Below are positions 1 to 61,049 of a stretch of DNA of 61,049 nucleotides, one piece after another (position 1 is the first letter of the stretch; each line of letters starts with the position of its first letter). The stretch spans positions 1 to 61,049 of the forward strand of contig VGXC01000021.1 in assembly GCA_016873495.1 (NCBI GenBank). The letters run 5' to 3'. Origin of the DNA: Nitrospira sp. (lineage in GTDB: Bacteria; Nitrospirota; Nitrospiria; Nitrospirales; Nitrospiraceae). The notes beneath the pieces are model-generated. The model did no database searches, was not told the origin of the DNA, and saw only the letters and a program-made list of their open reading frames with translations. A program made the translations under genes and the position numbers.

Positions 1-112
1 TTCCTTCCCACTCATCGTGACTCTGTCCTCTCCGACCATCCGGCCCTCCTGGTGAAAGCCGACAGTCTAGCAATGAAGAGGACATTTCTATCTTGGCGAA
101 AGCGGACATTCT
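1..112. repeat. Three 15-bp direct repeats, possible insertion-sequence end
   Basis: Three related 15-mers lie at 54-68 (GAAAGCCGACAGTCT), 75-89 (GAAGAGGACATTTCT) and 98-112 (GAAAGCGGACATTCT), spaced 21-23 bp. Multiple terminal repeats of this kind are typical of insertion-sequence ends. On the minus strand a start codon at 15-13 with a purine-rich stretch upstream begins a reading frame MSGKE that leaves the window. I recall similar N-termini from ISNCY-type transposases, but five residues prove nothing. The element would lie to the left of the window. Confidence 0.35.
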
Positions 113-136
113 CATGTTGGGATTACAGTCAAACGG

Positions 137-166
137 TTGCGGGGGCAAAAAGCAATCAGCTATACT
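137..166 (+). promoter_or_regulatory. Putative promoter of tldD
   Basis: A -35-like TTGCGG (137-142) is separated by 18 bp from a good -10 TATACT (161-166), 30 bp before the chosen tldD start. Seen in the sequence; activity is inferred. Confidence 0.45.
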
Positions 167-196
167 CATCCATTGCGCAAGAAGGAGCACCGATCT

Positions 197-1630
197 ATGC
201 CATCGACACAGGAAGTGGAACTCGCCCAATTCGGATTCAGCGAGCCGGATATCCGCCGGGCGTTGGGAACCATCAAGGTGCGGGATGTGGACTATGCCGA
301 TCTCTACTTCGAGTCTCGGGAGTCCGAGTCGGTGTCCATGGAAGAGGGGATCGTCAAGCGGGCCGCCAAAAGCGTTTCGCAAGGAGTGGGGGTGCGCGCC
401 ACAGCCGGCGAAAAAACGGGGTTCGCCTATTCCGATGAACTGTCCACGAAAGACCTGGCCTTGGCCGCCGAGACGGCCCGCTACATTGCCAACTCGCCCC
501 AAGGCGCCCAGTCCTTGCCCGTCGCCAGCCGGACCAAGCCTGCGAGGGACCTCTACCCGGCGGACCGGCCGGTGACCGATATTGCCACGGCGGAACGGGT
601 GCATCTGTTGAACCTGATCGATGCCGAGGCCCGGCGCTACGATCCGCGGATCGTCAACGTGATGGCCTCCTTCAACATGGAATATAAGCGGGTGCTCGTG
701 GCCACGACCGACGGGCTGCTCATCGGAGATGTGCAGCCGCTGACCCGCTTGCAGGTGACTTGCATTGCGGAAGAAAACGGCAACCGGCAGATCGGATCAT
801 TCGGCGGGGGCGGACGGGTCGGGTTTGCCTATTACCAGGAGGAAAACCGCTATGTCCACTATGCCAGGGAAGCGGCGCGGCAGGCGATTCTCAATTTGAG
901 CGCCGTCGAGGCGCCGGCCGGCGTGATGCCCGTGGTCCTGGCCGGAGGCTGGCCGGGCATCCTCTTGCATGAAGCGATCGGCCACGGGTTGGAGGCGGAT
1001 TTCAATCGCCGCAAGACCTCCGCCTTTTCCAACTTACTTGGGAAGCGGGTGGCGTCGGACGTGTGCACGATCGTGGACGACGGCACGATCCCCTTCCGGC
1101 GTGGTTCGTTGAACATGGACGACGAAGGCACTCCGACGAGCAAAACGGTCCTCATCGAGAAGGGCATCCTGCGTGGCTACATCACGGACCGGCTCAATGC
1201 GCGGCTGATGGGGATTCCGTTGACGGGCAACGGGCGGCGCGAAAGCTTCCAGAGCGTGCCGCTGCCCCGGATGACCAACACGTTCATGCTGGCAGGACAG
1301 TCGGAGCCTCAGGACATTCTCCGGTCCGTGAAGCGGGGCCTCTATGCCGTGTCGTTCGGGGGCGGGCAGGTGGATATTACGAACGGCAAATTCGTCTTTT
1401 CCGCCAGCGAGGCCTATCTGATCGAAGACGGGCAGGTAACCAGGCCGGTCAAGGGGGCGACCCTCATCGGCAGCGGCCCGGATATTCTCACCAAAGTTTC
1501 TATGGTGGGGCATGACCTGAAGCTGGACGAGGGCATCGGTACTTGCGGGAAGGATGGGCAATCGGTGCCGGTGGGGGTTGGGTTGCCGACGATCAAGATC
1601 GATGAGATTACGGTCGGCGGGACGCAATAA
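197..1630 (+). CDS. tldD: Metalloprotease TldD
   Basis: TldD is the catalytic subunit of the TldD/TldE zinc protease, which in E. coli degrades unfolded peptides, the CcdA antitoxin and the microcin B17 leader. The 477-residue product has the zinc motif HEAIGH at residues 258-263, the family hallmark, and the usual family length. I chose the ATG at 197 (protein starts MPSTQE) because AAGGAG at 182-187 is well spaced before it; a longer frame from 137 has no such site. The partner gene follows after 26 bp, so the two are probably cotranscribed. Cytoplasmic. The family call is firm; substrates in this organism are unknown. Confidence 0.93.
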   Translation: MPSTQEVELAQFGFSEPDIRRALGTIKVRDVDYADLYFESRESESVSMEEGIVKRAAKSVSQGVGVRATAGEKTGFAYSDELSTKDLALAAETARYIANSPQGAQSLPVASRTKPARDLYPADRPVTDIATAERVHLLNLIDAEARRYDPRIVNVMASFNMEYKRVLVATTDGLLIGDVQPLTRLQVTCIAEENGNRQIGSFGGGGRVGFAYYQEENRYVHYAREAARQAILNLSAVEAPAGVMPVVLAGGWPGILLHEAIGHGLEADFNRRKTSAFSNLLGKRVASDVCTIVDDGTIPFRRGSLNMDDEGTPTSKTVLIEKGILRGYITDRLNARLMGIPLTGNGRRESFQSVPLPRMTNTFMLAGQSEPQDILRSVKRGLYAVSFGGGQVDITNGKFVFSASEAYLIEDGQVTRPVKGATLIGSGPDILTKVSMVGHDLKLDEGIGTCGKDGQSVPVGVGLPTIKIDEITVGGTQ

Positions 1631-1656
1631 CGGATTCGGGAGAAAAGGAAACGAGG

Positions 1657-3024
1657 ATGTCCGGAACGCTCCAGACAACGCAAGATTTATCGCAGTTGGC
1701 GGCGGATCTTCTCGCCCGTGCCAAGAAACGGGGCGCGACTCAGGCCGATGTGGTGGTGGCGGACGGGGACACTTTTTCGGTCCAGGTGCGGCTGTCGGCG
1801 GTGGACCGGCTGACCAAGGCCAGAGAGAAGCGACTGGGGCTTCGGGTCTTCATCGGCAAGCACTCGGCGACGGCCTCTACCTCCGATTTCTCGACGGAAT
1901 CTTTGGATCGGTTGGTGTCCGACACCTGCGCACTGGCGTCAGCGGTAGTCGCGGATGATGTCTCCGGCCTGCCGGACGCGACGGCCATGGCCAAGGACCT
2001 GCCCGACTTGGACCTCTACGACGCCATGACCTTGTCCACCGACACGCAAATCGAACTGGCGCGGCGTGCGGAAGCCTCGGCGCTGAGCATGGATCCTCGC
2101 ATCACCAACTCCGAAGGGGCAGATTTCAATTCCGCTTCGGGCCGGGTGGTCCTGGCGAATAGTCACGGGTTTCTGGGAGACTACCGGAGTTCGACGTTTT
2201 CGGTGTCCGTATCTCCCGTGGCGACCGACCCAGGCTCCGGCGGGATGCAGCGGGAATCCTGGTATGCAGTCCAGCGCAAGTACGCCAAGTTGGACAGTCC
2301 CGAATCAGTTGGGCAGGAAGCGGCGCGGCGGACCCTGCGCCGCCTCGGCGCGCGGAAGGTGCCGACCACCAAAGCGCCGGTGGTCTTCGATCAGGAGATG
2401 GCGGGGAGCCTTCTCGGCCATCTCTGCAGCGCAGCTTCGGGGTACGCACTCTACAAAGGCGCCTCGTTTTTGATCGGGCAATTGGGGCAGAAGCTGGCCC
2501 CGGACTTCGTGACCGTGTATGACGATGGCTTGATTCCGGGCGGGTTAGGATCGCGTCCCTTCGACGGTGAAGGGCTGTCAACCAGGAAAACGACAGTGAT
2601 GGATCGGGGTCGGTTGGCCAGCTACCTGCTGGACAGTTATTCCGGACGGAAGCTCGGCCTAGCCTCCACCGGAAACGCGTCCCGCGGGGTCGGGGAGAGC
2701 CCCTCCGTGGGACCCACCAATTTCTACTTGGTTCCTGGGGCAAAGTCTCCGACAGATATCATCGGATCAGTGAAGAATGGGCTCTATGTCACTGAATTAA
2801 TTGGTTTTGGAGTCAATATGGTGACTGGTGATTATTCGCGGGGAGCCGCAGGATTTTGGATTGAAAACGGGGAATTGGCCTATCCGGTTGAGGAAATCAC
2901 CATTGCCGGAAATTTGAAGCGGATGTTCGCCGATATCGAGCTGGTCGGGAGCGACCTGGAGTTCCGTAGCCGGATCGCCAGCCCCACCGTCAAGATCGGC
3001 GAAATGACGATCGCCGGCAACTAG
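1657..3024 (+). CDS. pmbA: TldE/PmbA, partner of TldD
   Basis: This is the second, non-catalytic half of the TldD/TldE heterodimeric protease. The 455-residue protein shares the TldD fold along its length but lacks a HExxxH zinc motif in the matching region, as expected for TldE. A purine-rich ribosome site (AAAAGGAAACGAGG) lies directly before the ATG. It sits 26 bp after tldD in the same direction, a common arrangement. TldD/E acts on unstructured peptides, which may matter given the RiPP-type radical SAM gene at 47.6 kb, but the two loci are far apart and no link is shown. Confidence 0.9.
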   Translation: MSGTLQTTQDLSQLAADLLARAKKRGATQADVVVADGDTFSVQVRLSAVDRLTKAREKRLGLRVFIGKHSATASTSDFSTESLDRLVSDTCALASAVVADDVSGLPDATAMAKDLPDLDLYDAMTLSTDTQIELARRAEASALSMDPRITNSEGADFNSASGRVVLANSHGFLGDYRSSTFSVSVSPVATDPGSGGMQRESWYAVQRKYAKLDSPESVGQEAARRTLRRLGARKVPTTKAPVVFDQEMAGSLLGHLCSAASGYALYKGASFLIGQLGQKLAPDFVTVYDDGLIPGGLGSRPFDGEGLSTRKTTVMDRGRLASYLLDSYSGRKLGLASTGNASRGVGESPSVGPTNFYLVPGAKSPTDIIGSVKNGLYVTELIGFGVNMVTGDYSRGAAGFWIENGELAYPVEEITIAGNLKRMFADIELVGSDLEFRSRIASPTVKIGEMTIAGN

Positions 3025-3032
3025 CTGGATAA

Positions 3033-3110
3033 GAGCAAATGGCATATAGCATATGGCAAGAACATTCTTTCGGCGGCGGATTCTTGCTATCAGCCATATG
3101 CCATAGGCTC
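3033..3110. repeat. Imperfect inverted repeat, 30-bp arms
   Basis: Arms 3033-3062 and 3081-3110 are complementary at 24 of 30 positions, with an 18-bp loop. The arms carry ATGGCATAT/ATATGCCAT cores. The repeat starts a few bases after the pmbA stop and ends before the next gene, so it could act as a transcript-end hairpin or be a mobile palindromic repeat. It has no T-run. Confidence 0.75.
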
Positions 3111-3132
3111 TTGGTATTTACGGGAGGGCGCC

Positions 3133-3843
3133 ATGGCTGATTTCAAGGACGTGATGGTCCAGTTTCCGGGCGACGGGGTGACGGTCAGGGCCTATCTGGT
3201 GGGTCCGCAGGGCAAGGCCAAGCGTCCGGCCATCATCGTCATCCAGGAATGGTGGGGACTGAACGACCACATCAAAGACATCGCCAGGCGGTATGCACAG
3301 GAAGGCTACATCGCCATCGTGCCGGATTTGTACTCGCGCTTGGGAAACAAGGTCGTGCCGAACAGCAACCCGGACGAAGCGGGCAGGCTGATGGGAGCGC
3401 TCAAACTCGAAGACGGCCTGAAAGATTTACAGGCGACGGTCGCGTACCTCCAGACCCTGCCGGAAGCCGATGCGGCGCGCATCGGCGTGACGGGTTTTTG
3501 CATGGGCGGGACCTATGCGCTCATGCTGCCCTGTGTGAGCCGGGCGATCAAGGCGGCGGCGCCGTTTTACGGCCAAGTGCCCAACCCCGATGCGCCGATC
3601 AAGGACCTGGCCTGCCCGGTCCTCTATATTTACGGGGAAGACGATGGGTGGATCACCAAGGCCGACGTGCAGCGCCTGGCCAGCGCGCTGAAGAAGTACG
3701 GCAAGCAGGGGGAGATCAAGACCTATCCGGGCGCGCCCCATGCTTTCTTCAACGACACCCGCAAGGACGTGTACAAGCAAGCCGAAGCCAGGGATGCCTG
3801 GACCAGGGCGCTGGCATTTTTCAAACAACACCTGGGCGCGTAG
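3133..3843 (+). CDS. Dienelactone hydrolase family protein
   Basis: An alpha/beta hydrolase of the dienelactone hydrolase family, 236 residues, the usual length. The nucleophile is Cys123 in GFCMGG, with acid Asp171 in GEDDGW and His203 in PHAFF, so the Cys-Asp-His triad of the family is complete. There is no signal peptide, so it is probably cytoplasmic. GGAGGG is placed well before the ATG. The best-studied members hydrolyse dienelactones in chlorocatechol breakdown, but many genomic copies have unknown substrates and nothing nearby suggests aromatic degradation. The hypothetical gene after it is 12 bp away and is probably cotranscribed. Confidence 0.88.
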   Translation: MADFKDVMVQFPGDGVTVRAYLVGPQGKAKRPAIIVIQEWWGLNDHIKDIARRYAQEGYIAIVPDLYSRLGNKVVPNSNPDEAGRLMGALKLEDGLKDLQATVAYLQTLPEADAARIGVTGFCMGGTYALMLPCVSRAIKAAAPFYGQVPNPDAPIKDLACPVLYIYGEDDGWITKADVQRLASALKKYGKQGEIKTYPGAPHAFFNDTRKDVYKQAEARDAWTRALAFFKQHLGA

Positions 3844-3855
3844 GAAGGGACAGGA

Positions 3856-4350
3856 ATGCCGCTCGATGTGAACGATGGCAAGCGTATGTTGCAGCTCATC
3901 ACCTCCCGCTATGACCAGCGGGAGTGGCGGAAAAAAATCGAAAAGACTCTCAGCCTGCCCGTGTCCGGCGTGGGAGACGAGACCCAGCGCGCGATCTTTT
4001 TCTATCTCAAGCACGGACTCAAGGCCTACAAATCCCGGCGCGCCGACCCGGACTCCTGGATCGTGGGCGGCTATGCCACCAAGGAAGTCATCGAGCGGGC
4101 CAAGTTCGATCCCGCAGCGGTCGGGCCTTCGCTGACCAAGGAGGATGTCAGGTTCCTCGGTCAGGATCCGGGCCAGGACGTGGATCAGGTCTGGTGGGAC
4201 GACATGCTCGTGGCCTGGTTCGAGGAGCCGGAGCAGGAAGGGCAAGGCGGTCAAGAGGCCGGGCAGGAAGGCGGCGAAGCGGCCGCGGACCCTCCGGCAG
4301 AAGAAACGGCGCCCGCCGCCGCGGCAGGCAAGAAAAAGGGCGACGCCTGA
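3856..4350 (+). CDS. Hypothetical protein with charged Ala/Glu-rich tail
   Basis: I do not recognise this 164-residue protein. Residues 1-120 look folded and are rich in Trp, Asp and Arg (YDQREWRKK, QVWWDDMLVAWFEE). The last 45 residues are low-complexity Glu/Gln/Gly/Ala followed by a Lys-rich end, probably disordered. There is no signal peptide or membrane segment. It lies 12 bp after the dienelactone hydrolase gene. Its 3' end contains the terminator hairpin of the convergent caspase gene, so coding and terminator sequence overlap here. Confidence 0.7.
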   Translation: MPLDVNDGKRMLQLITSRYDQREWRKKIEKTLSLPVSGVGDETQRAIFFYLKHGLKAYKSRRADPDSWIVGGYATKEVIERAKFDPAAVGPSLTKEDVRFLGQDPGQDVDQVWWDDMLVAWFEEPEQEGQGGQEAGQEGGEAAADPPAEETAPAAAAGKKKGDA

Positions 4351-4361
4351 CGGCGTCGCCC
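4331..4361 (-). terminator. Rho-independent terminator of the caspase gene
   Basis: Read on the minus strand, a perfect 10-bp stem (GGGCGACGCC / GGCGTCGCCC, loop GTCA) at 4361-4338 is followed at once by TTTTTCTT. This is a classic intrinsic terminator, placed 26 bp after the minus-strand caspase stop. The stem lies over the 3' end and stop codon of the convergent plus-strand gene. Confidence 0.85.
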
Positions 4362-4386
4362 CGACCGACCCTCCGGCTGCGACCGC

Positions 4387-5898
4387 TCAGGGTTGCAGCT
4401 TGATCACGCTGGTTTTCGAGCGATCCCCCATCACCTCTGTGCCGGGCAGCAGTTGCGGCGATTGCTCGGTGTGCATGCGCCGCGCCACCGTTTCGACCTG
4501 TTCCTTGATATACACGTAGAGTTCTTCCACGTTGACGGACTTGTCCTTGTTCGCGTCCGCCTGCCCCTGCAGTCCCTTCAGGAAAAAGTAGGTGAAGAGC
4601 CCGTGCCGTTTCTCCGGGTAGGCGGAGCTGATCTGATTGCCGGCCGCGGCGGAGAGCACGACCAAATTCTGAGTGGCCATGAGCGGGTCTTCGACCGTGA
4701 TCAGCATCGGCCTGGCGCCCTTGGAAATGACCGACCGGCCCCCGGCGCCGGAAAAGCAGGAGTCCATAACCACGGTCACATTGCGGGCCGGCAACTTGCC
4801 CAACGTGTCGTAGAGACGTTTCAACGGGTACGCGGTGGTTTCCAGGTAGGCCGGGTCGCCGTCGTAGGGGACGAGAAAGGCCTGGTTCGTATTCGGGTCC
4901 GGCGCCCCGTGCCCACCGTAATAGACGAAGACCTCGGCATCCTTGTTCTGGCCCACCTGTTTGGGAAGCCACTTTTCAAAGCGGGCTTCGAGCTGGCTGC
5001 GGGTCACCCGGTCGTTCAGCAGCATGACGATGTTCTGCTCCCGGTAACCCAGGGCCTTGATGAGGTACTGCTTGACCATTTCCGCGTCACGCCTGGCGTA
5101 ATCCACCTTGGGCAGGTCGTGGTAGTCTTCCACGCCGACCACCACGGCGTAGGCATGGTCCTTCGCGGGCGCCTTGGTCTGGGGCGGGGCCAGATCGGCG
5201 TCGATCCTGGCCAGTTCGGCGCCGCCGAAGACTTCGGAGGATTCGGCCATGTCCCCCTTGGCCGGCGACTTGAGGCTAGCCATATACTCGGTCTGCATGT
5301 ACTCGACCATGGGCGGCAGGATGCCGGCGGCGATCGGCGGCATAGCCACATAGCGGGTGATGACGTCCAGCGATTCCGGCTTCTTGAAGCCGGACCCCTC
5401 CTTGATTACGTGCGCCTTGTCCGTTTTTTTCCAGACCAGCGCGCCGTTGTGGACGTTATAAAGCCGGGCCTGGACCGTCATGCGGACTTCGTACCGGGAT
5501 CCGAAGATAGACGGCACGTCCGCGCTGTATTCCTTCACCTCGCCAATGATCAGCAAATCGGCGTTCTGGGCCCTGGCGGCGGAGAGGATTTTTTCCGCGT
5601 CGTTAATCTTGTCCGTCAGCTTGAGAATCCTCACGTCTTTGAAAACCTGCGTATGTGCCAGGTTGTTCTTGAGGGATTCCTGGAGGCTCTGATCCATATT
5701 CTCGCCGACGAGCGCGCCTTCGAAGACGACCTTCGAGGTGTCGATCGGGCCGATCGCCAGCACGGCGGGGACTTCCTGCTCCTTGACCGGAAAGGTGAGC
5801 GCCGGCGGCGAAATGTCCGGCACGCAAGCGGTCATCGTGCATGCGGCGAGCAACAGCCACACGAACCGGCGCGACGGGGACTTACGTCCGGGATTCAC
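4387..5898 (-). CDS. Lipoprotein caspase (peptidase C14) with EF-hand-like loop
   Basis: A 503-residue envelope protein in three parts. The N-terminus has a signal with a lipobox-like MTAC ending at Cys25. Residues about 40-165 resemble CsgG/FlgT-type lipoprotein domains (inference from pattern). Residues about 248-440 form a caspase-like domain with the dyad His330 (VYYGGHG) and Cys381 (VMDSCFSG). Residues 448-459 (DANKDKSVNVEE) match a 12-residue EF-hand calcium loop at positions 1, 3, 5, 7 and 12. Calcium control is known for metacaspases, so a calcium-activated periplasmic or surface protease is possible. It is followed by a strong terminator. Two small paralogous lipoprotein genes lie upstream in the same direction. 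Substrate unknown. Confidence 0.85.
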   Translation of the reverse strand: MNPGRKSPSRRFVWLLLAACTMTACVPDISPPALTFPVKEQEVPAVLAIGPIDTSKVVFEGALVGENMDQSLQESLKNNLAHTQVFKDVRILKLTDKINDAEKILSAARAQNADLLIIGEVKEYSADVPSIFGSRYEVRMTVQARLYNVHNGALVWKKTDKAHVIKEGSGFKKPESLDVITRYVAMPPIAAGILPPMVEYMQTEYMASLKSPAKGDMAESSEVFGGAELARIDADLAPPQTKAPAKDHAYAVVVGVEDYHDLPKVDYARRDAEMVKQYLIKALGYREQNIVMLLNDRVTRSQLEARFEKWLPKQVGQNKDAEVFVYYGGHGAPDPNTNQAFLVPYDGDPAYLETTAYPLKRLYDTLGKLPARNVTVVMDSCFSGAGGRSVISKGARPMLITVEDPLMATQNLVVLSAAAGNQISSAYPEKRHGLFTYFFLKGLQGQADANKDKSVNVEELYVYIKEQVETVARRMHTEQSPQLLPGTEVMGDRSKTSVIKLQP

Positions 5899-5919
5899 GA
5901 GCGTCTCCCTGACTCTCTT

Positions 5920-6297
5920 TTAGCGGGCGAACTTAACGACTTTGCCGCGAACTTCGATGCACGACTGGGTATAGACGAGTGCGGTGAAAAAGGAGGATTG
6001 GGACGAGACTTCAATCAGCGCATCCCCGCCCTTTTCCTTGATCAATTCGTCGATGAGGTCGGCCAGCGGCTTGGGATGTTTGACGGGCACGACCAGAATC
6101 ATCGCGCCGCAGGAGGAGGCGGTTTCGATTCCCCCCAGGGCCACATATTTCCCAGGGACGGGAATCGTCGAAGGGGCGATCGCGCCGGGTGAGGTGCAGG
6201 CCGCCGGCAACAGCGCCAGGCACAGGCCGCCGACGAGCGCAAGGCGATTCCGCAGGAACCCCCAGCCGTGCGGCGCTCTGGTGACGCGCTCGTTCAT
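5920..6297 (-). CDS. Small lipoprotein, TRL-like, copy 2
   Basis: A 125-residue exported protein with a hydrophobic signal segment and a lipobox-like PAAC, so probably a membrane-anchored lipoprotein. The mature part matches the neighbouring 119-residue gene: YxxLG, a Cys pair about 60 residues apart, EKGxDALIxV and a C-terminal VKxxxVK. This pattern resembles the TRL-like family, whose role is unknown. Its start overlaps the stop of its paralogue by 4 bp (ATGA), so the two are translationally coupled, and the caspase gene follows 21 bp downstream. Shared transcription suggests a shared envelope role; that is inference. Confidence 0.7.
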   Translation of the reverse strand: MNERVTRAPHGWGFLRNRLALVGGLCLALLPAACTSPGAIAPSTIPVPGKYVALGGIETASSCGAMILVVPVKHPKPLADLIDELIKEKGGDALIEVSSQSSFFTALVYTQSCIEVRGKVVKFAR

Positions 6298-6653
6298 TTG
6301 GTGTTCTTAACCGCGATGCCTTTGACGATCGTGCAGTCCCGTCCGAACAGGGGGAGGGGAAATGCCCACAGCCGCTCTTCCGCCGTCACGCCGATCAGAG
6401 CATCCGCGCCTTTCTCTCTGACCAACCGGTCGATGATTTCATAGATGGGGTCCTTGCCGCCCAGGGGGATGACGAACACCCAGGACGCGCAGTCGGTTTC
6501 TTCCACCGGGCCAAGCACCGTGTAGGTTTGCGAAACGGGGGCGGAGGAGCTGGCGATGCCGGCCGGGTGCCGGGCGACGCAGGAACAGAAGGCCAGGCTG
6601 CACAGGAGGAGGCTGCCGAGTCGGCCGAACATGGATCGCGTTCCGGAGCGCAT
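6294..6653 (-). CDS. Small lipoprotein, TRL-like, copy 1
   Basis: A 119-residue exported protein with a signal peptide and lipobox-like FCSC. It is a diverged tandem paralogue of the next gene: both carry YxxLGxxE, Cys in DCAS/SCGA, IDxLxxEKGxDALI and a C-terminal Cys before VKGIAVK. The family looks TRL-like; function is unknown. It is the first gene of the probable three-gene group ending with the caspase. A further ATG at residue 8 (MFGRLG) is an alternative start. Confidence 0.7.
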   Translation of the reverse strand: MRSGTRSMFGRLGSLLLCSLAFCSCVARHPAGIASSSAPVSQTYTVLGPVEETDCASWVFVIPLGGKDPIYEIIDRLVREKGADALIGVTAEERLWAFPLPLFGRDCTIVKGIAVKNTK

Positions 6654-6767
6654 CGATCAGCCCTCTCGATCTGCTCGTCGTCAGCGTGGGGACAGTAGCA
6701 AAACGGCTTAGGTGTGTCAATACGGATTTGACCGGTCGTGGCACGGCTGGGAGCGGGTGATCGGCGC

Positions 6768-7397
6768 TCAGAACAGGTTCATTTGGGCCGGAGGGGATGA
6801 GGGCGTCGAGGCGGTCGGCGCTGCCGGGGTGGGAGGAGGAGGGTTATCCAATTGATCCAAATAGGCCTTGAGCTTCTTGAAGTCTTCCTCCAGCGACCCG
6901 CGCAAATTGCCCTGATGCAGGGCGGCGGCCGGGTGCAGGAGCGGAAACAGGGTGAAGTGTTCGAGGCGGATGGCCTGCCCGCGCATTTTCATAATGCTGA
7001 CGGGCCGGTTCAGCAAGGTCTGGGCCGCCCATTTCCCCAATGTGCAGACCAGCTTGGGCTTGATCAGTTCGATTTGCTGGAGCAGGAACGGCTTGCAGGT
7101 CTCCACTTCGTCCGGTTCCGGGTCCCGGTTGTCGGGCGGCCGACACTTCACCACGTTGGCGATGTAGATATCGGGCCGGGACAGGCCGATGGATTTGAGT
7201 AGGTCGTTCAACAGTTTGCCGGCGGCCCCGACGAAGGGCTCGCCTTGCTTGTCTTCGTAGAAGCCAGGCCCTTCCCCCACGAACATGATGGCGGCCTGGG
7301 GGTTGCCGACGCCGAAGACCACCTGGGTGCGTCCCAGCTTAGCCAGCTTGCACCGTTGGCAGTTATGGAGCGAGTCTTTGAGTTCGACCAGCGTCAT
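6768..7397 (-). CDS. udg: Family 4 uracil-DNA glycosylase (iron-sulfur)
   Basis: Removes uracil from DNA at the start of base excision repair. The 209-residue protein has the four cysteines expected to bind the 4Fe-4S cluster (C13, C16, C85, C101), the active-site motif GEGPGFYED at residues 41-49 and the C-terminal HPAAALH at 155-161. These are diagnostic of family 4 UDGs, of the thermophile/actinobacterial type rather than E. coli Ung. The last ~30 residues are a Pro/Thr/Ser-rich tail. It stands alone, 115 bp downstream of the lipoprotein group and 157 bp from the HtrA gene. Confidence 0.92.
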   Translation of the reverse strand: MTLVELKDSLHNCQRCKLAKLGRTQVVFGVGNPQAAIMFVGEGPGFYEDKQGEPFVGAAGKLLNDLLKSIGLSRPDIYIANVVKCRPPDNRDPEPDEVETCKPFLLQQIELIKPKLVCTLGKWAAQTLLNRPVSIMKMRGQAIRLEHFTLFPLLHPAAALHQGNLRGSLEEDFKKLKAYLDQLDNPPPPTPAAPTASTPSSPPAQMNLF

Positions 7398-7554
7398 AGA
7401 GTGAGTGCGTTGAGCGTCGATGATCTGTGTCTGAAACAGGCCGCATCTTAGGGGGCGGGGAAGGCGATGTCAACGAGGAAGCGGACGGGAGAGAACGGCC
7501 TGCAAGATCGGCAAGAGGCGAGCAAGGAGTAAGCGGGGGCAAAGGCCGGAGGCC

Positions 7555-8751
7555 TCAGAAAATCGTCTCGGGGCCGGCCAGTCGGAGCGGGAGGCCGCGC
7601 CAGTCCAGCGGGCGAAACTCGATTTTTTCCGGGCCGCGTGCCGGAGCGGTCTGGTCCGGTTGGGAAGGCCGTTCCTCCAGCGTGGCGGTCACGGTGCGGT
7701 AGGTGCCGTCCCGCAGAATCTTCATCGAAATAGTCTGGCCGACCTTGAGGCTTCGGAACACGGTCGCATACTGTTCCGGCGTGCGCAGGTCCTGCCCGTT
7801 GACGGCGAGCAGAATATCGCCTCCCAGCACCAAGGGGTCCCCCTTCACGACGATGGGCAGATCCCCGGCGCGCAACCCGGCTTTCTCGGCCGGGCTACCC
7901 TTGGCCACCCCGGCGATCAGGACCCCCTTGGCCAGGGGCAGGGCGAACAGGTCGATGATGTCGTCGGACAGGAGCTTGCCGGTAATGCCCAACCAGGGAC
8001 GCACCACCCGGCCGCGGGCTTGCAATTCGCCCACCACGCCCTTCACCAGACTGATCGGGATCGCAAAGCCGATGTTCTGCGCCCCGGCCAGGATCGTCGT
8101 GTTGATGCCGATCACGCGGCCTTCCTGGTCCACCAGGGGGCCGCCGCTGTTGCCGGGATTGATCGGGGCGCTGGTCTGGATCACCGGGTCGCGAATCGGG
8201 CCGGCGCTCTCGGGGCCGGCCCCCATCCCGCTGATAATGCCGGTGGTCAGGGCATAGCCGAGCCCGAAGGGATGGCCGATGGCGAGGACCTTCTGCCCGA
8301 TCTCCAGATGGTCTGAGTCGCCCAAGATGGCCGCGGCTCGGTGCTCCTTGGGCAGCGCCACCCGGAGCAGCGCCAGGTCCGTCGCCGCATCGCTGCCGAC
8401 GACCTCGGCCGGCAACCGCGTGCCGCCATAGAGATGCACCAGAATGCTGGTTGCCCCCTCCACCACGTGCGCGTTCGTCAAGATCAAACCCTGCTCGCTC
8501 CAGACCAAGCCGGCGCCGATGGACGAGCCGGGCGGTCCGGCCGCGGGGTTCGTGCTGGCAAACGCGGCGGCAATGAACACGGTGGTCGGCGCCACCTTCT
8601 TATAGATGCGGATCGTATTCTCTTGATCGGTCTCGCGCGGCGAGGGGGCGGCCTGGCCCACCGAAGGGACCGAGAGAGCAAAGGCCCACGAAATCAAAAG
8701 TCCCAGACTTAAGAGGAGTCGTTGCAACCCGTTCCTGGTCGTTGCTGTCAT
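7555..8751 (-). CDS. HtrA/DegP-type serine protease with PDZ domain
   Basis: A periplasmic quality-control protease of the trypsin-like HtrA class, 398 residues. A signal peptide covers residues about 1-34 (cut near GQAA). The trypsin domain has the triad His95 (TNAHVVEG), Asp125 (ATDLALL) and Ser202 (PGNSGGPL). One PDZ domain follows at about residues 250-365, then a Pro-rich tail. With one PDZ it resembles DegS or short HtrA proteins rather than DegP. There is no membrane anchor after the signal. No operon partner is visible. Confidence 0.9.
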   Translation of the reverse strand: MTATTRNGLQRLLLSLGLLISWAFALSVPSVGQAAPSPRETDQENTIRIYKKVAPTTVFIAAAFASTNPAAGPPGSSIGAGLVWSEQGLILTNAHVVEGATSILVHLYGGTRLPAEVVGSDAATDLALLRVALPKEHRAAAILGDSDHLEIGQKVLAIGHPFGLGYALTTGIISGMGAGPESAGPIRDPVIQTSAPINPGNSGGPLVDQEGRVIGINTTILAGAQNIGFAIPISLVKGVVGELQARGRVVRPWLGITGKLLSDDIIDLFALPLAKGVLIAGVAKGSPAEKAGLRAGDLPIVVKGDPLVLGGDILLAVNGQDLRTPEQYATVFRSLKVGQTISMKILRDGTYRTVTATLEERPSQPDQTAPARGPEKIEFRPLDWRGLPLRLAGPETIF

Positions 8752-8929
8752 GGGCGGGAATGTCCTTGTGTAAACGACTGTTGCGCTGGTTTGGTCTTAT
8801 CGTCCGAATCGGGCCGGGACTTAAATGGCCTGCGCAGCCGGATCGGCAGTCTTCGCGCCCGACCCCTCGCACCCGATGTCCGTTTCTCAACGGACTTGAG
8901 CGGGAGCCTCGGTATGCCGATCATTTGAA

Positions 8930-8958
8930 TTGGCAAGCCTTGACCGTGACGGTACAAT
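8930..8958 (+). promoter_or_regulatory. Putative sigma-70 promoter
   Basis: TTGGCA (8930-8935), a 17-bp spacer and TACAAT (8953-8958) form a good promoter match in the 288-bp gap between the HtrA gene and the gene at 9040. I see nothing else in that gap. Confidence 0.5.
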
Positions 8959-9039
8959 TCCCACCGTGTGACCTGCGCGCCATGGTGGGCGCCTGTGCCT
9001 AGTGGCGAGCGTTCATTCACTTTAATAAGGAAGACGATC

Positions 9040-9426
9040 ATGGGACCTGAGATCGTACTGGTCGTGACCGTGTATGTCTGTTCCGGCACCAATACCTTTC
9101 TCGATCACCCCCAGGAAGGCTGTTCGGCGCTGTCGGAGCAGGAGTCGAAGGGCGGATTTGGCATGGCCGAGTCCTCCAAGAACCGTCGATCGAGAGTTGG
9201 GCTCAATCGAGGGACGGCCTCGGACAGAGATCTCCCGCCTGGACAGATGCTCGTCGAGCAGAAGAAGGCCCTGCGCCTGCAACATTGCCGGGACTATGAG
9301 GAGTGGATCGCGTTGGGCAAGAAGGTGCATGGACGCAAGGGCGCCACGCGAGAAGAGATGGAGCGGCACCACCTGCTCAGCCAGAGCTTCGCGAAAGTGC
9401 CTACGCCTAAGTGTGAGCCTAGTTAA
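9040..9426 (+). CDS. Hypothetical protein, possibly exported
   Basis: I do not recognise this 128-residue protein. The start is short and hydrophobic (MGPEIVLVVTVYVC), perhaps a weak signal, followed by a polar segment with GTNTFLDHPQEGC, which loosely resembles small DUF4124-type periplasmic proteins. The second half is basic and helix-prone. I chose the ATG at 9040 because AAGGAAGA lies before it and a good promoter sits 82 bp upstream; a longer frame from 8968 lacks a ribosome site. An overlapping minus-strand frame looks like a shadow. Existence of the gene is likely but not certain. Confidence 0.5.
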   Translation: MGPEIVLVVTVYVCSGTNTFLDHPQEGCSALSEQESKGGFGMAESSKNRRSRVGLNRGTASDRDLPPGQMLVEQKKALRLQHCRDYEEWIALGKKVHGRKGATREEMERHHLLSQSFAKVPTPKCEPS

Positions 9427-9536
9427 AACAACGCTCGCCTTCCAACTTCCCTTATCTGAGGCTCGGCCAAATCTGTTGTTGGACCCCGCTTGCATAAAGT
9501 GTGAGCGGCTCATCCCACCTGGTCCGCCGACTCTTT

Positions 9537-10133
9537 CTATGGAGCGAGCGGGATCGTCAGCAGCAGCCCGCCCATGACGCTCTGGAGCTTGAAATCCTTC
9601 TTCGAACTGTCCGGATGGGCGTTATGGCAGCCGATGCAGCTCTGAGAAACCGCTTTATCGGCATAAAGGGCTTGGAAGTAGCGCGTTTTGCCCTCGGTAG
9701 TGAAGCCTGTGTAAGGGCGATCGCTATTGGCCTGGATTGCCGCCAGCCCGGCCTTCTCGAAGTCGGTCCTGGGGCTGTTCCGTTTGTTGATGGGCCAATT
9801 GCTGATCAGTCGAAATCGAAGACCGGTCCTCTGCTCCGCTACCAACCGGCCGGCCTCGATCAAAAATTGAGCCGGCAAGGGGAGCCGTCCGCTCTCTCGC
9901 CAATTTTCTGCAGCCGAGACAATACCGCGCATCTGCATCCGCTCCACCACCTCCGTGGTGTACACCGCTCGATCTGCCTGAATGACGGCATGCAGATATT
10001 CGGCAACCATTTCGGGGGGGATGCCATGGGGTGGATCGATGACCTTGCTTCCCGAAGAGACCTCCAACTGGCCGAGAAGGCAAGTGACGAATGCGCCGAT
10101 AGCGAGTCCCCACCCAAAACTATTTCGATGCAT
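9537..10133 (-). CDS. Tll0287-like (DUF3365) haem c protein
   Basis: A 198-residue envelope protein with an N-terminal hydrophobic segment (residues 8-22) and one c-type haem site, CIGCH at 166-170, within CIGCHNAHP...FKLQSVMGG, the signature of the Tll0287-like/DUF3365 domain. Such domains bind haem outside the cytoplasm and often serve as redox or gas sensors fused to kinases; here the domain stands alone. I chose the ATG at 10133 because AAGGAG sits 8 bp before it; a longer frame from 10193 adds an unlikely charged leader. No cytochrome c maturation or electron-transfer gene is adjacent. Confidence 0.82.
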   Translation of the reverse strand: MHRNSFGWGLAIGAFVTCLLGQLEVSSGSKVIDPPHGIPPEMVAEYLHAVIQADRAVYTTEVVERMQMRGIVSAAENWRESGRLPLPAQFLIEAGRLVAEQRTGLRFRLISNWPINKRNSPRTDFEKAGLAAIQANSDRPYTGFTTEGKTRYFQALYADKAVSQSCIGCHNAHPDSSKKDFKLQSVMGGLLLTIPLAP

Positions 10134-10467
10134 GCCGTACTCTCCTTTTTTAGGCTGTTCCTGACAAGGCTCGTGCGCAGCGTTGCTTCGCACCCTCTCG
10201 CAGCAAGGAGCGCGAAGCGAGGCAGAACCACATCATCGACACGTTGCAAAATCATGCGCTGAAACGCTTGAAAGATCAACTAGCCATGCTTGTCCGGTCG
10301 TGATCGGTTTGAAGAATAGAACTGTGTGTGGAGTAGAGGGATCGCCAGGGAGTGTCGGGGCGATGGTGCTGCGGTGTGCCATGACCTTACCTTTATGATA
10401 TGTTCGCATCTGGCCGAGGCACGACACCTCTTCTTCCGGACCTCTTGTAGTAGAAGGAACCTTCGCA
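10134..10467. other. Divergent intergenic region, no gene seen
   Basis: This 334-bp gap separates the minus-strand haem protein from the plus-strand GDT1-type gene. It must hold both promoters. I see no convincing -35/-10 pair, no RNA gene and no strong repeat; small frames here have no recognisable product. Confidence 0.5.
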
Positions 10468-10743
10468 ATGATGACGCTGTGGCCCATTTTCGTGACCGTG
10501 TTTCTGGCGGAACTCGGGGATAAAACCCAGCTCGCCACGCTCTTGTTTGCGGCGGATCGGCACGTCAGCAAGGTCGGCGTATTTGCCGCCGCCTCCGCGG
10601 CGCTCGTGCTGTCCAGTCTGATCGCCGTCCTGGTGGGCTCGCAGCTCTCGCTCTATGTCGCGCCGCGGGTACTGAAGCTCGTGGCGGGGGTAGGGTTCGT
10701 CGCCATCGGCATCTGGGTCTTGTTCGATGCCCGCGCCAGCTAG
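10468..10743 (+). CDS. Half-size TMEM165/GDT1 (UPF0016) transporter
   Basis: A 91-residue inner-membrane protein with three predicted helices (about 5-25, 33-55, 62-85) and one copy of the family motif ExGDKTQ (ELGDKTQLAT, residues 14-23). Members exchange Mn2+ or Ca2+ for protons. Most have two such units, fused or as two neighbouring small genes; here only one unit is present, so it would have to work as a homodimer or with a partner encoded elsewhere. AGAAGGAACC lies upstream as ribosome site. The YedK-type gene follows after 43 bp. Confidence 0.85.
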   Translation: MMTLWPIFVTVFLAELGDKTQLATLLFAADRHVSKVGVFAAASAALVLSSLIAVLVGSQLSLYVAPRVLKLVAGVGFVAIGIWVLFDARAS

Positions 10744-10786
10744 CCCGTGAGTTTTTTCTTGTGACGCCTAGAACCGACTCTTAGCC

Positions 10787-11458
10787 ATGTGCGGGCGCTT
10801 TTCTCAAACAGCATCCCCGGAAGTCGTCGCTGAGCAGTTCGGCCTCGACGACGTTCCGCTCTTCCTCAAGCCCCGTTACAACATCGCCCCCTCTCAACCG
10901 GTGGCCGTCGTCCGTGCCCACCTTGGATCAGGCAAGCGGGAGTGCGTGCTCCTTCGGTGGGGGCTCATTCCTTCGTGGGCCAAGGACCCGGCTATCGGCT
11001 ACAAGATGATCAACGCCAGAGCCGAGACCGCCTCAGAGAAGCCCGCCTTTCGCGGGCCGTTTCGAAATAGACGGTGCCTCATCCTGGCCGACGGATTCTA
11101 TGAATGGCAGCGAGAGGGGAAACGGAAGCAGCCGTTCTACATCCGGCTCAAAGATCGTGGCCCCTTCGCCTTCGCCGGGCTCTGGGACAAGTGGGAACCT
11201 CAAGGAGGGGAAGCGGTCGAATCCTGCACCATCCTGACGACGGGCCCCAATGACGTTTTGAGGCCGATTCACGAACGGATGCCGGTCATCGTGGATCCCC
11301 AGGCCTATAACCTCTGGCTCAATCCGACCGTGCAGCAGGTGGAAGCCATCCAGCCGATCCTGCAACCCTGTCCCGCTGACCGGATGGAGGCCTACCCCGT
11401 GAGCCTCCTCGTCAACAATCCCCGACACGATGCTCCAGCCTGTCTGGAACCGGCTTGA
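10787..11458 (+). CDS. SRAP-domain abasic-site crosslinking protein (YedK/HMCES)
   Basis: A 223-residue SOS-response-associated (SRAP) protein. The family forms a thiazolidine link between its Cys2 and abasic sites in single-stranded DNA, protecting them. The catalytic Cys is at position 2 once Met is removed (MCGRFSQ). Other conserved pieces are RYNIAPSQ, the Asn in INARAET, Glu in DGFYEW and His in HERMPVI, so the active site is complete. Length is normal. It is often LexA-regulated in other bacteria; I see no clear SOS box here. Confidence 0.93.
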   Translation: MCGRFSQTASPEVVAEQFGLDDVPLFLKPRYNIAPSQPVAVVRAHLGSGKRECVLLRWGLIPSWAKDPAIGYKMINARAETASEKPAFRGPFRNRRCLILADGFYEWQREGKRKQPFYIRLKDRGPFAFAGLWDKWEPQGGEAVESCTILTTGPNDVLRPIHERMPVIVDPQAYNLWLNPTVQQVEAIQPILQPCPADRMEAYPVSLLVNNPRHDAPACLEPA

Positions 11459-11469
11459 ACACAGCAGAG

Positions 11470-12336
11470 CTAGGCCGAGAGTAACCGGCTGCGCAGCCAG
11501 ATGCCGGCGGCGAGGGCGAGGCGGTGCGCCGGGGCGACGGTGATGCGGGGGCCGAAGACCTTGTAGTCGCTTGCAATGATTCGATCCAGGATGCGGCTAT
11601 ACACCCCGCGCATGATTTCGGCGGGCGTTAGGGCTTGCCGGTCGGCTTTGGGCATCTGCCGGATCGCCTGCCTGGCCTTGTCATAGTAGCTTTTGGCCCG
11701 CTCAGTTTGAAACTGCATCAGCTCTCGAAACGCCGGCGAATACTCCTTCCCCAGCATCTCTTCCTCCCGATAGCCGAATCGCGCCAGCTCGTCTTGCGGC
11801 AGGTAGATGCGGCCCCGGTCCGCGTCGGTGCCCAGGTCGCGGAGGATGTTGGTGAGCTGGAAAGCCATGCCGAGGTCGATTGCATAGTCGCGCGCGAGCG
11901 GGGATCGCGTGCCGAAGACGTGCAGGCAGATGAGCCCCACCACGGAGGCCGCCCGGTAGCAGTAGCGCGCCAGGTCGTCGAAGGTCTTGTAGCGCAGGGT
12001 GGTTAGGTCCATCTCCATGCCGGCGATAAGATCGTCGAAGTATTGTTTCGGAATCGCCAGGGCCTTGACCTGTTGGGCCAAACTGATCGTCACCGGATGG
12101 GTGGGGGCGCCGCGATAGGCGGCGGCCAGTTCTTCCCGCCACCGGGCGATGGTTTGCTGCGGGTCGGTCCCGGCCGGCGCCTCGTCCACGGCGTTGTCCA
12201 CTTCCCGGCAGAAGGCATAAACCGTGTACATGGCTTCGCGCCGCGCCTGGGGGAGGAAGAAGAACGAGTAATAGAAATTGCTCCCGCTCTGTTTCGTGAG
12301 GGCCGTGCAATAGGCTTGGGCGTCAGTAGGAGTCAT
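11470..12336 (-). CDS. hpnD: Presqualene diphosphate synthase HpnD-like
   Basis: A squalene/phytoene synthase-family enzyme, about 288 residues, that joins two farnesyl diphosphates. It best fits HpnD, the presqualene diphosphate synthase of hopanoid makers, from the start SGSNFYYSFFFLP, the first Asp-rich motif (FCREVDNAVDE) and the second (RDLGTDADRGRIYLP). I placed the start at the ATG at 12336 (MTPTDAQAYC) by comparison with the family; a GTG at 12366 in the same frame is an alternative. The gene is the last of a minus-strand run with a B12-binding-like protein and a HAD phosphatase. HpnC and HpnE are not in the window. Confidence 0.85.
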   Translation of the reverse strand: MTPTDAQAYCTALTKQSGSNFYYSFFFLPQARREAMYTVYAFCREVDNAVDEAPAGTDPQQTIARWREELAAAYRGAPTHPVTISLAQQVKALAIPKQYFDDLIAGMEMDLTTLRYKTFDDLARYCYRAASVVGLICLHVFGTRSPLARDYAIDLGMAFQLTNILRDLGTDADRGRIYLPQDELARFGYREEEMLGKEYSPAFRELMQFQTERAKSYYDKARQAIRQMPKADRQALTPAEIMRGVYSRILDRIIASDYKVFGPRITVAPAHRLALAAGIWLRSRLLSA

Positions 12337-12347
12337 GGGAACCGAGG

Positions 12348-13286
12348 CTATGCCGGTTGAGCCCACCGTTGGGCTTGCGCAGGGGTTGGTTGTTCACGGT
12401 CCGGAAAGAGTTCCGGGTGCAAGAGGGAAGCGAGGATGGCGACCCCGTCGACCAGGCGGGGGCCGGGACGGCTGAAATAGGCGGCGGCGTCCACGGCGTA
12501 GACTCGATGTTGTCGAACCGCCGGCAGGTCCTGCCAGGCTGGCCACCTGTTTTGGGGCGGGTGGGCTTCCAGTTCGCGCAGGGTCCGTTCGACGGAAAAG
12601 CCGCAAGCCATGATGATCAGGACCTCTGGCTGGGCCGTTTGCACCTGCTCCCAGGTCACTCTGGTGGATGGTTTGCCGGCCGTGCCGAGCATGTCACGGC
12701 CCCCGGCCCAGTCCACCATTTCGGGGACCCAATGGCCGCCTAGGTAGAGCGGGTCGAGCCATTCCAAGCAGACGACTTTCGGCCTGGTCTTGCCCGCGGA
12801 GACTCGCTCGCGGATGGCTTGCAAGCGGGATTGCAGCGAGGCGGCGAACGCGGCGCCCTTGCCCGCCTGCCCGGTTGCCGCGCCGATGCGTTCCACGTCA
12901 TGGATGACGTCCGTGAGGCTGCTCGGGTTCAGCGTGAGCAGGCGGGGCTGTGTGGGCAGTTGTTGAATGGCCTGTTCCAATTGGCCTGGTGTTACGGCGC
13001 AGACCTGGCAGAGGTCCTGGGTGATGACGAGGTCCGGCTGCGCCTGGGCGAACAGACGTTCGTCGAGGGCATAGAGCCGTTCCCCTTCTGCCAGGGTGTC
13101 CCGCACCTGCCGGTCGATCTCCGCACTGTCGGATCGTTCCGCGTCGATGGCCGGGGTGACCAGGACCGGTTTCTGGCGCATGGCTGGCGGATAGTCGCAT
13201 TCGTGGCTGACCCCAACCACGTCGTCCGCAAGGCCGAGGGCGGCCACGACTTCGGTGGCGCCGGGTAGAAGGGAGCAGATTCTCAT
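12348..13286 (-). CDS. Cobalamin-binding-like protein (BtuF fold) without signal peptide
   Basis: A 312-residue protein with the BtuF/FecB-type substrate-binding fold: it begins MRICSLLPGATE, contains DLVITQDLCQVC and ends with FSRPGPRLVDGV, all typical of B12-binding members. Usual BtuF proteins are periplasmic, but this one starts directly in the fold with no signal peptide, so it is probably cytoplasmic, like the stand-alone cobalamin-binding proteins found in many genomes. No BtuC/BtuD genes are nearby. The window also encodes a B12-dependent RNR and a B12-binding radical SAM protein, so corrinoids matter here. The HAD gene ends 1 bp before its start and hpnD follows within about 11 bp. 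Confidence 0.8.
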   Translation of the reverse strand: MRICSLLPGATEVVAALGLADDVVGVSHECDYPPAMRQKPVLVTPAIDAERSDSAEIDRQVRDTLAEGERLYALDERLFAQAQPDLVITQDLCQVCAVTPGQLEQAIQQLPTQPRLLTLNPSSLTDVIHDVERIGAATGQAGKGAAFAASLQSRLQAIRERVSAGKTRPKVVCLEWLDPLYLGGHWVPEMVDWAGGRDMLGTAGKPSTRVTWEQVQTAQPEVLIIMACGFSVERTLRELEAHPPQNRWPAWQDLPAVRQHRVYAVDAAAYFSRPGPRLVDGVAILASLLHPELFPDREQPTPAQAQRWAQPA

Positions 13287-13287
13287 G

Positions 13288-13986
13288 CTAGGTTCCGTTC
13301 TTCCACAACCGGCTTTCGAGTTCGGCCAAGTTCACGTCCGCCAGGGAATGGGTGAGGGCATCCGCCTCCCGCAGTTCCTCCACCTTGTGCGTGTTCACCA
13401 CGGCCAGGACTTTCATGCCCGCAGCGTGAGCGGCCCGGATGCCGGGAATGGAGTCTTCGATCACCAGGCAGTCCGCGGCGGCGAGGGGCTGTTGCCCCGG
13501 TTGTGTCCGGCGGTTCAGGGCGGCCAGCGCATGGAGGAAGCCTTCGGGATTCGGCTTGCCAAGCCGGACATCCTCCGAACTGGTGATGTGTTCGAATTCC
13601 TTCCGGATGCCGGCTTGCTCGAGGATATATTCGATTTCATGCCGGAGGGCGCCGGAGGCGATGGCCAGGCGGTGCCGGGTGGCCGCCTCCCGCACCAGTT
13701 CGCGCACGCCGGGAAAGATCACCAAGTGGTGCCGGATATAGGCCAGGTAGGCCTTCGCTTTGCGTGCGACCAAGTCCTGGATCAGTGAGGGCGGGGTGGG
13801 ACGTCCGTGCGCAGCCAGGACCGCGGCGAAGCAGCCCTTGTCGTCGAATCCGAGGTACTTGGCGTAATAGTCGGCTTCCGTGAGAGGCAGGCCGATTTCC
13901 GCCAGCACCTGGCGGAACATCGCGAAGTGGATCGGCTCGTTATCGGCCACCACTCCGTCGAAATCGAAAATGATTGCTCGCAACAT
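13288..13986 (-). CDS. HAD-family phosphatase (beta-phosphoglucomutase-like)
   Basis: A 232-residue haloacid dehalogenase-superfamily hydrolase. Motif I is DFDGVVADN at residues 8-16 with both catalytic aspartates, motif II is the SG of IASGALR, the loop-4 acids are in VIEDSIPGI. A helical cap between motifs I and II resembles beta-phosphoglucomutase and phosphoglycolate phosphatase. The exact substrate cannot be told from sequence. It is the first gene of the minus-strand run to hpnD, with a promoter-like extended -10 and a triple direct repeat upstream. Confidence 0.87.
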   Translation of the reverse strand: MLRAIIFDFDGVVADNEPIHFAMFRQVLAEIGLPLTEADYYAKYLGFDDKGCFAAVLAAHGRPTPPSLIQDLVARKAKAYLAYIRHHLVIFPGVRELVREAATRHRLAIASGALRHEIEYILEQAGIRKEFEHITSSEDVRLGKPNPEGFLHALAALNRRTQPGQQPLAAADCLVIEDSIPGIRAAHAAGMKVLAVVNTHKVEELREADALTHSLADVNLAELESRLWKNGT

Positions 13987-13992
13987 GCTTGT

Positions 13993-14039
13993 GTCTCAAA
14001 GTCGGAAGGTCTGTAAAGTCGAACAGTCTGCAAAGTTGA
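13993..14039. repeat. Triple ~17-bp direct repeat in leader region
   Basis: Three related units start at 13993, 14009 and 14026 (GTCTCAAAGTCGG, GTCTGTAAAGTCGA, GTCTGCAAAGTTGA), period 16-17 bp. They lie between the HAD start codon and its probable promoter. They could be regulator sites or a small tandem repeat. Confidence 0.65.
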
Positions 14040-14118
14040 CCAGTCGTTACCCGCAAAGATTGCCGACGTGAGAACTCTCAGACATGGCGACTGTCCGGCC
14101 TCGCAACGACCGGCCCGC

Positions 14119-14127
14119 ATTATAGCA
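14119..14127 (-). promoter_or_regulatory. Extended -10 promoter element (TGCTATAAT)
   Basis: On the minus strand TGCTATAAT is a perfect extended -10 box, about 130 bp upstream of the HAD gene. The -35 region is weak, as often with extended -10 promoters. Confidence 0.5.
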
Positions 14128-14160
14128 TGGGCGTCCGGAGGGTTAGAGCCGTATTGGGCG

Positions 14161-14178
14161 GAGCGGACGAGTCCGCTC
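14161..14178 (-). terminator. Perfect hairpin after the SH3-like gene
   Basis: GAGCGGAC-GA-GTCCGCTC is an 8-bp perfect stem with a 2-nt centre, 15 bp past the stop of the minus-strand SH3-like gene. There is no T-run, so it is only a possible terminator. Confidence 0.4.
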
Positions 14179-14192
14179 GGACCCAGTTAGGG

Positions 14193-14978
14193 TTACGGCT
14201 TGGCCTGCAGTTGTTTTTCGGAGATCCAGCCCGTTGCGCCCTGAGTGGTACGGATTGAATAGACCCAGCTGTTGTTTCGAAGTTCGCCGTCCTGCACCGT
14301 TGCGGCCGTGTTCGCCGCCACCGTAGGTCCGGGGCGGCTGCTGCCCGGGTCGGCCATCAGGGAAACGGGCCCGGTCGGTTTTGTCGGGTCTGCCAAGATT
14401 ACCACGGGCTGGCCCTCCCTGAAGAGTGGCGAGAAGCCTGTCGAAGCGGCCGGCGCCGGTTTCGGTGGAGCCGGAGACATCGCGCTCGGCATTGCCGGAG
14501 ACGGGGCCGATGCCATGGCCGGCATGGGGCTCTTGGGCTGGGCCGGAGCGCTCGGCGCGGTTGGCAGGGCCTGCGGAGGCAGGGCCGATGAAGGCGCCTG
14601 GGCTGCCGCTGGCGGAGCCATCGCGGTCGGCGGCGCGTCGGGATTGGGCAGTGTCGCCGGGGCGTGCGCCGCTTGGGGGGCGGGGGGCGCGGACGCCGGA
14701 GGCGGATCTTCCGCTGGACCCATCAGAATACCGGGGTCTATCGCGACGTAGAGGCCGGCTCCTGCTACGGCGGCCAGCAGCACCAGCTTGATCATTTTTG
14801 GTTTCTTGTCGTCCTCCGGTCCCTGGGAATCGCCTCCTTCGTCATCCGCTGGGGCGGTCTCGTCCAGGTCTGCGACGGTCTCGTCCACTTCCAGATCCGG
14901 CTCCGGCTCGCGGGCGAATAGAATGTTCCAGGCGGGAAGACTGCTGACGGCCGCTGGGCCGCCGGACGCTGTGAACAT
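14193..14978 (-). CDS. Single-pass membrane protein with SH3-like C-terminal domain
   Basis: A 261-residue protein in four parts: an acidic N-terminal region (1-58), a transmembrane helix (62-80), a long Pro/Ala/Met-rich linker (88-180) and a C-terminal domain (about 183-261) that looks like a bacterial SH3 domain, ending GATGWISEKQLQ. The layout suggests a cytoplasmic acidic tail and a periplasmic SH3 domain held out from the membrane, perhaps on peptidoglycan. Function unknown. The linker is low complexity and GC-rich. Confidence 0.7.
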   Translation of the reverse strand: MFTASGGPAAVSSLPAWNILFAREPEPDLEVDETVADLDETAPADDEGGDSQGPEDDKKPKMIKLVLLAAVAGAGLYVAIDPGILMGPAEDPPPASAPPAPQAAHAPATLPNPDAPPTAMAPPAAAQAPSSALPPQALPTAPSAPAQPKSPMPAMASAPSPAMPSAMSPAPPKPAPAASTGFSPLFREGQPVVILADPTKPTGPVSLMADPGSSRPGPTVAANTAATVQDGELRNNSWVYSIRTTQGATGWISEKQLQAKP

Positions 14979-15095
14979 TAGACTCCTCCTTCCCTCACGG
15001 GACTTGCATCGCGCTTAAGAGAGCATGTACTTACCATCGTCCTGCAGTCCTGTCAAACGCTTCCCATCGTGAAGGCAAGCGGCGGGATCGCACTG

Positions 15096-15923
15096 TCAGG
15101 CGATCAGGAGCCCGGCGTAGCCGACGACGGAGTCGTGGTCTCCGGTGATGTCGCCGGAGGTGGCATAACGAACGAGAGAGGCGCTGCCGGCGCCCAGGGT
15201 GCGTGCTGCATGGAGCAGGGCCACGGTGGCTCCATAGCCGCACATGGTGATGCGGTGGGCGCGCACGGCTGTGCCCAATCCCTCCGGGTTCAGATTTTGG
15301 ATGGCCTCGATCGCATGGCGGTCCTTGGCTCTGGTCACGGTATCGGACTCATAGTGGGTCAGGTCGGTGCTGGCCACGAGCAAGGGCCGATGTGCCTTGC
15401 CTTCGCGGTCGGCCACTTCGCGTAGGATGTCGCCCAGGTGCCGGCCCAGGTCCGCGTAGGCCCGGTCTGGCAGGTGGCCGAGCAGGATCGGGACGATCCG
15501 TACGTCCGGCCGGAACCGCCGCAGGAACGGCAATTGAACCTCCAGGCAATGTTCATGTTGGTGCGCAGTCCGGTCGGCTTGCGCCTCCGGATCGCGAGCC
15601 ACAATGATTTCCGCGAGCGCCTCGTCCACCTCCAGAGCTCCGCCCGGCATCAGCCATGTCCCCTGGGCATAGACGGACAACGGCGGTCCCACGCCGCGAT
15701 GATTGGGGCCGAGCAGGATAACGGTTTGCGGCAGGGCGACGCGGCCGTAGACGGCGCCGGCCACGTGGCCGGAATACATGAGCCCTGCATGGGGACAGAC
15801 GAGGGCGATGGCGGGAGTCGGCACGGCGGTGGATTCGGTGTATCGGGCGACGTCGGCGGCGAGAGTGTCCGCGTCGGCGCTGTAGAACTGCCCTGCGACG
15901 GCAGGCTGGCGAATCGTAGCCAT
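15096..15923 (-). CDS. amrB: MEMO1-family protein (AmmeMemoRadiSam system protein B)
   Basis: A 275-residue Memo-family protein, class III dioxygenase fold. It shows the conserved starts RQPAVAGQFYSAD and CPHAGLMYSGHVAG, the LLGPNHRG loop, the EHCLEVQLPF motif and STDLTHYES; the His residues are candidate metal ligands. In many bacteria and archaea this gene clusters with an AMMECR1 gene and a radical SAM gene; neither is adjacent here. Biochemical role in bacteria is not established. Confidence 0.88.
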   Translation of the reverse strand: MATIRQPAVAGQFYSADADTLAADVARYTESTAVPTPAIALVCPHAGLMYSGHVAGAVYGRVALPQTVILLGPNHRGVGPPLSVYAQGTWLMPGGALEVDEALAEIIVARDPEAQADRTAHQHEHCLEVQLPFLRRFRPDVRIVPILLGHLPDRAYADLGRHLGDILREVADREGKAHRPLLVASTDLTHYESDTVTRAKDRHAIEAIQNLNPEGLGTAVRAHRITMCGYGATVALLHAARTLGAGSASLVRYATSGDITGDHDSVVGYAGLLIA

Positions 15924-16020
15924 CAGTGTTCAGCCATCAGCCGTCGGTTCGGGCACAGCGTGGCCTCCGGCTTTTGCTCCCATCTGCTCACGGCTATCCG
16001 CTGAAAGCTGATCGCTGACA
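15920..16020. repeat. Imperfect inverted repeat between amrB and nrdJ
   Basis: A left arm around 15920-15946 (CATCAGTGTTCAGC, then CATCAGCCGT) is partly complementary to a right arm around 15989-16020 (ACGGCTATCCGCTGAAAGCTGAT). The match needs a gap of about five bases. It resembles the other intergenic palindromes in this window built on CTGAA/TTCAG cores. Confidence 0.5.
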
Positions 16021-16028
16021 GCGTCCCC

Positions 16029-18887
16029 TCAGCAGTACTGCATGCTCGTGCATGACATCACTTGTTTGTCGCGGCTGCCCGTGCGGAAGACGGTAATGCC
16101 CTTGCAGCCCAATTGATATGCCAGTCGGAAGGCGGCGGCCACATCGGCCTTGGTCGCGGTGCGCGGCAGGTTGATGGTCTTCGAGACGCCACTGTCGCTG
16201 TAGCGTTGGAAGCGAGCTTGCATGCGGACGTGATGCTCCGGCGCAATGTCGTGGGCGGTGACGAAGAGCCGGCGCAAGTCGGCGGGAATGTCCGCGAGGT
16301 CCTGGATGGACTCGTTGGCGGCCACGCGCTTGCGCAATCCCGCCGTATAGATACCGGCGGCGCGGGCGCGCCGGATGAATTCCGGATGGAATGTGACCAG
16401 TCGGACGTCCTCCATCACGGTTCGGACGAAGCTCACGCCGTACAAGGGTTCGATTCCCGGCGAGCAGTCGGCAATGATGCTGAGGGTTCCCGTGGGCGCA
16501 ATGGTCGTCACGGTCGCATTGCGCAGCCGGTGCCCGTCGGTTTCCAGGCGGCTGCCTTTGAAGTTGGGAAAGACGCCGCGTTCGCGGGCCAGGGCGGCGG
16601 AGGCGGCCCTGGCCTGCTCCCAGACGAATTTCATGACCTGCTCGCCGACGGCGAGCGCCCGGTCCGTATCGTAGGGGATCTCCAGCTTGATCAAAAGATC
16701 GGCGAATCCCATCACGCCGAGGCCGATCTTGCGGTTGCCTTTCGTAATGGCCTCGATCTCGGGCAGGGGATAACGGTTCATGTCGAGCACGTCGTCCAGG
16801 AACCGCACGGCCGGTGGAATGATCGCCCCCAAACGGTCGAAGTCGATGCGCGGGCGGCCGCGCGACCCGGTCACGAAGTGTGCCAGGTTGATCGAGCCCA
16901 GGGTGCAGGATTCGTAAGGCAGCAGCGGCTGTTCGCCGCAGTTGTGCGCGACGAATCCGTTGGCATCGAACGCACGAGGCCCCGGCACCTGCACGTCAAA
17001 CACGTCCTCGACGCTTTCCGCGCGCACGCTTGTCACGCGCGCCACGAAGCGTTCGCGGTTGAGCCGGCGCCGGTAAGTCTGCAGGTGACGAGCTAATTTG
17101 GAGGCTTTTTCTGTGTCCGCAAAGCCGATGCATTCTTGGAAACGAAGCAGATTGTCTCCGGACACCACCAGTTCATGCTGGCTTCGGGTTGCATAATCCT
17201 TGGAGCCGCCCTTCCCATCCGGCAGGCGGCTGGATCCTCGGCGTCTTCGGTTCATGTAGATTCTGGAGGCAATGCCCAGTCGAAGCAGCATCCTCTGGAC
17301 GGCGGTCAGCCTGGCTACGTCGCTTTGTCCAAGGCGCACACTGATTCCCTTAATGAGGTTGCCCTGCACCGAACCGTCCGCATCGAAGAACCCGCGGAGA
17401 AACCCTCTGCAAAAATCGCTCGATCCTTGCTCGGCCTGAGCGGTGATCGCTTTGTTGCCCGGACGCATGCCACACGCGAGGGCAAGATGGCGAAGCGCGG
17501 CGAGAGCCAGCCGGCATTCATGGCGTCCGGGTACAGGGACCCAGCCCTTGAAATCGCTCCGATGAGGCAGGGTATAGGCGCAACGCAGGACTTCACTCAT
17601 GATACCCGCGGTTCCTTTGCCGCCCGTGTGCCAGACGGACAGAACGGCTTTGTCTTTTTTGAGAACGCCATCCCCGACTAAGAGGCCGAGCAGGTAGCCC
17701 TGCTCAAATGTATAGTTGCCCTTCCAGCCGACGTTGGCCCGGTGATCGTTGAGTAGTACGTAGTCTCCCGGCATGAGGTCGCCGGCCTGATGCCATTTAC
17801 TTTCAACGACGTCGCGGGTTTTTCGACTGACGCGACGAATCAGGTGGGCGGCGGTCAGTCTTAGGGTGTAGCCTTCGGCGGTCTGAATACGCAGGACCGG
17901 CTGCCTGCCCGTATGAAAAAAACCATTCGGACCGGTCGCATGCGGCTCACCATGAACCTGAGCAAGAAAGGGCCTGCCGATCAGGGCCCTGACTTGTCGT
18001 GGTCCGTCAGCTGTATGGACCCAGGTATCCGCCGTCACGCAGGGGTTCGTCGCTTCGATGCGGCCGATGTGCGGGGTGGGGTTGGCGGCGTTGATCGTGT
18101 CCAGAAAGACCACGCCCGGTTCGCCGGATTCCCAGGCGGCTTCCGCGAGACAGTCGAACACTTGCGCGGCCGGACGTTGCGCGACGCGGCGGCCTGTGCG
18201 CGGGTTGATAATGGCGTAGGGCTGCTTCCGTTGCAGCGCGCGCATAAAGGCATCCGTGATGCCGACCGAGAGGTTGAAGTTCGTCAGTTCTCCCGGCGAA
18301 CGCTTGGCGGCGACGAATTCCAGAATATCCGGATGGTCCACGCGCAGGATGCCCATGTTGGCCCCGCGCCTGGTGCCGCCCTGCTTGATGACCTCGGTGG
18401 CCATGTTGAAAACGCGCATGAAGGAGACCGGCCCGGAGGCCACGCCGCTGGTGGAGGCCACGCGATCCTGCTTCGGGCGCAGATGGCTGAACGAAAAGCC
18501 GGTCCCGCCCCCGGATTGGTGAATAAGCGCCTGTTCCTTCACCGCGTCGAAAATCGATTCCAGGGAATCTTCGACCGGCAGGACGAAGCAGGCGGACAGT
18601 TGTTGCAGCGTGCGGCCGGCGTTCATGAGGGTCGGGGAGTTTGGCAGGAAGTCGAGGCGGCGCATTAACGTGACGAAGTCTTGGGCCGCGCGCCGTCGGC
18701 CGGTACGGTTCTTGGCGTATTGGGCTTCGGCCGCGGCGATATTGGTGGCCACGCGCCGTAACATTTGAGCCGGCGTTTCGATGGGAGTGCCGGCGGCATT
18801 TTTGGCCAGGTATCGGCGGCGCAGCACGGCCAGGGCGTTGGCCGACAGGCGCGGGGCGGGCCGAGAAGCAGGATAGGTGTGGCGCAT
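16029..18887 (-). CDS. nrdJ: Class II (B12-dependent) ribonucleotide reductase with intein
   Basis: Makes deoxyribonucleotides using an adenosylcobalamin radical. The 952-codon frame holds a 585-residue reductase (exteins 1-282 and 650-952) split by a 367-residue intein. Reductase signatures include SACFVLPVEDS (Cys100), HQSGGGTGFSFS, the active-site CGEQPLLPYESC after the intein, and APTGTLSIIADCSPGIEP. After splicing, NP joins CGEQ to restore the radical-site motif; Cys650 is the predicted thiyl-radical cysteine and Glu652 its partner. The C-terminus CTSMQYC carries two cysteines that may serve as the redox pair. Splicing is therefore essential for activity. It needs no oxygen and no NrdB. 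The gene stands between amrB and the divergent yjbQ. Confidence 0.95.
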   Translation of the reverse strand: MRHTYPASRPAPRLSANALAVLRRRYLAKNAAGTPIETPAQMLRRVATNIAAAEAQYAKNRTGRRRAAQDFVTLMRRLDFLPNSPTLMNAGRTLQQLSACFVLPVEDSLESIFDAVKEQALIHQSGGGTGFSFSHLRPKQDRVASTSGVASGPVSFMRVFNMATEVIKQGGTRRGANMGILRVDHPDILEFVAAKRSPGELTNFNLSVGITDAFMRALQRKQPYAIINPRTGRRVAQRPAAQVFDCLAEAAWESGEPGVVFLDTINAANPTPHIGRIEATNPCVTADTWVHTADGPRQVRALIGRPFLAQVHGEPHATGPNGFFHTGRQPVLRIQTAEGYTLRLTAAHLIRRVSRKTRDVVESKWHQAGDLMPGDYVLLNDHRANVGWKGNYTFEQGYLLGLLVGDGVLKKDKAVLSVWHTGGKGTAGIMSEVLRCAYTLPHRSDFKGWVPVPGRHECRLALAALRHLALACGMRPGNKAITAQAEQGSSDFCRGFLRGFFDADGSVQGNLIKGISVRLGQSDVARLTAVQRMLLRLGIASRIYMNRRRRGSSRLPDGKGGSKDYATRSQHELVVSGDNLLRFQECIGFADTEKASKLARHLQTYRRRLNRERFVARVTSVRAESVEDVFDVQVPGPRAFDANGFVAHNCGEQPLLPYESCTLGSINLAHFVTGSRGRPRIDFDRLGAIIPPAVRFLDDVLDMNRYPLPEIEAITKGNRKIGLGVMGFADLLIKLEIPYDTDRALAVGEQVMKFVWEQARAASAALARERGVFPNFKGSRLETDGHRLRNATVTTIAPTGTLSIIADCSPGIEPLYGVSFVRTVMEDVRLVTFHPEFIRRARAAGIYTAGLRKRVAANESIQDLADIPADLRRLFVTAHDIAPEHHVRMQARFQRYSDSGVSKTINLPRTATKADVAAAFRLAYQLGCKGITVFRTGSRDKQVMSCTSMQYC
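16941..18041 (-). mobile_element. LAGLIDADG intein inserted at the RNR active-site cysteine
   Basis: Residues 283-649 of the nrdJ frame. The intein begins with Cys283 (CVTADTWV), ends with VAHN (His648-Asn649) and is followed by Cys650, which gives the full class 1 splice chemistry. Block B has TAAHLIRR. The homing endonuclease is present with two LAGLIDADG motifs, LLGLLVGDG near 399-407 and FLRGFFDADG at 496-505, so it may still be active. The insertion sits between Pro282 and the predicted catalytic Cys, a conserved position typical of inteins. Reading frame is intact. Confidence 0.95.
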
Positions 18888-18949
18888 GAACCGGAGACCT
18901 CACAAACCAAGGCTGCCGGACTTACCGAGCCCAAGTCATGCTGCGAATC

Positions 18950-18955
18950 ATTATA
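18950..18955 (-). promoter_or_regulatory. Possible -10 box of nrdJ
   Basis: A perfect TATAAT reads on the minus strand 63 bp upstream of the nrdJ start, in the region shared with the divergent yjbQ gene. No good -35 is visible. Confidence 0.35.
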
Positions 18956-19052
18956 GTCGAAAGTCCGAACGGGAACTATGGTCGCGTCGTCGGCCTTGCA
19001 TCCGGCACGAATCCTGAGGCAGAATGGCGGTGACCGTACGCGTGAACCCCCG

Positions 19053-19466
19053 ATGAAATCCTACCGCGAGGAACTCTGGTTCGAAACGAAGACGCGCCGG
19101 GCCTATCTGAACATTACGCCGCTCGTGGAAGCCGCCGTGAAGAAAAGCGGAGTGAAGGAAGGGCTGGTCCTCGTCAATGCCATGCACATCACGGCCAGCG
19201 TCTATATCAACGACGATGAGCCGGGCTTGCTGAAGGACTATGACGACTTCCTGGATCGGATGGCGCCCCAGCAGGCGACCTATCGACACAACGAGACCGG
19301 CGAAGATAACGGCGATGCGCACATCAAACGGCAACTCATGGGGCGGGAGGTGTTGGTGGCGATCACGGCGGGCCGGCTGGACTTCGGCCCCTGGGAGCAA
19401 ATCTTCTACGGCGAATTCGACGGGCGACGCCGGAAGCGGGTGCTGGTCAAGGTGATCGGGGAATAG
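19053..19466 (+). CDS. yjbQ: YjbQ family protein (UPF0047)
   Basis: A 137-residue member of the YjbQ/UPF0047 family, small trimeric beta proteins. Conserved pieces are [21 protein letters not shown], the [19 protein letters not shown] stretch with metal-binding His, and the Glu-rich end [12 protein letters not shown]. coli YjbQ has weak thiamine phosphate synthase activity, and the true role is unclear. I chose the ATG at 19053 (MKSYREE), the family start; the longer frame from 18978 runs into the upstream promoter region. It is divergent from nrdJ. Confidence 0.9.
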
Positions 19467-19639
19467 TGATGAACCCGGTATGCTGAACGATGAACGGGAC
19501 ACCGGTTCCTCGTTCTGACTTTATCATTGTTCGTGGGGCTTGCCTCCGTCGGGAAAGTTTGGCAACATGGATGACTCAATATCGATGCCTTCGGGTCAGC
19601 CGACCGTGATCGCGACAAGGCAGGACGCAGGAGGCGGGA

Positions 19640-20653
19640 ATGAGTAGCTGGAACCGGCCCGATCCCTTAACGCGCGATCTCATCCATCTCATCAATGCGC
19701 GGCGGCACGACCACGGGGATGCCGACGCCGCGGTGGACACGCTGCAAGCGTTTCTGGAGCAGGATCGCGAGCAAGATCTGCTCACCGTCATGGCTGCGCT
19801 GGACGAGGAGATGGCCGAGTGGCTGTTCGACCTCCTGGCGGAAGCCGCCTGCTCGGTGATGATGGAAGGGGAGCCGGACGAGAAACCGACCTATGCCGTG
19901 ATGGCGGCGCTGGAGTTGCCGTTGCAGGCGAATCTGCCCACGCCGCTGGGATTGAAAATCAATCCGGTCACGACCGCCGACCTGCTGCACAAGTATCTGC
20001 GGTTGCCTCCCGGCACGGTAGTGCTGGCGGAACCCCGTCTCCTGACCGATGCCACGCTGGAATTGCTGACCCTCCATGGTTTGCACGATCATACCTCGGC
20101 GTTGGCCGAGTCGCAGCGCCGGCAGTATATGGCGGCGCGCCTGCACGCGCCGGTGGAATCTACGGCCTATCTGATCTTCGAACTCATCGGTTCGCCGGAT
20201 CACGGGTTGCCGGAATCCCTGGAAGACGAGGATCGCCAGGCGCTGTTGGCCGGACTGGTGGCCCAATGTCCCGAGCTGGCGCCGGCGCCGCAGATGATCG
20301 AAGCCCCGGTCTATGCGGCCTATGCGATGTTCGATGCGCAGAACGCGGTGCGGCTGCACCGGCTGGCGGACGAAACCGTGGCGGTCTGGCGGGAGTTGGA
20401 CCAGGCGGTGCGCAGCCGCACGATCGTGCACCTGCACACGCAATGCGGCAACGGGGTCTACATGCCGGTCTGGACGGATCTGTTCGATCCCGAATTGCCG
20501 GAAGAACATGGCCCGGTCTGGACCTCGCCGGACGTCTGGGTGTTCACGGCCGATCTCCCGATCGAATGGCCGGGCGAGATGCTCACCAACCGATTGCTGG
20601 CGGAAGGCTGCACGCGGTTCGAGAACCACATCGTCGAAGCCCCGGAAAACTAA
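19640..20653 (+). CDS. Hypothetical protein, 337 residues
   Basis: I do not recognise this cytoplasmic protein. It has no signal or membrane segment. The N-terminal part is acidic and helix-prone (residues 1-80); the C-terminal part has a Trp-rich stretch (VYMPVWTDLF, VWTSPDVWVF, IEWPGEM) and a possible metal-binding segment HLHTQCGNG. A strong ribosome site AGGAGGCGGG lies directly before the ATG, and codon use matches its neighbours, so the gene is real. A long minus-strand frame opposite it (19667-20629) looks like a shadow. No functional clue from neighbours. Confidence 0.7.
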   Translation: MSSWNRPDPLTRDLIHLINARRHDHGDADAAVDTLQAFLEQDREQDLLTVMAALDEEMAEWLFDLLAEAACSVMMEGEPDEKPTYAVMAALELPLQANLPTPLGLKINPVTTADLLHKYLRLPPGTVVLAEPRLLTDATLELLTLHGLHDHTSALAESQRRQYMAARLHAPVESTAYLIFELIGSPDHGLPESLEDEDRQALLAGLVAQCPELAPAPQMIEAPVYAAYAMFDAQNAVRLHRLADETVAVWRELDQAVRSRTIVHLHTQCGNGVYMPVWTDLFDPELPEEHGPVWTSPDVWVFTADLPIEWPGEMLTNRLLAEGCTRFENHIVEAPEN

Positions 20654-20726
20654 AAGGCAAAAATCGGCACGCGGAAGCGGGAGGAGTCTTGGCTGCGTTC
20701 TGCAGACGGCCTTCTGCCTTCTTCAG

Positions 20727-21107
20727 CTAGCGGCCGGTTCCGCCCCGCCAGTGCCCACCTCCGGGATGACTCTGCGGGCTGACCCCTCCGCCATAAGGAA
20801 TGACCGGAATCAACGGCGTGACCGGCACCGATGGAGCCGGCAAGGTGGAATGGGCTTGCGGCTGGGGGAAGCGATAGATCGTGCCGGAGCTAGTGTCGCC
20901 TGAAAAATGATTGAACTGGTAGCGTTGAATGGTTCCGAAGTCGTAGACGGTGCCGGTCGTCCCGCGCGAATCGTTGTACAGTTTCACTCCGCCGAAATCG
21001 TAAAGCGTTCCGCTGGTTCCGTCATCCCCTTGAATCATGCTGATGCCGGAAGCCCAGGCTGATCCCGTTTCCAAAATCATGACGACGGCGATCACGAATG
21101 ATTTCAT
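20727..21107 (-). CDS. Small exported protein with GTxYDFG repeats
   Basis: A 126-residue protein with a clear signal peptide (cut after AWA, about residue 20). The mature part holds three copies of a short unit: SGTLYDFGGVKLY, TGTVYDFGTIQRY and SGTIYRFPQ, spaced about 20-30 residues apart, followed by a Pro-rich segment and a Gly/His-rich tail. The repeats look like short beta strands that could pair or bind a surface. Function unknown. Confidence 0.65.
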   Translation of the reverse strand: MKSFVIAVVMILETGSAWASGISMIQGDDGTSGTLYDFGGVKLYNDSRGTTGTVYDFGTIQRYQFNHFSGDTSSGTIYRFPQPQAHSTLPAPSVPVTPLIPVIPYGGGVSPQSHPGGGHWRGGTGR

Positions 21108-21169
21108 AGCCGGCCCTCCTCAATGATGACACGTGAGGGGAGGTTCGATGCCCTGCTTTTGGCCGGCAC

Positions 21170-22012
21170 TTAGCCGGCGGCGGCACGGAGCGGTTCCAGG
21201 AGCTTGCTCGACACCTTAAGCCCTCCGCGTCCCACGCCTACCTGGATGTCCGGCTTCGTGAGTCCGTGGAAGTCGCTTCCGCCGGTCACCAACAAGCCCA
21301 GACGTTTGGCGATGTTGAGATACTCCTCCGTTTGTGCCCGCTTGTGGGTGCTGTAATGGACCTCAATGCCCATTAGGCCCGCGGCTTTGAGTGTTTCGCA
21401 GAGCTTCAGCAGGCTGGTTTCGTCCAGCCGGACCCAGGTCGGGTGGGCGAGGACGGGGATGCCCTTGGCGGCCCTGATCCAGCCGATGGCTTCAGCCGGT
21501 TCCGGCAGCTCCCGTGCAACATAAGCGGTTTTGCCGTTGCCCAGATATCGGTCGAAGGCCTCTTTGGCGGATTGAACGTAACCCTTCTCCATCAGCAGGC
21601 GGGCGATGTGCGGGCGGCCTACCGATTCGGTGCCGGCCAGCGCCCTGACTTCTTCATACGTCAGCTCCAGGCCCAACTCGTTCAGCTTCCGGACCATAAG
21701 CGGATTGCGCCGGTGGCGGCTGGTGCGTAAGCCAGCCAGATGCCGGTTCAGCGTCGGATTCTGCCAGTCCAGGAAATACCCGAGGATATGCAGTTCGCCG
21801 TCCTCCCATTGCGAGCTGATTTCGATGCCGGGAATCACTTCGATGCCCAGGTCAGCCCCTATCTTTATGGCTTCGGGGATGCCGTCCGTTATGTCATGGT
21901 CGGTGATGGCCAGTGCAGTGACGCCCGCCTTGTGGGCCAGCGCCAGCACCTCGGCCGGCGGGAGGCTGCCGTCCGAGTGGGTCGTATGGAGATGAAGATC
22001 GATGCGGCTCAT
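21170..22012 (-). CDS. PHP-domain phosphoesterase (RNase AM/TrpH-like)
   Basis: A 280-residue PHP protein. Metal ligands are visible in DLHLHTTHSDG (residues 5-15), ITDHD (37-41), the PGIEIS Glu, a central RPHIARLL, AHPTW and the C-terminal GGSDFHG. This is the set found in E. coli YciV (RNase AM) and in 3',5'-nucleoside bisphosphate phosphatases, so a phosphoesterase on small nucleotides or RNA ends is likely. It starts 18 bp after the end of the FolB-methyltransferase fusion gene and is probably cotranscribed with it. Confidence 0.88.
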   Translation of the reverse strand: MSRIDLHLHTTHSDGSLPPAEVLALAHKAGVTALAITDHDITDGIPEAIKIGADLGIEVIPGIEISSQWEDGELHILGYFLDWQNPTLNRHLAGLRTSRHRRNPLMVRKLNELGLELTYEEVRALAGTESVGRPHIARLLMEKGYVQSAKEAFDRYLGNGKTAYVARELPEPAEAIGWIRAAKGIPVLAHPTWVRLDETSLLKLCETLKAAGLMGIEVHYSTHKRAQTEEYLNIAKRLGLLVTGGSDFHGLTKPDIQVGVGRGGLKVSSKLLEPLRAAAG

Positions 22013-22030
22013 GTCTCGTCCTTGTGCTGA

Positions 22031-22948
22031 TCAGTTCGGGCGTAGGGCAACCAATTGAGCCGTGAAGGAGGTCTCGGGCCCGCTGTCACGCTCGCCTTCG
22101 TCGTAGTGCAAGACCCGCAAACCGGCGGCGAGGTGTAGCAGTTCGTTGTGGGCCAGGCAGAATTCCTTGCGCCGCGGATGACGCCGGCGCTCATGGTTGT
22201 CGATGAGGAAGGTCTCGTAGACCAGCAGACCGCCCGGCTTCAGCGCCTGAAGCAGGGAGGGGAACAGCGGGCGGTGCAGATAGAAAAAGACCAGGATCGC
22301 ATCGTAGCGCCCTGTACCCAGATCCGGCGGATGGGTCGGATCGGCTTCCAAGTCCAGGTATGTGGTGGTCAGATTCGAGAGGTTGCGCCGGCCGGCTGTC
22401 TCGGCCAGCGCGGCCAGCGCCAGCTGGTCGAGATCTATCGCTTCCACTCGGTACCCCAGGCCGGCCACGTATAGGGCATTTCGCCCCTGGCCTGAAGCCA
22501 GATCCAAGACAACGCCTTTCGGGATGCGAGATATCTGCTCCTGAAGAAATTGGGCCGGACGCGGGTCGGGGAGGGCCGAGGCACGGGTGCGCTCCAGCCT
22601 CACGCCGACCGAGCCGCGCACGTCCTTCAGGGGCGGGGCGAGTTTCCGCACCCATAGATGGAGGGCCGATACGGGAAACTCCGCAAAAACCATTGAGCTG
22701 ATGCGTTCCGCCATGGTTTCCACCAGGGCAAACGCCTGAGCCTGGCCGAGTTGGACGATTCGCTCCGCCACCATGGCATAGTCCACGGCACATCCTATCT
22801 CATCGGTCTCCGCTGCTCGGGACAAGGCGCCGGGGGGATAGGTGAGTTCCAGGTCCACGGCAATCGGCTGGGGTGTCTGCCGTTCTTCCTGCGTCACGCC
22901 GCAATGGCCGTGAAACTCCAGACGCTCGATCATGACTCGATCTTCCAT
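22031..22948 (-). CDS. Fusion: dihydroneopterin aldolase (FolB) plus SAM methyltransferase
   Basis: Two enzymes in one chain of about 305 residues. Numbered from the upstream ATG at 22957, residues 9-122 are a FolB-type domain: GHCGVTQEERQTPQP, VDYAMV with Tyr60, LVETMAERI with Glu80, and VRKLAPPL with Lys105, the likely catalytic lysine. FolB makes 6-hydroxymethyl-dihydropterin for folate. Residues about 133-308 are a class I methyltransferase with motif I VVLDLASGQGRN and a TehB-like layout (YDAILVFFYLHRP, LKPGGLLVYETF). I prefer the ATG at 22948 because GGGAG lies 10 bp before it. The join may be a chance fusion of folate neighbours or a coupled pterin-modifying enzyme. Confidence 0.82.
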   Translation of the reverse strand: MEDRVMIERLEFHGHCGVTQEERQTPQPIAVDLELTYPPGALSRAAETDEIGCAVDYAMVAERIVQLGQAQAFALVETMAERISSMVFAEFPVSALHLWVRKLAPPLKDVRGSVGVRLERTRASALPDPRPAQFLQEQISRIPKGVVLDLASGQGRNALYVAGLGYRVEAIDLDQLALAALAETAGRRNLSNLTTTYLDLEADPTHPPDLGTGRYDAILVFFYLHRPLFPSLLQALKPGGLLVYETFLIDNHERRRHPRRKEFCLAHNELLHLAAGLRVLHYDEGERDSGPETSFTAQLVALRPN

Positions 22949-23072
22949 ACGCGTCATTCTCCCGGATGGCCCCGGCGAGAGTCAAGGATGATGCTTGACT
23001 CATCTCCACGACGACTTCTATAATCACTCACTTGGAGCAGTTCTGTTGAAAATCTCTGATTTCACAAGAGAA

Positions 23073-23576
23073 ATGGCCGAGTTCACGCATTTCAACGAAT
23101 CAGGTCGGGCGCGAATGGTCGATGTCAGCGCCAAGACCTCGACGGAACGGGTTGCCACGGCCCAGGCGACAGTCTTTATGTCGCCGGAAACGCTGGAAAA
23201 AATCCAACGAGGAAAGATCGCCAAGGGAGATGTCTTGGCCGTGGCCCAAGTAGCCGGGGTGATGGGCGCCAAGCGGACCCCCGAGCTGATTCCGATGTGT
23301 CACCCGCTCTTGCTGACCAGCGTGGATGTGGGGTTCACAGAGGAGGCTGAGCCGGACCGGCAAGGACGCTGTGCGATTACGATTACCGCCACGGCCAAGA
23401 CGACGGGCCAAACCGGCGTCGAGATGGAAGCTATGACGGCTGTGTCCGTCGCGGCGCTGACGATCTATGATATGTGCAAGGCCGTGGACAAGGCCATGAG
23501 CTTCGGCGACATCTGTCTGCTGTCCAAGTCGGGGGGGAAGTCCGGCACGTATGTGAGGCGCCCGGCCGGCATGTGA
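23073..23576 (+). CDS. moaC: Cyclic pyranopterin monophosphate synthase MoaC
   Basis: With MoaA, MoaC turns GTP into cyclic pyranopterin monophosphate, the first step to molybdopterin. The 167-residue protein starts [19 protein letters not shown], the family start, so I use the ATG at 23073 rather than the longer frame from 22995. Conserved catalytic pieces are [27 protein letters not shown] and the final [10 protein letters not shown] with its lysines. It heads the run moaC, moaD-E, moaA, all plus strand. Confidence 0.95.
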
Positions 23577-23676
23577 CCTGTCTGTCGCATGGCAAGATGC
23601 ATGACGAGATGAATGATCGGATGGTTGTGCGGTTCATGCATAATTTATCGTTTATCCTTTAGCATTGGGCGACATC

Positions 23677-24378
23677 ATGGTCACAATTACCCTGTTCGGC
23701 CTGACCAAAACGTTGGCAAACAACCAGGGCACGCTTTCCGTGGCGCTGAACGGCGGGCGGTGCGTCAAGGATCTGGTGGGGCTCCTGGATGCCAGCCATC
23801 CGCAGATCGGCGAGTTGATCCACAAAAAGAAGGTCCTGGTGTCGGTCAACCAGGAGATTGCCCACGAAGACACGGAAATCAAGGACGGCGACGAGGTGGC
23901 CTTGCTGCCCCCCTTTGCCGGCGGTGCGACGATGCCTGATCGGTCCACGGACGACGCGATGTTGGTGCGCGTCCAGCGGGAGAATTTTTCGATCGATGCC
24001 GAACTCGATCGGGTGCGTAAGCGGTCTTCACGCATCGGCGGAATCGCCGTGTTTCTGGGCACAGCCCGGGATCGCTCGAAAGGCCGCGATGTCAGCGGCA
24101 TTACGTTCGAGCATTACGAAGGCATGGCTCAGAAGAAGCTCCGGGAAATCCGCGAACGGGCGCTCAAGGACTTCGACGTGATCGAGGTACTGATCCTGCA
24201 CCGGTATGGCCGGATCGAGATCGGCGAAAACATCGTGCTGATCATCGTCGGCGCCGAACATCGGGCCGAGGCCTTCCGGGCCTGCAAGTGGTGCATCGAC
24301 GAGCTGAAGCAGATCACGCCCATCTGGAAGCTCGAGCAGACGCCGGAAGGGGAGGTCTGGGTGGAGGAGCACCCGTAG
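23677..24378 (+). CDS. moaDE: Fused MoaD-MoaE molybdopterin synthase
   Basis: Molybdopterin synthase adds two sulfurs to cyclic pyranopterin monophosphate. Here small and large subunits are one chain of 233 residues. Residues 1-83 are MoaD (ubiquitin-like, ending LLPPFAGG, Gly82-Gly83); residues about 95-233 are MoaE (FLGTARDRSKG, AEHRAEAFRAC, KQITPIWKLE). MoaD needs a free C-terminal Gly-Gly to carry the sulfur, so the chain is probably cut after Gly83, as known for mycobacterial MoaX. I chose the ATG at 23677 over an upstream TTG; no clear ribosome site is seen for either. MoaB, MoeA and MoeB are not in the window. Confidence 0.92.
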   Translation: MVTITLFGLTKTLANNQGTLSVALNGGRCVKDLVGLLDASHPQIGELIHKKKVLVSVNQEIAHEDTEIKDGDEVALLPPFAGGATMPDRSTDDAMLVRVQRENFSIDAELDRVRKRSSRIGGIAVFLGTARDRSKGRDVSGITFEHYEGMAQKKLREIRERALKDFDVIEVLILHRYGRIEIGENIVLIIVGAEHRAEAFRACKWCIDELKQITPIWKLEQTPEGEVWVEEHP

Positions 24379-24380
24379 CG

Positions 24381-24501
24381 GAATGTTGAAAAAGGCCTCT
24401 CGCTGCGTTCTCGGTCGCCCGTCTCCCTGCGGCGTACCAACAACGTACGCCGCAGTCGCCGTGCATCCTGCGGCTTTGCTGAAAGACCTTTTTGAACATT
24501 C
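24381..24501. repeat. Palindromic ~121-bp element, copy A
   Basis: Terminal inverted repeats GAATGTTGAAAAAGGCCT and its near-complement (16 of 18 match) frame the element, and inside lies a perfect 11-bp stem CTGCGGCGTAC / GTACGCCGCAG with a 7-nt loop. It shares the string CTGCGTTCTCG and overall plan with the element at 32956-33080. It fills the gap between moaD-E and moaA. This looks like a small non-coding mobile repeat (MITE- or REP-like); no transposase is nearby. Confidence 0.85.
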
Positions 24502-24518
24502 CGTGAGAGCTTGAGCCC

Positions 24519-25577
24519 ATGAACGTGGAACGTTCCAAACCAGCGATAGTCGGCGATACCTTCGGGCGGCCGCTCAAGAGCCTGCGTCTGTCGGTGACGG
24601 ACCGGTGCAATCTCCGCTGCAAGTATTGCATGCCGGAGGAGGAATACGGCTGGCTGCCGCGGGAAACCCTTCTGAGCTTCGAGGAAATCTACGCCCTGAC
24701 CGATCTGTTCACCACACTGGGCGTGGACAAGGTGCGTTTGACCGGCGGCGAGCCGCTGTTGCGCCGCAACCTGCCGACCTTGATCCGGATGTTGCGGGAT
24801 AACCGCCGGATCATGGAAATCGCCCTGACCACCAACGGCATTCTGCTGGCGGAGCAGGCAGAAGCGCTCTATGACGCGGGTTTGCACCGGGTGACCGTGA
24901 GCCTGGACACGTTGAAGCCGGACCGGTTCCGATCGCTGACGCGGCGCGATACGCATGCCCAAGTGCTGGAGGGCATCGAGGCCAGCCTGCGGGTCGGTTT
25001 CACCGGCCTCAAACTGGATACCGTCGCGATGAAGGGGTTCAACGACGACGAGCTGGCGGATCTGATCGAGTACGGCAAGCGGGTCGGGGCCGAGGTGCGG
25101 TTCATCGAGTACATGGATGTCGGCGGGGCCACGGATTGGTCGTTGGCCAAGGTGCTCTCGCGTGACGCCATCCTGAAATCGCTGGGGCGGCGGTATGGGC
25201 CGGTCGAGCCGATCGTCGAGGCGGGCTCTGCGCCGGCGCAGCGGTACCGCTTTCCGGATGGAACGATCTTCGGGATTATTGCCTCGACGACCAGTCCGTT
25301 CTGCGCCACCTGCGACCGGAGCCGGCTCACCGCGGACGGTTTGTGGTACCTCTGCCTGTACGCCAAGGAGGGGCTGGATTTGCGCGAGCCCTTGCGGACG
25401 GGCGTCTCGAGGGACGAGCTCACGGCTCTGGTCCGGTCGCGATGGGAAGCCCGCAAGGATCGCGGCGCCGAAGAGCGCAAAAATCTCGAGCAGGTCGGGC
25501 TCCGTGAGTCGCGGTTGATCGAGATCCAAAAGTTGCGCGAGGACCCGCACCTCGAAATGCATGCCAGAGGGGGATGA
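24519..25577 (+). CDS. moaA: GTP 3',8-cyclase MoaA
   Basis: A radical SAM enzyme with two 4Fe-4S clusters that cyclises GTP for molybdopterin synthesis. The 352-residue protein has the N-terminal cluster motif CNLRCKYC (C30, C34, C37), LTGGEP, and the C-terminal cluster cysteines C263, C266 and C280 in PFCATCDRSR...WYLC. The chain ends in Gly-Gly (ARGG), the conserved MoaA tail required for activity. It is preceded by the palindromic element. The nickel/cobalt-type transporter frame overlaps or closely follows it. Confidence 0.96.
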   Translation: MNVERSKPAIVGDTFGRPLKSLRLSVTDRCNLRCKYCMPEEEYGWLPRETLLSFEEIYALTDLFTTLGVDKVRLTGGEPLLRRNLPTLIRMLRDNRRIMEIALTTNGILLAEQAEALYDAGLHRVTVSLDTLKPDRFRSLTRRDTHAQVLEGIEASLRVGFTGLKLDTVAMKGFNDDELADLIEYGKRVGAEVRFIEYMDVGGATDWSLAKVLSRDAILKSLGRRYGPVEPIVEAGSAPAQRYRFPDGTIFGIIASTTSPFCATCDRSRLTADGLWYLCLYAKEGLDLREPLRTGVSRDELTALVRSRWEARKDRGAEERKNLEQVGLRESRLIEIQKLREDPHLEMHARGG

Positions 25578-25627
25578 GAGGAGTCGGCAACGCCCCGCGT
25601 CCGGGTGCTTCGCCGGCCCTTTGCCTT

Positions 25628-26335
25628 ATGCCTGACACGTCCTTCCTGAGCATCCTCGGCCTGGGGTTTCTGCTCGGTGCCAAACACGCCCTCGACGCCG
25701 ACCATGTGGCGGCAGTCTCCACTCTGCTCGCTGATCGTCCGGCCTGGCGGACCTCCGGACTCATTGGGTTTTGCTGGGGCTTCGGACACACGGCGACGCT
25801 GCTGCTGGTCGGCCTCCTAGTCATTACGTTCAAGGTCACGATCTCCGAACCGGTCGCGCAAGGGCTTGAAGTGGGCGTGGGCCTGATGCTGATCTTCCTG
25901 GGCGGCTCTCTGGCGGCGACCCTGGTTCGGGAGCGGTGGCACGTGCATGTCCATCAGCACGAAGGATCGGCCCACGTGCACTTGCACAGTCACCAACTGC
26001 AACGGGACCACGGGCATGAGCATTGGCTGCCCTCGTCGCTCCGGCCGGTTCTGGTCGGGATGGTGCATGGGCTGGCCGGTTCGGCGGCCTTGATGCTGCT
26101 GGTGCTTGCGGCGGTCCGTTCAGTGTGGGAGGGCGTCGTCTATATTCTGGTGTTCGGGGTCGGTTCGATCGTCGGGATGGTCGTCTTGGGGATGCTGATC
26201 AGCGTCCCCCTGGTCCTGTCGGCTTCGTGGGGGCATCGTGCTCAGGTGGCCGTTCAGGGACTGGCCAGCCTCGGGAGCATCGGGCTCGGGCTGACGATGG
26301 TGGCGCGGATCGCCCTGGGATCGCCTTCTTTTTGA
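25628..26335 (+). CDS. Nickel/cobalt transporter-like membrane protein (NiCoT/UreH type)
   Basis: An inner-membrane protein of about 235 residues and six predicted helices. The signature GAKHALDADHVAAV in helix 1 is the Ni/Co transporter motif HX4DH. A His-rich loop between helices (HVHVHQHEG...HVHLHSH...HGHEHW, about residues 104-138) probably binds metal. I prefer the ATG at 25628 (MPDTSFLSIL), which puts the first helix at the N-terminus; an ATG at 25574 overlapping the moaA stop is an alternative. Related proteins include UreH and sulfite-exporter-like families, so the ion is uncertain. Ni2+ or Co2+ uptake would suit the B12-dependent enzymes here. Confidence 0.78.
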   Translation: MPDTSFLSILGLGFLLGAKHALDADHVAAVSTLLADRPAWRTSGLIGFCWGFGHTATLLLVGLLVITFKVTISEPVAQGLEVGVGLMLIFLGGSLAATLVRERWHVHVHQHEGSAHVHLHSHQLQRDHGHEHWLPSSLRPVLVGMVHGLAGSAALMLLVLAAVRSVWEGVVYILVFGVGSIVGMVVLGMLISVPLVLSASWGHRAQVAVQGLASLGSIGLGLTMVARIALGSPSF

Positions 26336-26467
26336 CCTCACGGGCGGTCTTTTCTCCCGTCGACTACAAGAAATCATCTTCAATATGTGTACGTAGATTT
26401 GAGCGCTTGGCAACCGGACGCAGGGCTTGGGTGAATCGTGATTCTTGATGCGGAACCCAGGTGGCTG

Positions 26468-26476
26468 TGGTATTCT
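26468..26476 (+). promoter_or_regulatory. Extended -10 promoter element
   Basis: TGGTATTCT fits an extended -10 box, 57 bp before the gene at 26533. TTGATG upstream lies at a long 20-bp spacing. The rest of the 197-bp gap shows nothing recognisable. Confidence 0.4.
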
Positions 26477-26532
26477 GACCCCCTTTTGAGGCCTTTCAGT
26501 GATCCGGCGCTAGGCCGACCGGGAGCCATAGG

Positions 26533-27321
26533 GTGAAAATTCGAGTTCTGGGTTGCCACGGATCGGACCAACTCCTGGACAAGTCGCAGGGGCACCACCA
26601 ATGTCGGACTTGCGGGTTCCTCATCAACGGGACGGTGATGGTGGATGCCGGCACCATCGGGGGGGCGCTGCGGTTGGACGAGCAGCGGCGAATCCGCCAC
26701 ATCCTGCTTTCGCATCTGCACTTCGATCACGTGCAGGGGCTCCCGACCCTGGCCGATAACCTGGTGGATGACGCGGCGGATTCGGTGGAATTGATCGGCA
26801 CCGTGCAGGTGATCGGCGGACTCCGGCGGTACTTGTTCAACGACAAGGTCTATCCGAATTTCATGGCCTTGCCCCATCCCAAACGTCCTATTTTCAAGAC
26901 GCGCACGTTCAAGCCGGGCCAGGAAATCGAGGTGGGGGCGCTGCGCGTCACGCCCATCCGTGTGAACCATCTGGTGCCGACCGTGGGATTCCTGGTGCGC
27001 GAAGGCGCGTCCTCTTTCTTGTACAGCGGGGATACGCACGAAACCGAGCAAATCTGGAAAATCGCGGCCCGCGAGCCGACCCTGAAGGCGGTCTTCATCG
27101 AGGCGTCGTTTCCGGATGAGCTGTCGGAGCTGGCAAGGGTCAGCAAGCATTTGACGCCCACGCTCCTGGTCCGAGCGCTTCAGAAGATCAAGCGGCCGGA
27201 CTTGCCGGTCTACGTGTATCACGTCAAGCCGCGCTTCCGCGACGATATCGCACGGCAACTCGCCCGGTTCCGGCTCCCGAACCTGACCGTGTTGGAAGAA
27301 GGCCAAGAGATCGTCGTCTAA
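26533..27321 (+). CDS. Metallo-beta-lactamase-fold cyclic-nucleotide phosphodiesterase-like protein
   Basis: A 262-residue MBL-fold hydrolase. The metal motif HLHFDH is at residues 61-66, with further ligands likely in NHLVPTVGF, YSGDTHET and the final YHVKPR. The start MKIRVLGCHGSD and overall plan match class II 3',5'-cyclic-nucleotide phosphodiesterases and ElaC/PDE-like proteins rather than glyoxalases. It is cytoplasmic, with no signal. Substrate could be cAMP, cGMP or another phosphodiester. It is followed by accD after a palindromic gap. Confidence 0.8.
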   Translation: MKIRVLGCHGSDQLLDKSQGHHQCRTCGFLINGTVMVDAGTIGGALRLDEQRRIRHILLSHLHFDHVQGLPTLADNLVDDAADSVELIGTVQVIGGLRRYLFNDKVYPNFMALPHPKRPIFKTRTFKPGQEIEVGALRVTPIRVNHLVPTVGFLVREGASSFLYSGDTHETEQIWKIAAREPTLKAVFIEASFPDELSELARVSKHLTPTLLVRALQKIKRPDLPVYVYHVKPRFRDDIARQLARFRLPNLTVLEEGQEIVV

Positions 27322-27332
27322 CCGACCGTTGA

Positions 27333-27396
27333 ATGCGTAACGATGAACGCTGAACCGCCGGACCACGTTCCCTATTCAGCATCCATCATTCCGCGT
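27333..27396. repeat. Imperfect inverted repeat, 22-bp arms
   Basis: Arms 27333-27354 and 27375-27396 match at 17 of 22 positions, with GATGAACGCTGAA / TTCAGCATCCATC cores. It sits between the MBL gene stop and accD. Similar CTGAA/TTCAG palindromes occur near 15920 and 19470. Confidence 0.6.
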
Positions 27397-27415
27397 TTGT
27401 CGTTTCTGCTGAGCT

Positions 27416-28252
27416 ATGGCCTGGTTTAAAAAAGAGACAACGCCGAGCGCCGAGCCGTCGAAGCGGCCCAAGGTCGTCGAGGGCATGTGGCTCAAGTGCA
27501 GCCACTGCCGTGAGATCGTCTATCGCAAGGAGGTGGACCGCAACAACAAGGTCTGCCCCAAATGTGATTACCATTTCCCGATCTCGGTGGCCGAGCGCAT
27601 TGCGTTGCTCGCGGACCTCGGGACGTTTCGGGAATGGGACGCCGATCTGGCTCCGCAGGATCCGCTGGGGTTTGCCGACAGCCGCACCTATCCGGATCGG
27701 CTGAAGGTCCAGCAGGACAAGACCGGGCGCAAGGATGCCCTCGTGACCGGCGAAGGAGCGGTCAACGGCCGCCGGCTCGCGCTGGCGGTGTTCGATTTCA
27801 GTTTTATGGGCGGCAGCATGGGGTCCGTAGTCGGGGAGAAATTGTGCCGCGCCATCGAACGGGCTGTCACAATGCGTCTGCCGGTTGTCCTGGTCTGTAC
27901 CTCGGGCGGCGCGCGGATGCAAGAGGGAATTCTGTCCCTGATGCAGATGGCCAAAACTTCCGCCGCGGTCGCCAAGCTGGGAGAGGCCCGGCTGCCGTTT
28001 ATCACGATCCTGGCCGACCCCACGTTCGGGGGCGTCACGGCCAGCGTGGCGATGCTGGGAGACGTAATTATCGCGGAGCCCAAGGCGCTGATCGGGTTTG
28101 CCGGGCCGCGGGTGATCGAACAAACGATCAAGCAGCAGTTGCCCGATGAATTCCAGCGCGCCGAGTTCCTCTTGGAGCACGGCATCGTGGATATGATTGT
28201 GGAGCGCCGGCGTCTCAAGGAGACGCTGGGCACGCTCATCGGCCACCTGTAA
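27416..28252 (+). CDS. accD: Acetyl-CoA carboxylase carboxyltransferase subunit beta
   Basis: AccD joins AccA to move the carboxyl group from biotin to acetyl-CoA, making malonyl-CoA for fatty acids. The 278-residue protein has the N-terminal zinc ribbon (C28, C31, C47, C50) and the crotonase-like core with [15 protein letters not shown] and [14 protein letters not shown]. Length and start are normal. It heads the run accD-folC-lptD; the accD-folC neighbourhood is common in many bacteria. Confidence 0.96.
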
Positions 28253-28274
28253 GTCCGCCGTTACCACCACCCCC

Positions 28275-29570
28275 ATGACCTATTCTGCGTCGCTTGAGTA
28301 CCTCTTTGGGCTCCAGAAGCACGGCATCAAGCCGGGCCTGGACACCATTGCGCGATTGCTCGATGGGCTGGGCCGGCCCCAGGGGGCGTACCCCACGCTG
28401 CATATCGGCGGGACGAACGGGAAGGGGTCCACGGCAGCGATGGCGGCGGCGATGCTGCAAGCCGCCGGGTACCGGGTCGGGCTCTATACGTCCCCCCATC
28501 TCGTCGAGTTCCGGGAGCGTATTCGGGTGAACGGCACGATGATCCCGGAAGAAGCCGTGGCGGCCTCGACCGAGCGCGTGGCCCATCTGGTGGGGCAGGG
28601 GCCTCAGCCCACTTTCTTCGAATTTACGACGGCGCTGGCGTTTCAATACTTTGCCGAAACGCGTGTCGACGTGGCGGTGGTGGAAGTGGGGTTGGGGGGG
28701 CGGTTCGACGCGACGAATATGATCGTGCCGTTGGCCTCGGCGATCACGACCGTTGCCTTGGACCATCAGGAGTACCTGGGCTTCAGCGTGGACGCGATTG
28801 CCTCTGAGAAAGCAGGTATTGTGAAGCCACACGTGCCGGTCGTCACCGGTCGGCTGAGGCCTCCGGCGGCGGACGTCGTGGCACGGACAGCAAAGGAGCG
28901 GCATGCGCCGCTCTACCGGTTGGCTCGCGAATTCGAGGTCCAGGGGGATATCGTGACGGGGTTCACGTACAGAGGGATTCGGGGTCTGCAGGAAGACCTG
29001 ACGTGCCCGCTCGCCGGCGTCCATCAGTTGGACAATGCCGCCTGCGCTCTGGCCTTGATGGAGTTGGTCTCGGAGCGCGGGCTGCGCGTGTCCGATCAGG
29101 CAGTCCGCACCGGGTTGCGCCAGACCGCCTGGGAGGGCCGGCTGGAAATGGTCGAGCGTGATCCCCTGTTGCTGCTGGACGGGGCGCATAACCCGGAGGC
29201 GGGGACCGCCCTGGCCGCGTATCTGGCCTCCCATCGTGTGGCCCGTCCCGGCTCGCGGGTCATCGTGGTGCTCGGGATGATGCGCGACAAGGACTTGGCC
29301 GGGTTCTGCGGGCTCCTAGCGCCCCTGGCCGACGAACTGGTCCTGACTCAGGCGCAACTTGCGCGCGCGGCGTCCGTCCATGAACTGGCGTCGGTTCTCG
29401 GCGCGCGGGCGGCCGGCGCGCACCTGGCTCCGCATCCGGCGGAAGCCCTGGCTTTGGCCAGACGCATGGCCGTCATCGACGACCTGATCTGCGTCACGGG
29501 ATCCCTGATGCTGGTGGGCGACGTCAAGGCCCTCCTTCGCGGCTGTGCCACGTCTCCCATCCGGGGGTGA
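28275..29570 (+). CDS. folC: Folylpolyglutamate/dihydrofolate synthase FolC
   Basis: A Mur-ligase-family enzyme that adds glutamate to dihydropteroate and folates. The 431-residue protein begins YSASLEYLFGLQKHGIKPGLD, has the P-loop GTNGKGST (46-53), the FEFTTALAF and VEVGLGGRFDATN motifs and the C-terminal LLLDGAHNPEAG. I chose the ATG at 28275 because the longer frame overlaps accD. It is 22 bp after accD, and lptD starts at its stop. Confidence 0.94.
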   Translation: MTYSASLEYLFGLQKHGIKPGLDTIARLLDGLGRPQGAYPTLHIGGTNGKGSTAAMAAAMLQAAGYRVGLYTSPHLVEFRERIRVNGTMIPEEAVAASTERVAHLVGQGPQPTFFEFTTALAFQYFAETRVDVAVVEVGLGGRFDATNMIVPLASAITTVALDHQEYLGFSVDAIASEKAGIVKPHVPVVTGRLRPPAADVVARTAKERHAPLYRLAREFEVQGDIVTGFTYRGIRGLQEDLTCPLAGVHQLDNAACALALMELVSERGLRVSDQAVRTGLRQTAWEGRLEMVERDPLLLLDGAHNPEAGTALAAYLASHRVARPGSRVIVVLGMMRDKDLAGFCGLLAPLADELVLTQAQLARAASVHELASVLGARAAGAHLAPHPAEALALARRMAVIDDLICVTGSLMLVGDVKALLRGCATSPIRG

Positions 29571-29572
29571 GG

Positions 29573-31966
29573 ATGGGCGATCGCTGCCGCCGTTCGGTCC
29601 TGCCGCGCCGTCTGTTCTGCCTCGCGCTTGCGGCGATGGCGGCGGCCGGGACCGGCTCCGGATGGGCCGCAGAGGCCAAGCCCGCCGGTTCCAAGCAGCC
29701 CCCCCTCTCAACTCAGAACATCCAGACTCAGCCGATCCAGGCGTTTGCCGACCAGCTGACCTTTCATAACGACACTGAGGTCTATGAGGCCGTCGGATCG
29801 GTGGTGATCCTCCAAGGTATGATGCGTCTGACTGCGGATCGGGTTTGGATCAGTATGTTGTCCGGAAAGCTCACGGCGAAGGGACACGCCCACCTGACGG
29901 ACCCGACGTCCGAACTCAAGGCCGAGCAGTTGGATCTGGACATCAATACGGATGCGGGCTTGATCGTCGACGGGACCCTCTACATGAAGGACTCCAATAC
30001 CTTGGTGACCGGTCGTCTCTTGCAGCGATTCTCGGAGGACCATTACCGGGCCAAGGAAGGATCGTTCACCAACTGCGATGCCAAGAACGGCGAGATTCCG
30101 GCCTGGCGGTTTACCTTCAAGGACATGGATCTGAATGCGGGGCAGAGTTTTTATGGCAAGGACCTGTGGTTCTGTATTAACGACGTGCCGTTGGTCCCGC
30201 TGCCGGCCATGACCTATCCCGTCCAGACGGCGCGCAAGAGCGGCGCCTTGGTGCCGGAATTCGGCTACGACAACCGGTTCGGCGCCCATTACCGGCAGAG
30301 CTTTTTCTGGGCGGTGTCGCCCAGCCAGGATCTTCTGATCACGCCAGACTACCTGAGCCAGCGTGGCTACGGCGGCGATTTGGAGTACAAGTATGTGCTG
30401 AACCGCCAATCCCGCGGGCAGTGGCTGTTGAGCTATATCCAGGACAATGTGACCCACACGTCACGAGCTCAAGCTATCGGGACCCATGCGCAGCAATTCA
30501 ACGACGACCTCTCGCTGCACATCAAGTCGAGTTTGCTGTCCGACCGGACCATTCTGAACAACTTGAGCAACTCCGGGTCGCTGCGGGCGGCGCCCAGCCA
30601 GGAATCGGACTTCATCCTCAACCAACGCTATGCGCTCGGCAATATCTACTTACTGGGGCAGTTCCTGCAGCCGGTCGGGGCCGGCAGTCCGAACACATTC
30701 CAACGCTTGCCCGAAATCGGGTTCAACCTGTTTAATGTGGCGCCCTTCGGCGGCCCGGCGCTCCTCGGAATGGAGAATACCTTCGTCAATTTTTACCGCG
30801 ACCAGGGTTTCCAGCTCAATCGGGTGGACCTCATGCCCACGCTCTCCACGGACGTGATCAACGTGGGGCATGTCGTGGGGATCACGCCGCAGCTGAAGCT
30901 GCGGGAGGTCTATTACACGCGGGGGGTGACGACCGAGCAGACGGTGCACCGGGAGACCTTCTGGGCGAGCGTGGATGCCACATCGCGGCTCTCCAGGAGT
31001 TTTTCGAAAGAGGGCGGGAAGAGCCTCGTCCACACGATCGAGCCGGACATCATTTACGAGTATGTGCCGCCCAGCAATCAGTCCCAAATCGTCCAGGTCG
31101 ACGCGGTGGACGACCTGCCCAAGAAAAATCTGCTGACCTATTCCTTGCGCAGCCGGCTCCTGGAGATGGGGCCGGACGGCAACAGCACCAACTGGCTGGA
31201 CCTGACATTGGCGCAGAGTTATCACGTGGGCAGCGCCCAGAGCCAGGCCCGCTTCTTTCCGTTTTCCAGCAGCCCCCTCTATTCGTCCACGGCCCAACCC
31301 CTCCAGCCGACGATGGTTGCCGTGGAGGGCAAGAAATTCTCGGACCTCTGGCTCCGCGGCGTGGTCGGCAACAATGTCGGCACGCCGGCCATCATGAATC
31401 CCATGTCGCTGACCGTGGACGCCTTCTTCGACCCCTATAGACGGAGCCTGAGCCAGTGGAACACGGACGTCCGCTATCAGGATCGCGACCAGTGGTATGT
31501 CGAGCTGGGACAGCGATACACGAACGAGGGCAATCGGGTCCGGCGCGGCGACATCTGGAACCCTATTTCCTTCAACGAGGTCTATGCCCCCACCGAGGCC
31601 GTCCACTATGCCACCGGGACCGTGGCCTTTCGGGCGCCGCTGGGGTGGACGTTGGGCGCTAAAACCTATTACGACATGAATACCGGCCAGCGGCCGGAGA
31701 CGGATCTGGTGGGGGTCTACCAGAATCCCTGCAAGTGTTGGTCGCTAGGGCTCTTTTACATTCAGTTTCCAGACCGGGTGCAGTACAATTTTCTCATCAG
31801 CTTGACCGGGATCGGCGCGACGGAAGGGTTCGGCACCCAGTTGATGAAAGCCATTCTGAACCCCTTGCTGAAAGACGAGAAGGGCCTGCCCTGGCCGACC
31901 TCGCCGAAACGGATGTCTTCGTCGTCGGGAATGTCGCAACAAGGGCAGCCGGGCACGGGACGGTGA
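29573..31966 (+). CDS. lptD: LPS assembly outer-membrane protein LptD
   Basis: LptD puts lipopolysaccharide into the outer leaflet with the LptE lipoprotein. The 797-residue protein has a signal peptide (residues 1-33), an N-terminal OstA/LptA-like beta-jellyroll (about 50-170: FADQLTFHNDTEVYEAVGSVVI...) and a long C-terminal beta-barrel rich in Tyr/Phe strands. It ends in a Ser/Gly/Gln tail. The ATG at 29573 lies just after folC; a GTG at 29567 overlapping the folC stop is an alternative. Its presence shows an LPS-bearing outer membrane. Confidence 0.92.
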   Translation: MGDRCRRSVLPRRLFCLALAAMAAAGTGSGWAAEAKPAGSKQPPLSTQNIQTQPIQAFADQLTFHNDTEVYEAVGSVVILQGMMRLTADRVWISMLSGKLTAKGHAHLTDPTSELKAEQLDLDINTDAGLIVDGTLYMKDSNTLVTGRLLQRFSEDHYRAKEGSFTNCDAKNGEIPAWRFTFKDMDLNAGQSFYGKDLWFCINDVPLVPLPAMTYPVQTARKSGALVPEFGYDNRFGAHYRQSFFWAVSPSQDLLITPDYLSQRGYGGDLEYKYVLNRQSRGQWLLSYIQDNVTHTSRAQAIGTHAQQFNDDLSLHIKSSLLSDRTILNNLSNSGSLRAAPSQESDFILNQRYALGNIYLLGQFLQPVGAGSPNTFQRLPEIGFNLFNVAPFGGPALLGMENTFVNFYRDQGFQLNRVDLMPTLSTDVINVGHVVGITPQLKLREVYYTRGVTTEQTVHRETFWASVDATSRLSRSFSKEGGKSLVHTIEPDIIYEYVPPSNQSQIVQVDAVDDLPKKNLLTYSLRSRLLEMGPDGNSTNWLDLTLAQSYHVGSAQSQARFFPFSSSPLYSSTAQPLQPTMVAVEGKKFSDLWLRGVVGNNVGTPAIMNPMSLTVDAFFDPYRRSLSQWNTDVRYQDRDQWYVELGQRYTNEGNRVRRGDIWNPISFNEVYAPTEAVHYATGTVAFRAPLGWTLGAKTYYDMNTGQRPETDLVGVYQNPCKCWSLGLFYIQFPDRVQYNFLISLTGIGATEGFGTQLMKAILNPLLKDEKGLPWPTSPKRMSSSSGMSQQGQPGTGR

Positions 31967-31985
31967 ACATGCAAGGAGGGGCGCG

Positions 31986-32492
31986 ATGAAGGGCGCGATG
32001 TTGTGCCTGGCACTCCTGCTGCCGATGGCCCTGGCACCGATGGCTTCCTCGGAACCGTCTCAAACGAATCTGCATCGGGCCAAGGTCTTTCTGGCCGCGG
32101 GGGATTACCGCCATGCGGTCGAGGCCTGTCAACATGAGGTCGAGGAGGCGCCCTCGGCGCACAGTTACGTCTCCCTCACCTATGTCTATCAGGCGATCGA
32201 CGGCTACCTGGAGGCCATGGCCAAGGCTGACCGCTGGGTGGCGGTGGAGCAGCTGTACTTGAACCTGGCCACGCATGACACGGTAGATCTGACGGACCCG
32301 CCGGACGTGCTGGCGCGGATTGCCAAAGAGTTGATCCAGGAAAGCGTCAGGCGGCAGTCGGACGTGACCGCGGCCATGGCCACGCGCCTGGATAAGGCCA
32401 CGACCGAACGGCTCTGGACGCAGCAGACGGCCTGGCGCGCGGCCCATCCGGACGACTGGTGGAGCGGCGTGCCTCAAGAGTGGAATTGGTAA
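31986..32492 (+). CDS. Small exported protein with TPR-like helices
   Basis: A 168-residue protein with a signal peptide (residues 1-22). Residues about 28-80 look like one or two TPR-type helix pairs (LHRAKVFLAAGDYRHAVEAC, AHSYVSLTYVYQAIDGYLEA). The C-terminus is Trp-rich (DDWWSGVPQEWNW). It begins 20 bp after lptD with GGAGG before the ATG, so it is the end of that operon. Function unknown; a helper for envelope assembly is a guess. Confidence 0.7.
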   Translation: MKGAMLCLALLLPMALAPMASSEPSQTNLHRAKVFLAAGDYRHAVEACQHEVEEAPSAHSYVSLTYVYQAIDGYLEAMAKADRWVAVEQLYLNLATHDTVDLTDPPDVLARIAKELIQESVRRQSDVTAAMATRLDKATTERLWTQQTAWRAAHPDDWWSGVPQEWNW

Positions 32493-32535
32493 TGATCGCC
32501 CATAGTTTCAACGTATAGGGAGGAAGATAGTTCGG

Positions 32536-32565
32536 TTGACAGCCCAAACGGCGGTAGGATACGAT
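32536..32565 (+). promoter_or_regulatory. Putative trxA promoter
   Basis: A perfect -35 TTGACA (32536-32541), an 18-bp spacer and TACGAT (32560-32565) lie 44 bp before the GTG start of trxA. Confidence 0.6.
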
Positions 32566-32608
32566 GCGCTCCTACCATTCGGGAAACGTCATTCGAAGGA
32601 GGCGATCT

Positions 32609-32956
32609 GTGGCAGGACAGGCGTTGCAGGTGAGCGACAGCAGTTGGGATGCCCAAGTGATGAAAGAGCCCGGCCTGGTGATGGTGGATTTCTGGGCCGT
32701 CTGGTGCGGGCCCTGCCAGATGGTCGCGCCGATCATCGAAGAATTGGCAACCGAGTATGCGGGCAAAGTCAAAGTCATGAAGCTGAACACCGACGAGAAT
32801 CCCGAAGTGGCCGGCCGATATCAGGTGATGAGCATTCCGACGATTCTCTTCTTCAAGAACGGGCAGCCGGTGGAGAAGCTCGTCGGCGCCAGACCCAAGC
32901 GGCAGTTTAAGGAAACAATCGACTCTCTATTAGCTCAGACGACCCCCTCCGCTTAG
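32609..32956 (+). CDS. trxA: Thioredoxin
   Basis: A 115-residue thioredoxin, general dithiol reductant and possible partner of the ribonucleotide reductase and BCP. The active site WCGPC is at C33-C36, the cis-proline in MSIPT, and the GxxPxxxL end in FKNGQPVEKLVGA. I chose the GTG at 32609 because AAGGAGG lies 6 bp before it; an in-frame ATG at 32564 overlaps the -10 box and cannot be in a normal transcript from the promoter seen. It is a single-gene unit followed by the second palindromic element. Confidence 0.94.
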   Translation: MAGQALQVSDSSWDAQVMKEPGLVMVDFWAVWCGPCQMVAPIIEELATEYAGKVKVMKLNTDENPEVAGRYQVMSIPTILFFKNGQPVEKLVGARPKRQFKETIDSLLAQTTPSA

Positions 32957-33080
32957 CAGGATGGTGAAAAAGTCCTCCGACTGCGTTCTCGCATCGCTCA
33001 GGCCCTCAACGTACAGCAACTGTACGCCTCGGGCCTTCACTCGCTGCGGCCTTGACGAGAGGCCATTTTGACCATCCTGC
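32956..33080. repeat. Palindromic ~125-bp element, copy B
   Basis: Terminal inverted repeats GCAGGATGGTGAAAAAGTCC and its near-complement match at 17 of 20 positions; inside is a stem CGTACAG-CAA-CTGTACG nested in a longer imperfect stem. It shares CTGCGTTCTCG and the GGCC-TTTTGA end with the copy at 24381-24501, though the outer tips differ. It fills the trxA-recN gap. Confidence 0.85.
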
Positions 33081-33101
33081 TCTATTGAGGTTGCGGCTCG
33101 T

Positions 33102-34802
33102 ATGCTCACCGAGCTGCGCATCGCCAACTTCGCGGTCATCGAGCAACTCCATCTTGAGTTTGCCGGCGGGTTCCAGGTTCTCACCGGAGAGACCGGCGCC
33201 GGCAAGTCCATCCTCGTGGATGCCCTGGCCCTTCTGGTCGGGGGCCGGGCCTCGAACGAGCAGATCAGGGCCGAGTCCGAAGAGGCCGAACTTCAGGCCT
33301 CCTTTTCCATCCCGGCCAAGAGCCCCCTCATCGCCAGTCTTCGGGATTGCGGGGTCTTGGCTCCCGACGAAACCGAACTGATCGTCCGGCGCATCCTCTC
33401 CCGATCGGGCCGGAACCGGGTCTACCTCAACGGCCGGCTCACCCCGCTCCATCAGGTCCAAAGCTTGGCCGGCACCCTCATTGACATTCACGGACAGCAT
33501 GAGCAGCAATCCTTGCTGGCGGCGCAGGCGCAGTTGGACGCCCTGGACGCCTTCGGGCAGTTGCGGGAGGCCCGCCGGGCCTATGCCGCGCGGTTCGAAG
33601 CCTGGCGCGCTCAACGGCAAGCGTACGATGAGGCGGTCCGGCTGGCCGCCGAGCGGCAGGCGAAGGAAGACTTCATTCGGTTCCAGTACAACGAACTGGC
33701 GGACGCGGAGCTGCGCTCCGGGGAAGAAGAGGCCTTGGATGCGGAGCGCCGCCGGCTGAGCCATGCGCAACGGCTGGGGCAGCTGAGCGACGAGGCTTAC
33801 GAGCTGCTGTACGGAGCGGAATCGTCGTCGTTGGCCTCTCTGGGAGCGGTCGCCCAGCGTTTGAAAGAGTTAGCGGGGATCGACCCGGAGGCAGTCGAAT
33901 GGACCGGACTCTGTGAGAGTGCCACCGTCGAGCTGCGCGAGCTGGCCGGGCGGCTGCGCGATTACAAGCAAGGCTTGGAGCACGATCCGGATCGGCTGGC
34001 GCTGATCGAAGAGAGGCTGGACAAGCTCCAGCGGCTGAAAAAGAAATATGGGGCGGCGGAGGCATCCGTCACGATCGCTCGGTTGATCGAGAAACTGGAA
34101 CTGTTACAGGGAGAGTTAGACGGGCTGAACCAGAGCGAATCGCTCCTGGCCGACTTGCGCGAGAAGGTGATACGGGCGGAGAGGGACGCTCTGGCCTTGG
34201 CCGAACGGCTCTCGGAGGGGCGGAAAAAATCGGCCAAACAACTGGAGACCAGGGTCAAGACGGAACTATCGGCGCTGCGCATGGGACAGACCCAGTTCCA
34301 GATCGTCGTCTCATCGGATCCGAACGAAGGGGCCCTGGGTCCGACCGGTTGCGATCGGGTGGAATTCCTGCTTTCTGCGAATCCCGGCGAACCGCTGCAG
34401 CCGATGGCGAAGGTTGCGTCGGGGGGCGAGCTCTCGCGGATCATGCTGGCGCTCAAGACCGTGTTGGCGGAGAGCGACGGTGTGCCCGTGCTGATTTTTG
34501 ACGAAGTGGATCAGGGCGTCGGGGGCGCGGTGGCGGCGGTGATGGGCAAGCGGCTCAAAGCCCTGGCTGCCTATCACCAGGTCTTTTGCATCACGCATCT
34601 GCCCCAGATCGCCTCCCAGGCCGGGGCCCATTATGTGGTAGTAAAGACCGTGATGAAAAAGCGCACCGTGACCCAGGCGCGGCGGCTCGACCAAGCCGGA
34701 CGGAAGGAAGAAGTCGCGCGCATGCTGGGCGGCCTTGCCATCACCAAGAATGTGCGGGAGGCGGCGGCGGAAATGATCGGGGAGGCCGACGGCGAAGGTT
34801 AG
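33102..34802 (+). CDS. recN: DNA repair ATPase RecN
   Basis: RecN is an SMC-like ATPase that brings broken DNA ends together for recombination. The 566-residue protein begins MLTELRIANFAVIEQL, with Walker A GETGAGKS (29-36), long coiled-coil arms (about 160-380), the ABC signature in VASGGELSRIMLALK and Walker B LIFDEVDQGVGG. The length is normal. It is separated from trxA by the palindromic element and followed by the truncated caspase gene. Confidence 0.95.
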   Translation: MLTELRIANFAVIEQLHLEFAGGFQVLTGETGAGKSILVDALALLVGGRASNEQIRAESEEAELQASFSIPAKSPLIASLRDCGVLAPDETELIVRRILSRSGRNRVYLNGRLTPLHQVQSLAGTLIDIHGQHEQQSLLAAQAQLDALDAFGQLREARRAYAARFEAWRAQRQAYDEAVRLAAERQAKEDFIRFQYNELADAELRSGEEEALDAERRRLSHAQRLGQLSDEAYELLYGAESSSLASLGAVAQRLKELAGIDPEAVEWTGLCESATVELRELAGRLRDYKQGLEHDPDRLALIEERLDKLQRLKKKYGAAEASVTIARLIEKLELLQGELDGLNQSESLLADLREKVIRAERDALALAERLSEGRKKSAKQLETRVKTELSALRMGQTQFQIVVSSDPNEGALGPTGCDRVEFLLSANPGEPLQPMAKVASGGELSRIMLALKTVLAESDGVPVLIFDEVDQGVGGAVAAVMGKRLKALAAYHQVFCITHLPQIASQAGAHYVVVKTVMKKRTVTQARRLDQAGRKEEVARMLGGLAITKNVREAAAEMIGEADGEG

Positions 34803-34842
34803 TTCCGAGAGCAGGAAATTCCTACGTAAGCCATCCGGCGTA

Positions 34843-34871
34843 TTGACCCGCTCCGTGTTTTGGCCTAGCAT
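34843..34871 (+). promoter_or_regulatory. Putative promoter of the truncated caspase gene
   Basis: TTGACC (34843-34848), an exact 17-bp spacer and TAGCAT (34866-34871), 38 bp before the start codon. A GGAG ribosome site also survives. Confidence 0.55.
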
Positions 34872-34909
34872 GCCTGTATCGCAGGTTTCCGCTTCACGCG
34901 GAGGTTGCT

Positions 34910-35401
34910 ATGGCACGTCTCACTCCTCTGGTCCTACTCTTATCTGGATTGATCCTCCTGATCGGGGCTGCGCCAACCCTGGCCGAGAAACGCGGAGTGA
35001 CGGTCGGTGGCAAGGCCCCGGCCGACTACGTCGCCGAGCAGACCGGGAAATCCTGGGCCGTGGTCATCGGGATCAACGAATACCGCGATCCGAGCATCAA
35101 ACGCCTCAAGTATGCGGTGGCGGACGCCCAAGCGGTGGCCAAGGAACTGGAGCGCCGGGGGTATCAGGTCACGCTACTCCTCAATCAGCAAGCGACCGAA
35201 CGGGCGATCAACACCGAGCTGCGCACTAGGCTGCGCCAGCGGGTGAGCAAAGAGGACCGGGTGGTCGTGTACTATGCCGGCCACCCTTCGTCACCCCATC
35301 TTCGTTTCGATGAACCGTTCGTCGTCGGGGCCTGGTGCGGTCCTCTGCATTTGGCTGAAGCTGGGCCGGTGACGTGCCGCTTGCTCGTGCGTCGTGTATA
35401 A
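34910..35401 (+). pseudogene. Caspase-family gene truncated after the catalytic His
   Basis: A 163-residue frame with a signal peptide (1-25) and the first half of a caspase domain: WAVVIGINEYRDPSIKRL, VADAQAVAKELERRGY, and VVVYYAGH with the catalytic His125. Intact relatives continue with GH-G and later DSCFSG, as in the caspase at 4.4 kb. Here the homology stops right after His125 (about 35285); the rest is unrelated sequence, and no catalytic Cys exists. The toxin-antitoxin pair begins 16 bp later. Promoter and ribosome site are intact, so a short inactive product may still be made. The best explanation is truncation by insertion or rearrangement bringing in the TA module; a functional shortened protein is less likely. 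Confidence 0.75.
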
Positions 35402-35409
35402 GCTACAAT
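35381..35409 (+). promoter_or_regulatory. Promoter of the toxin-antitoxin pair, probably leaderless
   Basis: TTGCTC (35381-35386), 17-bp spacer and TACAAT (35404-35409). Transcription would start near 35416, and the toxin ATG is at 35417, so the toxin mRNA would have almost no leader. Confidence 0.55.
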
Positions 35410-35416
35410 CGCTCCG

Positions 35417-35764
35417 ATGGATGGCGCCCTTATTGAGATACGCAGCTACGTCACCGAGGACGGCGACATTCCCTTTTCCGACTGGCTCGACGTGTTGCGG
35501 GACGAACGAGCGCAAGCCCGCATTCTGGTCCGATTGGATCGCGTGCGGCTCGGCAATTTCGGGGATTGCGTTTCTGTCGGCGAAGGCGTCAAGGAACTGC
35601 GGATCGACTATGGCCCAGGGTACCGGGTCTATGTCGGCCAAGCCGGCGCTACCCTCGTCCTGCTCCTCTGTGGCGGCGATAAGCGGACACAGGCTCGAGA
35701 CATTCGGCGGGCGAAAGCGTGTTGGAAGGATTATAAGAGGAGAACCAGCCATGCGAGCGAGTAA
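35417..35764 (+). CDS. higB: RelE/HigB-type toxin (addiction module killer protein)
   Basis: A 115-residue toxin of the RelE/ParE superfamily, Gp49/HigB group, probably a ribosome-dependent mRNA endonuclease. It shows the family pattern: DIPFSDWLDVLRDERAQARI, LGNFGDCVSVGEGVKELRIDYGPGYRVYV, LLLCGGDKRTQARDIRRA. Toxin comes first and antitoxin second, the HigBA order. Its last 14 bp overlap the antitoxin start, so translation is coupled. It was probably acquired together with the antitoxin at the point where the upstream caspase is cut. Confidence 0.9.
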   Translation: MDGALIEIRSYVTEDGDIPFSDWLDVLRDERAQARILVRLDRVRLGNFGDCVSVGEGVKELRIDYGPGYRVYVGQAGATLVLLLCGGDKRTQARDIRRAKACWKDYKRRTSHASE

Positions 35765-36104
35765 GCCCTATCAACCGGAATTGCTGAAGCGGCTCCGTGC
35801 GCCGCGTCTGGCCGCGGCGTATTTGAATGCCGCATTGGAGGAAGACGATCCCAAGCTGTTCCTGCTGGCTCTGCGCAACGTGGCGGAGGTCCATGGCGGG
35901 ATGGGGCAGCTAGCCGGCAAAGCCAAACTGAATCGGGAGAGCCTCTATCGGATGCTCTCCGATCGCGGGAATCCCGAGTGGCAGAGCCTGGATGCGTTGC
36001 TCCACGCCTTAGGGTTCCGATTGACGGTCGCTATTCAGCCACGATCTGCGAAGCCGCGGCCGCGACGATCCGTACGGGCCGCGGTGCCTCACTCAGTCGC
36101 ATAA
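35751..36104 (+). CDS. higA: HigA-type antitoxin with helix-turn-helix
   Basis: A 117-residue antidote protein of the addiction-module type. Residues about 35-90 form a XRE-like helix-turn-helix (GGMGQLAGKAKLNRESLYRMLSDRGNPEWQSLDALLHALG) split by me only for description; the tail is basic (KPRPRRSVRAAV). I chose the ATG at 35751, with AAGAGGAGAA before it, and it overlaps the toxin by 14 bp. It should bind the toxin and repress the promoter at 35381-35409. Confidence 0.9.
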   Translation: MRASKPYQPELLKRLRAPRLAAAYLNAALEEDDPKLFLLALRNVAEVHGGMGQLAGKAKLNRESLYRMLSDRGNPEWQSLDALLHALGFRLTVAIQPRSAKPRPRRSVRAAVPHSVA

Positions 36105-36139
36105 GGCCCGCGTGCCGTGCATTCTTTTATATGGCTTGG

Positions 36140-36916
36140 TTAGGCCCTGTCGCCCTGTTCGCTGACCAACAAGACGGTCACGTTGTCCTGTCCGCCCCGT
36201 TCGTTGGCCTGTCTCACCAAAGCATCGCAGGCGGCCTGCGCATCCTTGCCAGAGGCCGCCAGGGTTTCCAGGATCTCGCCATCGCTCAACATTTTCGTCA
36301 GTCCGTCGGTGCACAAGAGGATCCGGTCCCCGGTCCGCAGGTGCAGGGTCAGGATGTCCGGTTCCACCCTTGTGTCGATGCCCAGGGCGCGGGTGAGCAT
36401 GTGGCGCCGCGGGTGTGTGGTCGCCTCCTCCGTCGAGAGGAGGCCTGCGCGGATCTGATCTTCCACCCAGGAGTGGTCTCTCGTGAGCTGGCTCAGGGAG
36501 CCGGCGCGGTGGAGGTAGGCTCGGCTGTCTCCCACATGTGCCAATGTCGCCTGGGCCTGGGGAAATTCGGCGATGTGCAGTGCGATGAGCGTCGTGCCCA
36601 TACCTTTGTATTCGGGGCGCGCATCCCCCTCCGCATGGAGGGCCACATTGGCTTGGAGCACGGCACGGCGCAGATCCTCCGTTTGATCGCTTGCGTGACG
36701 CCCGCGTGATTCGGCCAGGGTGGCGATGTGCGCCGCCGTGGTTTCCACCGCCATCTTGCTGGCCACATCGCCTCCCGGATGGCCGCCCATTCCGTCGGCG
36801 ATGATCCACACACCAAGCTCGTCCCGGAGAAGGAGCGCATCCTGGTTGCCACGGCGCACCAGGCCGACGTCCGTCCTGCCGGCTCCGTACCATCTGGCGT
36901 CCGCCGATTGGCTCAT
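36140..36916 (-). CDS. PP2C-type serine/threonine protein phosphatase
   Basis: A 258-residue metal-dependent phosphatase. The PP2C motifs are RTDVGLVRRGNQDALLL, IIADGMGGHPGG, LAHVGDSRAYL, LLCTDGLTKML and GGQDNVTVLLV, with all metal-binding Asp present. It has no membrane or sensor domain, so it is a soluble enzyme, of the type that reverses Hanks-type kinase action (PrpC/Stp). No kinase is nearby. Its start overlaps the stop of the upstream exonuclease gene by 4 bp. Confidence 0.93.
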   Translation of the reverse strand: MSQSADARWYGAGRTDVGLVRRGNQDALLLRDELGVWIIADGMGGHPGGDVASKMAVETTAAHIATLAESRGRHASDQTEDLRRAVLQANVALHAEGDARPEYKGMGTTLIALHIAEFPQAQATLAHVGDSRAYLHRAGSLSQLTRDHSWVEDQIRAGLLSTEEATTHPRRHMLTRALGIDTRVEPDILTLHLRTGDRILLCTDGLTKMLSDGEILETLAASGKDAQAACDALVRQANERGGQDNVTVLLVSEQGDRA

Positions 36917-37683
36917 GTCCGGGAGGCTCCCGCAGTTCGGTAGCGGGCTGCCAACCGGTCGTAAAACGTAATGGCCAGAGGCTCCAGATTGCGGACATCG
37001 GCGGCGTTATAGTGGAGCAGGCGTTCCAAAGAAGCCGCCCGGCCCTGCCGCCACTCGTTCCACAGGCGCACCGCTTCCCATCCATCCAGGCCTTGCACAT
37101 CGGCCGCACGTTCGAGGCCCATCTGCACCTCGATTTGTTTCAGCCCTCCTGTCACGCCCAGTCGCCTGGCGGCGAAGCACAGGTCCATATGGGGTTGATC
37201 GAGGATCAGGCCGGGAAATTTCGCGCGCAGGTAGGGGAGGTCGAAGACGCTCCCAAAGAAAGTGATGATGAGATCGTACGGGGCTAATTCCCTGCTCAAG
37301 CGCGCTTCGGTGAGCGAGTCGCCTTGTACGAGTTGGGTCAGGCGCCCGTTGGCGTAGAGCCCGACCACCGTCACCTCGCCGGTGGCGGGCGGCTCGCCGG
37401 TGGTTTCGATGTCCAGATATACCGCCTTGGGTTTGAAGGTCTCGAACAGTCGCCAGTGGTCGCGCAGTTTCAGACATTGGGCGAAGTAGCGCGCCCGGCC
37501 CTGCTCCAACTGGCGGATGGCGGTTGCGATGTCCTGGTCGTAGAGTGTCTTGCGGCCGAGACTGAGGCCTTTGGGCGAGGGATTATCCAGGAACGTCTGC
37601 CAGTCGGGGATGCCGTGGTCCCACCAGCGTCGTTCTGTATATTCGCCCACGCCTTTGAGGAGGACGAAGGTGGATTGCAGCAT
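36913..37683 (-). CDS. RNase H-like 3'-5' exonuclease (YprB type)
   Basis: A 256-residue DEDD-type nuclease domain protein (RNase_H_2/YprB). Catalytic acids are visible in YLDIETTG (Asp91, Glu93), the second Asp in FFGSVFDLPYL and the final Asp in LLHYNAADVRNL. The N-terminal 85 residues carry FVLLKGVGEYTERRWWDHGIPDW, common to this group. Substrate (DNA or RNA) is not known. It is translationally coupled (ATGA) to the PP2C gene. Confidence 0.87.
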   Translation of the reverse strand: MLQSTFVLLKGVGEYTERRWWDHGIPDWQTFLDNPSPKGLSLGRKTLYDQDIATAIRQLEQGRARYFAQCLKLRDHWRLFETFKPKAVYLDIETTGEPPATGEVTVVGLYANGRLTQLVQGDSLTEARLSRELAPYDLIITFFGSVFDLPYLRAKFPGLILDQPHMDLCFAARRLGVTGGLKQIEVQMGLERAADVQGLDGWEAVRLWNEWRQGRAASLERLLHYNAADVRNLEPLAITFYDRLAARYRTAGASRT

Positions 37684-37738
37684 GATGATCGTGATGCGAT
37701 TTCACAGAGTTGCCGCGACTGTGGCGCGGATTCTAGCC

Positions 37739-37767
37739 TTGATTTAGGGAGGGAAACAAGTTAAATT
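37739..37767 (+). promoter_or_regulatory. Putative promoter
   Basis: TTGATT (37739-37744), 17-bp spacer and TAAATT (37762-37767), in the divergent gap 62 bp upstream of the gene at 37829. Confidence 0.45.
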
Positions 37768-37828
37768 CCGCAGAGATTGTGTGGGCCCGGTGTGGGACCA
37801 GAACCGAAACGGGGGGGCAAGGTCGGGC

Positions 37829-38215
37829 ATGGCGGACAACGGAGCCAAACGCATCACGATCAAGATCGGCGGGGTAAATCTGGAAGCGGAATTGAAGAAC
37901 AATAAGACCACGGAGGCGATTTATGCGGCCTTGCCGGTCGAAGCCCCTGTGAATAGCTGGGGCGAGGAGTTCTTCTTCAAAATGCCGGGGGTCAAGGACC
38001 ATCGGGAGATCGCGACCACGCAGGTGAAAGTCGGCGATGTGGCCTTCTGGGGAGTGGGCGAAGTCCTCGCGATCTTCTTCGGTCGAACCCCGATGAGCAT
38101 GGGGCCCGATCCTGTGCCCGCCGACCGGGTCAATGTAATCGGCCGAATCGTGGGCGATGCAACCCAGTTGCGACAGGCCTTAGGGGCGACCACCATCCGG
38201 GTCGACAAGGCATGA
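37829..38215 (+). CDS. Cyclophilin-like fold protein (TM1367/DUF369 type)
   Basis: A 128-residue protein with the TM1367-like cyclophilin fold: ITIKIGGVNLEAELKNNKT, NSWGEEFFFKMPG, VGDVAFWGVGEVLAIFFGRTPMS. Members have the cyclophilin barrel but lack the proline isomerase active site, and their role is unknown. I chose the ATG at 37829 (MADNGAKRI) as the family start. It heads a plus-strand series with the two DUF507 genes. Confidence 0.8.
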   Translation: MADNGAKRITIKIGGVNLEAELKNNKTTEAIYAALPVEAPVNSWGEEFFFKMPGVKDHREIATTQVKVGDVAFWGVGEVLAIFFGRTPMSMGPDPVPADRVNVIGRIVGDATQLRQALGATTIRVDKA

Positions 38216-38264
38216 GCCGAGTTGTGCTACATAGGCCGGATGACTCCGGGATCGCGGGGGACCG

Positions 38265-38546
38265 ATGAAGCTCTCAAAAGAACGGGTGGCCCATCTAGCG
38301 CATACCCTGGGCGCTCGGCTCCAGGCCCAGGGGCATCTGGATCTGACCGGAACGCCGAAAGCCCTGGCGGAGGCGCTGGAGCAGGCGATCACGGAAGAAC
38401 TTATGGTCGAGGATCGCTTGAACGCGGAAATCCGCGGCCTCATGAAGGCCTACGAGGCCGAGATCGAGCAGGGGCGAGTGGACTATCAGAAGATGTTTAC
38501 GATGATCAAAGGCAAGTTGGTCCGGGATCGAGGGTTGGTGCTGTAA
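38265..38546 (+). CDS. DUF507 family protein, copy 1
   Basis: A 93-residue DUF507 protein, helical and charged: MKLSKERVAHLAHTLG, LEQAITEELMVEDRLNAEI, DYQKMFTMIKGKLVRDRGLVL. The family is found mainly in Nitrospirota, deltaproteobacteria-like groups and Aquificota, always small, with unknown role. A second member follows 88 bp later. Confidence 0.85.
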   Translation: MKLSKERVAHLAHTLGARLQAQGHLDLTGTPKALAEALEQAITEELMVEDRLNAEIRGLMKAYEAEIEQGRVDYQKMFTMIKGKLVRDRGLVL

Positions 38547-38548
38547 CG

Positions 38549-38625
38549 GAAGTGATGAGTCATGAGTTTGGGAAGAGGCGGTGTACATCTGCAACCCATC
38601 ACGCATCTCTGATCACCCTTCACGG
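38549..38625. repeat. Degenerate palindrome between DUF507 genes
   Basis: GTGATGAGTCATGAG near 38552 and CATCACGCATCTCTGATCAC near 38596 are partly complementary. The motif resembles the clearer inverted repeat at 39928-40002. Confidence 0.4.
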
Positions 38626-38634
38626 GTTTATGCC

Positions 38635-38913
38635 ATGCTGCTGAGCGACGACAAGGTTACCCATCTGTCGCATGTGATTCTCGCCTTCCTGAAGAAGACG
38701 CCGGCCGCAAAATTAAAGGGCGATGAGACTCAGGCTCTGCGTGAGATCAAGCGCGTCCTGGCCTCGGAATTGATCCAGGAGGAGACGGTCGAGCGGACGG
38801 TTCGGGCCAGGCTGGCTTCTTATGCCCGTCCCATTACGGAGGGCAGCCAGGAGTGGGACGTGCTGTATCGGAAAGCGATGGAGGAGGAGCTGCGGAAACA
38901 CCGTTCCTCTTAG
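38635..38913 (+). CDS. DUF507 family protein, copy 2
   Basis: A 92-residue DUF507 paralogue of the gene at 38265: LLSDDKVTHLSHVILAFLKK, EIKRVLASELIQEETVERTVRARLASY, EWDVLYRKAMEEELRKHRSS. I chose the ATG at 38635 because the upstream codons of the longer frame come from the intergenic repeat. The two proteins are similar in length and helix pattern and may form a heterodimer; that is inference. Confidence 0.83.
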   Translation: MLLSDDKVTHLSHVILAFLKKTPAAKLKGDETQALREIKRVLASELIQEETVERTVRARLASYARPITEGSQEWDVLYRKAMEEELRKHRSS

Positions 38914-38952
38914 TGCCAGATCGAACGTTGTCTATTTGTCTGCGAGGGAATT

Positions 38953-39417
38953 ATGAAACCCATGGTCGTTATCTTACTGCTGTTTGTGGGTGTGTGGTCG
39001 TCCGCTTGTTCTTCGTCGCAACCGGAAAAGCCGAAAATGAGGGCTCCCCTGCCGCTTCCGATGAGCGCATCCACGGTGGCCGTGCAGGCCAATGAGCAAG
39101 GCACCAAAGCCTATCAAAGCCGCCAGTTCGATATCGCGAAAGTTTCGTTCGAGCAAACCGTGGCGGCGGCGCCGGATTCTGGAGAAGCCCATTACAACCT
39201 TGGGTTGGCACTGTTCGCGATGGGCGACAACGACGCGGCCCGTGATCATTTTATCGAAGCAGCGAATCTGGCTCCCGGCAACAAGGTGATCTGGGATTCC
39301 CCGGCTCTGCGTCAATACGGCAATCCGGATTCCAGGCTGCCGAAAAAGAAAGGCGCCCAAGATTATACCAACCAGAAACCGGGCCTTGGTGTGCCTCCCG
39401 GGGGAATGACGCGATAA
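38953..39417 (+). CDS. TPR-containing lipoprotein
   Basis: A 154-residue lipoprotein: signal with lipobox-like SSAC (Cys19), then a Pro-rich spacer and about two TPR units (residues 45-115: NEQGTKAYQSRQFDIAKVSF, GEAHYNLGLALFAMGDNDAA, RDHFIEAANLAPGNKV). The tail is basic and Gly/Pro-rich. Probably a periplasmic or outer-membrane scaffold. The peroxiredoxin gene follows 38 bp later. Confidence 0.78.
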   Translation: MKPMVVILLLFVGVWSSACSSSQPEKPKMRAPLPLPMSASTVAVQANEQGTKAYQSRQFDIAKVSFEQTVAAAPDSGEAHYNLGLALFAMGDNDAARDHFIEAANLAPGNKVIWDSPALRQYGNPDSRLPKKKGAQDYTNQKPGLGVPPGGMTR

Positions 39418-39455
39418 CGGGGCCATCCGGTTGACGGGACGAGGGGGGGGATGGA

Positions 39456-39938
39456 ATGAGCCAAGACTTAGCGGTCGGTGACAAGGCGCCGGAGTTTTCG
39501 CTTCCCAACGAGGCGGGGGCGGCCATCAGCTTGAAGAGCCTGAAGGGAACCCCCATCGTGCTCTATTTTTACCCCAAAGACGACACGCCCGGGTGCACGA
39601 AGGAGGCCTGTGACTTTCGCGATTCCAAGCAACGTCTTCGGAAAGCGGGCGCGGTCGTCCTCGGCGTCAGCCTCGACGGAGCGGAATCGCACAAGAAATT
39701 CATTGCCAAGTTCGACCTGCCGTTTTCGCTGCTCTGCGACGAGGATGCGTCTGCGTCCAAAGCCTACGGGGTCTACAAGCAGAAAAATATGTACGGCAAG
39801 AAATACTGGGGTATCGAGCGGAGCACGTTTGTCATCGATGGGCGGGGTGTTATCACAGCCCTGTTCCGCAAGGTCAAGGTGGACGGCCATGTGGACGAGG
39901 TGCTGGCGGCCCTGACAAAGGTGAGGGGTGATGAGTGA
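39456..39938 (+). CDS. bcp: Thiol peroxidase BCP (peroxiredoxin)
   Basis: A 160-residue atypical 2-Cys peroxiredoxin that reduces H2O2 and organic peroxides using thioredoxin. The peroxidatic Cys47 and resolving Cys52 are in DDTPGCTKEACDFRD; PxxxT/C and the conserved Arg and Trp (YWGIERSTFVID) are present. GGGGGGATGG-like purine tract precedes the ATG. Cytoplasmic. Its stop lies inside the left arm of the following inverted repeat. Confidence 0.94.
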   Translation: MSQDLAVGDKAPEFSLPNEAGAAISLKSLKGTPIVLYFYPKDDTPGCTKEACDFRDSKQRLRKAGAVVLGVSLDGAESHKKFIAKFDLPFSLLCDEDASASKAYGVYKQKNMYGKKYWGIERSTFVIDGRGVITALFRKVKVDGHVDEVLAALTKVRGDE

Positions 39939-40002
39939 TCGGTGATGAGCGAGAAACGCGGGATGGACGATATCGTCTGCCGCGTCACCCATCACTCATC
40001 AC
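39928..40002. repeat. Perfect 12-bp inverted repeat after bcp
   Basis: GTGATGAGTGAT (39928-39939) and ATCACTCATCAC (39991-40002) are perfect complements around a 51-bp loop. A second GGTGATGAG follows the left arm. The left arm covers the bcp stop codon. Confidence 0.8.
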
Positions 40003-40017
40003 ACATCGCTGGTTAGC

Positions 40018-40257
40018 ATGGACAACCGAGAGAAAACCTGGCATGGGCTGCGCGCTGCCTCGTTGTCCCTCATCCCTGGTTTGGGGCACTTATATCTGGG
40101 TGAAAAGCGCGGGTATGCCATTGTGGCGTTTGCGATCGCGCTGTTTCTGATCTCTCGGCTCTTGTGGGCTCCCGCAGAGCTCCTCTATTTAAGTATGATC
40201 GTCTTTTCCGGCGGGGATGCCTATTCTATCGCCAAACGCGGCCACGGCCTGATGTAA
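40018..40257 (+). CDS. Small membrane protein
   Basis: A 79-residue protein with two predicted helices (about 14-30 and 33-63). The segment SLIPGLGHLYLGEKRGYAIVAF resembles the start of TM2-type and DUF5683-like membrane proteins. Function unknown. The next gene begins 134 bp later. Confidence 0.65.
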   Translation: MDNREKTWHGLRAASLSLIPGLGHLYLGEKRGYAIVAFAIALFLISRLLWAPAELLYLSMIVFSGGDAYSIAKRGHGLM

Positions 40258-40391
40258 ATTTCCCGCGTTCCGCTCGACGGGCTCGACGGAGGTACGCGGT
40301 GGCCAGACGAGCAGCAACAATTTCCGGCCCGGCCGAGCGAGCCGGCCGTACCCAGCCCCCTCTCCGCATCGCTCTGTCCGAGCCCAATGCC

Positions 40392-41297
40392 ATGGTCCTG
40401 GCACGTCGGACCTTGCGATCTCCGTCTCGTGTTCCTGGTCGGTTTCTGACTGCCGGTCTCCTGGCTCTTGCCTGCTGGTGGTCGGTCTTGGGGCAAGCTG
40501 ATGCGGCGGAGAAGGCCCAGGGACACCTGTCGGTGCGCGATGCGCTGACGGCGCCGGGAAAACCGGCCCGGATCGAGGCCAAACTGGTTCGCCGCGGTCT
40601 GGGTCAGCCGGGCCTGGGCGGCGAGCCATTGGAATTGCTGGTTGGGGGAAACAAGCCCGTTCTGGCCATGACGGGTGGCGACGGGCAGGCATTCTTTGAC
40701 GCGACCTGCCGGATGCGTGGGACGTACGTGGTCACCGTCAGAGTGGCCGGCAGTCCGAGAGTCGACAGTCCGGACGCAACCGGCACGCTTGCCTGCTGGG
40801 AGCGCCGCCGTCCCATTCTGCTGGTGGACCTTGCGGCGCTGGCCGAAGAGTCCAAGACTCCTTTCGCGATGCCGCCAGGCCTGTCGCTTCCAGTAGGAAG
40901 CGCGGCGCCGGAACCCATCACAGAGGCGGCGGCGGAGCTGAAGCGGCTGACCGATTATTTTTATAACGTCATCTATCTATCCTGGTCGCAACCTGCGGTC
41001 TGGCCAAGGGAGTCGGATGCGCGGACCTGGCTGCAACAGGCGCAATTCCCAACCGGATTGTTGGCGACGGCGACGCCTGGGCAGGCCGGCTTGAGTGCGT
41101 TGCTGGATCGACTAAAAGCCGAAGGGTGGGACAACGTCAAGGTGGGAATCGGGCGGACGAGGGAGTTTGCCGAGACCTTGGTGGCGCATCGAATCGACAC
41201 GGTGATCCTGCCTGCCGGCTCCCGCGACGAGGAAGTGCCGAAGAAGGCGCAGATTATGAAAAACTGGATGGAAATCCGAAAGAAGCTGCGGAGTTAA
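40392..41297 (+). CDS. Exported hypothetical protein
   Basis: A 301-residue secreted or periplasmic protein with a signal peptide (about 1-38, cut after ADA). The first mature half (40-150) looks like an immunoglobulin-like beta domain (EAKLVRRGLGQPGLGGEPLELLV, GTYVVTVRVAG). The second half (180-300) has a pattern close to HAD-like LNS2/DUF2183 domains (YNVIYLSW, WLQQAQFPTGLL, LKAEGWDNVKVGIGRTREFAETLV), though the catalytic Asp is not clear. I chose the ATG at 40392, which opens the signal peptide; the longer frame upstream is not plausible. Function unknown. Confidence 0.68.
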   Translation: MVLARRTLRSPSRVPGRFLTAGLLALACWWSVLGQADAAEKAQGHLSVRDALTAPGKPARIEAKLVRRGLGQPGLGGEPLELLVGGNKPVLAMTGGDGQAFFDATCRMRGTYVVTVRVAGSPRVDSPDATGTLACWERRRPILLVDLAALAEESKTPFAMPPGLSLPVGSAAPEPITEAAAELKRLTDYFYNVIYLSWSQPAVWPRESDARTWLQQAQFPTGLLATATPGQAGLSALLDRLKAEGWDNVKVGIGRTREFAETLVAHRIDTVILPAGSRDEEVPKKAQIMKNWMEIRKKLRS

Positions 41298-41404
41298 GGA
41301 CTTTTTCTGGACCATGAACATTTTGTGTTTTGTGCCCGGTTGCTTTAAGATGCAACCGTCTGACACTCCAGAACCGGGCCGGCGTGACGAAGATACTTCT
41401 GACG

Positions 41405-42766
41405 ATGCGAGTTAAAACCAGCTTTTCCTGCCAGGCGTGCGGACACCAGGCTCCCCGGTGGCTGGGGCGATGCCCCGATTGCGGTCGCTGGAACAGCCTG
41501 AAGGAGGAGCGGCTTCCTGCGACCGGTCCTGGTCGTTCGGGGAATCCCGGCGTGGCCGGTTCAAAGGCGACGCCCATCAACGAGATCGAGATCATCGGCG
41601 AAGATCGGCTGCAGACTGGAATCGGCGAGCTGGATCGTGTATTGGGGGGCGGCGTCATTCCAGGGTCGGTAATCCTCATCGGCGGCGACCCCGGCATCGG
41701 AAAGACTACCTTGCTGCTCCAAGCCCTGCCGAAACTGGCGATGGCCGGTGAAAAAGTCCTGTACGTGTCGGGGGAAGAGTCTCCGCGGCAGATCAAGATG
41801 AGGGCGCAGCGGCTGGCTGTCGAAGATCCGGCCCTCTTTATCCTGGCCGAAACGTCCCTCGAAACCATCTTCAAATCGATCCACGAGTTACAGCCGACGG
41901 TCGTGGTGGTGGACTCCATCCAGACGGTCTATACCGATCAGATCACCTCCGCGCCAGGCAGCATCAGTCAGGTGCAGGAGGTGGCGGGGCAGTTGATGGG
42001 GTTTGCCAAGCGGAGCGGCGTGCCGGTGTTCATCATCGGCCATGTGACCAAGGAAGGGGCGATTGCCGGCCCCCGGCTCCTGGAGCACATCGTGGATACG
42101 GTACTGTATTTCGAGGGCGATCGGGGCCATGCGTATCGAATCTTGCGCGCAGTGAAGAATCGATTCGGATCCACGAACGAGATCGGGGTCTTTACCATGA
42201 AGGACGCGGGGCTCGAAGAAGTCGGCAATCCTTCGGAACTGTTCCTGGCCGAGCGGCCCGAACGGAGCACCGGCTCGGTGGTCGTTTCCAGCCTTGAGGG
42301 GTCCCGGCCCATTTTGGTCGAGTTGCAGGCACTGGTGTCTTCAACGAGCTATGCCATGCCGAAGCGCATGGCGAACGGGGTGGAGCTGAATCGAGTCTCC
42401 CTGCTGCTGGCCGTAATGGAGAAACGGCTCGGGTTGCACTTTTCCGGACAGGATGTCTATGTGAACGTCGTGGGCGGTCTCCAAATCGAGGAGCCGGCGG
42501 TGGACGTGGGGATTGCGCTGGCCATCACATCCAGCCTCCGCGAGCGTCCCATCGATCACCGCACGGTTGTCTTGGGCGAGATGGGCCTCGGTGGAGAGGT
42601 GCGCGCCATCAGCCAGGCGGATCTCCGCTTGCGCGAGGCGGCCAAAATGGGGTTCCGACGCGGCCTGTTGCCGGAACGGAATCTGGCCAAGCTGGAGCCG
42701 GTCGACGGGATGGAACTCGTGGGAATCCGGGAGATCGGAGACGCATTGGATGCGGCGTTTGCCTGA
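41405..42766 (+). CDS. radA: DNA repair protein RadA
   Basis: RadA is a RecA-like hexameric helicase that extends recombination intermediates. The 453-residue protein has the N-terminal zinc finger (C9, C12, C23, C26), Walker A GGDPGIGKTT (about 93-102), the RadA motif KNRFGS, and a C-terminal Lon-like domain (VYVNVVGGLQIEEPAVDVGIALAI). I chose the ATG at 41405 (MRVKTSFSC), the family start. With recN and the SRAP protein it adds to the repair genes here. The lipoprotein gene follows within 6 bp. Confidence 0.95.
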   Translation: MRVKTSFSCQACGHQAPRWLGRCPDCGRWNSLKEERLPATGPGRSGNPGVAGSKATPINEIEIIGEDRLQTGIGELDRVLGGGVIPGSVILIGGDPGIGKTTLLLQALPKLAMAGEKVLYVSGEESPRQIKMRAQRLAVEDPALFILAETSLETIFKSIHELQPTVVVVDSIQTVYTDQITSAPGSISQVQEVAGQLMGFAKRSGVPVFIIGHVTKEGAIAGPRLLEHIVDTVLYFEGDRGHAYRILRAVKNRFGSTNEIGVFTMKDAGLEEVGNPSELFLAERPERSTGSVVVSSLEGSRPILVELQALVSSTSYAMPKRMANGVELNRVSLLLAVMEKRLGLHFSGQDVYVNVVGGLQIEEPAVDVGIALAITSSLRERPIDHRTVVLGEMGLGGEVRAISQADLRLREAAKMGFRRGLLPERNLAKLEPVDGMELVGIREIGDALDAAFA

Positions 42767-42772
42767 GCAGCA

Positions 42773-43675
42773 ATGCGCAAGGTCAAAGGCAAAATGCAAC
42801 AGTCAATTTTGGCACTTTTAATTTTTCAATTGGCATTGCTGTCCGGCTGCGCCCTGTGGTCCAAGCCGGAAGGGCCGACAGTCCCGGAGACGACGGCTTT
42901 GCAACTGACGCAGCTGCTAAAGGACCGGGAGGCGGCGATCCAAACGGTGAAGGGCCTCTTCAGAGCCCAAGTGAAGGGAGTCGGCAGCTTCTTAGTCCAG
43001 CGCATGGAAGGAGCCATGTATTACCGGCGGCCGAATACGCTCCGGATGCAAGGCTTCAATCAGATCGGCGGGCCCCTGTTCGACTTTGTCGTGGCGGAAG
43101 ACTTGTACCGGCTACGCCTGCTGGCTTCGGGGAAGACCTATACGGGACGATTGGGTGATCTTCAGGACCTGGGCGCTATCAGCAAGCCCATCCAGTTGAG
43201 CGTCTTGGCCATGAGCGGCGCCGTCGGGACTGCTTCCGTGGACGAGGGGTTCAGCGTGGTCCTGGTCGAGGATGGGGATCGGTATCGGTTGGATGTGATG
43301 GCGTCCTCAGACGGTCCCGCCGATCGCGCCAAAGCTCTGCGCCGTATCTGGTTTGATCGTCAGTCGCTTCAGGTGGTGCAGGAAGACCGTCTGAGCCAGT
43401 CCGGTCAATTGGAAGCGACGGTCCGGTTTGAGGATTTTCGAGCCGTCCAGTCGCCCTTGCCCGGCGAGGCCGGCCCTCTCCTGAAGCCCTTTAAGGTCAC
43501 GATCCAAGACGGACAAGGGGCTGGCGCCCTGCAACTTACGTTTCATGAGATCGTGCCGAATCCAATCCTGAAACCGGAAGACTTGGGTGTGGTCCGGAAA
43601 GAGGATAAAGGGATTCGCCGGCCCGAGCACCCGATGGCGCGAACGGTTTTCAACACAATGGAGACGAGGTCGTGA
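42773..43675 (+). CDS. Outer-membrane lipoprotein, LolB/DUF4292-like
   Basis: A 300-residue lipoprotein with lipobox LLSGC (Cys26). The mature part begins with a long helix (LLKDREAAIQTVKGLFRAQV) followed by beta strands (MEGAMYYRRPNTLRMQGFNQIG, LYRLRLLASGKTYTG), like the half-barrel of LolB/LppX/DUF4292 proteins that bind lipid. The C-terminus contains FHEIVPNPILKPEDL. It may carry lipoproteins or lipids across the periplasm; exact role is inference. Its stop overlaps the GTG of tsaB. Confidence 0.75.
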   Translation: MRKVKGKMQQSILALLIFQLALLSGCALWSKPEGPTVPETTALQLTQLLKDREAAIQTVKGLFRAQVKGVGSFLVQRMEGAMYYRRPNTLRMQGFNQIGGPLFDFVVAEDLYRLRLLASGKTYTGRLGDLQDLGAISKPIQLSVLAMSGAVGTASVDEGFSVVLVEDGDRYRLDVMASSDGPADRAKALRRIWFDRQSLQVVQEDRLSQSGQLEATVRFEDFRAVQSPLPGEAGPLLKPFKVTIQDGQGAGALQLTFHEIVPNPILKPEDLGVVRKEDKGIRRPEHPMARTVFNTMETRS

Positions 43676-44421
43676 AAGTTTTGGCCGTGGAAACGGCGAC
43701 GAGGCGCCAAAGCGTGGCGATCCTGGATGGGACAAAGGTATTGGCACGTTCGGATGAAGATGCCCAGGGGGCCCATGCGCGCCGGTTGGTGCCGACCATT
43801 GATCGGCTCTTGGCTCAAACCGGTGTGGCTCTGGCCGGTCTGGACGGATTGGCCGTTTCTATTGGGCCTGGATCGTTCACCGGCTTGCGAGTCGGCTTGG
43901 CTACGATGATGGGCTTCCGAACGGTGGCCGACCTTCCTTTGGCGACGGTTCCGACCCTGGAAGCCATGGCCTGGAATCATCGGGAGGTGGGGCGCATCGT
44001 CTGTCCGATCCTGCAGGCCAGAACAGGTGAGGTCTATTGGGCCTTGTATCGCTGGACGTCGGACACGGTGCTGATTCGTGTTGCGGAAGAACGAGCCGGG
44101 ACGATCCGGGCGTTGGGCGAGTCCATCACAGACTCGACCCTCGTGTTGGGTGAGGGTTGGGAGGGTAACAAGGATGAATTGCAGCTGGTGCTTGGAGAGC
44201 GGATGGTGAAGGTGGAGGCGGCGCCTCCGGAGGCGATGGCAGTTTCAGCCGTAAGTGTCGGCTTGGCCGGGCTGGAACGGCTGACGCGGGGCGAGCGGGC
44301 GGGCCAGGGGGTAGCCCCTTTGTACGTCCAGCGGGCCGAGGCGGAGGTGGCTTGGGAGCGGCGGGCGCCGGCGCTTGCCTCCGTCCAGGGCCGGGGCGAA
44401 GACAGTCATGGACGGTCATAA
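43672..44421 (+). CDS. tsaB: tRNA threonylcarbamoyladenosine synthesis protein TsaB
   Basis: TsaB is the scaffold partner of TsaD in making the t6A base of ANN-decoding tRNAs. The 249-residue ASKHA-fold protein begins KVLAVETATRRQSVAIL and has SIGPGSFTGLRVGLATMMGF, the TsaB hallmark. It starts with GTG overlapping the stop of the lipoprotein gene (GTGA), and rimI begins inside its 3' end, so the three are coupled. TsaD, TsaC and TsaE are not in the window. Confidence 0.94.
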   Translation: MKVLAVETATRRQSVAILDGTKVLARSDEDAQGAHARRLVPTIDRLLAQTGVALAGLDGLAVSIGPGSFTGLRVGLATMMGFRTVADLPLATVPTLEAMAWNHREVGRIVCPILQARTGEVYWALYRWTSDTVLIRVAEERAGTIRALGESITDSTLVLGEGWEGNKDELQLVLGERMVKVEAAPPEAMAVSAVSVGLAGLERLTRGERAGQGVAPLYVQRAEAEVAWERRAPALASVQGRGEDSHGRS

Positions 44422-44956
44422 GCGCAGCGTGGTTCACGATTACCAAGATCCTCTTGCCTCTCTGTTTCGGTTTGAGCCGGCGCAATTGGAGGACCTCGAT
44501 CGCCTCGTGGCGATCGAGCAGGGCTCGTTCACGGCTCCCTGGACCCGTAAGATGCTCGAGGCGGAGCTGCAGAATCCCTTCAGCCAGCTTCTCACCGTGC
44601 GACGGAAGTCGAAAGGACGGACGGGAGACATCGTCGGCTACCTGTGCTTTTGGATCGTGTTTGAAGAGTTGCATCTCATGAACTTGGCGGTGGAAGCGGG
44701 GAGCCGACGCCGAGGGATCGCCAAGGCCCTGGTACTCCAGGCCCTGTCCCTGGCCCGTGACCGAGGCGCTGAACGGGCGTTGCTCGAGGTGCGGGCCTCG
44801 AATCATGCGGCCCGGCGGTTGTATGAAGGGGTAGGTTTTCGGCAGGTGGCCCTGCGTGTCCGGTACTATTCGGATCCCATCGAAGATGCCGTTCTGATGC
44901 AGCGAGAGTCGGTGGGCGTTCTAACCCTGAGCCAGGAGGTGGAGCATGCTGACTGA
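44408..44956 (+). CDS. rimI: GNAT acetyltransferase RimI-like
   Basis: A 182-residue GNAT acetyltransferase, RimI type, which acetylates the N-terminus of ribosomal protein S18 in E. coli. Motifs: FTAPWTRKMLEAEL, LHLMNLAVEAGSRRRGIAKALV (acetyl-CoA loop RRRGIA), LLEVRASNHAARRLYEGVGF. The tsaB-rimI pairing is widespread. I chose the ATG at 44408, overlapping tsaB by 14 bp. The C-terminus is slightly longer than usual. Confidence 0.9.
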   Translation: MDGHKRSVVHDYQDPLASLFRFEPAQLEDLDRLVAIEQGSFTAPWTRKMLEAELQNPFSQLLTVRRKSKGRTGDIVGYLCFWIVFEELHLMNLAVEAGSRRRGIAKALVLQALSLARDRGAERALLEVRASNHAARRLYEGVGFRQVALRVRYYSDPIEDAVLMQRESVGVLTLSQEVEHAD

Positions 44957-45170
44957 CGCACGCGTCTCGGAGTTGTTGAGAGAGACCAGCACCGAATTCA
45001 AGGAACTCGAACTGACGCACCATCGGCTGGATGCGGAACTGGCGGAATTGCAAAAACGACACGTGTTGACTCCCCAGGAGGAGCTGGTCAAGAAACAGCT
45101 CCAAAAAGAGAAGCTGGCCAAGAAAGATAGGATGGCGGAATTGATTCGGCTCTATCGGGAGAACGGATAG
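44946..45170 (+). CDS. DUF465/YdcH-like small coiled-coil protein
   Basis: A 74-residue helical protein with the DUF465 pattern (TEFKELELTHHRLDAELAELQKR, LTPQEELVKKQLQKEKLAKKDRM). Such proteins are short antiparallel coiled coils of unknown role. It overlaps rimI by 11 bp and ends 41 bp before tatC. Confidence 0.8.
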   Translation: MLTDARVSELLRETSTEFKELELTHHRLDAELAELQKRHVLTPQEELVKKQLQKEKLAKKDRMAELIRLYRENG

Positions 45171-45211
45171 GGCGCCGCCTCCCGCTCACCGGCAATTCGC
45201 GGACCGACGAG

Positions 45212-46021
45212 ATGGAATTTCCAGGCATCAAGTCCATGGCTACCCTGCTCCCGCCCCTGGCCAACCACCTGGCCAGCATCAAGCGACGCCTGATCGTGAT
45301 TGCGGGAACGGTCCTTACATCCTTCATCCTGACCTTTGCCTATTCAGGGAATTTGATTCAATGGTTCAAGCGTCCTTTCTCGGACGAGCTGGTGTTTTAC
45401 AGCCCCACCGAAGCCCTTTTTGCGTCCGTGAAGGTGTCGATCCTGGCCGGTATCGTACTAAGCCTGCCGGTGATCCTCTATCAATGCTGGAAGTTCATCG
45501 AGCCGGCCTTGCTCCCAAGGGAACAACGTTGGGGCATTCCCCTCTTCTGCTTGGCGGCAGGATTGTTTGCGCTGGGGATGGTCTTCTGCAACCTGGTCAT
45601 CCTGCCGCTGGTCATCCAGTTCTTCGTCAGTTTCGGCATGGATCGAGCGCTGGTCCCTCAATTGGCCGTCGGCACTTACGTCGATTTCAACGTCAAGTTT
45701 CTCCTGATCTTCGGATTCGCGTTCGAGCTGCCCTTGGTGTTGACGCTGTTGTCGCGCATCGGCGTCGTGTCGCCGGCCTTGCTCAGCCACTACCGCAAGC
45801 ATGCCATTATGGCGGCCTTGATCCTGTCGGCAGTCGTCACGCCCGACGCCACGCTGTTCACGATGCTCCTGATGGCGGTGCCTCTCATGGTCCTGTACGA
45901 GATCGGCATCTTGGGGACCCGCCTCTTCGGCCGGCGCCTACCGCAAGGAGAGCCAGGGCAGGATCGGAACGGGCCTGTCCCGGTACTGCCGACGGGCACG
46001 GCCGGCCAGAGGATGAAATGA
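45212..46021 (+). CDS. tatC: Twin-arginine translocase subunit TatC
   Basis: TatC is the signal-receptor core of the Tat system that moves folded, often cofactor-bearing proteins across the inner membrane. The 269-residue protein has six predicted helices and the conserved LLPPLANHLASIKRRL start, FYSPTEALFASVKVS, LPVILYQCWKFIEPAL and FGFAFELPLVLTLL. A shorter start at 45236 (MATLLPPL) is possible. Molybdoenzymes are typical Tat cargo, which fits the Mo genes in the window. TatA/B are not here. Its stop overlaps the start of the propeller gene. Confidence 0.94.
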   Translation: MEFPGIKSMATLLPPLANHLASIKRRLIVIAGTVLTSFILTFAYSGNLIQWFKRPFSDELVFYSPTEALFASVKVSILAGIVLSLPVILYQCWKFIEPALLPREQRWGIPLFCLAAGLFALGMVFCNLVILPLVIQFFVSFGMDRALVPQLAVGTYVDFNVKFLLIFGFAFELPLVLTLLSRIGVVSPALLSHYRKHAIMAALILSAVVTPDATLFTMLLMAVPLMVLYEIGILGTRLFGRRLPQGEPGQDRNGPVPVLPTGTAGQRMK

Positions 46022-47097
46022 TGACCACGTTCAAAGCCGCCTGGGTCTTTGTGTCTTGCGCCTTGTTCATCGGGGCGGTCCAGCCGTGTGCGGCTCAACG
46101 GTCTCCGGGCCGCCACGAAGCGCCGTTGGAGCAGGTCCCGGTTAGCCCGGCCCCCAGTATTCAAGCGTTGGCGGTGGGCAAGGATCGGGCTCTGTATGCC
46201 GGCTCGTTCGGCCAGGGGGTGTTTCGCAGTCATGACCAGGGAAAGAGCTGGGTGTCCGTGAGCGAGGGCTTGAGCGATGGGTTTATCCTGTCGTTGGCCA
46301 TCGCCGAAAATGGAAGGATCTATGTCGGCACACTCAGAGGCGGCGTGTTCCGGAGCGACAACGAGGGCAAGAGTTGGGAGGCGGTAAACGAAGGGCTCAA
46401 GCGATTGGAGGTCAAGACCTTGCTGACCGATGGCCGCGCCCTCTATGCCGGGACCGGCGACGGCGTCTACCGCCTGGGAGAAGGGGACGCCCGCTGGTCC
46501 CGCGTGACCAAGGGGTTCGACGACCTGCTCATCCACACCTTGGTGCTGGGTGCGGATCGGACTCTCTTTGCCGGCACATCCGGGAAGGGGGTGCTTCGGT
46601 TAAAGTTCAACGGGGCGGAGTGGACTCGCCTTTCCAAGGGACTGAAGGACCATGAAGGCCTGGTCGAGAACTTCATCCGTGTGCTAGCGCTGGATCGTGA
46701 GCAAGCGCTGTATGCGGGCACCTTCGACGGAGGGGTGTTTCGGAGCGTCGATAGAGGGGAGACTTGGCTTCCGATCAGCCGATCCCTTCCGAATGACTCA
46801 ATCCGAGGCATCGTGGTGATCGAACATGGGCTGGTGGTTGCGACGGGACGGGGAATATTTAAGACGGTGAGCCAAGGGCAGAAGTGGCTGCCTCTGAACA
46901 AAGGACTGACGGAGCTGTCCGTTCAAGCCCTTGTCGCGCCTGGCGGCGGGGTGCTCTATGCGGGGACGAGTGCGGGGGTGTTTCGAAGCGACGACGATGG
47001 AGAGAGCTGGGCCGGAATCAGCGAGGGGCTGGGAGCGGCGCAGGAGTCGGCGGGAAAGTCGCCATGGGATCATTTGGGAAGGAGTGGAAAACCATGA
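46018..47097 (+). CDS. Exported seven-bladed beta-propeller (YCF48/BNR-like)
   Basis: A 359-residue protein with a signal peptide (1-27) and seven tandem repeats of about 42 residues, each with LYAGTxxGGVFRSxDxGxSW, at roughly 55-340. This is the pattern of Ycf48/BNR-type propellers. Seven units would close one ring. Ycf48 helps photosystem II assembly; homologues in non-phototrophs are assembly factors or binding scaffolds. It overlaps tatC (ATGA) and the cyclophilin gene (ATGA), so all three are coupled. Confidence 0.85.
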   Translation: MMTTFKAAWVFVSCALFIGAVQPCAAQRSPGRHEAPLEQVPVSPAPSIQALAVGKDRALYAGSFGQGVFRSHDQGKSWVSVSEGLSDGFILSLAIAENGRIYVGTLRGGVFRSDNEGKSWEAVNEGLKRLEVKTLLTDGRALYAGTGDGVYRLGEGDARWSRVTKGFDDLLIHTLVLGADRTLFAGTSGKGVLRLKFNGAEWTRLSKGLKDHEGLVENFIRVLALDREQALYAGTFDGGVFRSVDRGETWLPISRSLPNDSIRGIVVIEHGLVVATGRGIFKTVSQGQKWLPLNKGLTELSVQALVAPGGGVLYAGTSAGVFRSDDDGESWAGISEGLGAAQESAGKSPWDHLGRSGKP

Positions 47098-47606
47098 TAG
47101 AGCCGAGCGAGAAGACGCGCGCGACGATTACGGTAACGATGAAAGGGGAGCGGCTGGGCGAGATCGGGCTGAAGTTTTATCCGGACGTGGCGCCGGGCCA
47201 CGTGAAAAACTTTCTCACGTTGGCCCAGGAAAAGTTTTACGACAGGACAACGTTTCACCGAGTGATCCCGGGGTTCATGATCCAGGGCGGCGATCCCAAC
47301 AGCAAGCAGCCGGACCGCTCCATGCACGGAATGGGCGGGCCTGGCCACCGGGTGAAGGCGGAGTTTAACAGCAAACCGCACAAGCGGGGCGTGTTGTCCA
47401 TGGCCAGGTCGAACGATCCGGACAGCGCCGGCTCGCAGTTTTTTATTTGCGTGGCCGACGCCAATTTTTTGGATTGGCAGTATACGGCGTTCGGCGAGGT
47501 GGTAAGCGGAATGGACCTGGCGGATAAGATCGTCGCGGTGAAACGGGATGGTCGGGACAATCCGCTCGAGCGGGTCGAGATGACCGTGACCGTGTCGGAA
47601 GCCTAA
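47094..47606 (+). CDS. Peptidyl-prolyl isomerase (cyclophilin)
   Basis: A 170-residue cyclophilin that speeds proline isomerisation during folding. Active-site pieces are FHRVIPGFMIQGGDP, the SAGSQFFICVAD strand and FLDWQYTAFGEV. There is no signal peptide, so it is cytoplasmic. I chose the ATG at 47094, with AAGGAG before it, overlapping the propeller stop by 4 bp. The radical SAM gene follows after 30 bp. Confidence 0.93.
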   Translation: MIEPSEKTRATITVTMKGERLGEIGLKFYPDVAPGHVKNFLTLAQEKFYDRTTFHRVIPGFMIQGGDPNSKQPDRSMHGMGGPGHRVKAEFNSKPHKRGVLSMARSNDPDSAGSQFFICVADANFLDWQYTAFGEVVSGMDLADKIVAVKRDGRDNPLERVEMTVTVSEA

Positions 47607-47636
47607 ACCGACCTCGGTGGCGGTGGGGAGAAGGCT

Positions 47637-49496
47637 GTGAGCGACGAAATCAAAGTCGCGCTTGTGAATATGCCGTTCGGCTATTCCAAGTACCCGTCCA
47701 TCCAATTGGGGACGCTGTCGGCCTTGCTGAAGTCTCAGGGAATCGGCGTCGCCAGCCACTACCTAAACCTCCGTTTCGCCCACAAGATCGGCGTGCCGCT
47801 GTATGAGCTGCTGTGTGAGAAACGCGCGCTGCTGGGAGAATGGCTCTTTTCTCACTTGCTGTTCCGCGAGAACCCCAAGCATGCCGACTATCCCCGCACC
47901 TTCAAACCCGTCTTCGAAGAGCTGGCTCGTGAAAGCGGGCACCCCATCTCGTATTTTGAAGAGCTGGCCGCCAGAGGAGCTCCGCAGTTTCTCACCTGGG
48001 CTATGACGGCGATCGATTGGGGGCAATATCGGGTCGTCGGGTTTACCTCCACGTTCGACCAGAACGTGGCCAGCCTCTCATTGGCCAAGCTTATCAAGGA
48101 TCTCTACCCGAGCGTGAGGATCGTGTTCGGGGGAGCCAATTTCGATGGAGACATGGGGCTCGAGCATCTCCGTGCCTTTTCCTGGATCGATTACGTGGTG
48201 GTGGGGGAGGGGGAGGAGGTGTTTCCTTCCTTGGTGAAGCAGATTCTTGATGGGAACGAGACGGTAGTTCCGAACGGGGTAGCCTATCGCAGGGAGGGGC
48301 GGATTTATTTTGAGCCGAATCCGAAACTCTTTTCCGAATTTCAGCGGACGGGTCCTCCCGATTACGACGATTATTTTCGGCAGGTGGCCGAAATCGGCGG
48401 GGAGCCATCGAGAGGCCTGGACCGCATCCTGCTCTACGAAGGGTCCCGGGGTTGTTGGTGGGGTGAGAAGCATCATTGCACCTTCTGCGGCTTGAACGCC
48501 CAGAGCATGAAATTCAGGGCCAAAACTCCTGAGCAAGTGGCGCGGGAGCTGGACTACCTATCCAGCCGCTACGATTCCACCCGGTTTCGGTTGGTGGACA
48601 ACATCATCGACATGAAATATGTGGATGAGTTGTTTGGCAAGTTTGCGGCGGACCACTTGGATCTAGATGTCTTTATCGAAACCAAGAGTAATTTGCACAG
48701 GAAGCAGATCCGGACCCTGGCTCAGGGCGGGGTGAAATGCATGCAACCGGGTATCGAGAGTTTGAGCCAGGCTCAGCTCCGGGAGATGGACAAGGGCGTG
48801 AGCCCCATGCAAAACGTCCAGTGCTTGAAGTGGAGCTTGTACTACCATGTCGATATCTCCTGGAATATTCTGTTGGGCTTTCCTCAAGAGACGGATGAGG
48901 ACTACCGGAAGCAGATCGAGCTGATTCCCGCTCTGTTGCATCTGCAGCCGCCCCAGGGGGTTGGGAAGTTTTGGCTCGAGCGGTTCAGTCCCTATTTCAC
49001 CAGGCCGGAACAGTACGGCATCCGCATTACGGGACCAGGATTAGCCTACCACTATGTGTATGATCCCAAAGTGGTGGATTTGCGAAAAATCGCCTACGAC
49101 TTCGAATACGAGATCGACCACAAAGTGACTCCCGGACTCTATGAAGAGCTGACACAACTGGTCCGGGATTGGCAGCAGCGGCATGCGTCGTCGGATAAGC
49201 CCTTTCTCTACTATGCCAAGTCCTTGAGCTATGTGACGGTCTATGATGGCCGCCCGAGCGATGCGCCCTCGCGAACCCGCTATGATTGGCCGGCATCCTC
49301 TATCATCGAACTGTGCAACGAAGCTCCCAAGTCTCTGGAGCAGATCCAGGCCGCCATGGAAGAGGTGGGACGGGGGCCAGTGGCTGATCTGCACTCGTTG
49401 CAAGAAGCGTTGACTATCCTGGTCGCCAGGCGCATTCTCTACGGCGAACGCGGCAAGTACTTTACCCTCGCCCTTCCCGTCAACTCGACATTCTAG
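47637..49496 (+). CDS. B12-binding radical SAM enzyme, RiPP-maturation type
   Basis: A 619-residue cytoplasmic enzyme. Residues about 5-205 form a B12-binding-like domain (VALVNMPFGYSKYPSIQLGTL, FGGANFDGDMG, YVVVGEGEEVFPSLV). The radical SAM core has EGSRGCWWGEKHHCTFCGLN with C273, C281 and C284 for the 4Fe-4S cluster, the signature of RiPP maturation radical SAM protein 1. Residues 560-615 look like a winged-helix C-terminal domain. In known systems these enzymes C-methylate or otherwise modify a ribosomal peptide whose gene is adjacent; I see no short precursor gene next to this one. It starts with GTG, with GGGGAGAAGG before it, 30 bp after the cyclophilin. Confidence 0.87.
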   Translation: MSDEIKVALVNMPFGYSKYPSIQLGTLSALLKSQGIGVASHYLNLRFAHKIGVPLYELLCEKRALLGEWLFSHLLFRENPKHADYPRTFKPVFEELARESGHPISYFEELAARGAPQFLTWAMTAIDWGQYRVVGFTSTFDQNVASLSLAKLIKDLYPSVRIVFGGANFDGDMGLEHLRAFSWIDYVVVGEGEEVFPSLVKQILDGNETVVPNGVAYRREGRIYFEPNPKLFSEFQRTGPPDYDDYFRQVAEIGGEPSRGLDRILLYEGSRGCWWGEKHHCTFCGLNAQSMKFRAKTPEQVARELDYLSSRYDSTRFRLVDNIIDMKYVDELFGKFAADHLDLDVFIETKSNLHRKQIRTLAQGGVKCMQPGIESLSQAQLREMDKGVSPMQNVQCLKWSLYYHVDISWNILLGFPQETDEDYRKQIELIPALLHLQPPQGVGKFWLERFSPYFTRPEQYGIRITGPGLAYHYVYDPKVVDLRKIAYDFEYEIDHKVTPGLYEELTQLVRDWQQRHASSDKPFLYYAKSLSYVTVYDGRPSDAPSRTRYDWPASSIIELCNEAPKSLEQIQAAMEEVGRGPVADLHSLQEALTILVARRILYGERGKYFTLALPVNSTF

Positions 49497-49561
49497 CCTC
49501 GGCAATTCGTAGGCTTTTAGGCCTTCTTGTAGGGCCTAGGAGTCTGTGCGATCGTGCTTGC

Positions 49562-49602
49562 TGTCATGATAGTTGACATATTGACATGTGATCTGATATG
49601 TC
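49562..49602. promoter_or_regulatory. Probable operator/promoter of the mod-locus regulator
   Basis: A perfect 7-bp inverted repeat GACATAT (49575-49581) / ATATGTC (49596-49602) lies just before the regulator ATG at 49611. Two TTGACA boxes (49573-49578 and 49581-49586) overlap it. TGTCATGATA at 49562-49571 recurs at 51663-51672, before the lipoprotein gene. AT-rich compared with its surroundings. Likely autoregulatory site; untested. Confidence 0.5.
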
Positions 49603-49610
49603 GGTGCCCT

Positions 49611-50786
49611 ATGGGAAAGAACAGCAAGGCTGAGCCGATCGGAAACATTGAAAACCGCCTCCGTCGCTTGCGTACGGCCAAAGGGCTCTCACAGGGGACT
49701 TTGGCTGGGATGGCCGGGGTCACCAGGCAGGCCATCTACGCCATCGAAGGCAACCAGTACCTGCCCACGACGGCGGTGGCGCTGCGTCTGGCCGGTGCCC
49801 TCGACTGCCGGGTCGAAGATCTATTTAGCCTGATCTCCGGTGGGGAGATTGTCGAAGGGGAACTGGTCGGCTCTCTTCCTGCCCATCTGGCCCATGCCCG
49901 CGTCAAAGTGGCGAGGGTCGGGAGCCGTTTGTTGATCAGGCCTGTGGCTGGATTGGGGGAAGTATTGAACTTTACCGTCCCGGCGGACGGTCTGCTTCTC
50001 GGGGCTGCCGCTGCGTCACGCCGGACCGTGCGGGAGGGAGACCGCGTGCGAGTCAGACTCCTGCGGGATCGTCGGATCGTGGACGGAGAGATCGTTGTGG
50101 CTGGATGCGATCCGGCCATCTTCCTCGCCGGGGAGTATCTCCGCCGCCGGCAGGACCAGACTTCGGTCGTCGAATGGACCATGGGAAGTTCTGCCGCCAT
50201 AGAGGCCCTCAAGAGGGGAGAAGTGCATGTGGCCGGTCTCCATATCGTGGATCCAAAATCGGGCGAGTCCAATCTGCCTTATCTGCGACGTCATTGGAAG
50301 GGGCAGGAGGTGCAGGTCGTGACCTTTGCTTCCTGGGAACAGGGGCTGATGTTCAAGCAGGGCAATCCCAAAAGCGTCAGGGGAGTGGAGGACCTGGCGC
50401 GCAAAGATCTGGTGTTGATCAATCGGGAGGCGGGAGCCGGCGCGCGATTGTTGCTGGACCAAAAGCTGGCAGCGGCCGGTATCAAGGCCAATCAGGTTAA
50501 AGGACATGAGCGAAGCGCGGCCTCCCATCTCGAAGTGGCGCGTGTGATTGCCGAGGGGCAAGCGGATGTGGGGATGGGCGTGATGTCGGCCGCTCGCTTG
50601 TTAGGGCTGGAGTTTCTGCCTCTGCAGGAAGAACGGTACGACCTGGTCATCCCTTCGAAATATTTGACCGATCATCCGGGTCTATCCACCTTGCTTGATA
50701 CGATCGTGAGCCGCCCCTTCCGTACCGAAGTCGAGGCATTGGGTGGATATGACACGCGGGAAACCGGAAAGGTTCAGGCGTTGTGA
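49611..50786 (+). CDS. HTH regulator with periplasmic-binding-protein-like ligand domain
   Basis: A 391-residue one-component regulator. Residues about 12-70 are an XRE-type helix-turn-helix (LRRLRTAKGLSQGTLAGMAGV, RQAIYAIEGNQYLP). Residues about 160-380 are a PBP-like ligand domain (MGSSAAIEALKRGEVHVAGLHIVDP, WEQGLMFKQGNPKSVRG, LINREAGAGARLLLDQ, GQADVGMGVMSAARLLGL). This combination is common beside molybdate or tungstate genes, where the domain senses the oxyanion. I chose the ATG at 49611, after the palindrome. It heads the mod-like locus and probably controls it. Confidence 0.82.
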   Translation: MGKNSKAEPIGNIENRLRRLRTAKGLSQGTLAGMAGVTRQAIYAIEGNQYLPTTAVALRLAGALDCRVEDLFSLISGGEIVEGELVGSLPAHLAHARVKVARVGSRLLIRPVAGLGEVLNFTVPADGLLLGAAAASRRTVREGDRVRVRLLRDRRIVDGEIVVAGCDPAIFLAGEYLRRRQDQTSVVEWTMGSSAAIEALKRGEVHVAGLHIVDPKSGESNLPYLRRHWKGQEVQVVTFASWEQGLMFKQGNPKSVRGVEDLARKDLVLINREAGAGARLLLDQKLAAAGIKANQVKGHERSAASHLEVARVIAEGQADVGMGVMSAARLLGLEFLPLQEERYDLVIPSKYLTDHPGLSTLLDTIVSRPFRTEVEALGGYDTRETGKVQAL

Positions 50787-50823
50787 GGCGCGCGACATCG
50801 TGGCGCGGCGGCGAGGGAGAGCA

Positions 50824-51645
50824 ATGAGTCGATCGTGGGTTGTCTGGCTGCCGGCGGCCAGCCTGTTCGTCGTGCTGTCTCTGGGCGTTGCGGCCATGGC
50901 CGAGCCAGTCATCGAAACCTTGGTGATCGGCGCGTCGCCCAGCATGAAGGGGCCGGTTGAGGCGCTGGGCCGCGCGTTTGAGGTTCATCATCCGAACGTG
51001 AAGGTTAAAGTGTATTACGATTCCGGGCTGGACCTGAGGCGTACGATGGCCGCGGTGGGCAACGACCTCAGGTTCTTTCTCGGAAGCGGCCCTATCGATC
51101 TTGTCGCCCCGGGGGGCGACGAGCTGATCACGCGCTTAGAGGCGAAGTACTATGTCCTGCCCGGCACGACTCGTCCTTATGCGGCTGTGCCACTCGTGAT
51201 GGTCGTTCCGGTGGCGCTCGTGGAGGCACCCGCGTCGTTCGATGAACTGGGTCGGGGAAGCAAATACCGGATTGCGATCTCGGATCCGACGTTGACGGAG
51301 TTGGGTCGGCAGACCGGGGAACTCTTCAGCGCCTTGGGCATTGCCGATCACGTGCGGGCACGGCTGGATGTCGCCTCGGATGCGCGTGGCGTGCTGGATC
51401 ATCTTTTGCTGGGGCAGGCCGATGTCGGCATTCTGTTCGGTCCGGATGCCGTGCTGGAGCAGGAGCGGGTCCGAATCGTGGCCCAAGCGGATCGGGCGAA
51501 TTTCGAACCTTCCCTTCATTCAATGGCGATGCATCGCTACTGTCGAAACCGGACATTGTGCCTGGAATTCCTAGCCTTTGTGGAGTCCCCCGATATGCAG
51601 GCTATTGTGCAATCTTTGGGATACCTACCGCCGGTGAGGCCGTAA
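50824..51645 (+). CDS. Periplasmic oxyanion-binding protein (ModA/PBP type), extra copy
   Basis: A 273-residue exported binding protein with a signal peptide (about 1-27). The mature part begins TLVIGASPSMKGPVEALGRAFE and continues VKVYYDSGLDLRRTMA, VAPGGDELITRLEAKYY, VMVVPVALVEAPASFDEL, ADVGILFGPDAVLEQE: the ModA/type II binding-protein pattern. It is a second binding protein besides ModA at 54.4 kb and has no permease next to it. The start has GAGGGAGAGCA before it and the gene closely follows the regulator. Ligand may be molybdate, tungstate or another oxyanion. Confidence 0.78.
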   Translation: MSRSWVVWLPAASLFVVLSLGVAAMAEPVIETLVIGASPSMKGPVEALGRAFEVHHPNVKVKVYYDSGLDLRRTMAAVGNDLRFFLGSGPIDLVAPGGDELITRLEAKYYVLPGTTRPYAAVPLVMVVPVALVEAPASFDELGRGSKYRIAISDPTLTELGRQTGELFSALGIADHVRARLDVASDARGVLDHLLLGQADVGILFGPDAVLEQERVRIVAQADRANFEPSLHSMAMHRYCRNRTLCLEFLAFVESPDMQAIVQSLGYLPPVRP

Positions 51646-51662
51646 AAAAATTTCACCTGGGA

Positions 51663-51672
51663 TGTCATGATA
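51663..51672. promoter_or_regulatory. Shared motif TGTCATGATA before the lipoprotein gene
   Basis: Identical to 49562-49571, within an AT-rich stretch (51650-51715) containing TTGTAT and TATGGA boxes 85 bp before the gene at 51757. Possible site of the locus regulator. Confidence 0.4.
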
Positions 51673-51756
51673 CATTACTAATTACTTGTATACTTGTCTT
51701 TTAGAAATATGGAATCAGCAATCCATGATGGGCCTGGTCGTGGAAGGAGGCGCGAG

Positions 51757-52422
51757 ATGATACGAGGAAAAATAGATTGGCGCCTTTGCGCGGTGAGCGG
51801 AGCAGTCGTGGCCGGCTGCACGTTATCACTATTCGGCTGTGCGCGGCTGCCCTACACAGTTCAGACAGTCCATGAAGACCAGCGTGCGATCGTTACACTC
51901 CAACAGGAGGTCGAACCGGCCCGATACAGCCATCCGGTTCAGATCAGTCCACAGGACCTCGGTGCCATTCTCCGGTCGTTCTCGTTTCGGGAAAAGCAGA
52001 AGCTGCCGCTCCGCTGGTTTGCGGAGGAGGCTCCCCCCAAAAGAGTGTTCCGCCAAGACGAGCTTGAGGTGCTGACGCCCTATCTTGCCGAAGCGTTGCA
52101 GAAAGCGGGACCAGAAGAGCGCATCCATTTTACGGTTTTGGCCCCCGGCATGAACCCCGCGCTTGAGCGCGACACCACGGACGGCTGGATCGCCGTTCGC
52201 GGCCCCTACTTCCATCTCACGCTCGAACATTACCACGGGCAATTTTCGATTCGGAAGGAGGAGATGTGGGACCTGCGCTACCCCGCGATTCCGCCTGAGC
52301 CAGGCACCTTCCTGCTGTATTTCGAGCCGAATCGCTTTTGGAGCACCGATCCGGCGGCGAACGAGCGAGGTGTGTTGTACCGCGACTTCCTCAAGTCCGC
52401 GATTGTTCCCGGTGGCAAGTGA
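51757..52422 (+). CDS. Hypothetical lipoprotein of the oxyanion locus
   Basis: A 221-residue lipoprotein: signal with lipobox LFGC (Cys28). I do not recognise the mature domain. It has helical and beta segments (VHEDQRAIVTLQQEVEP, VQISPQDLGAILRSFSF, ISIRKEEMWDLRY-like end) and is Trp/Tyr-rich towards the C-terminus. An AAGGAGG ribosome site is 6 bp before the ATG. Its place between the binding protein and the porin suggests an outer-membrane or periplasmic helper for uptake. Confidence 0.7.
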   Translation: MIRGKIDWRLCAVSGAVVAGCTLSLFGCARLPYTVQTVHEDQRAIVTLQQEVEPARYSHPVQISPQDLGAILRSFSFREKQKLPLRWFAEEAPPKRVFRQDELEVLTPYLAEALQKAGPEERIHFTVLAPGMNPALERDTTDGWIAVRGPYFHLTLEHYHGQFSIRKEEMWDLRYPAIPPEPGTFLLYFEPNRFWSTDPAANERGVLYRDFLKSAIVPGGK

Positions 52423-52475
52423 CTCACACCTGAGCGGACAAGACCATTTATTGGCATGCATGTATGGAGGCGGCC

Positions 52476-54248
52476 ATGAACCGATGGCCTCAGTTGATCG
52501 GCGCAGCACAGACCAAGGCTTGGCTGATAGGGATGTTCATTCTGACCGCCGTGGCGGTCGGCCGGTTGGCCGATCCCTTAGATGCTTTGGCTGTGGATTC
52601 GGGACGGTTAATCGAGAAGGACGGCCAGTACGTCTTCGTCGAAAGCCAGGATCCCTCTTTGCAGCTGTTGATGGATCGGGCCTTTGAGAAGGGGATCATC
52701 ACCAAGGACGAGTACGAGCAGGCCCTCAAGGAATCAGAGGCCCATCGGTACCAGACCCAAATTCCCTTCAAGCTTTGGTACGATCGGGGCTTCAATATCT
52801 CCACGAACGACAATGCATTCTTCCTCAAAATTCGAGGCCGAGCCATGTTTCGGGAAACGACGCGATTCCGAAACGATGCCTGGAGAAACCCTGGCGATGC
52901 CAAGAATTTCCCCGAGCTCCTTGGGGTGTTCGGCGATTACCGCGCGAACCGCTCGACGAATGACGCTAGCTATTTTAATCTTCGGCGCGCGCGCCTGTTG
53001 TTTTCGGGTCACGTCTTCAATCCCGATTTCAAGTATTTTGTCCAAATGGGGTTTGAGTCGGCGGAGAACGCTCAGACCCCCGGCGCGGCCAACCTGCTCG
53101 ACTTCTACGTGACCAGCACCCACTTCTCGCTGTTCAACGTGCAGGTCGGCCAGTACAAGGTCTATTTCAACCGGTCGCAGATTAACAACACGGCCTCCAT
53201 GCAATTCGCGGAGCGGGCGCCGGTCCAGGACGCCTTTACCGCCAGCGGGTTGAATCGCCGGGACATCGGTATCACGATCATGAACGACGACGAACTGTAC
53301 CCGGTGAACTATTACCTCGGTATCTTCAACGGCAGCGGCCCGCTCTTCACCCGCTACGGGGCCTATGAAAGCGAACAGCCAACGGCCAACTGCCCGGGTG
53401 GGCAAACCAGCGGCAATCCGGTTCCATCGCCTGCAAGTTGTCCCACGTCCCAGCGGAACCTGAACGCGAACCTGCGGACTCAAATCAATCAATTGATGTA
53501 TACGGCGCGCTTCAATTGGAACGTCATGGGACGACCTGGGTATGGCGAGGGGGATCTGGCCTATTCGGAAACGCCGCAATGGGCGATGGGCGGTAACATC
53601 GCCTACAACCCTGGGATCAATACAAGCAGCAACAACGCATTCATTGGTATCGACCTGGCCAATCTCAACTGGCGCCGGTCACTCGCCACATTTGGGAACG
53701 GCCGACAACTCGGATGGGGTATCGTGGACTATACGACGTGGGGATTGGACACCATCTTCAAGTACCGAGGCTTCTCGATCCAGGGCGAGTACTACTTCAA
53801 AAACATCACCCGCCATGAGAAAGGCTTGCCCTGCATGCAGCGCGTGTCGGCCGGCGCAGCCTGCACGACCTATGCCCCATCGCTGATGGGGAATGCGAGC
53901 GGATTTTATGTCCAGTCCGGCTATTATCTCATACCCCGCTATCTCGAATTCGCCGCGCGCTATTCCTATTGGGACCCGGATTCCAGCGTCGGCGGCGACC
54001 TGATCAAACAAGTGGATGCGTCCGTCAATTATTTCCCGTTCGGGGTCTACGACTATCAAGTCATGTTGACCTATTCAAACCAGGCGATGGGGACCGGCGG
54101 CTATGCGATCGGGCGTAGCGCGCCCCTGCCCGCCGTCGGGCCGTTGAATAGCGCGTCATCCTATCCTTCGGGCACGGTGCCCTTGGATGCGAGGGGGGGA
54201 ACGTTGATCGACAACACGATCCGCCTGCAGTTGCAGATTTTCTTCTGA
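52476..54248 (+). CDS. Phosphate-selective-type porin (OprO/OprP family)
   Basis: A 590-residue outer-membrane porin. After a signal peptide (about 1-40) comes a short helical segment (SLQLLMDRAFEKGIITKDEYEQAL) and a long beta-barrel with amphipathic strands (FFLKIRGRAMFRETTRF, SYFNLRRARLLFSGHVFNPDFKYFVQMGF, FNVQVGQYKVYF). It ends in Phe (LQLQIFF), the outer-membrane insertion signal. OprO/P porins pass phosphate and other oxyanions, so it may serve this molybdate-type locus. I chose the ATG at 52476, with GGAGG upstream. Confidence 0.85.
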   Translation: MNRWPQLIGAAQTKAWLIGMFILTAVAVGRLADPLDALAVDSGRLIEKDGQYVFVESQDPSLQLLMDRAFEKGIITKDEYEQALKESEAHRYQTQIPFKLWYDRGFNISTNDNAFFLKIRGRAMFRETTRFRNDAWRNPGDAKNFPELLGVFGDYRANRSTNDASYFNLRRARLLFSGHVFNPDFKYFVQMGFESAENAQTPGAANLLDFYVTSTHFSLFNVQVGQYKVYFNRSQINNTASMQFAERAPVQDAFTASGLNRRDIGITIMNDDELYPVNYYLGIFNGSGPLFTRYGAYESEQPTANCPGGQTSGNPVPSPASCPTSQRNLNANLRTQINQLMYTARFNWNVMGRPGYGEGDLAYSETPQWAMGGNIAYNPGINTSSNNAFIGIDLANLNWRRSLATFGNGRQLGWGIVDYTTWGLDTIFKYRGFSIQGEYYFKNITRHEKGLPCMQRVSAGAACTTYAPSLMGNASGFYVQSGYYLIPRYLEFAARYSYWDPDSSVGGDLIKQVDASVNYFPFGVYDYQVMLTYSNQAMGTGGYAIGRSAPLPAVGPLNSASSYPSGTVPLDARGGTLIDNTIRLQLQIFF

Positions 54249-54258
54249 GGCGTAGCCT

Positions 54259-54287
54259 TGCGCGGCGAGCGGCCGGCCAGTATAGTG
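54259..54287 (+). promoter_or_regulatory. Putative modA promoter
   Basis: TTGCGC (54259-54264), 17-bp spacer and TATAGT (54282-54287), 79 bp before modA. No E. coli-type ModE box was seen. Confidence 0.5.
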
Positions 54288-54365
54288 GCGGTGGTTCGGG
54301 TCGGTACACGACGAGGCATCCGGTCGAATACCGTGGCCTGAGGAAAGTCGATACGTGGAGGAACG

Positions 54366-55172
54366 ATGATGATCGTTAGAAAAGCGGCGCCCATTCTGCT
54401 CGTTACATGGGTTGTCGTGGCGGTCGGAATGATGGTTCTGGGAATGGGAGGACTGGCATCGGCCTCAGGCGAGGAGTTGACGATTGCCGCTGCGTCGGAC
54501 TTGAATTTCGCGTTTAAGAAGATCGTCTCTGACTTTGAGGCATCGACGGGCACCCATGTGCGGCTTTCCTTTGGGTCGTCAGGCAATTTCTTCTCTCAGA
54601 TTCAGCATGGGGCTCCGTACGATCTCTATTTCTCGGCGGATATTCGCTACCCCCAGAAGCTGGAACAAACCGGCCATGCGGTGCCCGGCTCCCTATACAA
54701 GTATGCCGTCGGGCGGATCGTGGTCTGGACACCCAAATCGTCTCCGGTGTCGGTTGGAAAACTGGGCATGGATGCCTTGTTGGCCCCGTCCATTCAAAAG
54801 ATCGCCATTGCCAACCCCAAGCATGCTCCGTACGGGCGAGCAGCGATTTCCTCGATGGAGCATTTCAAGATTTTCGACCGCGTCAAGGATAAGCTTGTAT
54901 TGGGCGAGAACATCTCCCAGGCCGCCCAGTTCGTCGAATCCGGCGCGGCCGATATCGGAATCATCGCCCTGTCGTTGGCGTTGGCGCCGGCGATGAACGA
55001 AGCAGGCCAGTATTGGGAAATTCCTACTGCGGCTCACCCTGCGCTGGAGCAGGGTGCGGTTATTGTAGCGGGCACTAAACATCAACAGGCGGCCAAGGCC
55101 TTCTTGGACTTTTTGCGGGGGCCGGAGGGCCGGCAGGTCATGGCCGGCTACGGGTTTGTGTTGACCGAGTAA
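54366..55172 (+). CDS. modA: Molybdate ABC transporter binding protein ModA
   Basis: The periplasmic receptor that hands molybdate or tungstate to ModB/ModC. The 268-residue protein has a signal peptide (about 1-35) and ModA signatures: LTIAAASDLNFAFKKIVSDFE, VRLSFGSSGNFFSQIQHGAPYDLYFSADI, IAIANPKHAPYGRAA, ADIGIIALSLAL. Ser/Ala positions in AAASD and GSSG are the expected oxyanion contacts. A small lipoprotein gene separates it from modB. Confidence 0.93.
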   Translation: MMIVRKAAPILLVTWVVVAVGMMVLGMGGLASASGEELTIAAASDLNFAFKKIVSDFEASTGTHVRLSFGSSGNFFSQIQHGAPYDLYFSADIRYPQKLEQTGHAVPGSLYKYAVGRIVVWTPKSSPVSVGKLGMDALLAPSIQKIAIANPKHAPYGRAAISSMEHFKIFDRVKDKLVLGENISQAAQFVESGAADIGIIALSLALAPAMNEAGQYWEIPTAAHPALEQGAVIVAGTKHQQAAKAFLDFLRGPEGRQVMAGYGFVLTE

Positions 55173-55190
55173 CTCCGGACGGGATCTATC

Positions 55191-55529
55191 GTGCGCTTAT
55201 CAGGGTCTCCCCTTGGTTCTCCTCGTTGGTTCCACATAGCCGGGCTGCTGTTGTTGGCTGCCTTGGCCGGCTGCGCAGAGGGAGCCCGGTTTGTGCGTGT
55301 GGATGAACAGGGAGGCTTGGTGGTTTTTCCGCTCAAGAAGGACAGGGAGAGCGTGTACGCCTCGCCGTTTCGCGCGGAAGCCTTGAAGATGATCGAACAG
55401 CATTGTCACGGAGCCTATTTGATCACGAAAGACGGGGAGACGAAATCGGAGATGCGCACGACGGGGCTTGATGCGGATGAGCCGTTGACGACCAAGCGGT
55501 TCTGGGGGCTTCAATTTCGGTGCAAATGA
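55191..55529 (+). CDS. Small lipoprotein between modA and modB
   Basis: A 112-residue lipoprotein with lipobox ALAGC (Cys28). The mature part has FVRVDEQGGLVVFPL, ALKMIEQHCHGAYLITKDGE and WGLQFRCK, with two or three Cys. The pattern recalls small outer-membrane lipoproteins of unknown role (DUF4156-like is possible). It sits inside the mod operon, 18 bp after modA and 49 bp before modB. Confidence 0.68.
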   Translation: MRLSGSPLGSPRWFHIAGLLLLAALAGCAEGARFVRVDEQGGLVVFPLKKDRESVYASPFRAEALKMIEQHCHGAYLITKDGETKSEMRTTGLDADEPLTTKRFWGLQFRCK

Positions 55530-55578
55530 CGAATCGTGTCACACTATTGAGGGGCGCGATGATGAGAAGCTGGCCGCT

Positions 55579-56253
55579 GTGAACTGGACGGCGATCCTGG
55601 TCACCCTGAAGCTGGCGACTCTCACCGCGTTGATTCTGGTCCTGATCGGCCTACCCTTGGCCTATTGGCTGGCCTTCTCCCGATGGCGGTGGAAGTTCCT
55701 GGTCGAGTCGGTGGTGGCGCTTCCGCTGGTGCTGCCGCCGACTGTCCTGGGGTTCTACATTCTCGTCGCCATTGGGCCGCATAGCCCGTTGGGGCAGTTC
55801 TATATTGATCTCGTCGGCCATCCGTTGCCTTTTACATTCGAAGGCCTGCTCCTGGCCTCTGTCCTTTACAGCCTTCCGTTTGCCGTCCAGCCGTTTGCCG
55901 CGGCCTTCGAACAAGTGGATCGCCGTCTGATCGAGGCCTCCTGGACCTTGGGCGTTTCCCGCCCGATGACCTTTTTTAAGCTGATCGTTCCCTTTTCCGC
56001 TGCAGGCATCATTACCGGGGCAGTGTTGAGTTTCGCCCATACCCTCGGCGAATTTGGGGTGGTCCTGATGGTGGGCGGCAACATTGAAGGTGTGACGCGG
56101 ACGGTCTCGATCGATATCTACGACGAAGTCCAGGCGCTCAACTATGCGGGAGCTGCTAAGACTGCGTTGTTTCTTCTGATCGTGTCCTATACGGTCCTGT
56201 TGGCTGTCTATGCGATAAACCGGAAGGTCTGGGCCATATGGCCGCAGAAGTAA
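55579..56253 (+). CDS. modB: Molybdate ABC transporter permease ModB
   Basis: A 224-residue permease with five to six helices. The binding-protein-dependent transport motif with the EAA loop is seen in RLIEASWTLGVSRPMTFFKLIVP, followed by FAHTLGEFGVVLMVGGN, typical of ModB. It starts with GTG. It overlaps modC by 16 bp, so translation is coupled. Confidence 0.93.
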   Translation: MNWTAILVTLKLATLTALILVLIGLPLAYWLAFSRWRWKFLVESVVALPLVLPPTVLGFYILVAIGPHSPLGQFYIDLVGHPLPFTFEGLLLASVLYSLPFAVQPFAAAFEQVDRRLIEASWTLGVSRPMTFFKLIVPFSAAGIITGAVLSFAHTLGEFGVVLMVGGNIEGVTRTVSIDIYDEVQALNYAGAAKTALFLLIVSYTVLLAVYAINRKVWAIWPQK

Positions 56254-57350
56254 GCGTCGACATCACCAAGAATTTCCCCGATCGCGTGACGGTCCGTGCG
56301 TCCTTTCGCATGGACCTAGAGCCGCCCTCAGTCCTGGTGCTCTTCGGGCCGTCCGGTTCCGGAAAGACCACGGTGTTGCGCTGTCTGGCCGGGCTCGAAT
56401 GGCCGGATCAGGGGAGCATCCGATTCGGCTCGGAAATCTGGGTCGAGACTGGCGCCTGCATCCGACGGCATCCCCAACAGCGCCAGATTGGGTACATGTC
56501 TCAGGACTATGCCTTGTTCCCAACCTATTCTGTCGCCGGCAATATCGCCTACGGATTGGGAACCTTGCCGGAAGCCGAACGACAACAACGGATCCGAGAG
56601 GTTGTGGAGTTGCTCCAGTTGCAGGGGACGGAAGCATCACGGCCGGCCGAATTGTCCGGGGGGCAGCAGCAGCGGGTCGCCTTGGCCCGTGTCCTTGCGC
56701 GTCGCCCTAGGCTCTTGCTGCTCGATGAACCACTGTCTGCGCTCGACCTGCCGACCCGCTCCAGACTGCGCGGCGAGTTGCGATCGTTGCTGAAACAATT
56801 GGCCATTCCCTCCATTGTGGTGACGCACGATTGGGAAGAAGCCCTGGCATTGGGCGATCGGATGGTGGTCCTTCGAGAGGGGCTGGTGTTGCAGGAGGGA
56901 ACGCCGCAGCAGGTATTTAATCGTCCCCAGGATGCGGAGGTGGCCAAGATCGTCGGCATGGAAACGGTCATGCCGGGTCGGGTCATCGAGGTAGCGCACG
57001 GGCTGGTCACGGTGGAGGTCGAACAGCGACGGCTCGTGGCGGTCGGCGGCGACGGCATTGGGGCCGAGGTCTTTGTCTGCATCCGCGCCGAAGATGTCCT
57101 CTTGGAGGCGGCCTCGACCGGCACGACAAGCGCAAGGAATCAGCTGACCGGAACCGTGCGCGAGGTTATTCCGATGGGTGCGCTCGTTCGAGTGGAGATC
57201 GACTGCGGGTTTGTGCTGTCCGCCATTGTGACGCGCTCCGCTCTGGAAGAGCTGCGCCTCTCGACCGGGGCATTCGTCGTGGCCGCGATCAAGGCCGGCG
57301 CCGTTCATCTGGTGCCGCGTCGTGCCGGGGCTGGATCGTTCAGCGCATGA
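56238..57350 (+). CDS. modC: Molybdate ABC transporter ATPase ModC
   Basis: A 370-residue ATPase that drives molybdate import. Walker A GPSGSGKTT (37-45), Q-loop MSQDYALFP, signature LSGGQQQRVALARVLA, Walker B LLLLDEPLSALD and the switch THDWEEAL. Residues about 240-365 form a C-terminal TOBE/Mop-type region (MPGRVIEVAHGLVTVEVEQRRL, LTGTVREVIPMGALVRVEIDCG) that may sense molybdate. Its end overlaps the convergent gene by 11 bp. Confidence 0.93.
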   Translation: MAAEVSVDITKNFPDRVTVRASFRMDLEPPSVLVLFGPSGSGKTTVLRCLAGLEWPDQGSIRFGSEIWVETGACIRRHPQQRQIGYMSQDYALFPTYSVAGNIAYGLGTLPEAERQQRIREVVELLQLQGTEASRPAELSGGQQQRVALARVLARRPRLLLLDEPLSALDLPTRSRLRGELRSLLKQLAIPSIVVTHDWEEALALGDRMVVLREGLVLQEGTPQQVFNRPQDAEVAKIVGMETVMPGRVIEVAHGLVTVEVEQRRLVAVGGDGIGAEVFVCIRAEDVLLEAASTGTTSARNQLTGTVREVIPMGALVRVEIDCGFVLSAIVTRSALEELRLSTGAFVVAAIKAGAVHLVPRRAGAGSFSA

Positions 57351-58401
57351 TGACTTGCTTGCCCTGGTTCCAGTACCACTGGATGGCGAAGTTCGGGTAG
57401 AAAGCATCGGGGCTGTTCTGTCCGGCGACTGTGTAGAGTACGCCGAATGCGCCGACCCAGGCGTCGGAAAACCGCCATTGAATGGCCGGCTCGATCCCGA
57501 TGACCGTCGAGCCGCTGCGCGCTCCTCGATTGAGCGCGTGGCCGTCGGCGCGCCAGGTGAGGCTATGATACGTGGCCAGCTCAATGTTGTAGGCCAGCCC
57601 CTTTTTATCGTCTAGAAAATGCTCGAACGCCACACGAGTATTGATGATGTCGCCCACGTAGGTGGTTTGGCCTCCGTCGCTGCCGGGTGCCGCATAGGTG
57701 TAATACACGCCGCCGCTCAGGCGATACGGCTTCTCATTCTTTCGAAAGGTCAGCCCTTCCGTAATGCCCAGTTCTCCGAATCGGGTGGCGGGCAGGCGCC
57801 CCAGCGGGGCAAAGCCTCCGGGCGGCCGCTCTGTGCCGGCCCAACGGCTGGTGGGAAGAATAATCTGATTATAGAGCGTGATAGAGGGGCGCGTACTATC
57901 GGGATCTTGCACGATGGGCCGATACTTGATGACCAATGAGAGGTCGCCGAGGCCCGAGTCCGTGGTCATGGGGCCACCCCGTCCCTTATTGAATCCTTCC
58001 GAGTCTTGCGCCCAGAAGGTATTCCAGGAGGTGGCGGCGCCGAATTCCACATGGTCTGTGATTCCGTAGGTGACGGTCACGAGTGGTGCGACGGAGTAGA
58101 GGTGCGTCGGGCCGTTTTTCGCATCGACCGGCGTCGTGAGACGGTTGCCGTAACTCTTTTCGGAAATTTGGGAAAACAAGAATGGACGGACGGAGAGCTG
58201 GCCTTGAGGATGGATGTCTACGGATTGAAGGAGCAGGGGCCCCTCGGAAAATGGATTCCAGCTCTTTCTGTACTTGGCGATCTCTTCTGCCGAGGGGGTC
58301 CAATCGAATGCTAGAGACTGAAGTGGCCAGGCAGGGATATGGAGGATGAACGTTAGAAAAATCCCTTGAAGAAGTGCGCGATGGCGTTCGAGTAACCACA
58401 T
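57340..58401 (-). CDS. Probable outer-membrane beta-barrel transporter
   Basis: A 353-residue exported protein with a signal peptide (about 1-31). The rest is a run of alternating strands typical of a beta-barrel (YSVAPLVTVTYGITDHVEFGAATSW, LGDLSLVIKYRPIVQD, GVYYTYAAPG, FAIQWYWNQG), with no conserved catalytic motif. It resembles the MetA-pathway/phenol-type outer-membrane transporter group (Pfam transporter/meta-pathway). It is convergent with modC and has a strong promoter in AT-rich DNA. A role beside the Mo uptake genes is suggested only by position. Confidence 0.72.
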   Translation of the reverse strand: MWLLERHRALLQGIFLTFILHIPAWPLQSLAFDWTPSAEEIAKYRKSWNPFSEGPLLLQSVDIHPQGQLSVRPFLFSQISEKSYGNRLTTPVDAKNGPTHLYSVAPLVTVTYGITDHVEFGAATSWNTFWAQDSEGFNKGRGGPMTTDSGLGDLSLVIKYRPIVQDPDSTRPSITLYNQIILPTSRWAGTERPPGGFAPLGRLPATRFGELGITEGLTFRKNEKPYRLSGGVYYTYAAPGSDGGQTTYVGDIINTRVAFEHFLDDKKGLAYNIELATYHSLTWRADGHALNRGARSGSTVIGIEPAIQWRFSDAWVGAFGVLYTVAGQNSPDAFYPNFAIQWYWNQGKQVIMR

Positions 58402-58560
58402 AGTTTAATTCCGATCTAAATTATGAAGTAATAATATTAAATGTTTAATCATTTTGTCAACATAAATATTATTGCAATTATTCATATAGTTACAGTGAAA
58501 TAATAGTGCATTCATATTCAATACTCATGAGATTGCACGCAGTGATTGTCAGGCTGGCTG
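58402..58560. other. AT-rich region with promoter-overlapping inverted repeat
   Basis: About 150 bp of strongly AT-rich DNA in a GC-rich genome. AATAATATT (58430-58438) and AATATTATT (58465-58473) are perfect complements, extending imperfectly to 17-bp arms around the -35 box. No gene is seen here. Confidence 0.75.
58431..58460 (-). promoter_or_regulatory. Strong promoter of the beta-barrel gene
   Basis: On the minus strand TTGACA (58460-58455), 18-bp spacer and TATTAT (58436-58431), 30 bp before the start codon. The inverted repeat above overlaps both boxes. Confidence 0.65.
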
Positions 58561-58596
58561 TGTAGGGCTGTGTCAATGGAGAGGTGGAAGGCGAGG

Positions 58597-58917
58597 CTAT
58601 CGAAAACCAATTTTACAGGAAGGGCATCGCGTCGGGTTTAAGCCAGGCCAGTATTTCCCTATTGGCCGGCTGTTACAGTTGGGACAACGGTATGTCGTGT
58701 AAGCAATGAAGAGGGTCACAAGGAATGCCATGAAGCAGATCGTCAGTCGATCGCGAACGCTCATCTCCCATGGAGCTTGCAGTGGCGCCAGAGATATCTT
58801 CCACATGTGGTAGACGAGGAGCGCCAGGAAAACGACGACGGCGGCAAGCACCATAGCCTGCCGTTTCCGGAAGCGAGTGATGATGACCCGAGAATATATC
58901 CCGTGAGGGATCGGCAT
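58597..58917 (-). CDS. Small membrane protein with zinc ribbon
   Basis: A 106-residue protein with two hydrophobic segments (about 22-37 and 59-76) and a C-terminal zinc ribbon CPNC...CPSC (C78, C81, C98, C101). The ribbon would face the cytoplasm if the N-terminus does too. Function unknown. It lies alone between the AT-rich region and the tRNA. Confidence 0.6.
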   Translation of the reverse strand: MPIPHGIYSRVIITRFRKRQAMVLAAVVVFLALLVYHMWKISLAPLQAPWEMSVRDRLTICFMAFLVTLFIAYTTYRCPNCNSRPIGKYWPGLNPTRCPSCKIGFR

Positions 58918-59324
58918 GAAGTGTCAACTCATCTCACGCGCTACAGCATGCGCAGTAGGCTGATCCGGATGGCGATGCAGGTTGCAGAGCATATTGAGTG
59001 CGACGCATGATTTGAAGAGATGCAACCGTAGTATATGAAAAGCTTGGCATGCTCGGGAAATCGGAGCAATTTGGCTACGATATTTGCCGGAACTGGATCC
59101 GGGCGGAATGGCGTAGATCCTTCCGCTCACACCGGTGGAAAGGTGAGCGGCTGAGCAAGCATGACATAGTGGCGGTGGGGGTATCGAACCCACTTCGTTG
59201 CCGGCTCAACCTTGGTGCATGTTGCGCGAGATCCCACAAAGGGTGCGCACCCCCTTCGAATTCCCTGGTCGTGGGTTGGGTACAGCCATGTGGTGGAAGT
59301 GTCTGGGGCAAGCGATGGGTAGGA
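58918..59324. other. Gene-poor stretch before tRNA-Met
   Basis: About 400 bp with no convincing gene. It holds an 8-bp perfect hairpin CCGCTCAC/GTGAGCGG (59123-59150), the duplicated tRNA 3' fragment (59171-59196) and the 12-bp palindrome GGGTGCGCACCC (59241-59252). Short frames here on both strands have no recognisable product. Confidence 0.6.
59171..59196 (-). repeat. Fragment of a tRNA-Met 3' end (possible att scar)
   Basis: On the minus strand GGTTCGATACCC followed by CCACCGCCAC repeats the T-arm and acceptor of the intact tRNA-Met at 59325-59400, with one base missing in the T-stem and ACTA instead of ACCA. No 5' half is present. It is in the same orientation as the intact gene. Such duplicates are usual traces of integration at a tRNA 3' end. 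Confidence 0.75.
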
Positions 59325-59400
59325 TGGTGGCGGTGGAGGGTATCGAACCCCCGACCCGCGGCTTATGAGTCCGCTGCTCTACCAACTGAGCTACACCGCC
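59325..59400 (-). tRNA. tRNA-Met (CAU anticodon), elongator type
   Basis: A complete 76-nt cloverleaf on the minus strand: acceptor GGCGGTG/CACCGCC, D-arm with AGCTCAGTTGGTAGAGC, anticodon loop ACTCATAAG (anticodon CAU), T-arm GGGGGTTCGATACCC, discriminator A and encoded CCA. The acceptor starts with a G-C pair, so it is not the initiator type. It could read Met or, if modified by TilS, Ile AUA. The integrase stop codon is only 13 bp from its 5' end. Confidence 0.93.
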
Positions 59401-59413
59401 ACGTCATTGATTT

Positions 59414-60592
59414 CTAAGGGGCTTTGGTCTTGTCAGCCGAGCGCTCCGACCCCGAACTGTTCACCAAATGTTCACCGTGACCGTGCTTCCGGTCGTGGTG
59501 TTCCTGGAGCCTGCGCCCGGCTTCAATGAGGTCAGATCTCTTCACGATGTGGTACCGACGGTAGACGGAATCGGTCTTGTGACCACTGATTGCCATCGCG
59601 ACCTTTCTTGGCACCCCGGCATCCTCCATGTTACTGACTGCTGTTCGACGGAAGTCGTGGATTAACGCCCCACGATAGCGCCGGTTTCCAACAAAACGCC
59701 CCTTAGGATTTTCAAATCGCCCGAGTCCAGCCTTGACGCAGGCGGTTCGCCATGAACTCTTGATGGAAGCCAGTTTTTTCCCGCTAAGGTGACAGACCCA
59801 CCGGCAATCCGGATACAGGTCCGAAGTGTGCTTATACCATGCGGCGAGGACATCGTAAAGGTCCCCGCCCATCACAGCGACTCGTTCTTCTTCCGTCTTC
59901 GTAGTCTCTGACGCAAGCCGGATCTCGACGTTCCGCTTCTGATGATCGATGTATACCTGAGGCCATTCGAGATTCATGGTCTCACCTTCGCGCGTCCCCA
60001 GCCAATACTCAATCGTGACCGGGATGCGAGCGTGCGGCGGCAGCAAGGCTCTAACCTTCACAAATTCCTGCCACGAGCGGTAGCCAGAGCGCGGGGGTGA
60101 CTCTTTCAATTTGGTCCACTGTGGGACCGAGGTCACGAGCGGCGGCTTCCCCGCAAGCCCCAAGCGGTACGCGCGAAGCAAGAAGGACATCCGTCTATTG
60201 ACACGCGCCGGACTCAATCCGTTCTCGCGCCACTCGGTTGCCCAATTGCGAAGGTCCGTTGCACTCACTGTCTCGGCGAGCATATTCCCCGCGAAAGCGC
60301 TCCAGAAGGCATGAAGCTGTTCTGCATTCTTGAGGGACTTGTAGCTATTTGCCTTGTAATCAGAAACGACGAGCTGGGTCAGCTCTCTGACCTTGGTCTC
60401 CATTTGCTGCGGCCAGCCAAAGAGGCCCCCATAGAAGCGTTCGCGCAATGTCTGGAGCACACGGCCTGCTGTCTCCCGCGTGCCATGAATGACCTTGCGG
60501 ATATTGGGCCGGCCACGGCCCTGGTGCCACTTAATAAGATACCGCTTCTCCCCGATGCGTGTGACCGTGCCGCCTCCCGATCTTTTCCCCAT
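59414..60592 (-). CDS. Tyrosine site-specific integrase
   Basis: A 392-residue tyrosine recombinase. A core-binding domain (about 65-165) is followed by the catalytic domain with Arg201 (GTREGE), a Lys near 232, His312-x-x-Arg315 (HDFRR), His338 (GHKTDS) and nucleophile Tyr347 (YRRYHIV). All catalytic residues are present. It is transcribed toward tRNA-Met, and its stop is 13 bp from the tRNA 5' end, so an element integrated at this tRNA probably extends right beyond the window. The excisionase-like gene lies just upstream. Confidence 0.93.
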   Translation of the reverse strand: MGKRSGGGTVTRIGEKRYLIKWHQGRGRPNIRKVIHGTRETAGRVLQTLRERFYGGLFGWPQQMETKVRELTQLVVSDYKANSYKSLKNAEQLHAFWSAFAGNMLAETVSATDLRNWATEWRENGLSPARVNRRMSFLLRAYRLGLAGKPPLVTSVPQWTKLKESPPRSGYRSWQEFVKVRALLPPHARIPVTIEYWLGTREGETMNLEWPQVYIDHQKRNVEIRLASETTKTEEERVAVMGGDLYDVLAAWYKHTSDLYPDCRWVCHLSGKKLASIKSSWRTACVKAGLGRFENPKGRFVGNRRYRGALIHDFRRTAVSNMEDAGVPRKVAMAISGHKTDSVYRRYHIVKRSDLIEAGRRLQEHHDRKHGHGEHLVNSSGSERSADKTKAP

Positions 60593-60619
60593 GGATCCCC
60601 TTCAACTGAGTTAGCTCGA

Positions 60620-60949
60620 TCAGCTGGCCTTGGAATCAACTTGTCTTGGAACAGAACGTACTTTCTTGGCGCTGGCCGTTAACGGCGGCGGTGAATCATA
60701 GGTCCTTCGCTGGCGCTCTTCCCACTGCGCGACATCGCTCGGATGGATGCGCCACCGAGGACGGCGCCCTTTCCCTAGTCTGATTCCAGGTATTCCGTCG
60801 GGTTGACCCAGCACGTCGCTGTACAGGTAGTCCGGAGTGACCCGCAGGCGCTGCGCCAGTTGCTGTACGGTCATGTACTGGTCTTCGGCCTGCTGGGCAT
60901 TCGAACTGGTCGTGGTGAGTGCTTCCCCTCGAAGTGATCGCATTTTCAT
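60620..60949 (-). CDS. Excisionase-like helix-turn-helix protein
   Basis: A 109-residue DNA-binding protein. The core YMTVQQLAQRLRVTPDYLYSDV followed by IPGIRLGKGRRPRWRIHPSDVAQWEE is the winged-helix pattern of AlpA/excisionase (MerR-like) proteins. I chose the ATG at 60949, with GAGG 4-5 bp before it; the longer frame runs through operator-like palindromes. It lies 27 bp upstream of the integrase and should control its excision or expression. Confidence 0.8.
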   Translation of the reverse strand: MKMRSLRGEALTTTSSNAQQAEDQYMTVQQLAQRLRVTPDYLYSDVLGQPDGIPGIRLGKGRRPRWRIHPSDVAQWEERQRRTYDSPPPLTASAKKVRSVPRQVDSKAS

Positions 60950-60954
60950 ATGAC

Positions 60955-60969
60955 CTCTAACCTTTAGAG
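60955..60969. promoter_or_regulatory. Operator-like inverted repeat before the excisionase gene
   Basis: CTCTAA-CCT-TTAGAG is a perfect palindrome directly upstream of the start, overlapping its ribosome site. A related palindrome CTCTAGAG lies at 61029-61036; both sit in the context GACCTC...GAGAGCC. Confidence 0.55.
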
Positions 60970-61028
60970 AGCCTGGAATGGAGTGTGTCAGTAGCCCCCC
61001 GGTAGTCGTTATGCCCGAACAGTAGACC

Positions 61029-61036
61029 TCTAGAGA
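61029..61036. promoter_or_regulatory. Second operator-like palindrome
   Basis: CTCTAGAG within GACCTCTAGAGAGCC (61025-61039), sharing its flanks with the site at 60952-60973. Two copies about 70 bp apart fit a repressor site pair. Confidence 0.45.
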
Positions 61037-61049
61037 GCCCACGCAGGAG

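Follow-up and report, generated by a model that had tools for sequence, protein, structure and literature searches.

A 619-aa predicted B12-dependent radical SAM C-methyltransferase (rSAM) is encoded at positions 47637-49496 (+ strand; GTG start, open frame) of the 61,049-nucleotide stretch of Nitrospira sp. DNA analysed here, referred to as the window. We found that the orphan state of this gene is old and extends across most members of one order of the Nitrospirota, the phylum to which the nitrite-oxidising Nitrospira belong, and that its inheritance is mostly vertical. The gene is intact and, by phylogeny, of RiPP ancestry, carries its catalytic motif, is present throughout the order under purifying selection and has no linked partner. 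A lone, inherited and strongly conserved gene without a peptide gene has probably been adopted for another job in the cell; our best explanation, to which we assign a probability of about one half, is that a RiPP C-methyltransferase of the PoyC/pheganomycin kind was domesticated as a stand-alone gene and acts on an unlinked polypeptide.

Family assignment and domain organization

The protein matches TIGR03975 over its full length (residues 7-613 against profile positions 1-606 of 606; 615 bits against a cut-off of 281.85, E 1.3e-184), a family whose usual role is the methylation of antibiotic-like peptides. The segment SRGCWWGEKHHCTFCGLN at residues 270-287 contains a Cx7Cx2C cluster-binding motif, recognized by sequence (C273, C281 and C284; 48453-48488, + strand), and these three cysteines are invariant within the Nitrospirota clade and in 82 other aligned TIGR03975 members. 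Profile score and motif together bear out the assignment to the B12 radical SAM family of RiPP maturation made in the sequence-only reading. The spacing of the cysteines is unusual and has been reported for PoyC (PMC11285071), which Cβ-methylates valine (PMC11285071, PMC5682303).

Residues 130-199 (48024-48233, + strand) match the B12-binding domain PF02310 with 30.4 bits (E 3.9e-7), slightly below the gathering score of 32.1, and the nearest folds are those of B12 enzymes. The radical SAM core at residues 270-429 (48444-48923, + strand) matches PF04055 with 47.3 bits and has a fold like that of TokK and TsrM. TokK is the nearest solved structure by sequence (E 2.8e-10), and the nearest solved folds belong to the class B enzymes TokK, TsrM, OxsB and CysS, the full-length structure model being of moderate quality (pLDDT 66). 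About ten more distant radical SAM proteins are encoded on other contigs of the same genome (C22, C8, C23, C54, C76, C68, C49, C9 and C46), and several of them match across the B12-plus-radical-SAM region.

The C-terminal domain

Residues 500-619, modelled alone, reached a pLDDT of 92 and are predicted to form a helix, three strands, three helices and a wing. Within this region, residues 520-613 (49194-49475, + strand) model as a β3-α3 winged helix like that of a RiPP recognition element (RRE), in which the putative leader helix is poorly conserved. The β3-α3 order is required of an RRE (PMC12710340), and the RREs of proteusins have been reported as C-terminal fusions (PMC7470986). Superposition on the TbiB1-leader complex gave Z-scores of 8.7-8.8 over ~80 residues (VIA-align), with which DNA-binding winged helices tie. 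Foldseek returned winged helices, none with E < 0.001 and no RRE among the 50 matches listed, and the sequence of the domain found no credible match among solved structures. PqqD is the commonest Pfam match in the C-terminal domains of the protein family (six of the 30 members scanned), but it matched neither the domain of the window's enzyme nor any further Nitrospirota domain in the scan.

The leader groove of an RRE is formed by β3 and α3. Conservation within the Nitrospirota clade is 0.86-0.92 for β1, β2 and the wing, 0.54 for α2 and 0.42 for α3. The mean identity across α2-α3 is 0.30-0.35 in Nitrospirota pairs with a core identity of 0.75-0.85, against 0.51-0.90 in RiPP-type pairs; this comparison, a thin one with four RiPP-type pairs, hints that leader recognition may have been relaxed. 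Since the RRE-like domain has been kept, a dedicated leader peptide would fit as well.

Neighbourhood and probable ancestral site

Upstream of the rSAM lie tatC (45212-46021), a propeller gene (46021-47097) and a cyclophilin gene (47094-47606), the last separated from it by 30 bp. Downstream, the next ORF could begin as early as 49554, which leaves a gap of 57 bp, or of about 110 bp if a later ATG is used, and the neighbours on this side are an HTH-PBP regulator, solute-binding proteins and a porin. The ORFs around the gene thus confirm both the three neighbours named in the sequence-only reading and its statement that no short precursor lies in the 30 bp before or the ~110 bp after the gene: neither gap holds a precursor-sized gene, and no exporter, protease or second maturase adjoins the rSAM in the window. 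The same reading had brought in TldD and TldE. By sequence reading, candidate ORFs whose length and N-terminus suit these proteins are indeed present (tldD, 137-1630; tldE/pmbA, 1657-3024), but the proposed link to the rSAM found no support beyond a shared window, at a distance of ~45 kb.

Directly 3' of the rSAM, a putative molybdate region (49554-57350) comprises an HTH+PBP-like regulator, two ModA-like binding proteins, a lipoprotein and a porin, followed by a ModB-like permease and a ModC-like ATPase, these two assigned by inspection of their sequences. The first part of this gene order is retained at three other loci (L039, L059 and L060).

In most sampled genera, the rSAM follows a pterin-4a-carbinolamine dehydratase gene and precedes genes for a CMD protein, c6, IMPase and LpxC, most of which run in the opposite direction. 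A second family of the order shares this dehydratase-rSAM pair, and the ancestral locus was therefore probably the dehydratase gene followed by the rSAM. In the window's genome, the dehydratase-CMD site (contig C28) is without the rSAM, which stands instead behind the cyclophilin gene; genera g20 and g22 share its downstream context, g2/g21 represent a third context, and no ORF is common to all three settings. The comparison of the neighbourhoods of close homologues, proposed earlier as a check, accordingly revealed no constant partner and no precursor beside the orthologues.

Search for a precursor

A leader-family search of the window's genome detected no NHLP, Nif11 or Frankia-type leaders, and the Os1348 leader model gave only noise there (two matches at E 0.47-0.6, far below the cut-off); the genome-wide leader search that had been suggested thus did not recover the known leaders. 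Across the taxonomic family, NHLP matched weakly in nine of 172 genomes and never over the cut-off, and four of these nine (G104, G105, G106 and G116) have no TIGR03975 protein over its cut-off; Nif11 matched in 0 of the 172. On these counts, an NHLP precursor encoded elsewhere was rejected. No precursor was found beside the rSAM orthologues in the sampled genera or in the second family. The idea that a precursor was deleted at this locus is refuted, because orthologues across the order likewise stand without one and the known leaders are missing or fail to follow its distribution. A search for a PGM1-like ligase, run without a positive control, gave no match in four genomes.

A small conserved protein, c6, is encoded near the ancestral site in both Nitrospirota families (L040, 3406-3675 from the rSAM start; L153; L120, 8619-8879). 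It is 86-94 aa long, 89 aa in the ORF considered as a precursor; its C-terminal half is strongly conserved, and it has no Pfam or NCBIfam match. As a precursor it was rejected, being retained and similarly conserved in genomes without the rSAM, and lying on the opposite strand.

Distribution and selection

Of 175 genomes of the window's taxonomic family, 144 encode a TIGR03975 protein scoring above the cut-off, and the sampled loci show that most of these proteins are one orthologue, 61-92% identical to that of the window. Separate TIGR03975 proteins, only 31-37% identical, occur in other settings in a few genomes of the same family (L053, L055, L056, L066 and L067); by sequence reading, the one in L055 lies next to a subtilase-like protein and another B12 radical SAM protein, and the one in L067 adjoins three further radical SAM proteins. 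In the second family of the order, which would be the Nitrospirales, 14 genomes are listed with the rSAM and at least two are without it. One orthologue of this second family (L132, in G281) contains an in-frame TGA and matches over a shorter length; it is a decaying copy or an assembly error. Beyond both families, all matches at E 1e-60 came from three genomes in more remote Nitrospirota families and are RiPP-type members.

The pairwise dN/dS between close orthologues is 0.06-0.11, and with an intact frame and order-wide presence this argues that the orphan state is not local decay. At least two g16 lineages lack the rSAM but keep its flanking genes, and one genome of g14 and two of the second family lack it as well; having been lost in several lineages, the gene is not essential.

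Phylogeny

With the best 80 among the matches listed as outgroups, the Nitrospirota orthologues form one clade with a support of 100/100 and a stem of 1.07 changes/site, and the named public relatives inside it, among the matches listed, are Nitrospirota. The sister clade (98/92) includes several enzymes whose loci bear different RiPP precursors: an NHLP precursor just upstream in L220 (75.5 bits), a Nif11 precursor just upstream in L214 (46.5 bits), a peptide similar to the latter in L227, and an annotated pheganomycin-family precursor adjoining the Streptomyces globosus enzyme. Loci L217 and L230 have small candidate peptides with no family match over the cut-off, and a simple ORF screen found no precursor beside the rSAM in L229, L235, L238 and L243. 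Because the sister clade carries several types of RiPP precursor, the ancestor of the Nitrospirota rSAM was very probably a RiPP enzyme, whose Nitrospirota line would have lost or left its cluster.

Within the clade, the root places g2/g21 outside the second family; this position may be a long-stem artefact or the result of a transfer. At thirteen positions the clade is nearly invariant and the majority residue of other members differs; such a pattern fits a changed function and is also, to some degree, expected on a long stem.

Proposed role and alternative explanations

We propose that a class B rSAM left a RiPP cluster in the ancestor of the Nitrospirota order and would afterwards have been a stand-alone, mostly vertically inherited gene. 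Judging from its family, the [4Fe-4S] cluster on the Cx7Cx2C motif would cleave SAM to a 5'-deoxyadenosyl radical, which would take a hydrogen atom from an unactivated sp3 carbon, probably the Cβ of an aliphatic residue; methylcobalamin would donate the methyl group and a second SAM would reload it. The substrate would most likely be a conserved peptide or protein whose gene lies at another chromosomal site. We infer methylation by the rSAM, a polypeptide target, and a resident target rather than a secreted RiPP; a retained C-terminal domain of putative polypeptide-binding type (RRE-like fold, modelled) is in keeping with this reading. More tentatively, and at somewhat less than even odds, the target may be a resident housekeeping protein methylated across the order, so that the core proteome, possibly that of nitrite oxidisers, would hold a hidden C-methylated residue.

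The main rival to domestication holds that the enzyme still serves a RiPP, whose precursor would be cryptic, short, unlike known leaders and encoded away from the rSAM. The precursors of the sister clade are of several unrelated types, one of them a 37-residue pheganomycin-type peptide that would escape the leader models, and since precursors there can be leaderless or unusual, a RiPP could well be made without any known leader; the RRE-like C-terminal domain is consistent with one as well. However, no precursor is adjacent in any sampled genus or in the second family, the family-wide NHLP and Nif11 counts do not follow the enzyme, the window shows no exporter, protease or second maturase beside the gene, and the putative leader helix is poorly conserved, so that we consider a cryptic precursor less likely than domestication, if still a serious competitor. 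A small-molecule substrate, for example a pterin or another cofactor, is possible given that the ancestral neighbour in two families is a pterin enzyme; the rSAM of the window's genus adjoins a molybdate-uptake region, and TokK, CysS and OxsB, which act on small molecules or carrier-bound ones, share the fold. Yet genomes that lost or moved the rSAM retain the dehydratase by itself, for which reason the dehydratase was rejected as an obligate partner, and the characterised relatives in the branch all act on peptides (PMC5682303). A polypeptide therefore fits better, and we regard a small molecule as the less likely substrate, at quite long odds.

Two further explanations are largely excluded. 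Action on a window neighbour (cyclophilin, propeller or the tatC product) or dependence on TldD/TldE has adjacency in its favour, but other genera retain the rSAM at 61-74% identity in different neighbourhoods. The gene moreover changed place alone and left its old site empty, which argues that the neighbours are not the substrate; the suggestion of a neighbouring target was consequently rejected by synteny across genera and is highly improbable. The absence of partner genes and the clean losses in some lineages could speak for a stranded, decaying fragment of a RiPP cluster, but the intact frame, the invariant motifs, the low dN/dS and the order-wide presence all but refute it.

Significance and comparison with known systems

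TIGR03975 serves as a marker for RiPP clusters, and in the Nitrospirota order this marker is a vertically inherited stand-alone gene. After manual inspection, a sponge-metagenome study set aside clusters called by the TIGR03975 rule, judging them likely false positives (PMC9426513), and another study read a TIGR03975-bearing cluster as RiPP maturation (PMC12350317). No published description of the Nitrospirota gene was found in the literature searched, and one may exist. Activity of the enzyme would imply an unrecorded carbon-methylation in the order; if the domestication is true, it would provide a route from an antibiotic-tailoring enzyme to a resident one.

The Nitrospirota rSAM resembles PoyC and PoyB in the Cx7Cx2C motif and the B12-plus-radical-SAM architecture of a family of peptide C-methylation (PMC11285071, PMC5682303), PoyC being compared by its reported motif, outside the alignment. 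However, these enzymes cluster with an NHLP precursor, which the Nitrospirota gene lacks. The best match in plasmid records is Streptomyces globosus WP_114059372.1 of the sister clade (41.5% identity over 99%), which lies in an annotated pheganomycin-type cluster on a plasmid (L248, 5137-13460); there a pheganomycin-family precursor, a PGM1-related ligase and DpgA-C adjoin the enzyme, and all of these are absent at the Nitrospirota loci. The rSAMs of the NHLP and Nif11 clusters (L220, L214 and L227), placed in the sister clade by the tree, also differ from the Nitrospirota gene in having a precursor just upstream. The methyl-coenzyme M reductase (MCR) C-methyltransferases, Mmp10 and TIGR04014 (MCR glutamine C-methyltransferase), are not of the same family, and the window's enzyme matches TIGR04014 weakly (45.7 bits against a cut-off of 360); as an analogy for the working rather than a sign of kinship, they offer precedents for radical SAM enzymes that methylate a resident protein.
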